Of a DNA stretch of 64,000 nucleotides, positions 1 to 64,000 are shown one piece after another. The notes under the pieces are model-generated. The model worked only from the letters and a program-made list of their open reading frames with translations, ran no database searches and was not told the origin of the DNA. The stretch comes from Spinacia oleracea (taxonomy: Eukaryota; Streptophyta; Magnoliopsida; Caryophyllales; Amaranthaceae): NCBI RefSeq assembly GCF_020520425.1, contig NC_079487.1, positions 112,626,141-112,690,140 on the forward strand, given 5' to 3'. Each line of letters begins with the position of its first letter. The first letter of the stretch is position 1. Both the position numbers and the translations under genes were made by a program.

Positions 1-149
1 TTCAACCTGCTGCTCGTTCTCTTCTTCCCCTGCGTCGTTCAACTCAAACTAATCAGTGTCGCTGCTCCGTGTTAACGCCGCCTTCCACGGCAGCCGCCCA
101 CGCCGCCGCCCACTCCTCCGCTCCTGGTCACTGTCTTCTCTCCTCTCCT
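1..149 (+). other. GC- and CT-rich leader-like segment
   Basis: The first bases are much richer in C and G than the sequence that follows, with CCGCC and CTCCTC runs typical of plant 5' untranslated exons. The segment ends in CTCCTAG followed by GTATAT, a possible 5' splice site. No reading frame of note crosses it. It may be the leader of a transcript reaching the COP1/GDSL fragments downstream, but nothing in the sequence proves this, and the upstream part is outside the window. Confidence 0.25.
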
Positions 150-1331
150 AGGTATATTTAAAGATTGAATTTTAATTTTGATATTAAGATTGAATTTTTG
201 TGGATATTGAATTTTAATTGTTCATTTTAATTTGAATTGTGCATTGTCTCTTGACTGTTAAGGTTTTGAGTTCGTTTGATTTTTGACGGAAAAATGCACT
301 GATAATTCTTAGAATTTCGTTGTTTAGAATTTTACTTTTTTGGCATTGGACTACTATTCTGTAGGTTTTAGGCACGGAATTGCTATTATTTTGTGAGATT
401 TGGATGTATTTGGGAGAAATGTGTTATGATTTTGATTGTTGTTTAAATTAATTTTCAGCTTTACCCTTATATCCTTGTAGTATTGGTCTTCTGACTTGTA
501 TTGGTCTGGTTTCCTGAAAAAATCAAAATGTTGAGAGTGAAGTGCAATTTCTCTTGCTGCAATATATTTTTTATATCATCAAATGTATGGATAATATTAA
601 TGCAATTTGCCAAATTCGGTTGCTCTCATTTTTGTACTCCATGTTTTAATTGGGAACTTGTGAAGAAACCCTTTCGTTGGCAACTTGGCATTATTTTCTT
701 TATTTTTCTTTCAGGTAAAGAGCTTCACTATTATTTTCTGTTATGTTAAATACTAGATGTTGTTAAGGTCCCGTAAGGATTTTCATGTGGTTGCCACAGA
801 AGCTGTTTGGTAATATGTGCTTGAATATTACGTATACTACCTCCGTAGATGCTGAAGATAACATACAAGAGTTGTTTGTGTTAGGTGTAGAAGCAATCCC
901 GGATTGACAGAGGTTTCCTCTAGTTCTGTTGGCTTCTCCTTTTTGTGTTCTTGTTTTATTTATTTTCTTCAAATTTTGTGAAGACTTAACAAAAGATAGT
1001 TGTCGAACACTTGCATATCATTGCATTGAACATGATCGAACACTGTAATTTTCAATTGTTGTTGGTAATTAGATCACGAAACTGGTGATTTGGCAATTAG
1101 ACATGTAACCAATGTATAAATTTCGTAGTTATGAAGTGGACTCGGAGCAGTTGTCTTGGCATATGCTCCTTTTGGTGATTAAAGTTTCTACACGACCTTT
1201 CTTTCTGTGGCAATTTGGAATTACTTATTAGTTACAATCGTTGTCAGAAACTCTGTGGAGTTGGATGTTTTAATAGTGATTTATCGCTTTTTAAATTGGA
1301 GTTCACTCTTTGAATAATCTATAATATGTAG
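150..1331. other. AT-rich stretch without a supported gene
   Basis: T-rich, intron-like sequence. The short open frames here have no recognisable domain and no codon pattern. It ends in an acceptor-like TATGTAG just before the COP1-like exon fragment, so it may be relict intron sequence. Confidence 0.3.
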
Positions 1332-1426
1332 ACAGGGCACTGACGTGTCTCTGAAGGATCTTGACTACCTTTTGTCTCTACTTGAGGAAAAGAAGAGAAA
1401 GATGGCCGGAGCAAGAAGAAGCTAGG
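1332..1426 (+). pseudogene. COP1-like exon fragment (E3 ubiquitin ligase)
   Basis: After an AG acceptor, the frame reads QGTDVSLKDLDYLLSLLEEK and then KRKM. This matches the start of the coiled-coil exon of plant COP1, where Arabidopsis has GCDVSIKEVDNLLTLL followed by ERKRKMEQEEAERN. The EQEEA part is still present here, but an insertion of a few bases after KRKM moves it into another frame. A stop follows in the original frame. No RING finger, WD40 repeats or other COP1 exons lie nearby. It is a broken fragment of a host gene rather than a working ligase. Similarity is recalled from memory, not computed. Confidence 0.6.
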
Positions 1427-1430
1427 GTTT

Positions 1431-1497
1431 GAAGCCAGTAAACTCGCTAAGAATACAAGGAAATGGTTAAGATTGAAGCCAGTAAACTCGCTAAGAA
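1431..1497 (+). repeat. 23-bp direct repeat pair
   Basis: The 23 bases at 1431-1453 recur unchanged at 1475-1497, 44 bases further on. Both begin GAAGCCAGTAAACTCGC. They lie exactly between the COP1-like and GDSL-like fragments, so they could mark a junction or a local duplication made when the pieces were brought together. Confidence 0.7.
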
Positions 1498-1519
1498 GCA
1501 TCCACGTGTCTTGCAGATG

Positions 1520-2134
1520 GAATGAGCTACTAGGACGGTGGTTGACTGGTACTTTCATTCCGGCAGAAATATTAAAAGTACAAGAGGTTGTGTCAATGAG
1601 ATCAATCAGTATATTTCGCAACATAATCAGCTTTTGTTGGATCACATAACTGACCTTTGGAGCTCTCTGATGCCCAGTTTGTGTTCTGTGATGTTTACCA
1701 AGGCTTCATGCGTATCTTGTCCAACCCTAAACACTATGGTAAGCACTTTCATTACATTACATTGGTGGAACTGTTTTTAACCTATGATCTTGTAACAATG
1801 TTGGTTATAATGTTGTACAATACTTAGTGTTACTTATGCAGTTATATATGCATAATTATGTCTCTAAGCTGATTCTGTTGTGATGTTGGTAGTGATGGTA
1901 TGTGAATTTTTGGGTGGTAGGCATCAAGGAAACAAGAGGAGCATGTTGTGGAATAGGGTGGCATGGAGCAGCATCGGGGTGCGACACCATGGAGATGGTT
2001 TGCAACCAAAGTACAGCTCATGTAATCCTTCTAAGGCCGTCAATTATCTGCTGGCCGACTCTGCCTGGTTCGGTCATCCATTGGGTGACATCTTTCATCC
2101 CTTGAGCGTCCGAGCACTGGTGAACATAGCTTCA
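1520..2134 (+). pseudogene. GDSL esterase/lipase gene fragment, two exons
   Basis: The first piece (about 1530-1738) reads TRGCVNEINQYISQHNQLL and, after a frame change near 1655, LSDAQFVFCDVYQGFMRIL then SNPKHYG before a GTAAGC donor. The second piece (about 1905-2134) reads ETRGACCGIGWHGAASGCDT, MEMVCNQS and, in another frame, AVNYLLADSAWFGHPLGDIF. These are the C-terminal blocks of plant GDSL hydrolases: the N-rich helix, FVFCDVY, ACCG, and the late block where the catalytic Asp-x-x-His (DxFHP) normally stands. The N-terminal GDS block is absent and at least two frame changes are visible, so it is a pseudogene. Family assignment rests on motif order. Confidence 0.55.
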
Positions 2135-2270
2135 GCAGCAGCAGCAGCAGCAGGTGTTCTGGCAACAACAGTTATCGATTACAAGCTAGAAGCAGCAGCA
2201 GCTGTTCTGGCAGAAGTAGAAAGCAGCAATTCTGGCAGCAGCCAGTTGAAACAAGAACAAAACCAAGCCA
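2130..2270 (+). repeat. CAG/AGC trinucleotide-rich tract
   Basis: A run of about seven CAG units near 2133-2153 is followed by shorter AGCAGC clusters. In one frame it reads as polyalanine, in another as polyglutamine. It follows directly on the GDSL-like fragment and looks like simple-repeat growth rather than coding sequence. Confidence 0.6.
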
Positions 2271-2661
2271 GCCTAAAGAGTGTTTATTTTCACCAGTTGC
2301 TGGACTTTCTTGAAGTTCTCTGCCTTAACTGTGACTATCACCGTTGGTAATGCATCCCATCTTTGTATTGAAAGTCATATCTTGATTTGTCATAGATTTG
2401 ATTTCTAACATCTTCCATTTTTATATCCAGGATAGAGATATTTACTTAAACTTTTATGTTTAAAGTGTAGTTAGGTTATCAACATGTTGGTTGATCTATG
2501 GTGAATTTGCCTTTTATTGGGTTGTAAACTGTTTTGACAGGTATATATTAATGTATTATAACATTCCCGGTATTGGGGAGGGTCAAATTACAAAGGAAAT
2601 GTTGTCAAAATTTTCACCTAGTTTACTTTTATTTTTATGCTCTGAATATACTAGTACTGAA

Positions 2662-2707
2662 AGCTGCTTATTTTATTTAATCTATGGATTAAATAAAATC
2701 AGCAGCT
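2662..2707. repeat. 21-bp inverted repeat with TATG loop
   Basis: Two arms of 21 bases (2662-2682 and 2687-2707) pair with one mismatch around a 4-base loop. The arms begin and end with AGCTGCT and AGCAGCT. It stands just left of the palindromic array and may belong to the same element. Between 2360 and this point no gene is seen. Confidence 0.7.
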
Positions 2708-2730
2708 CATTTTTTTTAGAATATCCAAAA

Positions 2731-3121
2731 GTCATTTGCGTCGCACTTTAGCTAATCTGCGACGCAAATGACATTTTTTTTAACATATTGAAAAGTCATT
2801 TGCGTCGCACATTTAGCTAATGTGCGTTGCAAATGACATTTTTTTAACATATTGAAAAGTCATTTGCGTCGCACATTTAGCTAATGTGCGTTGCAAATGA
2901 CATTTTTTTTAACATATTGAAAAGTCATTTGCGTCGCACATTTAGCTAATGTGCGTTGCAAATGACTTTTCAGCACCATGCCTGAAAAGTTATTTGCGTC
3001 GCACATTAGCTAATTGAGCGACGCAAATAAGGTTCATTTGCGTCGAGAGCTTTTGCCACGCACGATGTGCGACGCAAATGTGCTTAAAAGTGCGATGCAA
3101 ATGACCCTTTTTCCACTAGTG
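2731..3121. mobile_element. Array of palindromic TTTGCGTCGCA units, CACTA-like end
   Basis: Units starting at 2731, 2795, 2859, 2924 and 2989 repeat every 64-65 bases. Within a unit, GTCATTTGCGTCGCAC faces its own reverse complement across TTAGCTAA, and units are joined by a T-run and AACATATTGAAAA. Further inverted copies follow to about 3105. The right edge reads CCCTTTTTCCACTAGTG; its reverse CACTAGTGGAAAAAGGG resembles CACTA-superfamily termini. A matching left end was not found with certainty, so the left boundary is open. Most likely a non-autonomous DNA element whose subterminal repeats expanded. Confidence 0.6.
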
Positions 3122-3141
3122 ATCGTAAGTTGCCTGATCAA

Positions 3142-3414
3142 CACCATAAGAATTTGTATCTTTAATGACAACCTAATTACGACGGGTTAATAATCCCGTC
3201 GTAAAAGACTTTTGCAACGGGGCTAACAACCAAATAAAGATGGGAACAACCGTCGCAAATGTCTTTTACGATGGATTAACGGCAGAATTTTCTATTAATG
3301 ATGACCCTATTTTATGACGGGTTTGCGACAGGAAATCCCGTCATTAATCAATGATTATTCGCCTTTAGCGACGGGATTTTCCGTCGTTAATGGTACAATA
3401 TATTTCTTGTAGTG
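3142..3414. mobile_element. CACTA-type MITE with CAA target duplication
   Basis: The right end reads TTTCTTGTAGTG, the complement of the CACTACAAGAAA terminus of plant CACTA elements. The left end, CACCATAAGAATTTG, is a decayed version. CAA stands on both sides (3139-3141 and 3415-3417), the 3-bp duplication expected of the superfamily. The inside consists of ACGACGGG / CCCGTCGT inverted motifs and no coding sequence. A second copy lies at 36132-36488. Confidence 0.8.
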
Positions 3415-3485
3415 CAAGCCGGCTTAGAGAGTAGGTTGTAAAAAGGTCCAGACTCTAGCATATTGTCACCCTTATATATGGTTAG

Positions 3486-3796
3486 TTACTGCCTCCATTT
3501 AAAACAAAAATTACACTTTTCGTTTTAATTCTTTTCGTAATGTTTTTTACATTGTACTTTATTATATTTTTTTAAATGAAAATTTACTATTTAACCCCTC
3601 TTATACCACATTATTTACAATTTTTCATTTTTTTTGTACTTTTTTTTTTCTTACACTCACCCACCTTTTTACATCTATCTTGCTTTATCCATATTTTGTT
3701 ACATTCTCTCATTTTTTACACATTCTCCCTCTTTTGGTCTGCAGTAATATTTGTGCAAATAATAACTGTAAAAGCCATTATGAAAAGGAGGTAGTA
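3486..3796. mobile_element. Stowaway-type MITE
   Basis: Left end TACTGCCTCCATTT and right end GGAGGTAGTA are inverted copies, and both edges carry the TA expected of Tc1/mariner-derived Stowaway elements. The inside is T-rich and non-coding. Confidence 0.65.
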
Positions 3797-4320
3797 GTAT
3801 GTTTGGACTAAGTCGTATGTCAAACAATGTTTGGTCCAATTAATAGGTTTCTTATTCATCAAACATATTATGAGCTTGAAAAGTTTTCTAATCAATGTAA
3901 TATAGGATACTAATGATATGTTCGTGATTGTATATTGTTATAATTTTTATATATACGAGTTTAAGACACATGTGTTATGGTAAGCCGAATCATAAAGTAC
4001 AGTGCACTAAATTTAATTCTCTATTTTATGGCTAGCTTAGCCTATGGGTAAAGAATGTCTAGGTAAATTTAGCTATAATTAGTGCCCAAGAGTTAGGGTA
4101 AGAGAGAAACATAGTGGTAGGAATAAAAATGAGGTTTATAGTCTGTGCATGCGATGGACTGCATATTTTTTTACTCTTTATTGCTGTATGAATTCAATTC
4201 ATTATTCATGTGCAGGACTGAAATTCGTAGTTATTGTGAGGATGACAGTTATGGACTTGACTGTGCAACTGACTAGTTAGTTAGCGGTTATGTACGTTTT
4301 CACCTTTTCTTTTCCTTTTT
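3797..4320. other. Intergenic stretch, nothing recognised
   Basis: AT-rich sequence with no supported gene, RNA or repeat end. Confidence 0.4.
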
Positions 4321-4326
4321 TTTTTT

Positions 4327-4474
4327 GTGTTAGCACCCGGTTCACCCTTAGGGTTAATCCGGATTCGGGGCGAGTTCTGGGTTGATAGGTTCCAGTCCCC
4401 TCCCAATTGTTGTTGCGGGGGATCGAACACAGGTTCTCCCTACCAAGTTTAGCCCCAATCACCACTGAACCAAC
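4327..4474 (-). mobile_element. tRNA-derived SINE, minus strand
   Basis: Read on the minus strand it begins TTGGTTCAGTGGTGATTGG, which resembles a pol III box A. GTGTTCGATCC, a good box B, follows about 35 bases later. The body ends GGGTGCTAACAC followed by a run of A (the T-run just left of 4327). This is the layout of a plant tRNA-derived SINE. A head fragment of the same family lies at 57519-57598, in the same orientation. Confidence 0.7.
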
Positions 4475-6300
4475 AATTAATTGGTTCTTTTCCTTTTTTT
4501 TTCAATCACAAGAAAAAGAGGATCGATATATGATCACATTTGTTTAATTGTTTTGACATAAAAATTAACAATATACATAATAATATGTATGGGCTGTGAT
4601 ATTTATATACTAGTGTGTGTTCATGCACGCGATGTGTTTTTGTAACTTATATTGTGATGATTCACCGAGGTACCATACATTTTTAAATGAAAATGGACTC
4701 GTATATATACCATATAAAAGCATATTACGTATTGTATATACATAACAAAGACGGAGTAGATTGTTTTGATTAATTATAAACGATACAATAAAAAATCTTA
4801 TATGCCAAAATGAAAAGGTACGGTAGACATAATATGAGGTACAAAAGGACGACATTGTATGATAAGCTTATACTAAGTGCTACATGCAAATAGATTTATA
4901 GATCAGATGATTCAGATATCTAACGACAATCATCACAGACCATATGATGACATGATGTGAGTTGTGAGTCTTTTAGCAAGGCCACATGCATGGCCGAGAG
5001 TAGTTAATCTCTAAAATTAACGAGAACAAACGTACAATTTGAATTCCAATATCCTCGTATAAACTGATATGATTCATGGAAACGCAATATATGCAAAAGG
5101 AGAGGATCATATGTAAAGGCAAAACAATGGATCATGGTAACATTTAATAGAGTGATAGAACGTGTAAATTAAAAGATGAAGAACATCTAGAATCTGGAAT
5201 CTCAAACATTGTATTAATTAAAGTACGTAGTACTGTAATAGACAAGACAACTAGTAGTGTTGGTTATTGTTCATTAACTACTACCTAGGTGAGTTATTCA
5301 GTCAATCAGTCAAACTCAATAACGACCAAATTGTGACTTGCCCGAAAACGGTTAAAACGGTTAATAAGTAAATAAATTAAGGAGACAAAACAGAAAAACA
5401 TGTTGCTTAATAAGTGTACAAATGTCTAAGTATTCCTAGGACAATAAAAGCCCTGAAGTAGGTAACATCTAGCTAGGGTTAATATTCTAGAATAATTAAT
5501 AAAAGTTAGTTGGTTGGTTAGGTTTATGAGAAGCATGTTCATGTGACATGCATGGGCACGCAAATAACGGAATTTTATTGGATTCATCACCATATATCAA
5601 TCTCATCTTCTTGTAAATCGTTATATACTTTGCTTTTGTTTTTGTTGGTTTGTTATAAAGTTTGATGATATGTTTATGATAATATGAATATGATGATGTG
5701 ATGGATTGTGTTTAACGATAATAGGTATATAATGAAAGGGAATTGAATTGTATGTGAGGGATGTGTCCACCGATCTAATTAGTATCGTTTCGAGGTGAAG
5801 TTGATAGTTCATGTAAAAGGAGGTTTAGAAAGTTCATGGTTTGCCATTATATTGATGGTTGTTTGTAAGAAGGGCATGGTGGAATGCGTGGTGTGTGCCA
5901 CTATGTGTTTGCTCATACGTACGTGCCAATATGTGTATTATCGTACTTATGGTTGTTGTTACCAAGAGCAAGAACAAAGATGCATGTTTTTACAACACAA
6001 TGTGTAACATGCAGCGTAATATGTATACCTGCACATGAAGGGTAGTAGTTATTCTTTTGTAAGTAAATTATATCGTACGTATTAGGAGTCATGTGCTAGC
6101 CAACGCGTGTACGTTTTTTTTAACACTTGGACGTACAAAAGTATCATAATACTTTAAGACTACTTTATGTCTCTTCTACTACACTAGTTTGTACTCCGTT
6201 TAATACCAAAGTCAAAGATTGATGTAGATGCGAGATACTTATGAAAGTTATCTTTAGGCCCACAAATTTGTTTGGTATAATTTTGTATAATTTTTGTTTT
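4475..6300. other. Intergenic stretch, nothing recognised
   Basis: About 1.8 kb of AT-rich DNA. Short open frames such as 5795-6007 start by chance and show no domain, splice context or neighbour support. Confidence 0.4.
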
Positions 6301-6555
6301 TACCCCACCGTTTCAAAAAATATTTACACTTACTATTTGCACGAACTTCGATGTAATGTTTGACCGTTAATATATCCAATTTTGTAGGGGAAAACTTATA
6401 AAAAGTTGATATTTATAAAATATATTTTGAGAAAAATCTAAAAATATATCTCATGATAATTTATGATAGATATAATAATTACAAATTATGGTCAAAGTTT
6501 TAATTGTTGAGCACATTTTTCAAAGCGTAAAGAACTTAATGAAATGGAGGTAGTA
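6301..6555. mobile_element. Stowaway-type MITE, diverged
   Basis: The left end TACCCCACCGTTTCAAAAAA and the right end GAAATGGAGGTAGTA are imperfect inverted copies with TA at both edges. The left end is more worn than the right. Non-coding inside. Confidence 0.5.
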
Positions 6556-7992
6556 CAAGCTAAAACTAAATAAATTGGTGCATACATATATCTGCAAAAA
6601 TATATACTACTATATCGACCATGTATCAAAATTTATGAAGTTCAAAATGAAATATAGGCATAACTAATAATTATTTGATCTATCTACGATTTTGACAATC
6701 AATCAACAACGAAGTTTTACTTTATTGAGTAAAATGGCCGGTATAACAGTTGAAAGGGAAAAGACTATTTTGCATGATAATAATTTGTCAATAAAATACT
6801 TGTAGTTGTTTGCATGGTAAATACAATATTTGAATAATATAGCCGCGATTCGCATATGGGAAACATGAACTGAAAATGATGGGAATCAGTGAAGAGGCTA
6901 AAAGGCCCACATTTGAGTGTCAGAGTAGCCCAGAAATAAAGGCCGAAAAAGATTGGTAGTCAACAGTATCATGCTCTAACCTTGAGATTAGGTCCCAACT
7001 CCCAACTGCTCTGCTATCATCAGAAACCATGAACTTGTGTTTTTCAACTATCAACTATACTTGTATAGCCATCCAGCGTATAACTCAGTTGGTAACGAGT
7101 AATAGAGCCAAGTTTGGAAATGCATAGCGTGTCCATGCTTCAAATCATGTGAAAAACACTATCCCTTTATACACTGGCCAGTTGAGGCATATGCCAAGGC
7201 ATGCATATCTCCTCCACGATACTCGAGTAGCCGGATAGGGGCGAGGGGCTGTATGCCTGAATCAATCTACCATTGAATATGTTCCAATTTCAAGGAAAAT
7301 TGGCACAAAAAGGATATATGCCAATATAATGTTAATGCTGGTATCTTTAGAATGTAGTATTACTACTACTTCAGAAGACTCCTTTTGGGAGGCAAGAGTC
7401 AGTAATGTATACATGCTTATGATGAGGCACCAACATTGAGCTTGGATCTCAAAGAATCTAATCTCCAATCTATGTTCATTCTCAAAACCCTAACTTAGCT
7501 CTGGGGCGAAAGGAATACTTCGTTAAAAAATAAAATAAAAAAATCACTCCATCTATATATTATACTAACCGAGTACCAGTCCACACACAAAAAAAAGTAC
7601 AATCCAAATGCCAAAAAATAAGAAAATGCAAAAGAAACCAGAATGTTCAAATAAACCACATTCCATAGAGGAAAGAGGAATATAAAGCAATTCCAATTAT
7701 CATTGATATTTTAACCTAATAATTACATATAGAAGTAGTCAAGCAGAAAATATATGTTAGAAGGTACTTCTGATCATATACAAAGTCAATAAGCCAAGCA
7801 TATCAAACAGGCAAACAGCATGAACAGGACAGTTGAAGTTTCATTGCTCGCCTTCAAAGGCCAATGTAATGGTCACTATACGTTGACGCCAAATCACCTA
7901 AATCATATCCTATGCTGTTGACAATTTCAGAAAAGCAAAATGGTCCAGCTTCAGTGACCTGCATGAGCCATCAGAATGATGGAAAGGGCAGA
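6556..7992. other. Stretch downstream of the BORC6-like gene
   Basis: The part nearest 7993 should contain the 3' untranslated region of the minus-strand gene, but its end cannot be fixed. No other gene is supported. Confidence 0.35.
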
Positions 7993-15564
<7,572 letters not shown>

Positions 15565-15639
15565 GTTTTAGTTTGCACTCGACCGCAACCACCGGACCAT
15601 AGGAGTTCGGGAAATAAATTAGCACGATTTATTTCTTTG

Positions 15640-16147
15640 TAATTTTTTTTTTACCAGCTAAAAGAATTCGAAAAAATATTTTTTACCACTTAAAAATTAA
15701 ACCTTGTATTTTAACACTAAAAATATTTAATAAAATTTAATTTTTACCACGAAAAAAGGGAAAATAGATGAAACTATGATATAGGGCCCACTCATTTAAT
15801 TTTCCTCCAACTTTTTACACTCCCCCGCGATCTTCTCCTCTCTTTACTGCCATTGATTTTTGTCATTTTTGTGAATTAATGAGATGAAAAATTATGTGAA
15901 TTCAGGGAATAGAATGAAACAACGGGAGAAAAGAGAGTTAAACACGTGAAGTCGTTGAAGAAAATAAAACATCAGAAATATTACCGTTATTGTGGCACCC
16001 ACATAACAGTTTCATCTATTTTTCCGTTTTAATGTGGTAAAAAACAAGTTTTGATTTTTTTAGGTGGTAAAATACATGTTTTAGTTTTTTAGGTGGTAAA
16101 AAAAAAATAAGTTTTTTGATTTTTTTAGGTGGTAAAAAATAATTCCT
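15640..16147. mobile_element. Long inverted-repeat element upstream of the BORC6-like gene
   Basis: The left 150 bases contain TTTTTTACCACTTAAAAA and GAAAATAGATGAAACT. The right part carries the complementary TTAGGTGGTAAAA motif three times and AGTTTCATCTATTTTTCC. The arms are therefore long, diverged inverted repeats around a short centre (about 15800-15960). No clear target duplication was found. It starts about 75 bases upstream of the gene's first ATG, so it probably lies in promoter or leader DNA. Confidence 0.5.
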
Positions 16148-16519
16148 TTTTTGAAAATTATTTATTTTTATGGGTCAAGATATTTATTGCATTTATATAT
16201 TATTGTTATCTTTATTTAGTAGTAATGTTTTTTATTTTATTTATTGGGTCTTGTCAGTATCGTTTTTTGTTTTAGTATTTTAGAAAGAAAAACAATTTAG
16301 AGACCACAACAAGTATTCTATTCACAACATAAAATTTTATATTATATTGATATTAATATTAATTTTGCAAAATTAACATGTAAAGATTATAACTCAATTG
16401 GATAATGCTTTAGTGTTGAAAATGAAAGTCGCAAGTTCAAAACTTATTTAAATCATATTTCTCATTTTTCAAATGAAAGTGGATTGATAGGATGGATCGA
16501 TTGACTCATGGATTGATAG

Positions 16520-16975
16520 TATCAGAACTGATCTGTCCAGATTATGTCCATACTTGTACAAATCATGTCCAGATCATAATCGATCTATACAAATCAATTC
16601 TAGATCAGAACCGGTCTGCACATATCATGTCCAAACCAAAACCGATATGTCAAGATCAGAACCGGTATGATTAGATCATGTCTTGATCATAACTGATATG
16701 TGGAGATCATGTTCATACATGTATAAATCATGTCCAGATCAGAACCAAATTATACAAATCATGTACAAATTTAAACCAATTTGTACAACTCATGTCCAGA
16801 TCAGAACCATACGTCCAGATCAAAACTGGTATGTCCAACTAACATTCAGGTCAAAACCATTATGTCCATATTAGAACTGGTATGTCCAGATCATGTCCAA
16901 CTCATAAATGACATGTCCAAATTATGTCCAAATCAGAACCGATCTATCCAGATCATGTCCAAGTGTATCTAATAC
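16520..16975 (+). repeat. Degenerate tandem repeat of ATGTCCAGATCAGAACC
   Basis: The phrase CATGTCCAGATCAGAACC returns more than a dozen times with point changes and uneven spacing (about 17-36 bases). In several frames it reads as SCPDQN- and MSKPKP-like protein, which is chance coding of a repeat. A simpler GATCAGTTCG / AGATCAAATT repeat follows at about 17125-17205. Confidence 0.75.
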
Positions 16976-17211
16976 TTGGAATAGTTAAATAATGAATAAA
17001 GTCAAATAAATATGTGTAATTTATAATAACATTATTATAAATTTGAATAAAATTTATTTACATATAATTAATTTAATGTTAATAATTTTAGTTTAATTGT
17101 TTAAATCTTAATTATGAAAATTCAGATTAGATCAGTTCGGATCAGATTAGATCAGTTCGCATCATATTAGATCAAATTAGATCAAATCAGATCAATTCAG
17201 ATAAGGAGAAA

Positions 17212-17279
17212 TAAGATGAAAACGGAGCTAAGACTCTGTTTGGTAACTCATTTAAGATGAAAACGGAGCTAAGACTCTG
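17212..17279 (+). repeat. 27-bp direct repeat pair
   Basis: The 27 bases at 17212-17238 (starting TAAGATGAAAACGGAGC) recur unchanged at 17253-17279, separated by 14 bases that differ. Confidence 0.7.
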
Positions 17280-17365
17280 ATTGGGTGCAAACTCCATGTA
17301 TTAAGATGCAAGCTAGTTAAGAAATACAAGTACATATATATAATGTATACAATGTCCACTTTGAT

Positions 17366-18582
17366 TGTAACGCCCCGACCTCTAATTCAAGTATTAAAGC
17401 ATGCTTAGCACCGGAATTAACCCAATTCGGTCGGGTCGTTACACGCCGTAAATCCCTCTTGGGAATTACAAGGCAACAATCAATCATATTCCATTAGAAC
17501 TCCCAAAATAACATAATAGTCCTCAAAATAAAAGTACATTATTTACTAAAGGTCTTTAATTAAACTATTAAAACATTAAGCATAAACTAAGTGAACATTA
17601 TTATAGTAAATTCCTCGCCACTAATCGTTTCCATCGTTCCCCGCAGTACCTAAAACAGAAAACAAAACGGTGAGCCGAAGACTCAGTAACGACTATCCTA
17701 GCAGCGTAAATTCATTTCAATTCATTTTATTTAATAACACAGGGAGAATAGAATATAGTAAAACATTTTATAAAGTCCTTTATTTAATTCATTTATAGAT
17801 TTAGGGTGCACATGCTAGCCGTGGCAAGTATGACATGGTGGAACGTCTTCCACGATGGACCGATGTCCATAAAACATGGGGCCTTGGCCCGAAAAACATG
17901 AGAGCCTTGGCTCAATGGGCGGATGCCCCATGGGTACATGCATGACCGAGAATCGTAACTTGTGAACATATACTGCCAAACGGGCTAGGTATTCCACTTT
18001 CATTTATCATGTTTCGTTTAATTTTACATTTTAGCCTTTTTACTTTATTTGAAATAACATAATTCATAAAGCATCATTTCTTTCATGGTTTCTTATAAAT
18101 ACTATTTTATAAGAAATTCGATCAATCATAATATCATTTTATAATCAATCATAAAATAAGGAATAATTCCATCAAATTATATAATAAATTATTCAATCAA
18201 ATCATATTATAATAAATAATTCAATCAAATCATATTTCATTTCCCGCAATTCAATAAAACATGACAAAGCATTCAATTCATAAATTCAAACATATTGTCA
18301 TGATTTCATAAACACATTTAGAAGGGAATTGCGGGTACTAGCAATAGCCGTTACCTTGATTCCGCGACTTTGCTAAGGGATTTTCGTTGGTTCGTTCGTC
18401 CTGAGCTCCGAGTCCAATTTCTTTCAAAATAGTAAATCATTAAATTAGTATTAAATCGGTAAATAATTTTAAAATCAATATTTTATAAATTATAAATTAT
18501 ATATATATATATGAAGTTTAATAAAATATAATTTCGAGTTTTTAAAGAAAATATTATAATTAATCGAATTTTTAATCAAAAT

Positions 18583-18639
<57 letters not shown>

Positions 18640-19947
18640 CATAACTCGATTTTTCATGTAAATAATATATAAATTTCATTTTGATACTAAAATCTTATTC
18701 TCGTAAAATTGGTAATAAAACCTGAGAAATAATACACAATTTTATTAGTAAATATGCATTTATAAAATTAATAAATCATAAATATTGATAAATTAGAATC
18801 TGAAAATTGGAAATTAGGCTCAACTCACCCAATAAGCCCAAATTGTAAAATGGCCCAATTACTTTGTGGGTTTTAAGGGAAGTAAATCAAAACCAAAATA
18901 GGTTTTGGTTTTCTGGGAGCAAGGCACGAACAAAACAGGGGAGGGGGAGAAGGGACGCACGAGGAGGAGGAGAGGAGAGGATGGAGGTGGCTGCCTGAGC
19001 TCGGTGGTTTGGCGCAACGCCGGAGGTGAGGCGGCGATGGTGGTGGTTGACTGGTGGTGGCAGAACGGCGAGGGAGGCAGAGAAAGGCGCGAGAGGGCGG
19101 ATGAGCAGGGGAGTTTTGTGGGGGGTTTTTCGATCGGTTTTCGGGAAGGGAGAGGGCGGTTCGCCGGAGCTTAAGAGGCGGAGTGTGGTCGGCGAGAGGA
19201 TGAAGGTGGTTGGGGGTGGTGGTGCGTGGTGTGCTGTTGGTGCGGCGAGGCGGGGAAAGAGGGAGAAACAGAGGAGTGTGTCGAGAGGAGGGAGAGGGGA
19301 GGAGGTGGTGCGTGCGGCAGTTCTGGGGAGCGACGGTGGTTGGGGTGGTTGTATGGGGTGGGGTGGAGGTGGCAGTAGTGGTGGACGGTGGTTGCAGAGG
19401 TGTTTGCGGTGGTGGTTCGAAGTTACAGAAACAGGGGGAAGTGAGGTTTGTTTGATGTTCAATTCTGATTTTTGGCTTGAGAAATTTGGGTTTCTGGTGG
19501 TTGGGTTTGTAAAGGAAGAAAAGGAAGAGTTCAATTTGAACTTTGCAAGTGAATGTAGATGGGATTGAGGGAAAAGAAGAAGGAAGGAAGAACTCATCTT
19601 CTTCTTCCTCTGGTTCACGTGGAGAGCAGGAAAAAAAAAACAAGTGAAAGTGAAAATTTGTTCTTAAGGGCATTTTGGTCATTTCACAAGATTAGGCCAA
19701 ATTCTGAAATTTGTTGCTATTTTTGGAAACTACTAAAAATGGAAATGTTTAGTTTAAAATAATTCTTAATGAAAATATCGTTAACGAAAAATAAATAAAT
19801 TTTCGTTTATAAATTTATCGTTTAAAATAAATCGTAGAAACGTTTAAATTAACGGAATTCGATAATTCGTAATTATTTAAAACGAAATCAAGCTAATAAA
19901 TATTTTTAATTTTAATAAATCAAGTTTAAAAATTTCGGGGTATTACA
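17366..19947 (-). mobile_element. Solo LTR of a Ty3/gypsy element, Tekay/Del-like
   Basis: On the minus strand it starts TGTAATACCCCGAAATTT and ends GAGGTCGGGGCGTTACA, a TG...CA repeat. It is flanked by TTGAT at 17361-17365 and 19948-19952. Length (about 2.6 kb), the TGTAATACCCCG start and a GC-rich, untranslated-leader-like middle are features I associate with Tekay/Del chromovirus LTRs. There is no internal region or second LTR, so it is the product of LTR-LTR recombination. The proline- and arginine-rich frames at 18873-19682 are low-complexity sequence, not genes. An AT array (18586-18637) lies inside. Confidence 0.8.
18586..18637. repeat. (AT)n microsatellite within the solo LTR
   Basis: About 26 AT units. 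It must have grown after or during the life of the LTR. Confidence 0.9.
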
Positions 19948-19951
19948 TTGA

Positions 19952-20212
19952 TACTCCCCCGCCCCTTAATACTCGCGTCGTTTTGACTGGACAACTTGCC
20001 AATGCACAACTTTGACCATCAATATGTTTAACTACATATTATAAAAACTTATATAAATATAAATATTTTGAAAATATATATTAAGATGGAACCAACAATA
20101 TATTATATACTAACATAAGTTTTCTATACTAGAAATAAAATAGGGTCAACGTGAATTATGTGAATAGTGCAAAAAGTCAAAACGGTGCGAGTATTAAGGG
20201 ACAAATGGAGTA
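19952..20212. mobile_element. Stowaway-type MITE
   Basis: TACTCCCCCGCCCCTTAATA at the left matches the complement of CGAGTATTAAGGGACAAATG and GAGTA at the right, with TA at both edges. The CGTTTTGACT / AGTCAAAACG pair continues the inverted repeat. Its left edge coincides with the right target duplication of the solo LTR. Confidence 0.8.
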
Positions 20213-20697
20213 TTAAAGTAGTAATACGTATTACATAAAATTGGTGATATGGAGTATAAAATATTAACTACAAATTCAATTCCTTAAATTAATAATCAAT
20301 TTTACCAAACAATACATGTCATTAATTAACTTATTAGTTCAGTACCTTATCAGTTTCAGACTTTCAGGTGTCATTGTTTCAATTTCAGTTACCTTATCAG
20401 TTTCAGCTTCATTTTAATTAGTGTAGCCAAACAGACCCTAAAACTCCAGTCTCTTGTTGAAGTACCCAATTTGTCCTCGTACGTCATTAATTAACAAAAA
20501 AAATAAAGAGCGCTTTTTTTCGTTAAAAACACCAAATTCTTTGGCGTCTTTGCTATCCCGGTACGAGCGATTTCCTTCAATATTGCATAAAGATCCAATA
20601 ATTCCCTAAATACGTTACTTTTTAAGTTATTTCCCACCATACCGTCCACGTAAGCAAGGGAGAAAGAGAAGTAATTTTTTTTTCCGGTTCAGCATTG

Positions 20698-20826
20698 AAC
20701 CGCCATATGAGATATCGGTTTCCTTTTAAAGCAAACCGCCATCTCAGATGGCGGTTCAATGTTATAAACCGCTATCCCAGATAGCGGTTTGCATTAAAAC
20801 AAAACCGCTATCTCAGATGGCGGTTT
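20698..20826. repeat. Four 24-25-bp palindromes, left cluster
   Basis: Palindromes at about 20698-20721, 20733-20756, 20766-20790 and 20802-20826 share the half-site AAACCGCYATCTCAG and its complement. They are spaced 10-12 bases apart. Each could fold as a hairpin in DNA or RNA. Confidence 0.75.
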
Positions 20827-20907
20827 ACTTAATTGTAAATTATTTTTAATATGAATTACAGTTTAAATAGAAATATAATTTAGAAGTAACCTCTTGTGAC
20901 ATCAATT

Positions 20908-20980
20908 GTGTCTGTAGCTCAGTGGATAGAGTGGGTTGTTTCTACGTAGGAGGTCATGGGTTCGAATCCTACCTGATGTG
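20908..20980 (+). tRNA. tRNA-Arg-like sequence (anticodon position UCU), probably pseudogene
   Basis: The 73 bases contain box A TAGCTCAGTGGATAGAG and box B GGTTCGAATCC in tRNA spacing. The acceptor pairs mostly through G-U, and the anticodon stem pairs at only one of five positions, so it is unlikely to make a working tRNA. A TTTATTTCTTTTT tract follows as a possible pol III stop. Its overall sequence is close to the partner 68 bases downstream. Confidence 0.5.
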
Positions 20981-21047
20981 TTTATTTCTTTTTAACCATT
21001 TATTAATATTAATTATAAACATTTCCAAATTTAACTTATCAACATTA

Positions 21048-21120
21048 GTGTTTGTAGCTCAGTGGATAGAGCGTTTGTTTCCTAAACAGAAGGTCGTGGG
21101 TTCGACCCCTAGCTGATGCG
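21048..21120 (+). tRNA. tRNA-Arg (CCU)-like gene
   Basis: The 73 bases fold as a tRNA: D-stem GCTC/GAGC, anticodon stem TTTGT/ACAGA with loop TTCCTAA (anticodon CCU), and T arm with GGTTCGACC. Body and loops match plant nuclear tRNA-Arg(CCU) closely as I recall it. The acceptor stem is weakened by G-U pairs and the T stem has one mismatch. Ten T residues follow (pol III terminator). Its place inside an inverted-repeat element suggests a captured or dispersed copy that may or may not be active. Confidence 0.55.
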
Positions 21121-21168
21121 GTTTTTTTTTTATTTTTTTACCATTTATAAATAGTACGTGATTATAAA

Positions 21169-21658
21169 CCGCTATCTCAGATAGCGGTTTACTTAAGTCA
21201 ACCGCTACCTGAGATAGCGCTTTAGTGTCGCTTGGTTGAAAAAAAAAAAGACCGGTTTTAATGCTGACGTGGACGGTATGGTGGGAATTAAGTTAAAAAG
21301 TGGCGCATTTTGGGAATTTGACGTTCTTTACACAATATTGAAGGAAATCGCTCATCCCGGTACTCCTCTTGAACCTCACCGTTGAGTCGTTGGCTAAGGT
21401 GTCGGGCCACTGCCCGCTATCTCAGATAGCGGTTTACTTAAGTCAACCGCTACCTGAGATAGCGGTTTAGTGTCGCTTGGTTGAAAAAAAAAAAGACCGA
21501 TTTTAATGCTGACGTGGACGGTATGGTGAAAATTAAGTTAAAAAATGACGCATTTTGGGAACTTGACGTTCTTTACCCAATATAGAAGGAAATCGCTCAT
21601 CCCGGTACTCCTCTTGAACCTCACCGTTGAGTCGTTGGCTAAGGTGTCGGGCCACTGC
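21169..21658 (+). repeat. Tandem duplication, 245 bp twice
   Basis: Bases 21169-21413 and 21414-21658 are near-identical direct copies. Each contains two palindromes, the right inverted end of the Mutator-type element and about 60 bases of flanking leader ending GTCGGGCCACTGC. The duplication therefore happened after the element inserted. Only scattered single-base differences are seen. Confidence 0.9.
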
Positions 21659-23218
21659 TACATTCTCCGTTCTCGCCGGAATTCCGTCATCTATAAGCTC
21701 CTATTCCGTTCCTTTCTTTTTTTGTTGGACTTTTTCGGTGTCGCTCCTACTCCCTTACAGTTGACCAAGGCGTCGTGCTACTGCTGCAGCCGTCTCAATT
21801 GCCGGAACCCTGTTGACACTCCGGTATCCGTACAATAGGGAAAAACAGCGCGACGGTTACCTTTACCTCATCTATTTCCACAATCGGTAACATTGATTCT
21901 CTTATTCGCCATTTATTAGAAACTACATTACTCTTAATTGATTAAAATTAGGGATATTTATGATTAGATTGTTTTCAATAGTTTTGATTGATTAACTATG
22001 AATGAGTAAAATTCCTGAATTTACCCAAATTTGACTGGTTAAGGACTGGTTTACGCGATTGCTGGCTAGTGATGCTGTAGTTCAACCGACTTAAGCTGTA
22101 TGCCATGTTATCAACTCCGATGTCTACAACAATGATAAAAATGAAATGCATGTTAGATGGACTACTTTAATTATACCCAGTAACCTATAGGAGCTATGCA
22201 CGGATTAGCGACAGGGTTCAATTGTATATCGAGTTTTTAGTTTAGGTATTCGAAGAAAGTATATTTGAAAGAAGGTGATGGAAAGGAATGAGAATGGCAT
22301 GAATGATTATTGGGATTTTCGCTTGTTGACATGGGACGCTCTGAAGTTTAGTGCAAGCTGAAGTCAGAAATGTTGATGAGTTGCCAGATCTTGCCGTATT
22401 TTTTAATTGTCTTCGGCAGCAAATTTTAGCTCTTGAAATGAGATCTATTACGAGTAGTCGAGTATAGGTCAGCAAAACCTTATGTTAAGGAATTGGCTTG
22501 AGATCATTTTTAGCCTGTTAGGACATTCCCAGTTCCTGATTCAACAAGAAAGAAATATCATTACTCATAACTCTACTTAGCATTGAAGCTAGTTGCTTCT
22601 TAATGATAACTCATCAGGTTCAATCATAAAATGTTACTTAAATATCATGTAATCTCACCTCTTAGAATTGGGTTTTATTGGAAGCTTAATTGAATTTTTG
22701 CTTTGGATTTTGTGATAAGTAATTTCTCATTGACACCCAAATTCCTAGATTTGCCATTGTACCGAGGATAGTTTAAACATATAATGTGAGGTTACTATAT
22801 CCTGAAAAGTGAAAACTATGGGTCTGGACTCTAGAAGCCTGGTAGACTGTGGAGTCAAACTGAAACCATGGTAAGAATCATAAACAATGTCCCAGAAACC
22901 TGGTTATGGTAAAAGCTGTTAAAGTACGGGGTCAATACCAGGTTTCCCATCAACCTGGTACAGTTTTCAGTTTACTAACCAAACCAAAACCTTAACATTT
23001 TTACCTACTTAGCGTTGTAAGATCTCTCATTAGACTGCATCATTGGCTCAGATCTGTGTTTGAATTAAGTTTTGCAACATTATTTGTAATTTTGCAGGGA
23101 CTAGGCAGTGCTGAAGCACCTCCTGCGTTCTCTTTGCAGAATAGCCGGAAACCTTCAGTTCACTTCTAAGACTACCTTTATTTGAGTTCTGCGCCAATCA
23201 GCCAGCTGTTCAGCAATT
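21659..23218 (+). other. Probable 5' untranslated exon and intron of NTAN1
   Basis: The part after 21659 is CT-rich and C/G-richer than its surroundings, like a plant leader exon. An acceptor TTTTGCAG ends at 23097, and 121 bases of leader precede the NTAN1 ATG. No coding frame here has domain support. Confidence 0.4.
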
Positions 23219-26200
23219 ATGATATTTGTTGCCGGGGTTCCGTTTGAGAGCAATTCCTCCTACCAGGTACTTTATGGAAAAATATTGCCATGATGCATGT
23301 GTCGCAAATGCACAATACAAGATGTTTCATGTTCAGAAGTTAGTGTTTGGAGTGACAAAATGAAAGACAAAATTTCCGTTCGTTTTGACCGAAAACCTTG
23401 GAAACGAACTGTTTACCTTCAAAACTCAACTTGAAAATAGTTTTCCTTTATTTGGTTGTATCGAAAATCATTCACCTTTAAAACCACTTTCCTTTTTTTG
23501 TTTGTATGAAGGAAAATAGGCTCAAATTCAAGGAAACCCCTGTCATTAATTGCTAATTAAGCTTGTTAAGTATTATAGTAAACCCCATTAATTTGAAACA
23601 CGTAATTTTTTTATTAACGATTCAATATACTTCCTCTACTTATTTATAATTGTATCATTTTGGATTTTGACACTATTCGGTATTCACACATTCTTACATC
23701 TATTGTAATTTATATGTAAGAAAAACTATAGTCATTTGGGGTCTTGTTAGTTTCGTTTCAATCTATACTTTCAAAATATCAACTTTTTAATTGTTTTACT
23801 AATGTATAATTAGAGATATTATTGGTTAATCATGTGCATTGGCAAGTGTGAAACCTCAAATGGTGCAATTATAAAAAAAACATGGAGGAAGTAGTCACCA
23901 TATTACTAGATCAAATTACACTATCAACGATTCAACGTGCCTATTAATTCCGCACCAAGTGAGTAACTTCGTTATGTGTGTTTTTCCTTTTATGTGTTTA
24001 GGAAAAACAATTTCTCATCCTCTTATTTGTGTTTTACCTTTTCCCAAATATTGTTATCTTTCTAGTGAAAAGGAGGTTAAAGTTTTAATTGCTATACTAT
24101 GAGGTATATCTCTTTCTCATTATGTTCTTGAATGAATTTAATCTTTTTGATAGGGAAACTGTGATCTTGTTGCTCTGATGGAGCACCCTAAACTTGTCTC
24201 TGCTTCACTCTCTTTCAAAGCAATCCCTGAGAAGAAATATTCAACTTCTGATGCATCTTCAGATGAACTCACAAAAAGCAAGCATGTTTATTTGTTCCAA
24301 CGAGAATATGCTACAGTCGACCCTCTGCTTGTTGATGTAGGTTAAGATAATAATTAATTTTGAGTCATAATTATGATTTTCCTTGCACATGTCTTCTTGA
24401 AATTATTTAGTTTTGCTTTTTTTTTTTAATTTTTTTTTTATGTGACTTTGCCAGTGGTTTTTTTCTTGTCAATTGCAATTGTTGTCCAAAATATACATTT
24501 TAAATGGTTTCTGGAGAAACTGGGACCAGTACAGTAGTGTCATGATAAAATTGCGATTATTGATGAGGGACTCTAAGTGGGTCACATTAACATATGAAGG
24601 AAATGTCGAACTGGTTTACAAGTATGTAGACTTATTTATGGAAACGGAGCTGGAAGGTTGGTAATGGCCATCTATTCCATTATATGGGTAGCTCACAAAT
24701 TATGCTTTACGTAACATGAGTATGTCTATTATGATTTTCCAATGTATGCATAACTAAAAATATCCATGTGTCGTTCCGTTATTTTATCCTCAACAAAAGT
24801 TAATTGGCACGGATGAAGCGACTACTTGTGTGGGCGTTGTAATTAGAAACCGGGACAATGGAATGTAAGTTCCATTGGATTAAGTTTCAGCTAACTTGAA
24901 ACTCTCACTGAGTCATATATTGTTTGGTTACGTATATCTTATTTGTCTTCGCCCTCTTCAGGACTTCAGTTGCCCACATGGATTCTCCAAAAATTGTAGA
25001 CCTTGGCCTGTCTCAGATGCTGTCAAAATTAGTCGATTGTAAACATGATAGCGACATGGATGTAAGTTTAGTGTTTAGTTTACCTTTGTGTATTCTAACT
25101 TTATGAACATTTTGACAGTTTTAAGGGCATGATTTGCAGGTGCATCTTATAGGAGGTTTTGAAGAAATTTCATATAAAGTCTGAGTAATCTCTAACCCTG
25201 TTTTTCATTAATTTGTCTCTCTAACCAGTTCAATGCAGAATTCAAAATTCTTGTTTTTGAAATACATTTATGCAGAATACTGAACAAACTGGATCTGAAG
25301 GCAATCCGGAGCAAGTAGACCATTCTTTTCCCCTGTGTGCTAAAATCATTGAAGCTTTGGGAAAGAGTGCGGTGAAGTTTCATATCCAAAATTTATTTGT
25401 CCTTGGCCACAATACCAGAAAAGATACTGCAGGGAATACACTCCCGATATTCAGCGGCATCCTAGTGAGTAACGAGCCTTTGAACTGAAAAGCTTATCTG
25501 ATTCATGATTCATGATTGCATCTCCATTTTACAAATTGCAAGTCAAAATATTTTGCAATCACCACTACATGAGTTTTTGTGTTCTGTGTCCCACACCACA
25601 GAAGAATATTTATTACCTTTGGCATGATGGTATCCATATTGTATGCTTTCAATATCACTACTTAGGTTGGATGTACTTCAAAATAGCTTTACTTTATAGA
25701 TCGCTTTGTTGGATCTCATCCTCTGTTGTTTAAAATTTTGAATCTTCATACTGTTTCTTGGCGACACTTTTTCTTTTCTCTATTTGCTCCCCTTTCATGT
25801 GTGTGTCTTGGGAAGTTTTTTTTTATAATTTTTTTTATAATTTTTTTATAATTATTACCCAGTATGTATTTTGCGGCCTTTTGTCATGCCTAATTCCTGT
25901 TGTAAAATGTCTTACATTAAAGTGTTCGTGTATGTGCGCATTCGGCATGACTTTAGATCAAGGTGCTCTTTGTTATTACCTCGTCCTTCAGTCTTAGTAG
26001 TGTTCACTTCTGATATATGTATAGATATGCACACACAATCCGTTAATGAAGGTTGGTGGATTGTTGGATTTCGTTGTCCATTTATAATGGACCTTGGTTC
26101 TCTCACTTCTTTGTGTGTGCCATCTTTCTCCATAATTTTCTCATGATAATTTTTCTTGTCAGTTACTGAAGAAAATGATTGAGGTTGAGGTTTATTTTTC

Positions 26201-28969
26201 ATGCTCGATGGAATTTTTCAAAGACAATATAATTTGCTAAAAGTAATTTAGTTCTTTATAAACCTTAACAGGATATTTCACCTTATAAGTTATTTGTGTT
26301 TCACTTCAGGTAGAAACTAGGACTGGAACTGTCACCCCAGCCACATTTGATCAGACCACAAGATGCCCAGATGAAATGGTTAGGAGAATCCGAATCTCTG
26401 CTTCCTTTTCGGACACCCGTTGGAGAAATAAGTTACTCGAGACATATGACACTCGAACTGACCGGTTCATCATTGCCCCGTGCTCTTGGTAAAACCTTTT
26501 TTAGCTAGTTTATGTGTTAGTAGCTCTCCTAAGTATTCTTTAAGACTAAGATTACCTATAGATGAGTAAAATTCAGTACCTTTTTTTTCCCCTCTTTCTG
26601 TAGATTCAGTACCTTTTTTTTTCCCCATCCTCTTCAGAGTCTTCACTTTATTTTTCAGATTACTTTTGTGTGTTTTAATGTGTGATGCATCAGATTTCGG
26701 GGAAGTGCACATTAGAAATTGTCTTATAATTTAGTTAGAGGTATCTTGAGCAACAAGAAGAATGAAATCAGTTAGAGGAGGAATCATTTAGTCTATAAAC
26801 AGAGGAGATAAGGGAGAGAGAAAATCATGAAGAATATTATTGAGTGAATTTTACTTAATTTTGCTTATGACTAAGAGTGTAGAGTCACTTAAAAGACTGG
26901 GATTGTAAAGTGTAAACCCTGTATGATCTGGGCCCCGTTTGGACCGTCAAACCTCTAATAGTGGTGTTTGGTAGGCACAGGATTTGAACAGCGGATTTGG
27001 CTCAAACCTCGAATTAAAAAACGTTGCTCATAGCAGCGTTTCAAATGGAGGATTGAAATCATGTAAAGTTAAAAGACAACTTTCCCCCCATATTCCCCGT
27101 CCTCTCTAACCTCCATTAACACATTAGAAAGCTTTTCTTTAAGAAATTACGAGTTATTGTTTATGCGTAGAAATACAAACAGTAGGAGAAAAAAAAAGTA
27201 CAATTGATATGAATTGATCATACCCACTAAAAAAAGTATTGATGATAAGTAAAGAATCATCTCAACTAGTCAATTACGCAATTGTTTATCCTACCTCAAT
27301 TTCATCAAAGTTGATGCTTGGTTATGAAATCATAAGAACATGATGGGTATAAGGTGAAGATTGAATAGGCTTGGGTTATTTTGGGAGATGGAAATAAGGT
27401 GGAGATTGAGTGTGGTGGGGTTTTTCTGTGTTTTTTTGTTGGGTGATGGAAATAAGGAGGAGAATCTGGATGAAGGTAGTAACTAGTAAGGTACTCATTT
27501 TTAGTGAACCTTTTTTTAAGAAGGTTTATGAAGTATAATATTATTTGCCTAGTACAGTAATTAGAAGTTATTATTTAATTTCCCTCAAAAAAAAAATTAT
27601 TTATTTATTTTCCATCAAAAAAAAAGTTATTTTTTTTGTTTTCCCCGCAAAAAAAGTTATTTATTTATTTTGTAAGAAATACGAGTTCCATTAAACTTTT
27701 TCATGAATTATTAAATGAGTTTAATTACTCATGTTTTGCTAACTTCATACATTTGTAATTTAAAGCAACTCACCATTTACATCTTAATAAAAAAAGAAAA
27801 GAAATGTTACAAAAGACCAATGTCATTTTATAAATGTCATTTTACAGAAAATACTAGTTAAAAGCTTTTAACAAACCTGCAACCATTACCAAACACATTT
27901 ATGTAAACATCTAGTCAAATCCGCTGTTAAATCTGCTAAAGAATAAGTTAATCAGTTAACTGCTAATGCAAATAGTAAACATCTATACTCTTAACATCTA
28001 ACTGCCAAACAGGGCCCTGATGACTTAATTTCACCGTATTACTAATTGCTGTCAATTTCCACCCTTAAGTCTCTTCTCCTTCATCTGCATTTCCCTATAC
28101 TTTTGATTTTCCAATCTGTCACAAAAACATTAAAGTTTCTTTTCAGGTTTATTACTGTTTTTTGATGTGATTACGATTGGTGCAGGAGCATACACCTGGT
28201 ACATATGTCATCTTTTCTACAGAAGCTTCCTGATTCTGAAATCCTTCGTACTTGTTCCACTTCACCTTTTGCTGAGGCACCAGACTTCATACATAATCAA
28301 AGAAGGTTTGAGTTGTCTATACATGTGTCAACAACAGCACTCTTAAATTTCGCATCTGTATGTGGCTACGTGCTTTCACAATTTCTAGCTGTCACTGATC
28401 AGTAGATGAGAAGGGGATACAAATGTTAGTATGTTACTTTGTTTGAGTTTATTCAAGCTGATGGAAGATGCATAATTGTAGTGTAGTTGAGTTGATTGAG
28501 TTTCTCTCTATGGGTGGGATTATCTGTTGAAGTAGAAAAGTGAACTAATGTCTTTGTTCTACACTTTTCTTCATCACTCTGTTTTTTTTCTTGCTCTTGC
28601 TGAAATAACAAAAGTTTGCTTTTGATGTTTTTTGCATCTATCTGGTGGTCAACCTGTTTGTTATAAGGCTATTTACATCTTGATTTCCTAGGTAGATGGA
28701 CATGGACCCCTTCTATTACTCTATCAGTTTATTGTAGAATCGTTCTATGGTCATCTAGATCAATTAAGCATGCCTGAGCTCTCATTATAGCTACTGTTTT
28801 TTTTTATTCTCCTGTTCAATGTTCCTATATTTATTTCTAGTCCCTTTGTGTGACCTTCAGGCAGTGGGATTATTTGATTCAGCATCCATATTGGAAGGAA
28901 ACTTTCCGGATGGGAGAGCCGCGCATATTTACAAGGGCTGTTAATGGAGAGTGGATAATGGTTGAGTAA
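23219..28969 (+). CDS. NTAN1: Protein N-terminal asparagine amidohydrolase
   Basis: The enzyme deamidates N-terminal Asn to Asp, feeding proteins to the arginylation branch of the N-degron pathway. Nine exons join in frame: 23219-23266, 24154-24336, 24800-24864, 24962-25061, 25140-25178, 25276-25464, 26310-26488, 28186-28305 and 28861-28969. They give 343 aa, close to the plant family length. The catalytic cysteine is expected at Cys87 in IGTDEATTCVGVVI; VAHMDSPKIVDLG, VHLIGGFEE, CPDEMVRRIR, TDRFIIAPCSW and STSPFAEAPDF follow in family order. The start MIFVAGVPFESNS agrees with plant orthologues. All introns are GT-AG as placed; the fifth donor (GTCTGA) is weak. Introns 1 and 7 hold a Stowaway and a hAT-like element. 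Retention of intron 8 would give a different C-terminus ending at 28405. Confidence 0.9.
23628..23893. mobile_element. Stowaway MITE in NTAN1 intron 1
   Basis: TACTTCCTCTACTTATTTAT at the left and ATGGAGGAAGTA at the right are inverted copies with TA edges. The second part of the ends, ATAATTG and CAATTAT, also pairs. Confidence 0.75.
26930..28017. mobile_element. hAT-like non-autonomous element in NTAN1 intron 7
   Basis: The edges GGGCCCCGTTTGGA and TGCCAAACAGGGCCC are inverted copies of the GGGCCYGTTTGG terminus seen in many plant hAT elements. The 1.1 kb inside is AT-rich and non-coding. A clean 8-bp target duplication is not visible, so the insertion is old or the exact edge is off by a base or two. 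Confidence 0.55.
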
Positions 28970-29221
28970 GGTAGTGTTCTGCTACCTCATCATCTTTAGT
29001 TCTATGATTTAATTATACTTTTCCTCGTGGAGGAAAGATCATGCTGGTAAGGGCATCCCATATGAGTTTGCTGCTGGAAGAAATGATCAATGCATGTCTA
29101 GCATTTCATGAGAAGTATGGAGCAACCACAAATAATGTTTGTGTCTATCCTTGTTTGTATTTATAGCATACTCCATTTTACTATTCGATAGCTGTTCGGT
29201 TTAATTGTTGAACTGGACTAA
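28970..29221. other. Probable NTAN1 3' untranslated region
   Basis: Follows the TAA of NTAN1. No other coding sequence is supported; the polyadenylation site was not fixed. Confidence 0.35.
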
Positions 29222-29515
29222 GGTAACGTTTGGTTGACCATAGGAAGTAAAAGTTCCTAGGAATAAGATTTTCCCATGTATTCACATTTCCTAGGAAGTA
29301 AGAAATATTGTTTGGTTGAATATGGGAAGTAACTTCCTATGGGAAGTTCCACTTACCTAGGGGAACCTAGGTAAGCAACTTCCTCCATTTTGTGGGAAGT
29401 GAAAGTTCCTAGGAAGTGTGACTTCCCACAATTTTGCAAACCAAACAACACCACAAACTTTAACGTCCTAGGAAGTTACATTTCCCATTGTATTTTATGT
29501 CAACCAAATAACACC
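29222..29515. mobile_element. Tourist (PIF/Harbinger-type) MITE with TAA duplication
   Basis: The ends GGTAACGTTTGGTTGAC and GTCAACCAAATAACACC are imperfect inverted repeats. TAA stands outside both (29219-29221 and 29516-29518), as expected for the superfamily. The inside is a series of TTCCTAGGAAGT near-palindromes. Confidence 0.75.
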
Positions 29516-29518
29516 TAA

Positions 29519-31890
29519 GTTAGGCCTGTCTCACTTTTTGTACTGTGAGTCAAGTATTCCAGTATTGTGACTCTGCTTTCGGTGGCTTGGGTCTCTACGA
29601 CTCTATGAGGTTGTGGTTGAAGCTTGTTGCACAATCAAACTCTGTCATCCGGTGATGATCATACTGTCGGTTTTGCTTGTGATTTTTATGTGAGAGTGTG
29701 AGACCTGTTTCACGTACTTCTGCTGTTTTCATGTAAGACATGAGTGGCTGTAGTGTCTTTTTAAGTTAGACTAGAGAGAGCTAGTTGTCTACTTGTTTAT
29801 AACTCTATACTAAAACAGACTCTAGGAATAACATATGTCACTTCATGGTGCAAAATTTTCCCGCCAAAAACTTCTTTCCCGAAAAACATGTATATTTTAT
29901 AAACGGTTTATGTATGAAAAAAATATTGGATTATAGAGTATGACAATATTAGATGATTTTGGTAATATTTTTAGTCAAATCGTCATATCAATAATAAAAA
30001 TATTTTTTTTCAATATTTTGGTCAAATTAGCATATTAAGTATATCACATATTTTGGTCAAATTGTCATACTCCGTATTAAGTATATAAAATATTTAATAC
30101 GTAGAAGGATGGAAAAGTTGCATAACAGATGATTAAATGAGTATGCTCAAGATTTATTAATTATGCATTAACTTTAGGGGATAAATATTTCAGTTTAACA
30201 TTTTATAAAAAAAATGGTCAAATAATAATTTTCGGATATTCGTGCATGCAAGGAACATATTCTAGTGGATGAACAAGTCCCACTCATTTCCATTCTCTTC
30301 TCTGATAATTCTTGTTTTGTTCGGACCATGTCACTATTTTGTCTAGTTCGATGACCTAGATCATAAATTCTTAATTGCATTGCTTAGTCTTAAAATGCCT
30401 GCAATCTTAGAAACCTTTTGAATGTATGTTCACCAAGTGAAGCTTGCTTCCATTTGAATAACTCCTAAGAGATAATGGGAGCATTCAAGTTGTATATCTA
30501 TGACCTGATGTTCTCTGTCTTGGTGGCAACGCCTTTTCCCTTTGCTTTTTATGTCAAAGGTATCTAGTTCTGTTGGTCGGGTGACCTTCAATATCTTCCC
30601 ATTTGTTGGTCGCCTAGATATGCTTTTATGCACCATCAATATATCTTGATTTGTTGGTCTAGTTTCCATTGGGGAATTTCATGCACAGTACTAAATGATC
30701 CTCTCAAGTCCGATTTTAGTTTCTTTTATATGAAATGGTTTAACCCATGTCTCTGGTGAGAAGTTATCTCAAATTGTCAATAACTTATGCATATCTCTAC
30801 TTTTGGCAACATTTTTTTGTTTATTTCATTTATGTGATGCTGAGGTGTTGTTTGCAAATTTTCAGCACAAGAACCAGCGAACTGATATATTTGGCGCTCA
30901 ACAAAAACTATCTTGGATAAATTTAGAGTATCCATTGATCCAGTGTTGTGGATTTGACAACGGAGTTATCTTTTCTGTGTTGCATGCTGCGTACTGTGAG
31001 TGACGAGTTGTGGTAAATATTCGGGTGGATTTGTTGCTCGTGATCTGTTGATATGCCAAAATGTTGCCAGAATTATTTTCATAATCTTCTAGCAACCCCT
31101 CTTCCCCTTTCCACAATATTTTTACCGTTCTGATTATTGATCCTTGAAAATAAGAGACGGAAGCACACAAAATTATGAAGGGATGTCTGCATTCATAAAC
31201 ATAGCACTATGCCACTTTGTGTAAGATTAGTACTATGATTAGAGTCATATTTTGTCTACTGTGATCAAAGATGTTGAAATAATGTTTTTATTCAATATGA
31301 TACTTCATTTAAGTATTGAACTATTAAGATGCTGTTGGTGAATTCCTAAAAGAACGATAATTGTTTGTTAATAGTGTTTTCAAAGAATACATTAGTACAG
31401 AGTATTTTTTTTTTCCTGGGCAGAGGGAGTCGACAAAAGAATAATGATAAAATGTTTTTAATGTACAAACATATAGAAATTATTTTGGAAAAACTTTATT
31501 TAAGAAGTACAGTACTATATTTATCCATCAAGAAAATATATATTAAGTTATTAACAATTGCTAATTTTCCATGCTAGGAAGTAGGAATAAATAGATTATC
31601 TAATTTAATTCTGCCAATAGGCCTATCTCATATTAACCCTTGATTCTTTCGCCAATTTCTTCGGTTTTTTTTTATAGTTTACTGTTTTATTGAGTGATTT
31701 ATGTGCAAAATATCTCTTCAACCCTTAAATTATTTTTAGGATCCTAAATTAGACAAGTGCAAAAGTACGTTATGAGTTGTATAAGTGTTATTTACCTTTC
31801 ATTTTGTTCTCCTTTTTACCAAGGTAAATGTCTTAAACATGGCTATTTGATCTGATTAGTATTTTTTACGTGAGAGGAAATAATAGTATC
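29519..31890. other. Intergenic stretch, nothing recognised
   Basis: AT-rich, with short chance frames only (for example 30430-30669 and 30803-31003) that show no domain. It should include the promoter of the Rab gene at its right end. Confidence 0.4.
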
Positions 31891-31924
31891 AATAATAATA
31901 ATAATAAATAATAATAATAATAAT
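31891..31924 (+). repeat. (AAT)n repeat at the Rab start codon
   Basis: About eleven AAT units, with one irregularity, end two bases before the ATG of the Rab gene. If transcription starts upstream, the run lies in the 5' untranslated leader. Confidence 0.85.
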
Positions 31925-31926
31925 CA

Positions 31927-33277
31927 ATGGCTTATAGAGTTGATCATGAATATGATTATCTGTTCAAGATCGTATTGATTGGAGATTCAGGTGTCGGTAA
32001 ATCCAATATTCTGTCAAGGTTTACCAGAAATGAGTTTTGCTTGGAATCCAAGTCCACGATTGGAGTTGAATTCGCTACAAGAACGTTACAGGTGAGTTCA
32101 TCCAAATATTTAGTACAATAGCTTGCTGTAATTAATCAAATCGAAAACCTTTTAGTTGGGGACAATGAACACGAATATATCTCGAGGTTTCCCCTCGTTA
32201 CGACTTACGACCATCTATGCGCTCGACAAACCATCCCTGCACCAAGCATGGTGCTTCTTGCCCACACATGAGCGCGTAAGAGAACACCATTCTTGGTGCT
32301 AACGGCGCATGCTATAAGGGTTGCAGTGCAAGAATTTATATTCATGTTTGAATTCGCCTTGTTATTTGCTCATCTTTATGATTTCCTATCAATCTATTCA
32401 GAAACTGATTTTGGCACATATATTCATGTCTTAGAAACTGATTTTGGCACATCTTATGTTGACTTTGGTATAACACTTAGTGAAAACCAGTTAGGCTACT
32501 CACTAAGTGTCTCAGAAACCTGTCTTTCATATATTCACTTAATGAGTAGCCTACAGAAAGACAGGTTTTCATATATTCATGTCTCAGAAACTGATTTTGG
32601 CACATCTATATGAAAACCTGTCTTTCTGTATCCTCCAGAAGTGTATAGCCTAACTTTCCATTAAAAAGAAAAGAAAAGTGTATAGCCTAACTAAAAAGGG
32701 AAAGTTTTAATCAAATTATGTGCATATAATTGTCATACTACACCTGAAAAATCTAAGCATGTAAAATTGAAGGTTATAATAATTAATTGTGGAAATGCAG
32801 GTAGAAGGCAAAGTGGTAAAAGCACAGATATGGGACACAGCAGGACAAGAGAGGTACAGAGCCATAACAAGTGCATACTACAGGGGAGCTGTAGGAGCCC
32901 TGTTAGTGTACGACTTAACCAAGAAACAAAGCTTTGATAACGTGAACCGATGGCTTCATGAACTACGCGACCACGCAGATTCAAACATCGTGATCATGTT
33001 AGTCGGAAACAAGTCCGATCTTAGGCATTTAAGGGGAGTTACTGAGCAAGAAGGCCAATTCTTAGCTGAGAGGGAAGAACTTGTTTTCCTCGAAACATCA
33101 GCTTTAGACTCTACTAATGTTGACAAGGCTTTTCAAACCATTTTGTTAGATATTTATCAAGTTATTAGCAAGAAAACATTAGCTGCACAACAAGCTTCTG
33201 GTTCTTTGCCTCAAGGCACTAACATTAATGTTGGGACTAATAATAATTTTAACAAGAAGCCATGTTGCTCAACCTGA
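31927..33277 (+). CDS. Rab11-like small GTPase, RABA2 type
   Basis: RABA GTPases direct vesicles between the trans-Golgi network/recycling endosome, plasma membrane and growing cell plate. Two exons (31927-32091 and 32801-33277) give 213 aa, the usual length. Motifs: P-loop GDSGVGKS (19-26), switch [20 protein letters not shown] (67-72) with the catalytic Gln71, NKSD (125-128), TSAL (154-157) and a C-terminal CCST whose two cysteines should be geranylgeranylated. EYDYLFK and the LQVEGK switch-I end fit RABA2 better than RABA1 or RABA4. One intron between switch I and the second beta strand is usual for the group. Every nucleotide-binding motif is intact, so it looks functional. Confidence 0.92.
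32390..32680 (+). repeat. Repeats within the Rab intron
   Basis: GAAACTGATTTTGGCACAT occurs three times (about 32400, 32434 and 32588). AAACCTGTCTTTC and its complement GAAAGACAGGTTTT occur near 32518, 32556 and 32613, so direct and inverted copies alternate. GTGTATAGCCTAACT also occurs twice near 32641 and 32677. In one frame this gives a repetitive ETDFGTS peptide, which is chance. Confidence 0.65.
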
Positions 33278-33989
33278 TTTCTTTTCTTTTTTTTTTTTTT
33301 TCGATGGATTTTTCCCCTTGAGGGTGTACATTTTTAGGGGGGTTACGTTGTTGACTGAAAATTGTTGTAAGGGAAAATATTGGAAAGAAATTTGTATTAC
33401 CATATGATATTTGAGATTTGTTTATTGTTTATTACTAGATTGTACATGCTTCGTTAATGCACGAGATATAAATTATTGAACAGGTCTCTATCTTATGAAA
33501 CTGTTTTATGCATTAAACTGGTAGACAAAACTTAAATATATGATGGACAAAATGTAACCATTAGAATATATAGAATGTACATATAACTATTTCTTTAAAA
33601 TTCCTGTTTTCATTTGAACAAAAATGACGCGTTACGCTTTGGTTGGCTAGCATTTCATCAATGGATTAGCAACAACAAATTCTTGGGAGCTAGCTATAAT
33701 GCTATATAGGCATATAGCTCTATTGACTTTATCATATTCTTGATCATATATCTATATTAGTGGGAATTTAGGAGTAATAAAATGCCTACTAAAATTGCAC
33801 AAAGTGGATGATATAGCATATGGAATTCAACCGCATAAGTAGGGTTAAAAATGGGGTTAGCTAGGCAGAATATATAATAATCTTGTTTTTTAAGTAAAGC
33901 TAAAAAACATCTAGAAACTAATTAAGTTGGTATTCAAATGCCGACCTCCGAGAACCGGAAGTATGTTAGATGATAGAGTTAGTCATTGC
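33278..33989. other. Rab 3' region and intergenic DNA
   Basis: Begins with the presumed 3' untranslated region of the Rab gene; nothing further recognised. Confidence 0.4.
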
Positions 33990-34278
33990 TGATAGAGTAT
34001 AAAACTAATCTTGGGGCTTCAACCATGAGCTTAAGCTTTTGGTTGAGTTGGTCCTTTGACATGGTATCAGAGCCAACGTGACGCAAATGTCACGGGTTCA
34101 AATCTCATCCACCCCTCCTTTCAAAGTGGAATATTTCGCGCTGGGTATAAGGAGGCCTATGCTGCATCCACACTTCAAGCCCAAAGGACTTTCATGTAAG
34201 GGGGCGTGATAGAGTATAAAACTAATCGTGGGGCTTCAACCATAAACTTAAGCTTTTGGCTGAGTTGGTCCTCTGACA
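33990..34278 (+). mobile_element. TRIM (miniature LTR retrotransposon) with 72-bp LTRs
   Basis: Two 72-base direct repeats (33990-34061 and 34207-34278) start TGATAGAGTATAAAAC and end in CA. TGGTATCAGAGCC, complementary to initiator tRNA-Met, follows the left repeat directly. A purine run AAGGGGGCG precedes the right one. ATTGC flanks both sides (33985-33989 and 34279-34283). The 145-base interior codes for nothing. The structure is whole; a handful of differences between the LTRs implies moderate age. Confidence 0.9.
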
Positions 34279-34289
34279 ATTGCCATTAA

Positions 34290-36128
34290 TGGTGTGCCTC
34301 AACCTTTGTGGTTCACCATAAAAAAAAGCATCTAGGAAAGCATGATGTATAAGTTCAAACTTAACATCAAACTATATAATAATTTGGGCAGAATATATTC
34401 TGCTTTCTGTAACCCAAAATAAATGGCACCAAAAGAAGGTTTTATATTATGCTCAATTTGGACAATATAACATGCAAATTAAAGTGAGAATATATCTTCC
34501 TTTTTGACGGTAGGATTTTAATTATTTATTTCCAAAAATTAACAAAAATAAATAAAAAGAAAGGTTTGGACTTAAAGTTCTTCTCATTCTTCTTTTTTGA
34601 AGAATAATAACAATAATATTTGTAGAGGGTATCAAAAGGAGTTTGATAAGTACTTAGGGGAGCACTATAGGAAGTATTGAATTTCAAGATAGGGGATTTG
34701 ATAGGTACTTGGAAACATACTAGATGATGCAAATTCTTCTATGCACCCAAACCTACATTGAGAAGAAGATACATTCAAGTAGGAACATGTTATACATGTG
34801 TTTAAATACAATATATGCGTAGAGGGTGTGTGTCATGCACGTGTTGTTGGGCGTACTTGTAACCAAGATTCAAAGTTTCTATAAACGCGTATTCAAATTC
34901 TAAGGAGTATTATACTTTGAAGACACAATGATACTTACAAAATTAATCAAGACTTTTAGAAAGTTGAACTAGAGTAGATGTTTTTTTTCATTATATGATT
35001 CAAACTCCCGTAAAAGGAAATATAATTTTTAAAATTTGGGTAGAATTTGTATACAAACATTTGTTATGCAATATTTCTAAACTTCTATAACTTCGTAAAT
35101 AGGTGATTTGCATATCATCACTCTATGATTTTGAAGTGAATATCAAGTAAGGAACAGTGCATTCTACTCATCTATTTTCATATATACAAACTTATTAAAA
35201 TTTAATTATAATCCTTTATAAGTTGCCTTATCTAGACTTATTAGTAATATCGAGATGATCGATATAAATTTTGTATTATACTACGTAACTGAGAAAAAAG
35301 TTTGCCACTAAAACATCAATGCTGAAAAATGTAAAGTTTTGTCTGCGTTTACTTATCAGGTAACCAAATTCGACCTTACGTACATTTCCAAGTTATTGCA
35401 CCGACTCAGCTTCCACCTCAATACAACCCAATCATATTCAGCGAATATAATCATTTTTGCATTACGAATATCAACTTTCTTGCTCCGATCCGTATAAGCT
35501 ACATTCAGATCGATCAGTTGATTAATTATACGACTTCTTTACGTACGTTCAAACTTTTGAATAAATTTTGATAGCTTTTCTTCTCATTCTATCTATCAAA
35601 AAGTAAATCTATTTTAGATTATTAGACTAAAACCCACAAAAAGAAAACATTGATCGATCATCACATACTCGATCATGGTACCTTTCTTTTATTTTATATG
35701 TCTAGACAAGTCATGGTACAATTTTGAGAGAAACATATCCTTACTTTTAATATCCCGTTTTATTTTAAAATAAAAGTAAATAAAAACTACGAGTATTACT
35801 TTATGTTCAAATCACTTTTTATATCATTAGGAAGTGTTTACTACGGAGTATATATAGAGGCATAGAGCTGTTGACTGATTCTTCAACTTGTTATTTTTTT
35901 TTATTAAGGTTAGAATATTGTCATATATTAACTCGATCCGGTTGGTTAATTGGACTAGGTCTTTAAAAGTGAGGAGTGAAATAAAGTATCATCAGATTTC
36001 CTACCTTTAAGTGTCTCTATTGAAGGTTGATTGAACGCACATTATTAACATAGAGTTGGCTCAAGTGGTAAGCAGCTTGATGTCACTTAAGGGAAAAAGA
36101 TTGAACGCACATTTATATTCCCAACGGT
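34290..36128. other. Intergenic stretch, nothing recognised
   Basis: AT-rich sequence with no supported gene or repeat end. Confidence 0.4.
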
Positions 36129-36131
36129 GAA

Positions 36132-36488
36132 CACTACAGGAATTTGTGTCTTTAATGACAGCCTAATTACGATGGGTTAAATTTTTTGTCACAAAAGTCT
36201 TTTGTGACGGGGCTAACACCAAACAAATACGGGAACAACCGTTGCAAATGTCTTTTACGACGGGTCAAAAATCCTGTTACAAAAGTCTTTTACGACGGGG
36301 CTAACAACCAAAATAAAACGGGAACAACCGTCACAAATGTCTTTTACGACGGATTAACGACGAGATTTTACATTAACGACGACCTCCTTTTATGACGGGT
36401 TCGCGACAAGAAATTCCGTCATTAATCAACGATTATTGGCCTTTAACGACGGAATTTCCCGTCGTTAATGGTACAATTTCTTGTAGTG
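36132..36488. mobile_element. CACTA-type MITE with GAA target duplication
   Basis: Begins CACTACAGGAATTTGTG and ends ACAATTTCTTGTAGTG, the standard CACTA termini. GAA lies on both sides (36129-36131 and 36489-36491). The inside contains a duplicated ACGACGGGGCTAACAACC block and matches the element at 3142-3414, but is longer by one internal repeat and better preserved at the left end. Confidence 0.9.
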
Positions 36489-36491
36489 GAA

Positions 36492-37182
36492 AGATTACCG
36501 CTAGACCAAGCTAGTATAGAAAAGTTAGTGGACTATGAATAAAGGTGCACACTAAATATGATACACACCTAAATAATACAATTCAAGCACGTAGTACATA
36601 GCTAAAAGAATGTGAGATTAGAGATCTTTTTATTTTGTTAAAACTATAAGTACAAAAAAATACAAATCTATGTTATTTTCTAACATAGTTGTCATGTTCT
36701 TTTGTGCATTATCCTCTCAGAATATGCTTATGTGCACCTTTGTCCACCATCTAAATTGACGAAGGATAGATAGATATTCCTACAAAAATGAGTGTGGTCG
36801 TATTCAAAACAACAAAACTACAACGTTATCTTGTTTCAGAAAGTAGTTCTTTGCATCAACCTCCTACCAAACATTTTGCACAAAGATGAGTTGGGAGGGA
36901 CTATTTAGTGTATTCTATTTATTGCACCGTGCACTATCATAGATTCATAGCTAGGTCAAACCTATTTTAACACCACTACTAGCTAGCTAGTGACATTTGT
37001 GACTAGGTTAAACTTATAAGGATACGACTTACTCCGTATTTATTAGGAGTATTCACTATTGTATATTACATATATACACCCCGCATATACAGTAAGTAAT
37101 TCACTCGATCGCTCTCATGTTTAAGTAACGGCCTTCCGATATCTCTTGCATTCACCTAGCTACCTACACGACTCAGTAAATC
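36492..37182. other. Upstream region of the first NPF gene
   Basis: No coding sequence. Expected to hold the promoter and leader of the transporter gene; no single element could be assigned with confidence. Confidence 0.35.
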
Positions 37183-40100
37183 ATGCATCAAACACAGAGA
37201 GAAACAGATGGTTTCGCTACTGAAATCCCATCAAAGAACTATAAGGAAGAAGAAGATGAAGATGAAGATGAAGATGAAGAAGACGATGATGTCGTTGCGG
37301 AATCACAAGTTCTTGATTCTTCATATGATTACAAAGGAAGGATTCCTCTTCGATCCTCCACTGGCTCATGGAAAGCCTCTTGCTTCATCATAGGTAATCA
37401 CCAAATCGTTCTCTTTACAAAACTCTTATATGAGTCGGACTTTCAATAATTTAGAGTATCTCATTTGTCTAAGGAGAGCTTTCTCCGTTTTTATTAGTAA
37501 ATTTACCCGTAATATGTTATTGTAAGTCCGGCTCATGTATGAATGACTGATGCAATGGTTTATCTTGAATGAACTAATGTATTATATATGTAGCAATTGA
37601 GTTTAGTGAGAGATTGAGCTACTTTGGAATAGCAACAAATATGATAACATACATGACAAAAGTGATGCACCAAGACCTGAAAACGGCGGCAAATAGTGTG
37701 AATATATGGACTGGAGTTACAACAGTGATGCCTCTTCTTGGTGGGTTTCTTGCCGATGCTTACACTGGTCGCTATTTCATGATTCTCTTCTCTGCTGTTC
37801 TCTATGTCCTGGCAAGTCTTTTTATTCCCACTCTCTCCTCCCAATTCTCTATTTTACTATTTTATTCTTCATAATTGCATATCAATTTTAGTCGAATTGA
37901 AATCGATCTCGTCCCAGATCTTGGATATCAACCCTTTATAATTACAAGAACGCTCTTCTGCTGAACGCTATAAAATATAATTTTGAGTAAACTAGCATTA
38001 CAATGGTAATGGATATTGATTTTCCTTACAAGTTTACATACAAATTTATTCTCATTGACACCATTTATGACCCGGCTCTTAAACGAGCCCTAGAAGTATA
38101 ATTAGTAATTTAACACTAAGTCTTAAGACTTGAATTTCGCTGAAATGATATATGACCCAGAGAACCTTAAGGCCAGACAAAGAAATCTGTAGAGTATATG
38201 ATGTTTAAGTTAAGAAGTCTTTAATGAGTTAACGGGTTAGAGCTAAAATTTGGTGATTTGAAGAGCTAAATTTGACGAGTTTAAAAGAGTTTTAACAAGA
38301 ATCTGAATCATTAAGTGTCAATGGAATACTGATATGACATACTGAAAAATATTTAAGACAAGACCACCCTGATAAAGAGACATGCAACTAACGCAAATGG
38401 TTACTTTAATTCCAAAAGGACTATATACATCTCAAAAATCCTATCTTGAATTTCATATGTCAATTTCCTCTCTTTTATAGTTAAACGTCACAACTAATGA
38501 AAATTTTGTGTGGGTAAAGAGAGCCTAAAAATCAACGACGCAGACGGAATTTGATTTGATTAACGTTGGTTAATTAGGGATTTGCCTAGGTTTAGCAAGT
38601 TGGAATGTCACACTTATTCAAGAATGAAATAATCATTAAAAAAAATATGAAATAATCATAGTTCCAAAATGGATTTTTTTTCAAACATCCTGTGGGCTTT
38701 GGGCCCTAATGCCGAAATTTTGCTCAAATGCCAAAAGTTGCATGCAATATTCAGACCCACATAAAAGTGAAAGAAAAGGAAATTAACGTGGGTTTGGGCC
38801 TCTTGGAGTTTGACTTTTTTTTTATAATGTTGGGCCCGTTAAGACGCGGTTGGATGGTTGAATGCAGAGAACTAGCGTCGGGACTATGATGACATCACGC
38901 TTACGAGACCGTATGCAATTTCTCAAAATGAAGGAATGATTTAGGGTATTAGTAGTGTAATACACAACAATACCTTAACCACTACTTCAATTTTATTTTT
39001 GTTAATACGACGTAGGAAATAATTATATTACTCCGTATATCTGAATTTTAGGGCTATGTGTCTCACCCCGCCCACCCCAAGAACCGCCCTTGTAGAGAAC
39101 TAGTTTAGAGCTCTGTTGAACCCTTTTACTTTATTGTTGTATGAACGGTTGTGATTGCATGAAAGCGGAAAAATAAGGGGAATTTGAGATATTTATGGTC
39201 ATAATTGTATATATTAAAGACCATAACAAGTCAAATGTTGCAGTTATTTCAAAACAGACCGAGTAAATATTTGTAGTTAGTTGATATTTGATAAGTTGTC
39301 CTTGTAGAATTCTGATTAATAAATTCTCTGTTTCTTACCTCATGACTCTATGTACATGTACAGGGCTTAGCTCTATTTACCATGACACAATATATTCCAA
39401 GCCTTAAACCCTGCAGCACAACCCCAAATTCGTGTGAACATGTTAGCAAAGTCCATGAGGTTGTCTTCTTTATAGCGGCCTACCTCGTGGCCCTTGCAAC
39501 AGGGGGTCATAAACCATGCTTGGAGAGCTTTGGGGCAGACCAATTCGATGACAACCATTCTGAAGAAAGGAAACAAAAGATGTCTTTCTTCAACTGGTGG
39601 AACATTGCACTTTGTAGTGGCCTCTTCTTTGGAGTAACTTTGATAGTCTATCTGCAAGACTATGTTAGTTGGGGCGTTGGTTTTTGTATACTAACAGTAA
39701 CTATGGGTGCCACTGTCCTGATATTTGTTCTTGGAAGGCCAGTTTACCGTTACAGAATAGCCCGTGGAAGCCCCTTAACCCCATTGTTGCGCGTCTTTGT
39801 TGCTGCTGTGGCTAAGAGAAATCTCCATTGTCCATCAGATTCTTCCTTATTGTACGAGGTTCCTAACTCGGAGAAGCTCCAAGGACGGCTTTTAGGCCAC
39901 ACTAATAGACTCAGGTAAGAAAGAATTATTCAGGGGAATTAATTCATTGTACTTGTTTTTTAGTACATATATTGATAATATTGTACTGCAGATTTCTTGA
40001 CAAAGCTGCTATAATGGAGGAAAGTGAATATAATAATGGAGCATGGAAGGAAAACCAAAGTCAATGGAGGCTAGCAACGTTAACACAAGTAGAGGAACTG

Positions 40101-40862
40101 AAGCTGATAATAACCATGATTCCCATATGGCTAACATGCTTGGTATTTGGGTTAGGCATTGCACAAGGGTCAACATTTTTCATCAAGCAAGGAGGCGAAA
40201 TGGATAGGAAAATATTCAAACACTTTGAAATCCCAGCAGCTTCTGTTTACACATTAACGTCCGTTGGGATGATTGCCTCAGTAGCCTTATACGACAAAGT
40301 CCTCCTTCCATACTTAAGGAAAGTTACAGGAAACGAAAGAGGCATTAATATCCTTACAAGAATAAGTATTGGCATGGTTATCTTAATCATATCAATGATA
40401 ATCTCGGCTTTAGTGGAGAGGAAGAGGTTAAACATGTCATTACAAGGGAAAATAATAAGTGTGTTTTGGTTAGTGCCTCAATTCTTGTTGATTGGTATTG
40501 GGGATGGGTTTTCCTTAGTTGGAATGCAAGAGTATTTCTATGAACAAGTTCCTGACTCGATGAGGAGTTTAGGGTTGGCGTTTTACCTAAGTGTTATCGG
40601 TGTTGGGAGCTTCCTTAGTACGTTGTTAATTACTATTGTGGACTGCGTTACAGGGATGAAAGGCGGTGAGAGATGGATAGGAAAGGATTTGAACCATAGC
40701 CGACTTGATTATTTTTACTGGCTGTTGGTGATCATAATTGTGTTGAATATGTGTGTTTTTGTGTTCTTGGCTAAGAATTACAGGTACAAAAATGTACACA
40801 GAAGTGTGGCTGTAGGCGATTCTAGTAATGGTGAGAATAGAGTGGAGTTGGCTAGTGTTTAA
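37183..40862 (+). CDS. NPF/PTR family proton-coupled transporter, NPF5 type, copy 1
   Basis: Members of this family are 12-helix membrane symporters moving nitrate, peptides, hormones or other metabolites with protons. Four exons (37183-37393, 37594-37811, 39364-39914 and 39992-40862) give 616 aa. The ExxER proton-coupling motif is E73-F-S-E76-R77. ESFGADQFDD and SFFNWWNIALCSG follow, then the large cytosolic loop, and GIGDGFSLVGMQEYFYEQVP in the second half. Intron 2 begins GCAAGT after YVL, a GC-AG intron; no GT donor keeps the conserved residues. The N-terminus has an acidic run of about 15 Glu/Asp (residues 22-36) lacking in copy 2. The substrate cannot be told from sequence. A related gene lies 15 kb downstream on the same strand. 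Confidence 0.88.
37981..38094. mobile_element. Partial MITE, family of 14581-14880, in NPF intron 2
   Basis: TTTTGAGTAAACTAGCATTA, AATGGATATTGA, TCATTGACACCATTTATGAC and a CCGGCTCTTAAACGAGCCC end match the right half of the element at 14581-14880. The left half is missing. Confidence 0.55.
38100..38390. mobile_element. Worn MITE related to 60749-61102
   Basis: AAGTCTTAAGACTTGAATTT, GAGCTAAATTTGACGAG, AAAGAGTTTTAACAA, ATACTGATATGACAT and AAGACAAGACCA follow the order of motifs in the element at 60749-61102. The terminal repeats are too worn to fix the edges. Confidence 0.4.
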
Positions 40863-42115
40863 ACAGAAATTAATGTAGTGAATATTTAGACTCTCTATAT
40901 TGCTATTCGAGTTTAGCAGTTTGGTTTATGCTTCTACTAGCTGTTCTACATAGAAGCACTACTCTGTACTCCGTATTGTGTTTTCTTCCAATTTACGTAC
41001 AGAGTAGTACTCAGGACAAGTTATCCCTTGATAGTTGTTGATAGGCTGAAGTTCATCTCCAAAACACCGAAACCTGAAATTCAAAAATATGAAAGGATTC
41101 CATCCGTTTCAAATCATTAGAACCGACAAAAGGGAAAATTAACAAGAACAATCCTGATTAAAGTAGCTAGTTTATATGGAGTTTTTGTACGGTATTAGTA
41201 CTTTTTTGTTCAGTTGGTGTTGTTTGCTGCAGTGTGACAAAGAAGAAGGTGGCATGTTAGCAGTGAGGTCAGAAGTGAGCCTGGTATGAGATAGGACCCT
41301 AGTAGTATATCAACTACCCACAAAGATCACCTCCAATACAATCAACCAAAAAATACAACTCCAATTCACCACAAATAATCCACCAAACAAATAACCTAAC
41401 AATCAACCAATAATGGACAACAACAAATAATATAATGCGGAAGAACAAAATCAATCAACACACGCGAATTATACGTGGAAAACCCCTTCAATGTGAAGAG
41501 TAAAAGCCACGGGACTTGTGAGGAGTCCACCCTTGTCACCTTCTCTTATTATGATAGAATTAAGGGCAAAAGAACCCAAATCAGAAATACAAAGTTCACA
41601 ACCCACCAACACTTCCATACATAAGAGATGAAGAATATCACAAAAAAACGTAGGTTTTGTCCAGCAGCGACCACGGACAAACCAGAGCTCAAAACGACGA
41701 TCCAACCATTCAAAATGAGGCCCTAATGTATCCTCAACAAGCTGACCAAAAATCAGCACGATCCTACCGTTCAATCTCCGGCAAACGGCAGTTTTCTAAT
41801 GACTGCCCTCAAAGCTACGAACACTCTCTTTCTCTCCTCTCCTTTTTGTGTGTGTTTTTTATCTGATTGTTTCTCTCAGCTAACCTAACTCCCCTTAGGT
41901 CATAACTAAAACATCAAAAACACTCCAAGGCTTCTAAGATAAGCAAACCAATTTAGCCCCAAGTGGACTAAAAACATAACCAAACATTTTGAGCTTACAA
42001 ACACAAGATAGATTATTTACTTGTGCAACAAGTGGGCTGGACCCACAACAGTATGAATCCGGCAATTCATTTGAATATTTGACTGGGCTCATACTCGTAC
42101 TCGTAAATTCGTAAT
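40863..42115. other. Downstream of NPF copy 1, with an unassigned repeat-like block
   Basis: The first few hundred bases are the presumed 3' untranslated region. About 41290-41900 is richer in C and A, contains ATTATACGTGGAAAACCCCT, a phrase I associate with plant LTR sequences, and has no supported gene. No paired LTR or target duplication was found, so it is left unclassified. Confidence 0.3.
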
Positions 42116-42124
42116 AAAATATAG

Positions 42125-42739
42125 GACGATGATAAAGGTCGCAAGTTGCGACAACATTTAGTTGTCGCAATCTTACGTGTCGCAGTTTAATTGATACATA
42201 TAAGCGGCACGTAGGCTATGCGTCATCATAATATTTTTACTATTAATTCAATATTTCTACTACGAAAATATGTATATAAGGTAGTCGAAATAAAAAAGGA
42301 AAAAAATTAGAATATTAAGATTTTCCAACCTTTTTTTATAACCTGTATAATAAAAAATACTAACTCCGTTCCTAAAAGTTCTTTACGCTTTCCGTTTTAG
42401 TCCGTTCCTGAAAGTTCTTTACACTCCTACTTTATTCCATTTTTACTCTTATTTGGCCCACCATAACTTACCCACTCACAATACTTTAATATTAGTTTCC
42501 ACCCACTCACATTGTTGGACAATTTATAGCCACTCATTTTCCATTTGTTACCCCACCATCACATGTTCACCAAAATTCCTTAATTACCGTGCAAATAGTA
42601 ACCGTAAAGATCATTTAGGAACGGAGGTAGTATAAGTTAAATATTTTAATTTCCAATTTAAATCATGACACATAAGCATGCCATGTCATCATTGTGACAC
42701 GGCTTAAAGGTCATATGTTGCGACCTTTATCATTTTCGT
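42125..42739. mobile_element. Mutator-like MITE with ATGATAAAGGTCGCAA ends
   Basis: ATGATAAAGGTCGCAA at the left and TTGCGACCTTTATCAT at the right are exact inverted copies. AAAATATA plus one differing base lies outside both (42116-42124 and 42740-42748), a near-perfect 9-bp target duplication. A Stowaway is nested inside. A second copy lies at 54950-55276 beside the other NPF gene. Confidence 0.6.
42358..42632. mobile_element. Stowaway MITE nested in the Mutator-like MITE
   Basis: TACTAACTCCGTTCCTAAAA and the complement of TTTAGGAACGGAGGTAGTA pair over about 20 bases; TA at both edges. The second copy of the host element lacks it, so it came later. Confidence 0.75.
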
Positions 42740-42748
42740 AAAATATAA

Positions 42749-43306
42749 ATCAGCTTTTTTTTGGGATCCCTACTACTTATTTCGTGGAGTTCAAAACAAA
42801 GTTTCTAACCCCAAAATAAATTATGTGCAACTAATTAATTATGTACGTGCATATTATTATGTAAAAATAATAACACTACTATAAAATACAGATATGGTGT
42901 ATTCGTTTAAAAATAATTACACCGATTTGACAATCAATAATTAGGGAGTAATAATATATACGGTGCCTACATTTCCGATGACATACAGCCGATTCTGTGC
43001 AGTGTATACAGAGTAATAGGAAACTTCCAAACAGCCCAAAGTAGTTGGAACTTTTGAGCTCATGCCTTTCCAAAATTTTGTATTTTATAACATATATACT
43101 AACGTACAGAGGTACAATACTACAAATTCGTAGTTGTTAAAAGCAAGTATTTTGAGTTAGTTGTACCTTACCCATATTATTTTAATTAGTTAGCATAATA
43201 CTGTATTTCGTAAGTAGATAAGATGAACGGTTCTCCGGGCTATAATTCCTCTCGGGTCAACAAGGTCTAAGTTATTGATTTCTACAGAGTATCACTCATT
43301 AAGATG
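42749..43306. other. Intergenic stretch, nothing recognised
   Basis: AT-rich DNA between the MITE and the gypsy insertion site; no gene supported. Confidence 0.4.
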
Positions 43307-43311
43307 AATAC

Positions 43312-43736
43312 TGTTTGGGCTCCCAATTGATTCTCAATTGGGCCACTAAGTCCAAAGCCCAATGGCTCTAAACAACAACATCAAACCTACCAATGGCTAT
43401 TCAGCCATCCATTAAGGCCCAAGGCCCAATAACAATAAGTGACCTATGGGCATTTATTATGCAAACACTATAAATAGGCCGCCAAGGCTCACACCTCAAG
43501 GTACGTCCAATTTATCGCCTTAAGACTACTCTTCTAGAGAACTTCTCTCTAGAATCCGAGCATCATTCTTACTTAGGCATCGGAGGGGCTTTCCTCGGAA
43601 ACACCCCCGAGGCTAGTGACTTTGCTCTTGTGCAGGTGAATTCGGACTCCACTCATTCAAACAAGCAAGATCTTCAACACATACAAAAGGGCCTTCATTC
43701 GAAGCCCATTATTTCCATCTTTACAACACCGGAACA
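43312..43736 (+). repeat. Left LTR of the gypsy element
   Basis: Starts TGTTTGGGCTCCC and ends CACCGGAACA. It contains a TATAAATA box and short inverted pairs such as CCCAATTGATTCTCAATTGG. Identical in length to the right LTR. Confidence 0.95.
43469..43476 (+). promoter_or_regulatory. TATA box of the gypsy LTR
   Basis: TATAAATA in the setting CACTATAAATAGGCC, about midway through the LTR, where transcription of the element should begin 25-35 bases downstream. The right LTR carries the same box. Confidence 0.7.
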
Positions 43737-43739
43737 ATT

Positions 43740-43757
43740 TGGCGCCGTCTGTGGGGA
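43740..43757 (+). other. Primer-binding site of the gypsy element
   Basis: TGGCGCCGTCTGTGGGGA lies three bases after the LTR. TGGCGCC is the complement of a tRNA 3' end, in the place where minus-strand priming occurs in this family. The exact tRNA was not determined. Confidence 0.75.
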
Positions 43758-43806
43758 AGAACACTTCAAAGCCTTTGAAAGACATCAACCACCTCTTTCC
43801 GCGAAA

Positions 43807-46800
43807 ATGGTGAATGATGTTGTTAACAATGACGACGATATGATGGTGCGGTCAGATTCAGAATCTGACCAAGAGGGGCACCCTCAATCGATGGCGAGGT
43901 CACAGCCAAGCAGAGCTACGACCGCCACAAATGCAGGACCTCCGATTCCAACTAGGGAAGAGCTCACTGCGGCCATGACCATCATGCAAAACTTCCTCTT
44001 CAATGAGAAGCAGCAAGGACTGGCAAACGACCGCAGAGAAGAGAGGAGGACCAGGCGAAGGCTGAACGAGCCACCCAGTGCGGAAGTGTCCAGACCCGAA
44101 CGAGAACTCCTTCCCTTGACAGGAACACACTTGACGTCGAGGTGGACGGAAAGCACGTGGGACACCCAAAAAAGGGCACAACAGCAACCAGATTGGTTTG
44201 CGAGACCATCGCCTACTCCAACAGCTCTCCAAAGCGAATCAACTACTCGTAACACTCGGATCCGAAGCTCGGTGCTCAGCAGGTTGAGGCCCTCGGTCCA
44301 CTCAAGGTTAAGACCTTCGATCCACACGAGACTCGGGGTAGGTGAGTCGAGCAGATCTGGCGAACGACCCGAGGTCAGTAGCCGAGAAAGAAGAAGAGAC
44401 AGGAGGCATGATCGAACCCCTAGCCCCCATCGTACGCCCGAACGTTCTAATCATAGAACCTCGGCAAACGAAGGCATCAGGGCTAGACTCGGGAAAAGAA
44501 TCATGACTCCTACGTCATCCCCTTTCTCGGACGAGCTGATTATGGAAGAAATACCGAAGGTAAGACTGCCAGCTCACCTAACCTACAGCGGAATCACAGA
44601 TCCGAGGGATCATGTCATCTCCTACGAGCAGCAAATGTTCTTGAGTCCCTACTCCGAAGCATGCTGGTGTAAATACTTCCCAACCACGCTAACCGGAGTG
44701 GCGGGAGAGTGGTTTAGATCGCTGCCGAAGGGATCGATCAAGAGCTGGAAAAAGCTGAAAAAGAGATTCTGCACACAGTTCGTGAGCAACAATCGCCCCG
44801 AGCGAACCACAGCAGAACTGACCTCAATCCAACAAGAAAGAGACGAAAGTCTGAGAGAATTCATGGCCAGATTCATGAAGGAATCAACAAACATACCAAA
44901 CTTGCAGCCAGACGTGGCCATCTTCGCCTTGAAGCACGCGCTCCAGGAAGGGAAGTTCCGTGACGAACTCTCAATGAAGAACCCCTCCAGAATAGCTGAC
45001 GTGCTCCAAATGGCTGACGCGTTCATCAGAACCGAGGAGTTCAACAAGGCCGCTGCAAGGCTGAAAGGATCGTCGGATCCGAGAGACACAAAGAATACCC
45101 AGAGCAAGCCCGAGGGTAGCTCAAGGAAGGGGAAAGAGAAAGTAGGAGCTAGAGAGATGAGCCCGAAGAAAGACGGGAGAAGGGGTGAACTTCAACCCAA
45201 GTACACCAACTACACTCCACTAGCTCTGCCCCGAAAGGAGATATTCAGCCTCAACAGAAATGACGAAAAGTGGAAACTACCTGGGAAGCTCAAGTCCAAC
45301 CCAGCTCGGAGAAACAAGAACAAATGGTGCGAGTTCCATGATGACTTCGGTCACCATACCGAAGAATGCAACTCGCTGAAAGACAACATTGAGGACCTCG
45401 TTCGCCGAGGCTACCTGAAACAGTACTTGTTAGACCGAAGGGAGGAAAAAGAAAAGGCCGCAAGCGGCAAACAACACGAGCAACCCCAGAAAAGGGTCTA
45501 CGAAGCAACAGGGCACAAGAAAAATGACATCCTAGTGGTGTTCGGGGGACAGAAGTCTGGCCAGGCCAGCAAAAAACACCTAAGAGCCCTCTCCCATCGG
45601 GTCAACTTCAGCGCGGTGGGAGACAACCAGCCACACCCCCCGAACATGACCTTCACTGCTGATGATTGCTTCGGAGTCCAGTACAAACATGATGATCCTC
45701 TGGTCATCTCCATGGACCTCAATAACCACAACGTACATCGAGTATTAGTCGACGGAGGAAGTGCCGTCAATATCATCTTCAGAAACTGCTTCGAGCAGCT
45801 GATCCTCGAAGAGCCAGAGGAAGCACTGACGAAAGTCAGTTATCCTCTGATCGGATTCAACGGATCCGCAGCTATCCCTCGAGGAAAGATCACCCTGCCA
45901 GTCACAGTGGGCGAAGGCCAGGCAGCAAAAACCCTTCGGGACGAATTTTTGGTGATGGACTGCGACTCCGTATACAACGTAATCATGGGGAGAACCATGA
46001 TTCACAAGATGCAAGCAGTCCCCTCCACATACCACCAGCTGATGATATACGTCTCGGATGCAGGATTCGCCGAACGAATCAGGGGTGATCAAGAAGTGGC
46101 GAGAAGAACCTGCCACACTGCTGTCCGAAAGCCCAAACTAGAGGACGGCCCCGAGGAAGAAAAAGGAGCTAAGGGAGAGGAAAGCGAGGCAAAAAGAAGA
46201 AGAGCAAGCACGAGCAGCTTGTCTCCCGCAGAAGTTGATGCTCGCCCCGAAACCCTATCTCCCGAACCAGATCAAGAAATGGAGGATATCTTCCTCGAAG
46301 ATAATTCAGACAGGAGCGTCCGAATAGGCAAGGGCCTAAGCTCGGGGCTCCGAATCGATTTGATCCGACTACTCAGGGATCACAAAGACATCTTCGCATG
46401 GTCAGCAGCAGATATGCCAGGGATAAATCCGAAGCTGATTTGTCACAAGCTGGATGTCAACGCTGAAGCTCGGCCAATCAAGCAAAAAAAGAGAAATTAC
46501 TCCTCGGAGAAAAACAAAGCCATCGCCGAGGAGGTTAAAAAGTTGCAAGAGGCCGGATTCATCGAACCATGCATGTATCCGAAGTGGCTGGCCAACGTGG
46601 TGATGGTCAAGAAAGCGAACGGCTCATGGCGAATGTGCGTAGATTTCACAGATCTGAACCGAGCCTGCCCCAAAGACTGCTATCCCCTGCCAAGGATAGA
46701 TCAACTGGTTGACTCCACCAGCGGCCATGCACTGCTCAGCTTCATGGATGCCTTTTCAGGCTACCACCAAGTATTCATGCACCCCGATGACAGGGCAAAG

Positions 46801-49557
46801 ACAGCGTTCATCACAAGCGCAGGAGTGTTCAACTACAAAATGATGCCTTTCGGCTTGAAAAATGCCGGAGCCACCTACCAGAGGTTAGTTGACCACGTCT
46901 TCGCCGACCAGAAAGGGAGGAACGTGGAGGTCTACGTGGATGACTCCATCGTAAAAAGCATCAAGGAGGAAGACCATGTCAAAGACTTGGCAGAGACCTT
47001 CGGAAATCTGAGGAAATACAGCATGAAGCTGAACCCAAAAAAATGCGTCTTCGGGGTGAAGTCAGGGAAATTCCTCGGATTCATGGTGAGCGAAAGAGGA
47101 ATTGATGCGAACCCAGACAAAGTCCAAGCGGCATTGGATTTACCCGAGCCGAAGACCAAGAGAGATGTGCAGAGGCTAACCGGCAGGTTAGCCGCACTAA
47201 CAAGGTTCATATCAAAAGCCTCGGACAAGGGAGCCCCCTTCTTCAAGGCACTGAAACCAAAGAGCCTCCCCGGAGGAGAAGCAGAACCAGTCAAGAAAAA
47301 GGGGGTCCCGAGGAAAGTGGATCCCGAACTGATATGGGAACAGGAGCAAAAAGAAGCTTTTCAGCAACTCAGAGCCCACCTAGCTCAACTGCCGACACTG
47401 GCCAGACCAAAGGAGGGGGAAACCCTGTACCTATATGTCGCAGTTAGCCCTGGAACCGTCAGCGCAGTGCTTCTTCGGGAAGAAGAAAAGAAGCAACAGC
47501 CAATCTACTTCACCAGCCGAACACTTACAGGAGCCGAAACTCGGTACCCACTCATCGAGAAAGTCGCATATGCAGTAGTGGTAGCTGCACGAAAACTGAG
47601 GCCATACTTCGACTCCCACCAGATCACAGTGCTAACTGACCAACCGCTCGAAAAAGTACTCGACAAAATAGAGAGGTCAGGAAGATTGGCTGCCTGGGCC
47701 TTCGAACTATCAGAGTTCGGCATCAAATATCAGCCGAGGACAGCAATCAAAGCACAAGCATTGGCAGACTTCTTGGCCGAGTGCTCATACCAGGAAATGT
47801 TGGATGATACGAAAAGCACTTGGGAGGTCTTCACTGACGGATCTTCCACAGTAAACGGCTCAGGGGCAGGAGTTGTGCTAATCCCCCCGACGGGGAAAAG
47901 CATAGAATATGCATTGAAGTTCGGCTTCAAAGCAACCAACAACGAGGCCGAATACGAGGCCGCAATCGCAGGGATAGAGCTTTGTTTATCCCTGGAGGCC
48001 GAACATGTTCGCCTCAAAACTGATTCCCAGCTTGTAGCCAACCAGATCCGAGGGGAGTATGAGGCCAAATGGCCCAGCATGACAGCCTATTTAGCAAAGA
48101 TTAAATCCTTAACGTCAAAGTTAAGATCCTTTGAAGTCATCCTCATTCCCCGAGGACAGAACGCGCAAGCAGACGCACTGTCAAAACTCGCAAGCTCGAC
48201 ACTCATCGACCTAAACAGGTCGGTCCACGTGGAAGTTCACCAGGAGAGAAGCATCGACTTGCTACCCACCACAGTATGCAGCTTACGTACCGAACCGAGC
48301 TGGATGGACGCAGTAGTTGCATACAAAGAAAGGGGAGAACTTCCTGAAGATAAGCTGCAAGCGAGAAAACTGAAAAGATTCAACAGATGGTTCATCATCA
48401 GCGCCGAAGGAGAGCTCATGAGGAAATCATTCTCTGCTCCGCTGCTAAAATGTGTGGGTCCAACAGACGCTGACTACATCCTAAGGGAAATCCACCTCGG
48501 GATATGCGGAAACCACATTGGAGGTAGGACATTAGCACATAAAGCCCTTCGGGCTGGGTACTGGTGGCCCACTATGGTTTCCGAGGCAAAGCAGATGGCA
48601 AGGAAATGCGAGAAATGCCAAAAGTTCGCACCAGCCATCCATCAACCAGCTCAAGCCCTACAATCAACACTGTATCCCTTACCATTCGCACAGTGGGGGT
48701 TAGACATCATTGGTCCCTTCCCCTCAGCGACGAACCAGAAGAAGTGGTTGATTGTAGGAGTCGACTATTTTAGCAAATGGATCGAAGCCGAAGCTGTCTC
48801 CTCCATCACCGAACCTCAGGTCCGCAAGTTCATATGGCAGAACATCATCACAAGGTTCGGCATACCAAGACTGATGGTCTTCGACCACGGGAAACAGTTC
48901 GACAACACCCCGTTGCAAAAGTGGTGCAAACAGTTCGGCATACACCTAGCATACTCGGCAGTCTGTCACCCACAAAGCAACGGGCAAGCCGAAGCTGCTA
49001 ACAAACTCATCCTCAACGCACTCAAGAAAAGAGTCGAGGATGACAAAAACAAATGGTTAGAAGAGCTACCCGGAACGCTATGGTCCCTTCGGACCACTGA
49101 AAAAGAAGCTACCGGACAAACACCGTTCCACCTTGTATACGGATCCGAAGCTGTAATTCCTGTGGAAATCGGAACAGAAAGCCTGAGGATCCAGGCATAC
49201 AACAGGTATGATGGGCTCCAAGGAGAAAGCAACAACCAGCTTCTATCCGAAGCTCTCGATCTACTGGATGAAGCTCGGAACGATGCAAGGACACTCAACG
49301 CAGCCTATTTGCAGAGGGTCAACAAGCATTACAACCGAAGAGTCAACGCCAGACCCCTAAAAGTCGGTGATCTAGTACTCAGAAACGCCGCCTCGGTTCA
49401 GAAAGGACGGATCCATGGCAAACTCTCAGCCACTTGGGAAGGACCATACATCATCCATTCCGAAAAAAGGCCAGGCACGTATATGCTGAAACAGTTAGAT
49501 GGAACAATTCTGAAGAACCATTGGAATACCGATGTTCTCAAGAAATATTTTGTATGA
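43807..49557 (+). CDS. Gypsy gag-pol polyprotein
   Basis: One frame carries all retroelement parts. The start is placed at MVNDVVNNDDD because the frame's upstream methionine lies in the LTR. In order: gag domain (LTYSGITDPRDHV to ADAFIRTEEF, about 44577-45040), a Cys/His motif CEFHDDFGHHTEEC, protease with VLVDGGSAVNII (about 45740), reverse transcriptase with VYVDDS (about 46934), its RNase H, a second archaeal-type RNase H with FTDGSSTVNGSGAG and TNNEAEYEAA (about 47830-47990), and integrase with a zinc-binding H/C region and DDE core (48490-49010). The second RNase H points to the Tat lineage. It functions in copying and inserting the element, not for the host. Confidence 0.95.
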   Translation: MVNDVVNNDDDMMVRSDSESDQEGHPQSMARSQPSRATTATNAGPPIPTREELTAAMTIMQNFLFNEKQQGLANDRREERRTRRRLNEPPSAEVSRPERELLPLTGTHLTSRWTESTWDTQKRAQQQPDWFARPSPTPTALQSESTTRNTRIRSSVLSRLRPSVHSRLRPSIHTRLGVGESSRSGERPEVSSRERRRDRRHDRTPSPHRTPERSNHRTSANEGIRARLGKRIMTPTSSPFSDELIMEEIPKVRLPAHLTYSGITDPRDHVISYEQQMFLSPYSEACWCKYFPTTLTGVAGEWFRSLPKGSIKSWKKLKKRFCTQFVSNNRPERTTAELTSIQQERDESLREFMARFMKESTNIPNLQPDVAIFALKHALQEGKFRDELSMKNPSRIADVLQMADAFIRTEEFNKAAARLKGSSDPRDTKNTQSKPEGSSRKGKEKVGAREMSPKKDGRRGELQPKYTNYTPLALPRKEIFSLNRNDEKWKLPGKLKSNPARRNKNKWCEFHDDFGHHTEECNSLKDNIEDLVRRGYLKQYLLDRREEKEKAASGKQHEQPQKRVYEATGHKKNDILVVFGGQKSGQASKKHLRALSHRVNFSAVGDNQPHPPNMTFTADDCFGVQYKHDDPLVISMDLNNHNVHRVLVDGGSAVNIIFRNCFEQLILEEPEEALTKVSYPLIGFNGSAAIPRGKITLPVTVGEGQAAKTLRDEFLVMDCDSVYNVIMGRTMIHKMQAVPSTYHQLMIYVSDAGFAERIRGDQEVARRTCHTAVRKPKLEDGPEEEKGAKGEESEAKRRRASTSSLSPAEVDARPETLSPEPDQEMEDIFLEDNSDRSVRIGKGLSSGLRIDLIRLLRDHKDIFAWSAADMPGINPKLICHKLDVNAEARPIKQKKRNYSSEKNKAIAEEVKKLQEAGFIEPCMYPKWLANVVMVKKANGSWRMCVDFTDLNRACPKDCYPLPRIDQLVDSTSGHALLSFMDAFSGYHQVFMHPDDRAKTAFITSAGVFNYKMMPFGLKNAGATYQRLVDHVFADQKGRNVEVYVDDSIVKSIKEEDHVKDLAETFGNLRKYSMKLNPKKCVFGVKSGKFLGFMVSERGIDANPDKVQAALDLPEPKTKRDVQRLTGRLAALTRFISKASDKGAPFFKALKPKSLPGGEAEPVKKKGVPRKVDPELIWEQEQKEAFQQLRAHLAQLPTLARPKEGETLYLYVAVSPGTVSAVLLREEEKKQQPIYFTSRTLTGAETRYPLIEKVAYAVVVAARKLRPYFDSHQITVLTDQPLEKVLDKIERSGRLAAWAFELSEFGIKYQPRTAIKAQALADFLAECSYQEMLDDTKSTWEVFTDGSSTVNGSGAGVVLIPPTGKSIEYALKFGFKATNNEAEYEAAIAGIELCLSLEAEHVRLKTDSQLVANQIRGEYEAKWPSMTAYLAKIKSLTSKLRSFEVILIPRGQNAQADALSKLASSTLIDLNRSVHVEVHQERSIDLLPTTVCSLRTEPSWMDAVVAYKERGELPEDKLQARKLKRFNRWFIISAEGELMRKSFSAPLLKCVGPTDADYILREIHLGICGNHIGGRTLAHKALRAGYWWPTMVSEAKQMARKCEKCQKFAPAIHQPAQALQSTLYPLPFAQWGLDIIGPFPSATNQKKWLIVGVDYFSKWIEAEAVSSITEPQVRKFIWQNIITRFGIPRLMVFDHGKQFDNTPLQKWCKQFGIHLAYSAVCHPQSNGQAEAANKLILNALKKRVEDDKNKWLEELPGTLWSLRTTEKEATGQTPFHLVYGSEAVIPVEIGTESLRIQAYNRYDGLQGESNNQLLSEALDLLDEARNDARTLNAAYLQRVNKHYNRRVNARPLKVGDLVLRNAASVQKGRIHGKLSATWEGPYIIHSEKRPGTYMLKQLDGTILKNHWNTDVLKKYFV

Positions 49558-49959
49558 TCTCTGTCTGTAAACCAAGTAAGTTGTTTAATGAGAAGAGGAA
49601 AGCCATTGGCACCATGTGTTTCATTAAACTTATCTCTACATTTATTGTCCCTTTATATATATATGCAGCCTCGGATCTGATCAATCCGAGACCAAAAACA
49701 GGTTGACTTTGCCCATTCCTTGATAAAATGCAAGAAATGACCAAATCATACACTTCAGGGAACCGTCCAGAATCCTCGGATTCGCGGTACCCTAATAAAA
49801 TTTGTTCGCAACAAACAGTCGCTCGAATCAAGTTATAAAACTCCGGCTCAGATCCACGGATCGCCGAAGGCATAACTAAAGAGGCAGACTAGCGATCTCT
49901 TGCCCAGGTTTCCGAACCACAAGAGATCGGAAGAACAATCCAAACCTCTGAGCAGATCG

Positions 49960-50215
49960 ACGGATTTGAAGAGTCTGGAAACTAAAGAGTCTCTTAGCAG
50001 ATCTACGGATTTGAAGAACTCGCAAAACTAAAGAGTCTCTTAGCAGATCTACGGATTTGAAGAACTCGCAAAACTAAAGAGTCTCTTAGCAGATCTACGG
50101 ATTTGAAGAACTCACAAAGTCAAAGAGTCTCTTAGCAGATCTACGGATTTGAAGAACTCGCAAAACTAAAGAGTCTCTTAGCAGATCTACGGATTTAAAG
50201 AGCTCGCAAGATCAA
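49960..50215 (+). repeat. 46-bp tandem repeat in the gypsy 3' region
   Basis: GAGTCTCTTAGCAGATCTAC followed by GGATTTGAAGAACTCGCAAA recurs about five times in register with a 46-base period, with worn copies on either side. Tandem repeats between pol and the right LTR are a known trait of Tat elements and can seed satellites. Confidence 0.9.
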
Positions 50216-50566
50216 AAGGTTTTTAGCAAGTCTACAGAAAGAGGAGCTCGAGAAATCTACGGATTTAAAGACCTAAAAATTGCGAAAGCACAAGTTGAAA
50301 AGAAGCAGCCAAGTAACAAACATTCATTTTTTATTCAATATTTGGGGGAAGTACAAACACATCGAAAACCTCAAAAATTGAAAACAAAATGAAACAAGTT
50401 AAAATCGGCAGCCATCAACAGACAATACCGGCCTACCGAAGTACTAAAGAAAGCAAAAAGAAATGAGTACAACGCAGCGCCGAGGCAAAAGGGGGAAAAG
50501 CAAGCACATATTCGGAAGTCCTCAACTGGAACCGACCGACTCTGAAGAAGACGACTGCCCGAATCC

Positions 50567-51421
50567 CTAACTCTTGGGAGTCTCAGAAGCGGCCCCTAGG
50601 GGAGCATCCTTCGAAGAACCCCCAGCAGTGGTATCACCTTCGGAAGTTGCCTTCTGGGCCCGAGCCTCTGCAAGAGCAGCTTGGCGTTCAGCTTCAGCTT
50701 CATCTCGATCAGCTTGGCATTCCACCAAGTGGTCCTCGGCCTGCATCCATAGAGGAACTTTCTCGTTCCAAGGGAAGTGAGGCATGTGCTTCGCAAACAT
50801 GCGCCGAGCACCCAGGATGCCGTTCCAGTACTGCTCTCTACACTGATCAGCAGTGTAGAGGTTGACTCGCTCCTGCTCCAGCTTCCGAATATAGTCATCT
50901 TTTTCCCGAAGCTTCAGCCGAAGGACAGGCACCTTATCAGCTTGCTGCTGGATCAGCTCCCGATGCTGGACAAAATGGTGGAGCCTTAACTCCGCCTCTG
51001 TACGCTCCTTGTCGGCCGCTTCAAATTTAGACTTCATCTCCTGGAAGAGTCTATCTTTTTCCTCAAGTTCGCTAGCGAACTTAGCGGCCATATCCTTCTT
51101 CTCCTCAGCAAAGGAAGCGATCTTCTCAGCATCCTCTTCAACTCGGAAGATGAGCTGGCCAACCTCGGTCCCGATCTTCTCAGCAGACTCTCTAGCCTCG
51201 CGACTATAGTGAAGGTACAGCTGCTTGAGTTCCGTAAGCTCGGAGAGGAGTTGCCCAGCCTTCTGGTCCAAAATGGGAATATCACGAGCATAAGCCTCAC
51301 GATATTTCCTCAGTTGTTTCTCCTCAACCGAGCTACACTCGGAAGCGAACGAAGACCAGAAAACAGCCTGGGAACGAGAGAAAGATGAGCAAAATAGGAA
51401 AAACATAAAACAAAAACACAA
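50567..51421 (-). CDS. Antisense block of the gypsy element, coiled-coil part
   Basis: An open stretch on the strand opposite gag-pol. Most of it is predicted helix with long heptads (EEDAEKIASFAEEKKDMAAK, KLREKDDYIRKLEQERVNL) and an Ala/Glu-rich end. No enzyme motif. It is probably one exon of an extra protein encoded by the element; similar coiled-coil C-terminal parts occur in plant gypsy extra frames. Not joined to neighbours here. Confidence 0.6.
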   Translation of the reverse strand: MCFCFMFFLFCSSFSRSQAVFWSSFASECSSVEEKQLRKYREAYARDIPILDQKAGQLLSELTELKQLYLHYSREARESAEKIGTEVGQLIFRVEEDAEKIASFAEEKKDMAAKFASELEEKDRLFQEMKSKFEAADKERTEAELRLHHFVQHRELIQQQADKVPVLRLKLREKDDYIRKLEQERVNLYTADQCREQYWNGILGARRMFAKHMPHFPWNEKVPLWMQAEDHLVECQADRDEAEAERQAALAEARAQKATSEGDTTAGGSSKDAPLGAASETPKS

Positions 51422-51436
51422 CTCAAAGAGAAAAAT

Positions 51437-52162
51437 CTAGCAAATTACCTCGTTCAGATAGTACTGGGCCATCATTGCCGGATTCCTCTCTTCGGCCCCA
51501 GGAACCCTCCACTGCGGGTTAGCACGAAGCAGATTCTCCCGAGCAGCCTCGGGGCCCACCAAGGATCCCACGTGAGCCAAAGGGTCCTCTCCCAAAATCG
51601 GAGCCCTGGCATATCGAGCCATCGCCTCCCTTACTTCTTCGGGGATCCGTTTTAGCGGAACATCCGAACAGGGATCAGCATGGATCAGCCTATCCAGGGC
51701 CGAGGTAGAAGTAGAACCCAAAGTCGAGTGGCGCCTCTTCCTCGTCAAACCTTGCTCGGGCTGCTCCTCCTCTCCAGCAGAGGGAACCTCCTTCTGAACC
51801 TCGGGGACCGCAGCTTCGGGGCCCGAGAGATCTATCATCTCCTTGTCTGGACTCTTCTCCCTCTCGAAGGGAAGATCAGCAGACTCCTTCTTCTCCCCAG
51901 CTACCTCAGGGACATCCGAACCAGGAACAAAATCGGCTTCAATCGCCTCCATCACCTCGGTGATATCCTGGATTTCGATCCCCAAAGCAGCAGATGGTTT
52001 AAGGGGAGAAGGGATGATATCTTCCTCGATCAGCGGCTGATCCACGGCCGGCGGTTCAGCAACCACCACACTCTTTAACTTCTGCCCTGGCAAGGGCATG
52101 AAGTGAAGAAGATTCTTAGGAGGAGGCATGACTTCCGAAACTGCTTCCTGCATAGCAAGCAT
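51437..52162 (-). CDS. Antisense block of the gypsy element, acidic linker part
   Basis: Open stretch rich in Pro, Glu and Ser with a KRRHSTLGSTSTSALDR patch and WRVPGAEERNPAMMAQYYLN near its end. Looks disordered, with no known catalytic motif. Likely belongs to the same antisense transcript as the stretches on either side. Confidence 0.5.
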   Translation of the reverse strand: MLAMQEAVSEVMPPPKNLLHFMPLPGQKLKSVVVAEPPAVDQPLIEEDIIPSPLKPSAALGIEIQDITEVMEAIEADFVPGSDVPEVAGEKKESADLPFEREKSPDKEMIDLSGPEAAVPEVQKEVPSAGEEEQPEQGLTRKRRHSTLGSTSTSALDRLIHADPCSDVPLKRIPEEVREAMARYARAPILGEDPLAHVGSLVGPEAARENLLRANPQWRVPGAEERNPAMMAQYYLNEVIC

Positions 52163-52760
52163 TCAAAGATTAGTTTCCGAAAAGGGGAGAAACGAACTAC
52201 AAAAACTCCAAGTCAGAACAAATACCTTCTCCGAGGGCTGAGAAGCCTTCGCTTTCTTCGGATGCGTGGAAGGCCTCAAAAGAGTGCTACCCTTCCTTTT
52301 GCGTTGATCCTAAAAAGGGGAGACCAAGGGTCAACGAATGTAAAAGAAGAAAAAGGAAGAAATAGAGAAAAAAGCGGGAAATACCCGGTTCCTAGATAAA
52401 GAGATATCTATCCGAGCCGGAGATGAAACCGAAGGAACGGCACGCGGCACAGCGTCAGTCCCAGGACCCTAAAAAGATGGTCCAGGACCAAGACGTTAGC
52501 CGACGGCCAACCGAAAAGAAAAAGATAAACAGAAAATCGAGCCTATAAATGAACACTCACCGGATCCGAAGTCGTCTTCAACTCAGGAAGCACAACCTTC
52601 ACAGGAACAGCTTCAACAGAAGAGGCGGAATCCCACGGATCAGCTCGAACTTCGGATATCCGAGCAACCCCCAAAGGAGACAACACGTAATCCTTCAGAC
52701 GAGGATTACGAGGGTTATCTTTTCCGAACTTGTACTCGGGAGCCGGGTCGTGAATAGTCT

Positions 52761-53894
52761 TCAAATCCAAAGAAATGCCCAACTTCTTAGGATCAATGCA
52801 GCTAAAGCCGTACTCTGCAAAAACAAAGCACAAAACATGTCAGCAAAACGAAACAGGAAAGAGGACAAACTCACTGAAAAAACGGTCTCAGCCGAAAGAC
52901 ACCTACCCCTGTCAAAAATCCTGCTGAGACCGGCAACAGCAAGAATGTCCTCCCTCAGAATGTAATTGAGATTCGGGAGCCAGCTAGACGGCAGTCGGTG
53001 GTTATCCTCTTGAGCCAAGAACCACTGGAGGAGGTCCACATAGTGGCGATGGTTCCGATCTGGAGCCGCCACACCCCTCATATCAGGATCAGGAGCCACG
53101 AACCACTTCGGAGGACGATAAAAGTTGGGATGCTTCGGATCCGTCGGCACACGGACGAGCAACCACTCCGTCTTCCAATTGTGGTCAGAGCTAAGGTAGG
53201 GGTACGCCGTGATGTAGTTCGGATCCCCCCTCTTTCGGGACTTCTTGTTGACAATGGTCCACCAACCATACCCATCACCCTTGGAAGCATGGTTGAGAAC
53301 CAGATCGTGAAGATCCCGAAAAATAGCGACAGAGCAAGGGAAATTGACGAAGTCACACACCCATCTAAATCCGATTATGTGCCTCATAGATTTGGGTGTG
53401 AGCTGGGCCAAACTAATGTTGTACGACACCAAAACCTCGGATACGAACGGATCCAAAGGAAAGCGGAGACCATTCTCCAAATGGTGAGTATACACGGAAA
53501 TGAACCCCCTCGGTGGATGAGTCACCCGAGGACGCTCTTGTTCAGGAAGCTCGCACCAGTACCCCAAGGCATGCTGAATTCCGTATAGCTCCTCGGCCTT
53601 CCGATGATAATTCCCTAACTTCGCTTCCACCAACCAGTCACCGCTGACCGATTTCTCCAACGGACCGTCGATCTGCGTGGTCTCATGCAAAATTGAGGCA
53701 TACTTGCCCTTCGGATCAGCTTCCGACCAATGAACTGGAAACTCGGAGTAACGACGACGAACACCCGAAAAGCCAGCTCTCTCACCAGAGGTTGCACGTT
53801 CATCTTCGGAAGCATCCCAACCAATCGAACTCTTCTCCAACGGCCTCTCCGAAGGTCGACCCCTCGAAGATTTCGGTAACCTCCCCGAAGGCAC
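52761..53894 (-). CDS. Antisense block of the gypsy element, Transposase_28-like domain
   Basis: Contains HLENGLRFPLDPFVSEVLVS, YNISLAQLTPKSMRHIIGF and GYGWWTIVNKKSRK. This is the pattern of the plant domain called putative gypsy-type transposon (Transposase_28, PF04195 as I recall). Despite the name it is not a known transposase. It is found in extra frames of plant gypsy elements. The block starts near 53956 (MAKNRGKNKF), downstream of a TATA box on the same strand. Function unknown. Confidence 0.65.
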   Translation of the reverse strand: MPSGRLPKSSRGRPSERPLEKSSIGWDASEDERATSGERAGFSGVRRRYSEFPVHWSEADPKGKYASILHETTQIDGPLEKSVSGDWLVEAKLGNYHRKAEELYGIQHALGYWCELPEQERPRVTHPPRGFISVYTHHLENGLRFPLDPFVSEVLVSYNISLAQLTPKSMRHIIGFRWVCDFVNFPCSVAIFRDLHDLVLNHASKGDGYGWWTIVNKKSRKRGDPNYITAYPYLSSDHNWKTEWLLVRVPTDPKHPNFYRPPKWFVAPDPDMRGVAAPDRNHRHYVDLLQWFLAQEDNHRLPSSWLPNLNYILREDILAVAGLSRIFDRGRCLSAETVFSVSLSSFLFRFADMFCALFLQSTALAALILRSWAFLWI

Positions 53895-54210
53895 GTTCTC
53901 TCTCTCTCACTAGAGGAGCCAACAACGAACTTGTTTTTGCCCCTATTCTTTGCCATGGTCGCGAAATCTCGATCTAGGGTTTAGATTGAGGGGTAGAAGG
54001 AAGAACGAAGAAAAAAGGAGAACTCAGAAACAAATTACCTTTTTCCGAAGCGGAATTCGCCGATAAAGCGAACAACACAAGTTCCCGAAGTCTAAAGTTG
54101 GCCGAATTTCGTAGATCTGAAGAAGCAAATTGCACTGCGATCGCCGGAATTTAGAGAGAGAATGGGTTTGAAATAAGGAGTAAAAAGTTTAAAAGGAGCA
54201 AGGCACCCAG

Positions 54211-54218
54211 TATTTATA
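54211..54218 (-). promoter_or_regulatory. TATA box for the antisense block
   Basis: On the minus strand the sequence reads TTCTATAAATACTGGG, an excellent plant TATA context. It lies about 260 bases upstream of the first antisense ATG. This suggests the block is transcribed from its own promoter near the right LTR. Confidence 0.55.
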
Positions 54219-54377
54219 GAAAAGAGAAAGGGCGCATCAACTTCCTCAAACCCACGATCTCCATGACACAGTACAATTCCCAACACTTGTCATCAATGCA
54301 AATCATCCCTTTTCAAAAAAGAGAGGGAACTTTCGGACTTCTGACAGCTGGAAACCCACCCATTTAATTCTAAATGG

Positions 54378-54397
54378 ACCGGGTCTGGGGGGCATGT
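54378..54397 (+). other. Polypurine tract of the gypsy element
   Basis: GGTCTGGGGGGCAT stands directly before the right LTR, where plus-strand DNA synthesis is primed. Confidence 0.7.
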
Positions 54398-54822
54398 TGT
54401 TTGGGCTCCCAATTGATTCTCAATTGGGCCACTAAGTCCAAAGCCCAATGGCTCTAAACAACAACATCAAACCTACCAATGGCTATTCAGCCATCCATTA
54501 AGGCCCAAGGCCCAATAACAATAAGTGACCTATGGGCATTTATTATGCAAACACTATAAATAGGCCGCCAAGGCTCACACCTCAAGGTACGTCCAATTTA
54601 TCGCCTTAAGACTACTCTTCTAGAGAACTTCTCTCTAGAATCCGAGCATCATTCTTACTTAGGCATCGGAGGGGCTTTCCTCGGAAACACCCCCGAGGCT
54701 AGTGACTTTGCTCTTGTGCAGGTGAATTCGGACTCCACTCATTCAAACAAGCAAGATCTTCAACACATACAAAAGGGCCTTCATTCGAAGCCCATTGTTT
54801 CCATCTTTACAACACCGGAACA
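54398..54822 (+). repeat. Right LTR of the gypsy element
   Basis: Same 425 bases as the left LTR with a single difference noted by eye. Followed by the AATAC target duplication. Confidence 0.95.
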
Positions 54823-54865
54823 AATACAAATTAAAGTAACGCAAATTGAACAAATGAAACCAATT

Positions 54866-54945
54866 GAGGTTGGTATGAGTGGTTAAAGGCCTCTTACTCC
54901 TTAACCAAGGTCTCGGGTTCGAGCCTTAGAACCAAAAAAAAAAAA
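54866..54945 (+). mobile_element. Short tRNA-derived SINE
   Basis: GAGGTTGGTATGAGTGG (box A-like) and CGGGTTCGAGCC (box B) are in pol III spacing, followed by AGAACC and a run of 12 A. No body beyond the tRNA-like head, so it is either a very short SINE or a retrotransposed tRNA. It abuts the Mutator-like MITE. Confidence 0.55.
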
Positions 54946-54949
54946 TTGA

Positions 54950-55276
54950 AAGGTCACAAGTTGCGACAACATTTAGTTGTTGGAATTTTACATGTCGGAG
55001 TTTAATTGGTACATATACGCGCCACGTAGATCATGCATCATCATAATATTTTTACTATGAAAATAAGTAAATATGGTATTCGACATAAAGAAGGAAATAA
55101 TTTAGAATATTAAAATTTTCCTACCTTTTTATGAAACATGTATAATAGTTTATACTTAGGCATGGTGCGACCTTTATCATTTTCGATTTTCCAATTTAAA
55201 ATGACACATAAGCATGTCATGTCATCATTGTGACACGGCTCTTAAAGGTTGCATGTTGCGACCTTTATCATTTTTG
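54950..55276. mobile_element. Mutator-like MITE, second copy
   Basis: AAGGTCACAAGTTGCGACAA, CACGTAGATCATGCATCATC, GACACATAAGCATGTCATG and GTTGCGACCTTTATCA follow the same order as in 42125-42739, without the nested Stowaway. The left terminus is slightly worn. Confidence 0.6.
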
Positions 55277-55662
55277 ATTGTTTTGTAAGAAAAAAGAAAA
55301 AAGAAAAATATTAGAGAACCCTCCTGCGTTTTAATACTCCGTAAAAAATACTCCATAGGAATATAGGATACAACTTATAAGATGCTGCTCCTATATGGCT
55401 AATTGGCTATAAAGATATAATATACTATGTACTTGGTGTAACGTATAATATGGATGATTGGTATAGTACTTACCTATAAGTGAATTATTTATTTATTTAG
55501 CAGCTGCCACTGCCACTGCCAGCTGAGAGGCCGGGGGGTTACTATATAGTACTCCGTACACCGTATTGCGTATTAATTGGGCAATGGTTTACTTATTCAA
55601 TTCACTGCCTGCTACAAGTATCAAATAAAACAAGCATTTCACATTTTGTTTACTTTTTGAAA
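55277..55662. other. Upstream region of the second NPF gene
   Basis: Non-coding; expected promoter and leader. Contains two CTCCGTA phrases and a TGCCACTGCCACTGCCAG tract. Confidence 0.35.
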
Positions 55663-58600
55663 ATGGAGGGTAGAGAAGATATACATGATGAAAATGACAC
55701 GAAACTATTACATCATGTTCATGACTCATCTTTGGACTACAAAGGAAAGCTTCCTCTTCGATCTTCAACTGGCTCATGGAAAGCATCCTTCTTCATCATA
55801 GGTAACACATTTCAACTTTCATTTATATATCATTAAGGATATGACATGAATTTACAAGTCGGGAAAAAGAAAATCAATAAAATCCTAATTTTAGTTAAAT
55901 ATATATATGCAGCAATAGAGTTCAGTGAGAGGCTGAGTTACTTTGGAATAGCAACCAACATGATAACATACATGACCAAAGTGATGCATCAGGACCTTGA
56001 AACAGCGGCCAATAGCGTAAATATATGGGCCGGGGTAGCCACGGTGATGCCTTTGTTTGGTGGGTTTCTTGCAGATGCATATACCGGCCGCTACTTTATG
56101 ATTCTTTTCTCTGCCATACTTTATGCAATGGCAAGACTTCTCTCCTTTACTCTCTATTATTACTCTTTTTTTTAGGGGGTGAAAGTAATTTTACTTTATT
56201 TGCTGTGACTACAACTTAAGGTTGCCTTTTGGGAAAATGATCATTAGTGGACAAGGTTATTAGCAGACAATTTTTTATTGATTAGGGTCGATATGGAATC
56301 AGAATATTAGCCCAATAATTTATAAATAAAAATAGATAGCTTAAACATGTACTATGATCGAATATATTAGTATTTACATGGACCATCTATTAGCTCTCTC
56401 CCATTCTGTTGCTAATTTGTTAGTCTGCCTACTATTGACCTTTGACCCGCATGAACCAGACAGGCTACAACCCTTTAATAAATGATCCTCTAATAACCGA
56501 ACCTGTTAATGACCGCACCACACTAACCATGGCCCGGCACACCCTATAACCAGGTCTAGTTGCGAAAATACCTTTCAAAAGTCATTTATTAAAAAATATT
56601 TTTGGTGAAATTTACTTATTCGTAGTTGTAATACAATTTTGTAAGGTACGGAATAGTACCTTATTCTAATTTTTCGGCCACAAAGGTTTACTCTCGGCGT
56701 TGACTTTGGGTTTTTCTTCTTTTGAATTCTTTTGTCAAGCAATTCCTTCCTACATCCCTCCCCATGTGTTTGTTGTTGTGTTCTTTTGTTGTGCATTGAG
56801 CTTTGATTTGGACACCACTGACTCGGAATTTGGACGTCATTGCTCACGAATGAGTAAATTAAAGAGTTGTTTGGTAATCACCATTAATTTTGTATTTGGT
56901 AATATATTCAGGGTTTAGGTGTTTACACAATGTCCCAATACATCCCAAGTCTTAAACCTTGTGGTGCAACCTCGAGTACATGCGAACATGTTAGCAAGGT
57001 CCACGAGTTGGTCTACTTTTTAGCAGCATACCTAGTGGCCTTAGCAACCGGGGGTTACAAACCATGCTTGGAGAGCTTTGGGGCAGACCAATTCGACGAC
57101 AATCACTCGGAAGAAAGGAAGCAAAAGATGTCATTCTTCAATTGGTGGAATATAGCCCTTTGTAGTGGCCTTTTCACTGGGGTGACTTTGATTGTGTATG
57201 TACAGGACTACGTTAGTTGGGGACTCGGGTTTTTAATCCTAGCCATAACTATGGTCGCTAGTGTCTTGGTATTTGTTCTTGGTAGGCCATTTTATCGCTA
57301 CAAGACCGCTCTTGGAAGCCCATTGACCCCTTTGTTGCAAGTCTTGGTTGCTACTTTCACCAAACGAAAACTAGTTTGTCCATCAAATCCATCCTTGTTG
57401 TATGAGCCTCCCGTTTCAGGGAAGCTCCAAAGCCGACGTTTGGGTCATACAAACAGACTCAGGTAAACGTTACTAGTCAATTGGTCATAGCCCATAATGT
57501 TTTTTTACTAGTATATATGTTGTTGTGGGGGATTGAACACGGGTTCTCCCTACCAAGTTCAGCCCCAATCACCACTAAACCTACAAGCAATTGGTATATA
57601 TGTACGTGGATGTAATAAAATTTGGATATAGTAAGTGGGAGAGTGTAAAAATATGGGTGGATGTAAGAAAATAAAATGAAGAAAATAAGAGAAAGTGAAC
57701 GGAAAGTGATAAATGTTGGGGGATAAGAAAGAAAAATTCCATGTCTAAAATTAGAAGAAAACACAATATAAATAGCATTGTGAAATTGACTAAAATGGAA
57801 AATGTAAATATCATTTTGAAACGGAGTCAGTAGTTAACAGTTTAATGTTTCATAGGCTCATACTACGTAGATCACAGTTTAATTAATTTGTTTGTATAAA
57901 TGCATTGCAGATTTCTTGACAAAGCTGCTATAATCGAAAATCATCAAAGTAATGAAGTAGACATGAAGAAACAAAATCCATGGAGGCTAGCAAGCGTGAC
58001 ACAAGTAGAGGAATTGAAGCTGATAATAAACATGGCTCCCATATGGCTAACTTCCTTGGTATTCGGCATAGGCGTTGCCCAAGGGACCACATTCTTTGTT
58101 AAGCAAGGAAGTGCAATGGATAGGAAAATTTCCAAACACTTTGAAATCCCAGCAGCTTCAATGGCAGTCTTAATAGCCCTAGGTATGATTACTACAATTG
58201 CATTTTACGACAAAGTCCTTTTACCATACTTAAGGAGAGTCACAGGAAACGAGAGAGGTATTAACATCCTTACAAGAATTGGTATTGGTATGGCCATTTT
58301 AATTATATCAATGTTGTTCTCGGCTTTGGTAGAAAGAGAAAGATTAAAGGCGGCGTTACAAGGGAAAATAATGAGTGTATGTTGGCTAATACCACAGTTC
58401 TTGATCCTTGGTATAGGGGATGGTTTTTCCCTAGTAGGAATGCAAGAATACTTCTATGACCAAGTTCCTGATTCCATGAGGAGTTTAGGAATGGCGTTTT
58501 ACCTTAGTGTTATTGGCATTGGAAGTTTCATGACAACATTTTTAATCATGGTTGTGAATCAAGTGACAAAGATGCATGGAGGAAAGAAATGGATAGGAAA

Positions 58601-58784
58601 GGATTTGAACCACAGTCGTCTTGATTATTTTTATTGGCTCTTGATGCTCATTTTTGTATTGAATATGTGTGTTTTTGTGTTGTTGGCTAAGAATTATAGG
58701 TACAAAAGTGTTCAAGCAAGTGTGGTTGTGGTAGATAATTCTTGTGACGCCGGTGAGAAGAAAATGGATTTGGGTGGTGTTTAA
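55663..58784 (+). CDS. NPF/PTR family proton-coupled transporter, NPF5 type, copy 2
   Basis: Tandem relative of the gene at 37183. Exons 55663-55801, 55913-56130, 56912-57462 and 57911-58784 give 593 aa. Exons 2 and 3 are exactly as long as in copy 1 (218 and 551 bases), and most residues are the same. ExxER is E49-F-S-E52-R53; ESFGADQFDD and SFFNWWNIALCSG are intact. Intron 2 again begins with GC (ATG, then GCAAGA). The start MEGREDIHDEN is the only in-frame ATG before the conserved SSLDYKGKLPLRSSTGSWKA. The N-terminus is shorter and lacks the acidic run. Intron 3 holds a SINE head and part of a Stowaway. Looks functional; substrate unknown. Confidence 0.9.
57519..57598 (-). mobile_element. 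SINE head fragment in NPF copy 2 intron 3
   Basis: Matches the box A/box B half of the SINE at 4327-4474 (complement of GGGGGATTGAACACGGGTTC and CCAAGTTCAGCCCCAATCAC), in the same orientation. The 3' part and A-tail are missing. Confidence 0.65.
57600..57832. mobile_element. Partial Stowaway MITE in NPF copy 2 intron 3
   Basis: The right end ATTTTGAAACGGAGTCAGTA is a typical Stowaway terminus. The expected left terminus is not found and may have been lost where the SINE fragment lies. Confidence 0.45.
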
Positions 58785-59020
58785 AAACAAACATTTATAG
58801 TTGTTGATATTTAATGTTATGTGATATACGGAGTGAGTCGATTTATCTTGATTGTTCTCTCGTTATTATAAAAGTCTTCTCTACCTTGTTATAATTTGTC
58901 TGATGTAGTACTCTATTTGGCAAGAAACTTCAAGGTGAGTTTGTAGACGGAAATCCATATACTATTCAAACTAATGTTTGTGAAACAGTTGCTGAAATCT
59001 TGTTTTTCTTTTAAAATAAA

Positions 59021-60582
59021 GGTAATTTTGGTATTTACTATTGTAAAAATACACCACTTTTGTATTTACTACCTTATGAAATTTTTATTTTAGATTACTA
59101 CTTTAATGTTCCAAATTTTTTAATTTATTTACTGCCACTTTACGGTTTTCTCATTTTAAGTTTTAGATATCTCTTTTGTTTCTTAATCGTTTAATGTGAT
59201 TCAAAGTTCATTATTTACATTTTTCTATAGGAATTTGATTGAGAACGACATTCCAAAACAATTCGTCTGATAGTTCATAAATATTTAAAAAATTTACGAA
59301 TAATATTTAATTCGTCTTATCTTTTACAAAATGTTAAAAGGAAGATCCCTATGAAATCCTTACACATAAATAAGAAGAATGAGTTTACTTTAAACGATTA
59401 TAACGAGCGAAAGAGATATCTTAAGGAGCGAAAGAGATGACTTCCCAAAAAAGTCATCAACGAAATCCAGGGGTACTGCAGGTTATTCTTGTGGACTGGT
59501 GACACTGCAGCTTCTAAAAAGGCTCTGGTTTCATGGGCTACTCTTTGTCTTCCCAAAACTGCTGGTGGCTTGAACATCAAAAACATGGGACTCTGGAATA
59601 AGACCGCTGTTTGTAAACTTCTCTGGGCCCTAACCCACAAAAAAAAAATAAGATATGGGTTAGGTGGGTTGATAGCTTTTATGTGAAGGGGAGACCTCTG
59701 GATAGTTTTCAGTGCACCATTAATATGTCCTGAGCATTGAAAAAGATCTTTGGTTGTATTTCTTTGGTGGAGAGTATAGGTGGATGGGATGGTGTTCTGA
59801 AAAATGGCACGTTCTCAGTTAACCTGATGTATAAGAAGCTTTGTGTAGTGCATCCTAAGGTTCTCTGGAGGAGGGTTGTTTGTAATAACTCTGCTACACC
59901 TAAGAGTTTATTTATCCTTTGGCTGGTGATTTGGAAAAGGGTCCTACACTTGACAGATTGATCAAATGGAACATTGTTACTTCTGATAATGGTTTACTCT
60001 GCAGCTCCACTTCTGAATCAGTTGAGCACTTATTTTTTGAGTGTGGATTCACATTCCAGATATGGGAGAAAGTGCTAACTCTTCTTCAATTTACTAGATC
60101 TCATGTTGGCTTTCAAGCTGAGCTGGATTGGATTGTTAAATGCAGTAAAACGAATGGTGGCAGAAAGAAGCTATTGGTGATGTTCTTTGCTGAAACTGTG
60201 TACTCAATTTGGCTCAACAGAAATGATAAATTGTATAACCAGCATTGTAAAACCCCTATTGAATTGTTTAGAGACATTCAGTTTAAAGTAGTTGCTAGGT
60301 GCTCCCTGATCTTAGCTCTATGTTGTTAGATTTAAGCTGTTAGCTTTGTAATCTGTTGATTATGTAGGCTTTGTTCTTGTATGGCTGCTGCCTGGTTTTC
60401 TACTTTTGGTATAATAATCTCTTTATTTGCCAAAAAAAAAAAAAAAAAATTAAATGAGAAAACTGTAAAGTGGTAGTAAATAAAAAAAGTGAAACTTTAA
60501 GGTAGTAATTTAAAATAAAAATATCATAAGATAGTAAATACAAAAGTGGTGTATTATTAAGGTAGTGAATACCAAAATAATC
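59021..60582. mobile_element. Mutator-type element with about 135-bp inverted ends enclosing LINE sequence
   Basis: Bases 59021-59158 are mirrored by 60447-60582: GGTAATTTTGGTATTTACTA against the complement of TAGTGAATACCAAAATAATC, then ACACCACTTTTGTATTTACT and further blocks. TAAAATAAA lies outside both ends (59012-59020 and 60583-60591), a perfect 9-bp duplication as made by Mutator-like transposases. No transposase is inside; the centre is a broken L1 LINE end. Confidence 0.75.
59430..60450 (+). mobile_element. 3' part of an L1-type LINE
   Basis: The piece reads KKALVSWATLCLPKTAGGLN, FSVNLMYKKLCVVHPKVLWR, VVCNNSATPKSLFILWL, and then RLIKWNIVTSDNGLLCSSTS with ESVEHLFFECGFTFQIWEKV. This is the C-terminal reverse transcriptase region and zf-RVT zinc-binding domain of plant L1 elements. 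The three parts lie in three different frames, so at least two frame changes have occurred. About four fifths of a full element (endonuclease and most of RT) is missing. It ends in a run of about 18 A that touches the right inverted end of the enclosing element. Confidence 0.8.
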
Positions 60583-60748
60583 TAAAATAAAAACCAAAAT
60601 AACTCAAAAGACGATTAGTCAAACAAAACCTCATAATAAATACTAGAGGGACTTATAAAGTAGAAATTGATCACAAATCTAAGGACTTGATTCTTGTGTA
60701 CAACATTTTAAGTTTATAATCAATAAAGCTAGTTGACATCCACGAGTT

Positions 60749-61102
60749 AGAGCATGATCAGCCCCAAGTCTTAAAACATGAATTGTGCTGACATGGCATA
60801 TGATTCATCAGTCTTAAGATCAGACAATAGAAATTGTAGCATTGAAGTAGACAAGTCTTATCAAAGTCTTAAAGTGAGTCTTGAAAAATTAAGACTCAAT
60901 TTAAGACTTGGTATGTGAGTTAAATTAAAAAATAAAATGATATTTTACATAAATTTACAAGTCTTAAATGATTAATGGGTGAAGAGCTAAACTTGATTGA
61001 ATCTTAAAGAGTCTTAACAATAATTTAATTATTTAATATTAATGAAATGCTGACATGGAAAATGAAGAACATCTTAAGATAAGACCCATTTGATCTTGCT
61101 CT
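60749..61102. mobile_element. MITE with AGAGCATGATC ends
   Basis: AGAGCATGATCAGCCCCAAG and the complement of the right end, AGAGCAAGATCAAATGGGTC, pair at the termini, with AAGTCTTAA-type symmetry inside. No convincing target duplication. A worn relative lies at 38100-38390. Confidence 0.55.
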
Positions 61103-61618
61103 ATACTTGTGGTGAACAAGTTTGCCCTCATTATGCTAGTAATTCATGTCAACTTCCTAAACGTCGAAATCTAAACTTTAAATCTGCTGGTGTTTACTCA
61201 CCTACTGCTACTGCTTCCCTTCTGCTCTCTGCAGTCCTACACCACAAGCATCTAAACAGCTCGAGGCAACAACACAACAGCAATGCAACATTCTAGAAGC
61301 TTCATGATGACATCACAGCTCTAACAACTTTCTCATTCAGTTATGGATTCTGTTATGCATCATGTAATGACATCATTCTTGTAACTGATTCTCTCCTAGC
61401 TTGTAACAGCTGATGTGTACATATAAGGCAATCTTATTGGTTGAGCCACATCATCACACTTGTATATATATATGATGCTTGCTGTAAATCGTTTAATTCA
61501 ATTCAATAAAAAGAAAGCTTTAGCTAAATTCTGTTTCCTTATTCTCTCTCTCTCTTTCTAATCAGCAAGCTGATATTCAGCTTGTGAAGAAATCAACCCA
61601 AAGTGGTGATTTCTGATA

Positions 61619-61630
61619 TGGTATCAGAGC
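61619..61630 (+). other. Primer-binding site of the copia element
   Basis: TGGTATCAGAGC, complementary to the 3' end of initiator tRNA-Met; the same primer motif as in the TRIM at 33990. Confidence 0.85.
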
Positions 61631-61747
61631 AGATGATCGTATGATCCTGCTGCAAATTCCTCCTAGCTTTGTTCATAGTTTGATCAATTGATCATAAATT
61701 TTTCTGATCAAAATTCTTCGAAGAGATTGTGTGTTTCTGTCAGCAAA

Positions 61748-63150
61748 ATGCCTGCAGATCAGCAAGAACCTTCTCAGAATCCTAACTCTGCTTATTATCT
61801 AAGCAATAGTGATTTGAATGCCACAAAATTAGTGAGCATTGAATTTGAAGGAAAATGTTTCAGTGATTGGAGGAGGTCAATGATGATTGCACTTTCAGCC
61901 AGAAATAAATTGTGTTTTGTTGATGGCAGTTTGAATCAGCCAGCACCAAATTCTGCAAATCACAGAATATGGATCAGATGTAATGATCTAGTAATCTCTT
62001 GGATGCTAGCTTCTCTTGAGCCAAAGATTGCTAGGAGTGTTCTTTATCTCAAAACTGCAAGAGCAATTTGGCTTGAGTTGGAAGACAGATATTGCAGGGA
62101 ATCTGGTCCTCAACTGTTCTCAGTTCAACAACAATTGAGTGAGTTAACACAAGGAGATGAAGAAGAAGTAGCTAGTTTCTTCACAAAGATCAAAATGCTA
62201 TGGGACCAGCTAGATGGACTAGAGCCATTACCTGTTTGTGTTTGCACTGGATGTAGCTGCACACTCACACAACAGTTGCTCAAAACACAGCAGAATCAAA
62301 GGCTAATTCAGTTTTTAATGAAGCTGAATGACAAATATGAGCATCCTAAGAGCACTATACTTATGATGAGTCCTTTACCTACAATTTCAAAGGCATATGG
62401 ACTGCTCCTTCAAGAAGAACAGCAGAAAGAAGTACACAATCACAAACATCAGTCACACACAGAGTCCACTGCATTTAATGCTAGGAGATTTGACAATAAA
62501 CCTTACAAAGGACCATACAATAACAGCCCTAATTCTCAGAATACAGGAACTGGAAATCAATACAAAAATTTCACCAACAGAAACAACCTATATTGTGAAC
62601 ATTGCAAGATGAGAAATCACACAATTGACAAGTGTTGGAAGTTACATGGGTATCCTAAAGATTTCAAGGGAAAAGGAAAAAGAATAGCAGCAGCAGCTCA
62701 GTTAGATGAGTACATTCCAAAAGCAAACAAGACAGATGAAGGATCAGGAGTAGTTCATGCTACTTTCACTGAAGATCAGTACACTCAGCTGATGCAATGC
62801 TTGCATACTCAACAAGTTGCTAGTCAAGCAGAGAATTCTAGCTCTCACTCTCTTGGTCTAGCAACTACCTATCAACCTCAAGGTACATTCTGTCTCATGT
62901 CTAAATTTAATAGAAATTGGATTTTAGACAGTGGAGCTAGTGATCACATGTGTTCTGATTTGTCTTTATTCAAATCTTTTGAACCTGTGATTGATGGTAA
63001 ACATTCAATAACTATACCTGATGGTACTGAACTCCAAGTGAAACATAAAGGTATCATTAATCTGAGTGGAGGAATCACACTCAGAGATGTTCTTCATGTT
63101 CCAACTTTCCAGTTCAATCTGATTTCTATATCAAAATTGTGTCATGATGC
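61748..63150 (+). CDS. Copia gag and protease region
   Basis: Starts MPADQQEPSQNPNS; the frame's earlier methionine is not needed. A copia-type gag follows (FSDWRRSMMIALSARNKL, ARAIWLELEDRY, KIKMLWDQLDGLEPLPVC). Next come a CCHC zinc knuckle (YCEHCKMRNHTIDKCWKLHG) and the aspartic protease site WILDSGASDHMCSD. These give the particle protein and the protein-cutting activity of the element. Confidence 0.85.
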
Positions 63151-63329
63151 AAACTGTTCAGTTTCATTTACAAGTGGTGAATGTCTTATCTAGGACCATT
63201 CCAAGAACAAGCATACTCTGCTTGGTAAATTGGAGAAAGGTCTATACAGTTTAAGTGAGGAATTCTTGGTGACAGAATCCAATATAGCATCTCCTAAGTG
63301 TGCACTTTCTTCTACCAGTTCAGCTGAAG

Positions 63330-64000
63330 TTCAAGAAGCCAAATTATGGCACCTAAGACTAGGACATATGTCATTTGGCAAAATAAAAAACCTACAAGGT
63401 GTAAATGTACAGGGTTGTATAGCTGAATCTTTCTGTCAGATTTGTCCTCTAGCAAAGCAGACTAGATTTCCATTCCCAAATAGCTGTATTAAGTCTACTA
63501 GACCTTTTGAACTATTACACATTGATGTATGGGGGCCATATTCAGTTTTAGATTTCTCTGGATGTAATCAGTTTCTTACTATTGTTGATGATTACACCAG
63601 AATGACTTGGACATATTTCATGAAAAATAAAACGGATTCAGTCAAGATTATGTCTCAATTTTTCATTGATGTTGCAACACAGTTTGAACTATCAGTCAAA
63701 TATATTAGGTCAGATAATGCTCTTGATCTTACTGAAGGAAAAATGAAGGATTTGTTCCTTATCAAAGGCATACTACATCAAAAGAGTTGTTCTTATACTC
63801 CTCAACAGAATGGTGTTGTGGAAAGAAAGCACAAACACCTTCTAGAAACTGCTAGAGCTTTAGCTTTTCAATCAAAGCTGCCTGACAGACACTGGAACCA
63901 CTGTATTCTTACTGCAACATATCTGATAAATCGAATGCCCTTGAAAAGCATTGACTTCTGCACTCCTTATGAAAGACTATACAAAACCAAACCTGATCTT
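63330..64000 (+). other. Copia GAG-pre-integrase and integrase region, cut by window end
   Basis: LWHLRLGHMSFGKI (GAG-pre-integrase), CQICPLAKQTRFPFPNS, the integrase core LLHIDVWGPYSV, IRSDNALDLT and SYTPQQNGVVERKHKHLLET are read in order. The window stops before the end of the integrase domain. Confidence 0.8.

Follow-up and report, generated by a model that had tools for sequence, protein, structure and literature searches.

Pack-MULEs are non-autonomous DNA transposons with long inverted ends and 8–11-bp target duplications that have captured host gene sequence and raised its copy number. Their cargo, in the usual meaning of the term, consists of pieces of protein-coding genes, and DNA transposons in general are known to shuffle such pieces. 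As far as the main text of an account of Pack-MULEs and Pack-TYPE elements goes, the word "tRNA" is absent (PMC8903248). Animal Pack-TIRs have been explained by gap filling and template switching with microhomology at the joints, FB4 being a repetitive gene-carrying example (PMC8277862). In Arabidopsis, tRNA-Cys clusters overlap annotated Helitrons and capture has been put forward as a possibility; Helitron programs gave no reliable prediction over these genes (PMC10701932). MULEs with multiple tandem inverted ends have also been described (PMC3310237).

Here we analyze a 64,000-nucleotide stretch of the Spinacia oleracea genome (contig NC_079487.1, positions 112,626,141–112,690,140; hereafter the window). 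Our reading is that it holds a non-autonomous Mutator-like element, of the Pack-MULE type, that carries two host tRNA-Arg(CCU) genes in tandem as its cargo, and we put the probability of this reading at roughly 0.8. An earlier note, made from the sequence alone, knew of no described element of such composition; we likewise found none in the open-licence literature, and one may be described elsewhere. The matches listed in that literature included no case of a MULE or other DNA transposon carrying or capturing tRNA genes and, within the spinach-genome literature, nothing on the element. Short words of the palindromes, searched as text, gave listed matches that were unrelated by title.

Architecture of the element

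The inverted ends of about 92 bases, the 10-bp direct repeat outside both of them and the six or more palindromes read in the earlier note are all present (Table 1). Arms of 84% complementarity extend over 20558–20656 and 21262–21360, and overrun the true ends of the element into the direct repeat because CCGG is self-complementary. The direct repeat is exact and abuts the element on both sides. A fuzzy scan of the whole window located six palindromes in the element, two in an adjoining tandem duplication and two unrelated ones elsewhere. The left array (20693–20830) folds at −49.7 kcal/mol, compared with a mean of −12.3 for 200 shuffles, none of which was equally low. Matches of the palindromes to microRNA families fell far under the curated scores, and we read them as generic hairpin matches. 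The two tRNA-like sequences proposed earlier both exist and lie in tandem, but of the two only the second still qualifies as a tRNA: it alone is called by ARAGORN on the element, as tRNA-Arg (cct), and the first scores under the curated RF00005 cut-off of 29 bits.

Table 1. Coordinates of the element and of its adjoining duplication, in window positions.
Feature	Position	Strand	Basis
Left target-site duplication ATCCCGGTAC	20555–20564	.	Identical to 21354–21363, flush with element end
Non-autonomous Mutator-type element, 789 bp	20565–21353	+	Inverted ends; 39 further full-length copies, of which 38 have perfect target duplications
Left terminal inverted repeat, 92 bp	20565–20656	+	84% complementary to right end; terminal 21 bases 732 times in genome
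Array of four palindromes (two long hairpins)	20693–20830	+	Fuzzy palindrome scan; fold energy
Cargo left flank	20831–20907	+	Match to host tRNA locus in last 9 bases only
First tRNA-Arg-like sequence, anticodon arm degenerate	20908–20980	+	RF00005 24.9 bits; no ARAGORN call
Spacer, homologous to spacer of host tRNA pair	20981–21047	+	Alignment against shuffles, using spacers of older copies
Second tRNA-Arg (CCU)-like sequence	21048–21120	+	ARAGORN; RF00005 43.6 bits; 7 differences from host gene
Two palindromes right of cargo	21165–21224	+	Inverted-repeat and fuzzy palindrome scans
Right terminal inverted repeat	21262–21353	-	Complementarity to left end
Right target-site duplication ATCCCGGTAC	21354–21363	.	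Identical to left copy
Tandem duplicate of 21169–21413 (palindromes, right end, host flank)	21414–21658	+	96% identity

The 245-bp tandem duplication repeats the right end of the element together with its flank, so that the target sequence occurs a third time at 21599–21608. Since host flank and target sequence accompany this second right end, we take it to be a local duplication that followed insertion and lies outside the mobile unit. Its junction (within 21169–21658) falls at a palindrome, as if a hairpin had promoted the duplication. In another copy, L029 (C5:99365600–99366991), a right-end-like fragment of 81% identity (C5:99365817–99366004) abuts the full copy, perhaps as a nested or tandem-ended element.

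Elsewhere in the window, open frames at 39346–40862 and 55501–58784 (57900–58784 was searched) are mutually similar and NRT1/PTR transporter-like, and are probably tandem paralogues. One exon of a nitrate-transporter-like gene in the window has 86% identity to its closest match and, among named sequences, 77% to Beta vulgaris and 71% to Bienertia. A 2027-aa open frame at 43474–49557 looks by eye like a retrotransposon polyprotein.

A mobile family in the spinach genome

A search of the genome (894 Mb in 242 contigs, of which six, each of 115–189 Mb, are involved) with the element gave 740 candidates. Forty were scored, the window copy among them, and all 40 are near full length with 94–100% identity. 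Perfect target duplications of 8–11 bp flank 38 of the 39 other copies when an end shift of up to 4 bases is allowed; the exception, L041, is damaged at its right end. The terminal 21 bases match the genome 732 times at no more than one mismatch (360 and 372 on the two strands) versus none for the reversed-pattern control, and the left edge of the cargo matches 152 times at no more than two mismatches (79 and 73), again with a control of zero. The number of ends and the target duplications rule out chance inverted repeats, and the outcome that the earlier note had named as fatal, ends that are not repeated elsewhere, did not materialize. Judged by its hundreds of ends and by the differing target duplications at differing sites, the family has clearly moved many times. 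No match to the end sequence was seen in viral contigs.

The other copies do contain the tRNA pair that the earlier note had proposed to look for. Both tRNA-like stretches are present in 40/40 rows of the alignment of scored matches, the window copy included. We also selected elements by their exact ends alone, taking the 23 facing pairs no more than 17 kb apart on C1 and early C2 among the matches listed: tRNA sequence is present in 16 and absent from 7. Nineteen of these pairs (L078–L096) comprise 12 elements with tRNA-like sequence and the 7 without; the remaining four (the window copy, L022, L033 and a copy of 16 kb that has nested insertions) all have it. With fixed ends, a perfect 9-bp target duplication is found in 16 of the 19, the exceptions being L082, L084 and L090. 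L095 and L096 have their target duplication in common and look like one local duplication. These two are tRNA-less, 388–389 bp in length and 10 kb apart (C2:25.163 Mb and 25.173 Mb), the picture of a local segmental duplication and not of two insertions. A second sample consisted of 18 C1 ends that lacked an exact partner, taken in list order and not previously collected. The second end was recognizable in 12 (3 with tRNA and 9 without), and for 6 none was seen within the retrieved stretch. Several carriers are incomplete: only one tRNA is matched in L089, L090 and L099, the spacer and the 5' part of the second tRNA are gone from L091, and L078 is without the 3' part of that tRNA.

Comparison of the tRNA-less interiors (n = 13) revealed at least three core types in the family, counting the tRNA cargo. 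One type (L080, L082, L083, L084, L105 and L110) keeps the family ends and palindromes around a different core. In L080-type elements this core starts directly after GGTTTGCTT and stops directly before TATAAACCGC, the same boundaries as the cargo has in the carrier L066. A second tRNA-less type, with a third core, comprises L092, L101, L104, L108, L113 and L114, and L095 has no core.

A host tRNA pair as the likely source of the cargo

When the genome was searched for the tRNA-Arg(CCU) core as a pattern with at most two mismatches, 69 sites were returned, and none for the control. Among them is a locus at C2:79.92 Mb where two intact tRNA-Arg(CCU) genes of identical sequence stand 138 bp apart ahead of a third, partial unit; it has no inverted ends, and no parts of the family lie nearby. 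The tRNAs of the element are 140 bp apart. A tRNA pair without inverted ends was the second finding that, according to the earlier note, would undo the element reading. Such a pair does exist, but the reading stands, as an intact host locus that holds only tRNA genes and resembles a donor supports capture.

We compared the two loci using spacers of older element copies and 2000 dinucleotide shuffles. Alignment of the host spacer scores 50 against the element spacer (shuffle maximum 35) and 43 against the downstream flank of the element (shuffle maximum 29); the two downstream flanks align with a score of 32 (P = 0.002). Upstream of the cargo tRNAs 9 bases match the host locus (P = 0.053), and the left 68 bp of the cargo have no match, so that the C2:79.92 Mb locus may be merely a relative of the true donor. 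The alignments thus point to descent of the cargo from this locus or from a close relative of it. At the right cargo joint host and element have TATAAA in common, which would be compatible with template switching.

Decay of the element tRNAs

Of the 69 core sites, 58 belong to the element family, membership being assigned by BLAST of parts (ends plus palindromes, or spacers) and not by site-by-site target duplications. The other 11 are bare tRNA sequences without the family spacers, the host pair accounting for two of them. We scored tRNAs in two scans of 20 loci each, drawn from a larger set of sites. In the first, the best host genes reached 67.0–67.1 bits, and three of the 13 tRNA genes at 63 bits or above proved to be element-borne: L051 (67.0 bits, identical to the host gene), L056 (64.4) and L066 (63.6). 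The target duplication is 9 bp and perfect around the L056 element, and 10 bp with a single mismatch around that of L066; the right end of L051 is gone. The second scan gave at most 55.2 bits for an element tRNA (L120). The window copies, at 24.9 and 43.6 bits, are far from the 67.0–67.1 bits of a host-level cloverleaf. Both tRNAs are readable in 59 copies, where 0–14 positions of the second and 7–20 of the first depart from the host gene. Of five anticodon-stem pairs, the first tRNA keeps a mean of 1.6 (68 ungapped copies) and the second 4.3 (71 copies). On these scores and differences, most of the examined element tRNAs have decayed, and a few match the host gene exactly or almost exactly. 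The suggestion that the element carries and may spread tRNA genes is thus upheld for the tRNA sequence, which has spread, and less so for the genes, most copies being decayed.

Run with bacterial settings, ARAGORN labels the decayed tRNAs as tRNA-Asn or tRNA-Pyl in several of the copies L022–L046. Automated annotation would scatter false tRNA types over decayed copies of the element, and its counts of tRNA-Arg(CCU) genes may be inflated, with 58/69 core sites borne by a transposon.

An alternative holds that the element carries working tRNA genes under selection, whose Pol III transcription benefits the host or the element. The tRNAs of L051, L056 and L066 lie 0–1 base from the host gene at 63.6–67.0 bits, the A and B boxes are both kept in 38/59 first and 45/59 second tRNAs, and an initial test on 59 copies gave P = 0.003–0.005 for conservation of the A box in the first tRNA. 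At 78 copies, however, this signal is gone (P = 0.11 for the first tRNA and 0.14 for the second), and the B box gives no signal in either tRNA at 59 or at 78 copies; in these tests, collecting copies by the tRNA pattern biases the sample for the second tRNA. We therefore do not claim selection on the promoter boxes. The poorly kept anticodon stem of the first tRNA also argues against the alternative, as does the variability of the tRNA stretches, which is higher and not lower than that of the element flanks. We consider selection for working tRNAs improbable.

In matched context, the tRNA sites also change faster than sites elsewhere in the element. Over the 59 copies, steps per site were 2.96 versus 0.50 at CG, 2.95 versus 0.96 at CHG and 0.73 versus 0.30 at AT, with no significant difference at CHH (1.08 versus 0.94). 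We treat this as a lead only, as possible constraint on the ends and palindromes and exchange between the two tRNAs are confounders. Changes from the host gene are commonest at CG and CHG sites, as would be expected of methylated, silenced DNA. The tRNA genes thus appear to be passengers, with no constraint detected on them.

Class of the element

MULEs are defined by long terminal inverted repeats and by 8–11-bp, mostly 9-bp, target duplications. The family has recurrent 92-bp ends of 84% complementarity, and target duplications in 38/39 copies, of 9 bp in 16/19 of the end-selected sample. The label of the earlier note, Mutator-type, rests on these ends and duplications, since no transposase was found with them. 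No autonomous partner was found; one candidate, an end pair 16 kb apart, is a copy that carries tRNA sequence and contains nested insertions. As expected of a Pack-MULE, the family holds host gene sequence with a relative outside the family, namely the tRNA-Arg(CCU) pair with its spacer match; the recognized cargo is tRNA genes and not protein-coding sequence. Gene-carrying MULE behavior is accordingly better supported than MULE membership, for which the transposase is missing.

The missing transposase would also suit a foldback-type or other inverted-repeat transposon. Foldback elements have internal palindrome arrays, and those of the spinach element are reminiscent of them; but its 92-bp ends are not themselves repeat arrays and its mostly 9-bp target duplications fit MULEs, which makes this assignment very improbable. 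Plant SINEs have tRNA-like heads and the element sequences are tRNA-like and multicopy, but retroposition of one or two tRNA-derived SINEs into the element is hardly credible and we reject it: in place of a head, body and tail with their own duplications and independent copies, the sequences match two genuine tRNA genes that lie in tandem in the host, including spacer and downstream flank, no SINE body or poly-A tail is visible by eye, and the 69-site census contains no cargo copies outside elements with target duplications of their own, its 11 free sites being bare and without the cargo spacers.

Discussion

We propose the following course for the Mutator-like element with captured tRNA genes. 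The ancestor would have consisted of ends and palindromes only, the tRNA-less form probably coming first. A break between its two hairpin arrays may have been filled by template switching from the host tRNA pair, in the manner reported for animal Pack-TIRs (PMC8277862). A MULE transposase acting in trans would then have amplified the resulting tRNA-carrying product, whose copies were presumably silenced and entered the decay that we now see.

A bolder version treats the palindrome-flanked middle as an exchangeable cargo bay, which captured the tRNA pair and from which L051, L056 and L066 became working additions to the tRNA-Arg(CCU) set. We advance it tentatively and think it rather unlikely as a whole. 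If it were true, a transposon would have distributed Pol III tRNA genes over the genome, some of them working. A single genome offers a complete tRNA-pair cargo, a donor-like locus, tRNA-less siblings and copies at varied stages of decay. The family thus makes two questions testable, whether transposons create new plant tRNA genes and whether hairpin arrays promote cargo capture.

The closest described systems each resemble the spinach family in part. The second right end in the window recalls MULEs with tandem inverted ends, but it is a local duplication made after insertion and includes flank (PMC3310237). Like the Arabidopsis tRNA-Cys clusters, the family ties plant tRNA genes to transposon annotation; those clusters are local and tandem, whereas the spinach copies are dispersed and have target duplications (PMC10701932). 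With Pack-TIRs it has in common an inverted-repeat element filled with host DNA, although Pack-TIRs are animal elements and "tRNA" is absent from the main text that describes them (PMC8277862). The spinach family and Pack-MULEs are alike in being non-autonomous, in their long inverted ends, and in host gene sequence that was captured and multiplied. They differ in what is carried: the spinach cargo consists of two complete non-coding tRNA genes instead of protein-coding pieces. What appears to be new here is an element of the Pack-MULE kind with a complete tRNA gene pair as its cargo.
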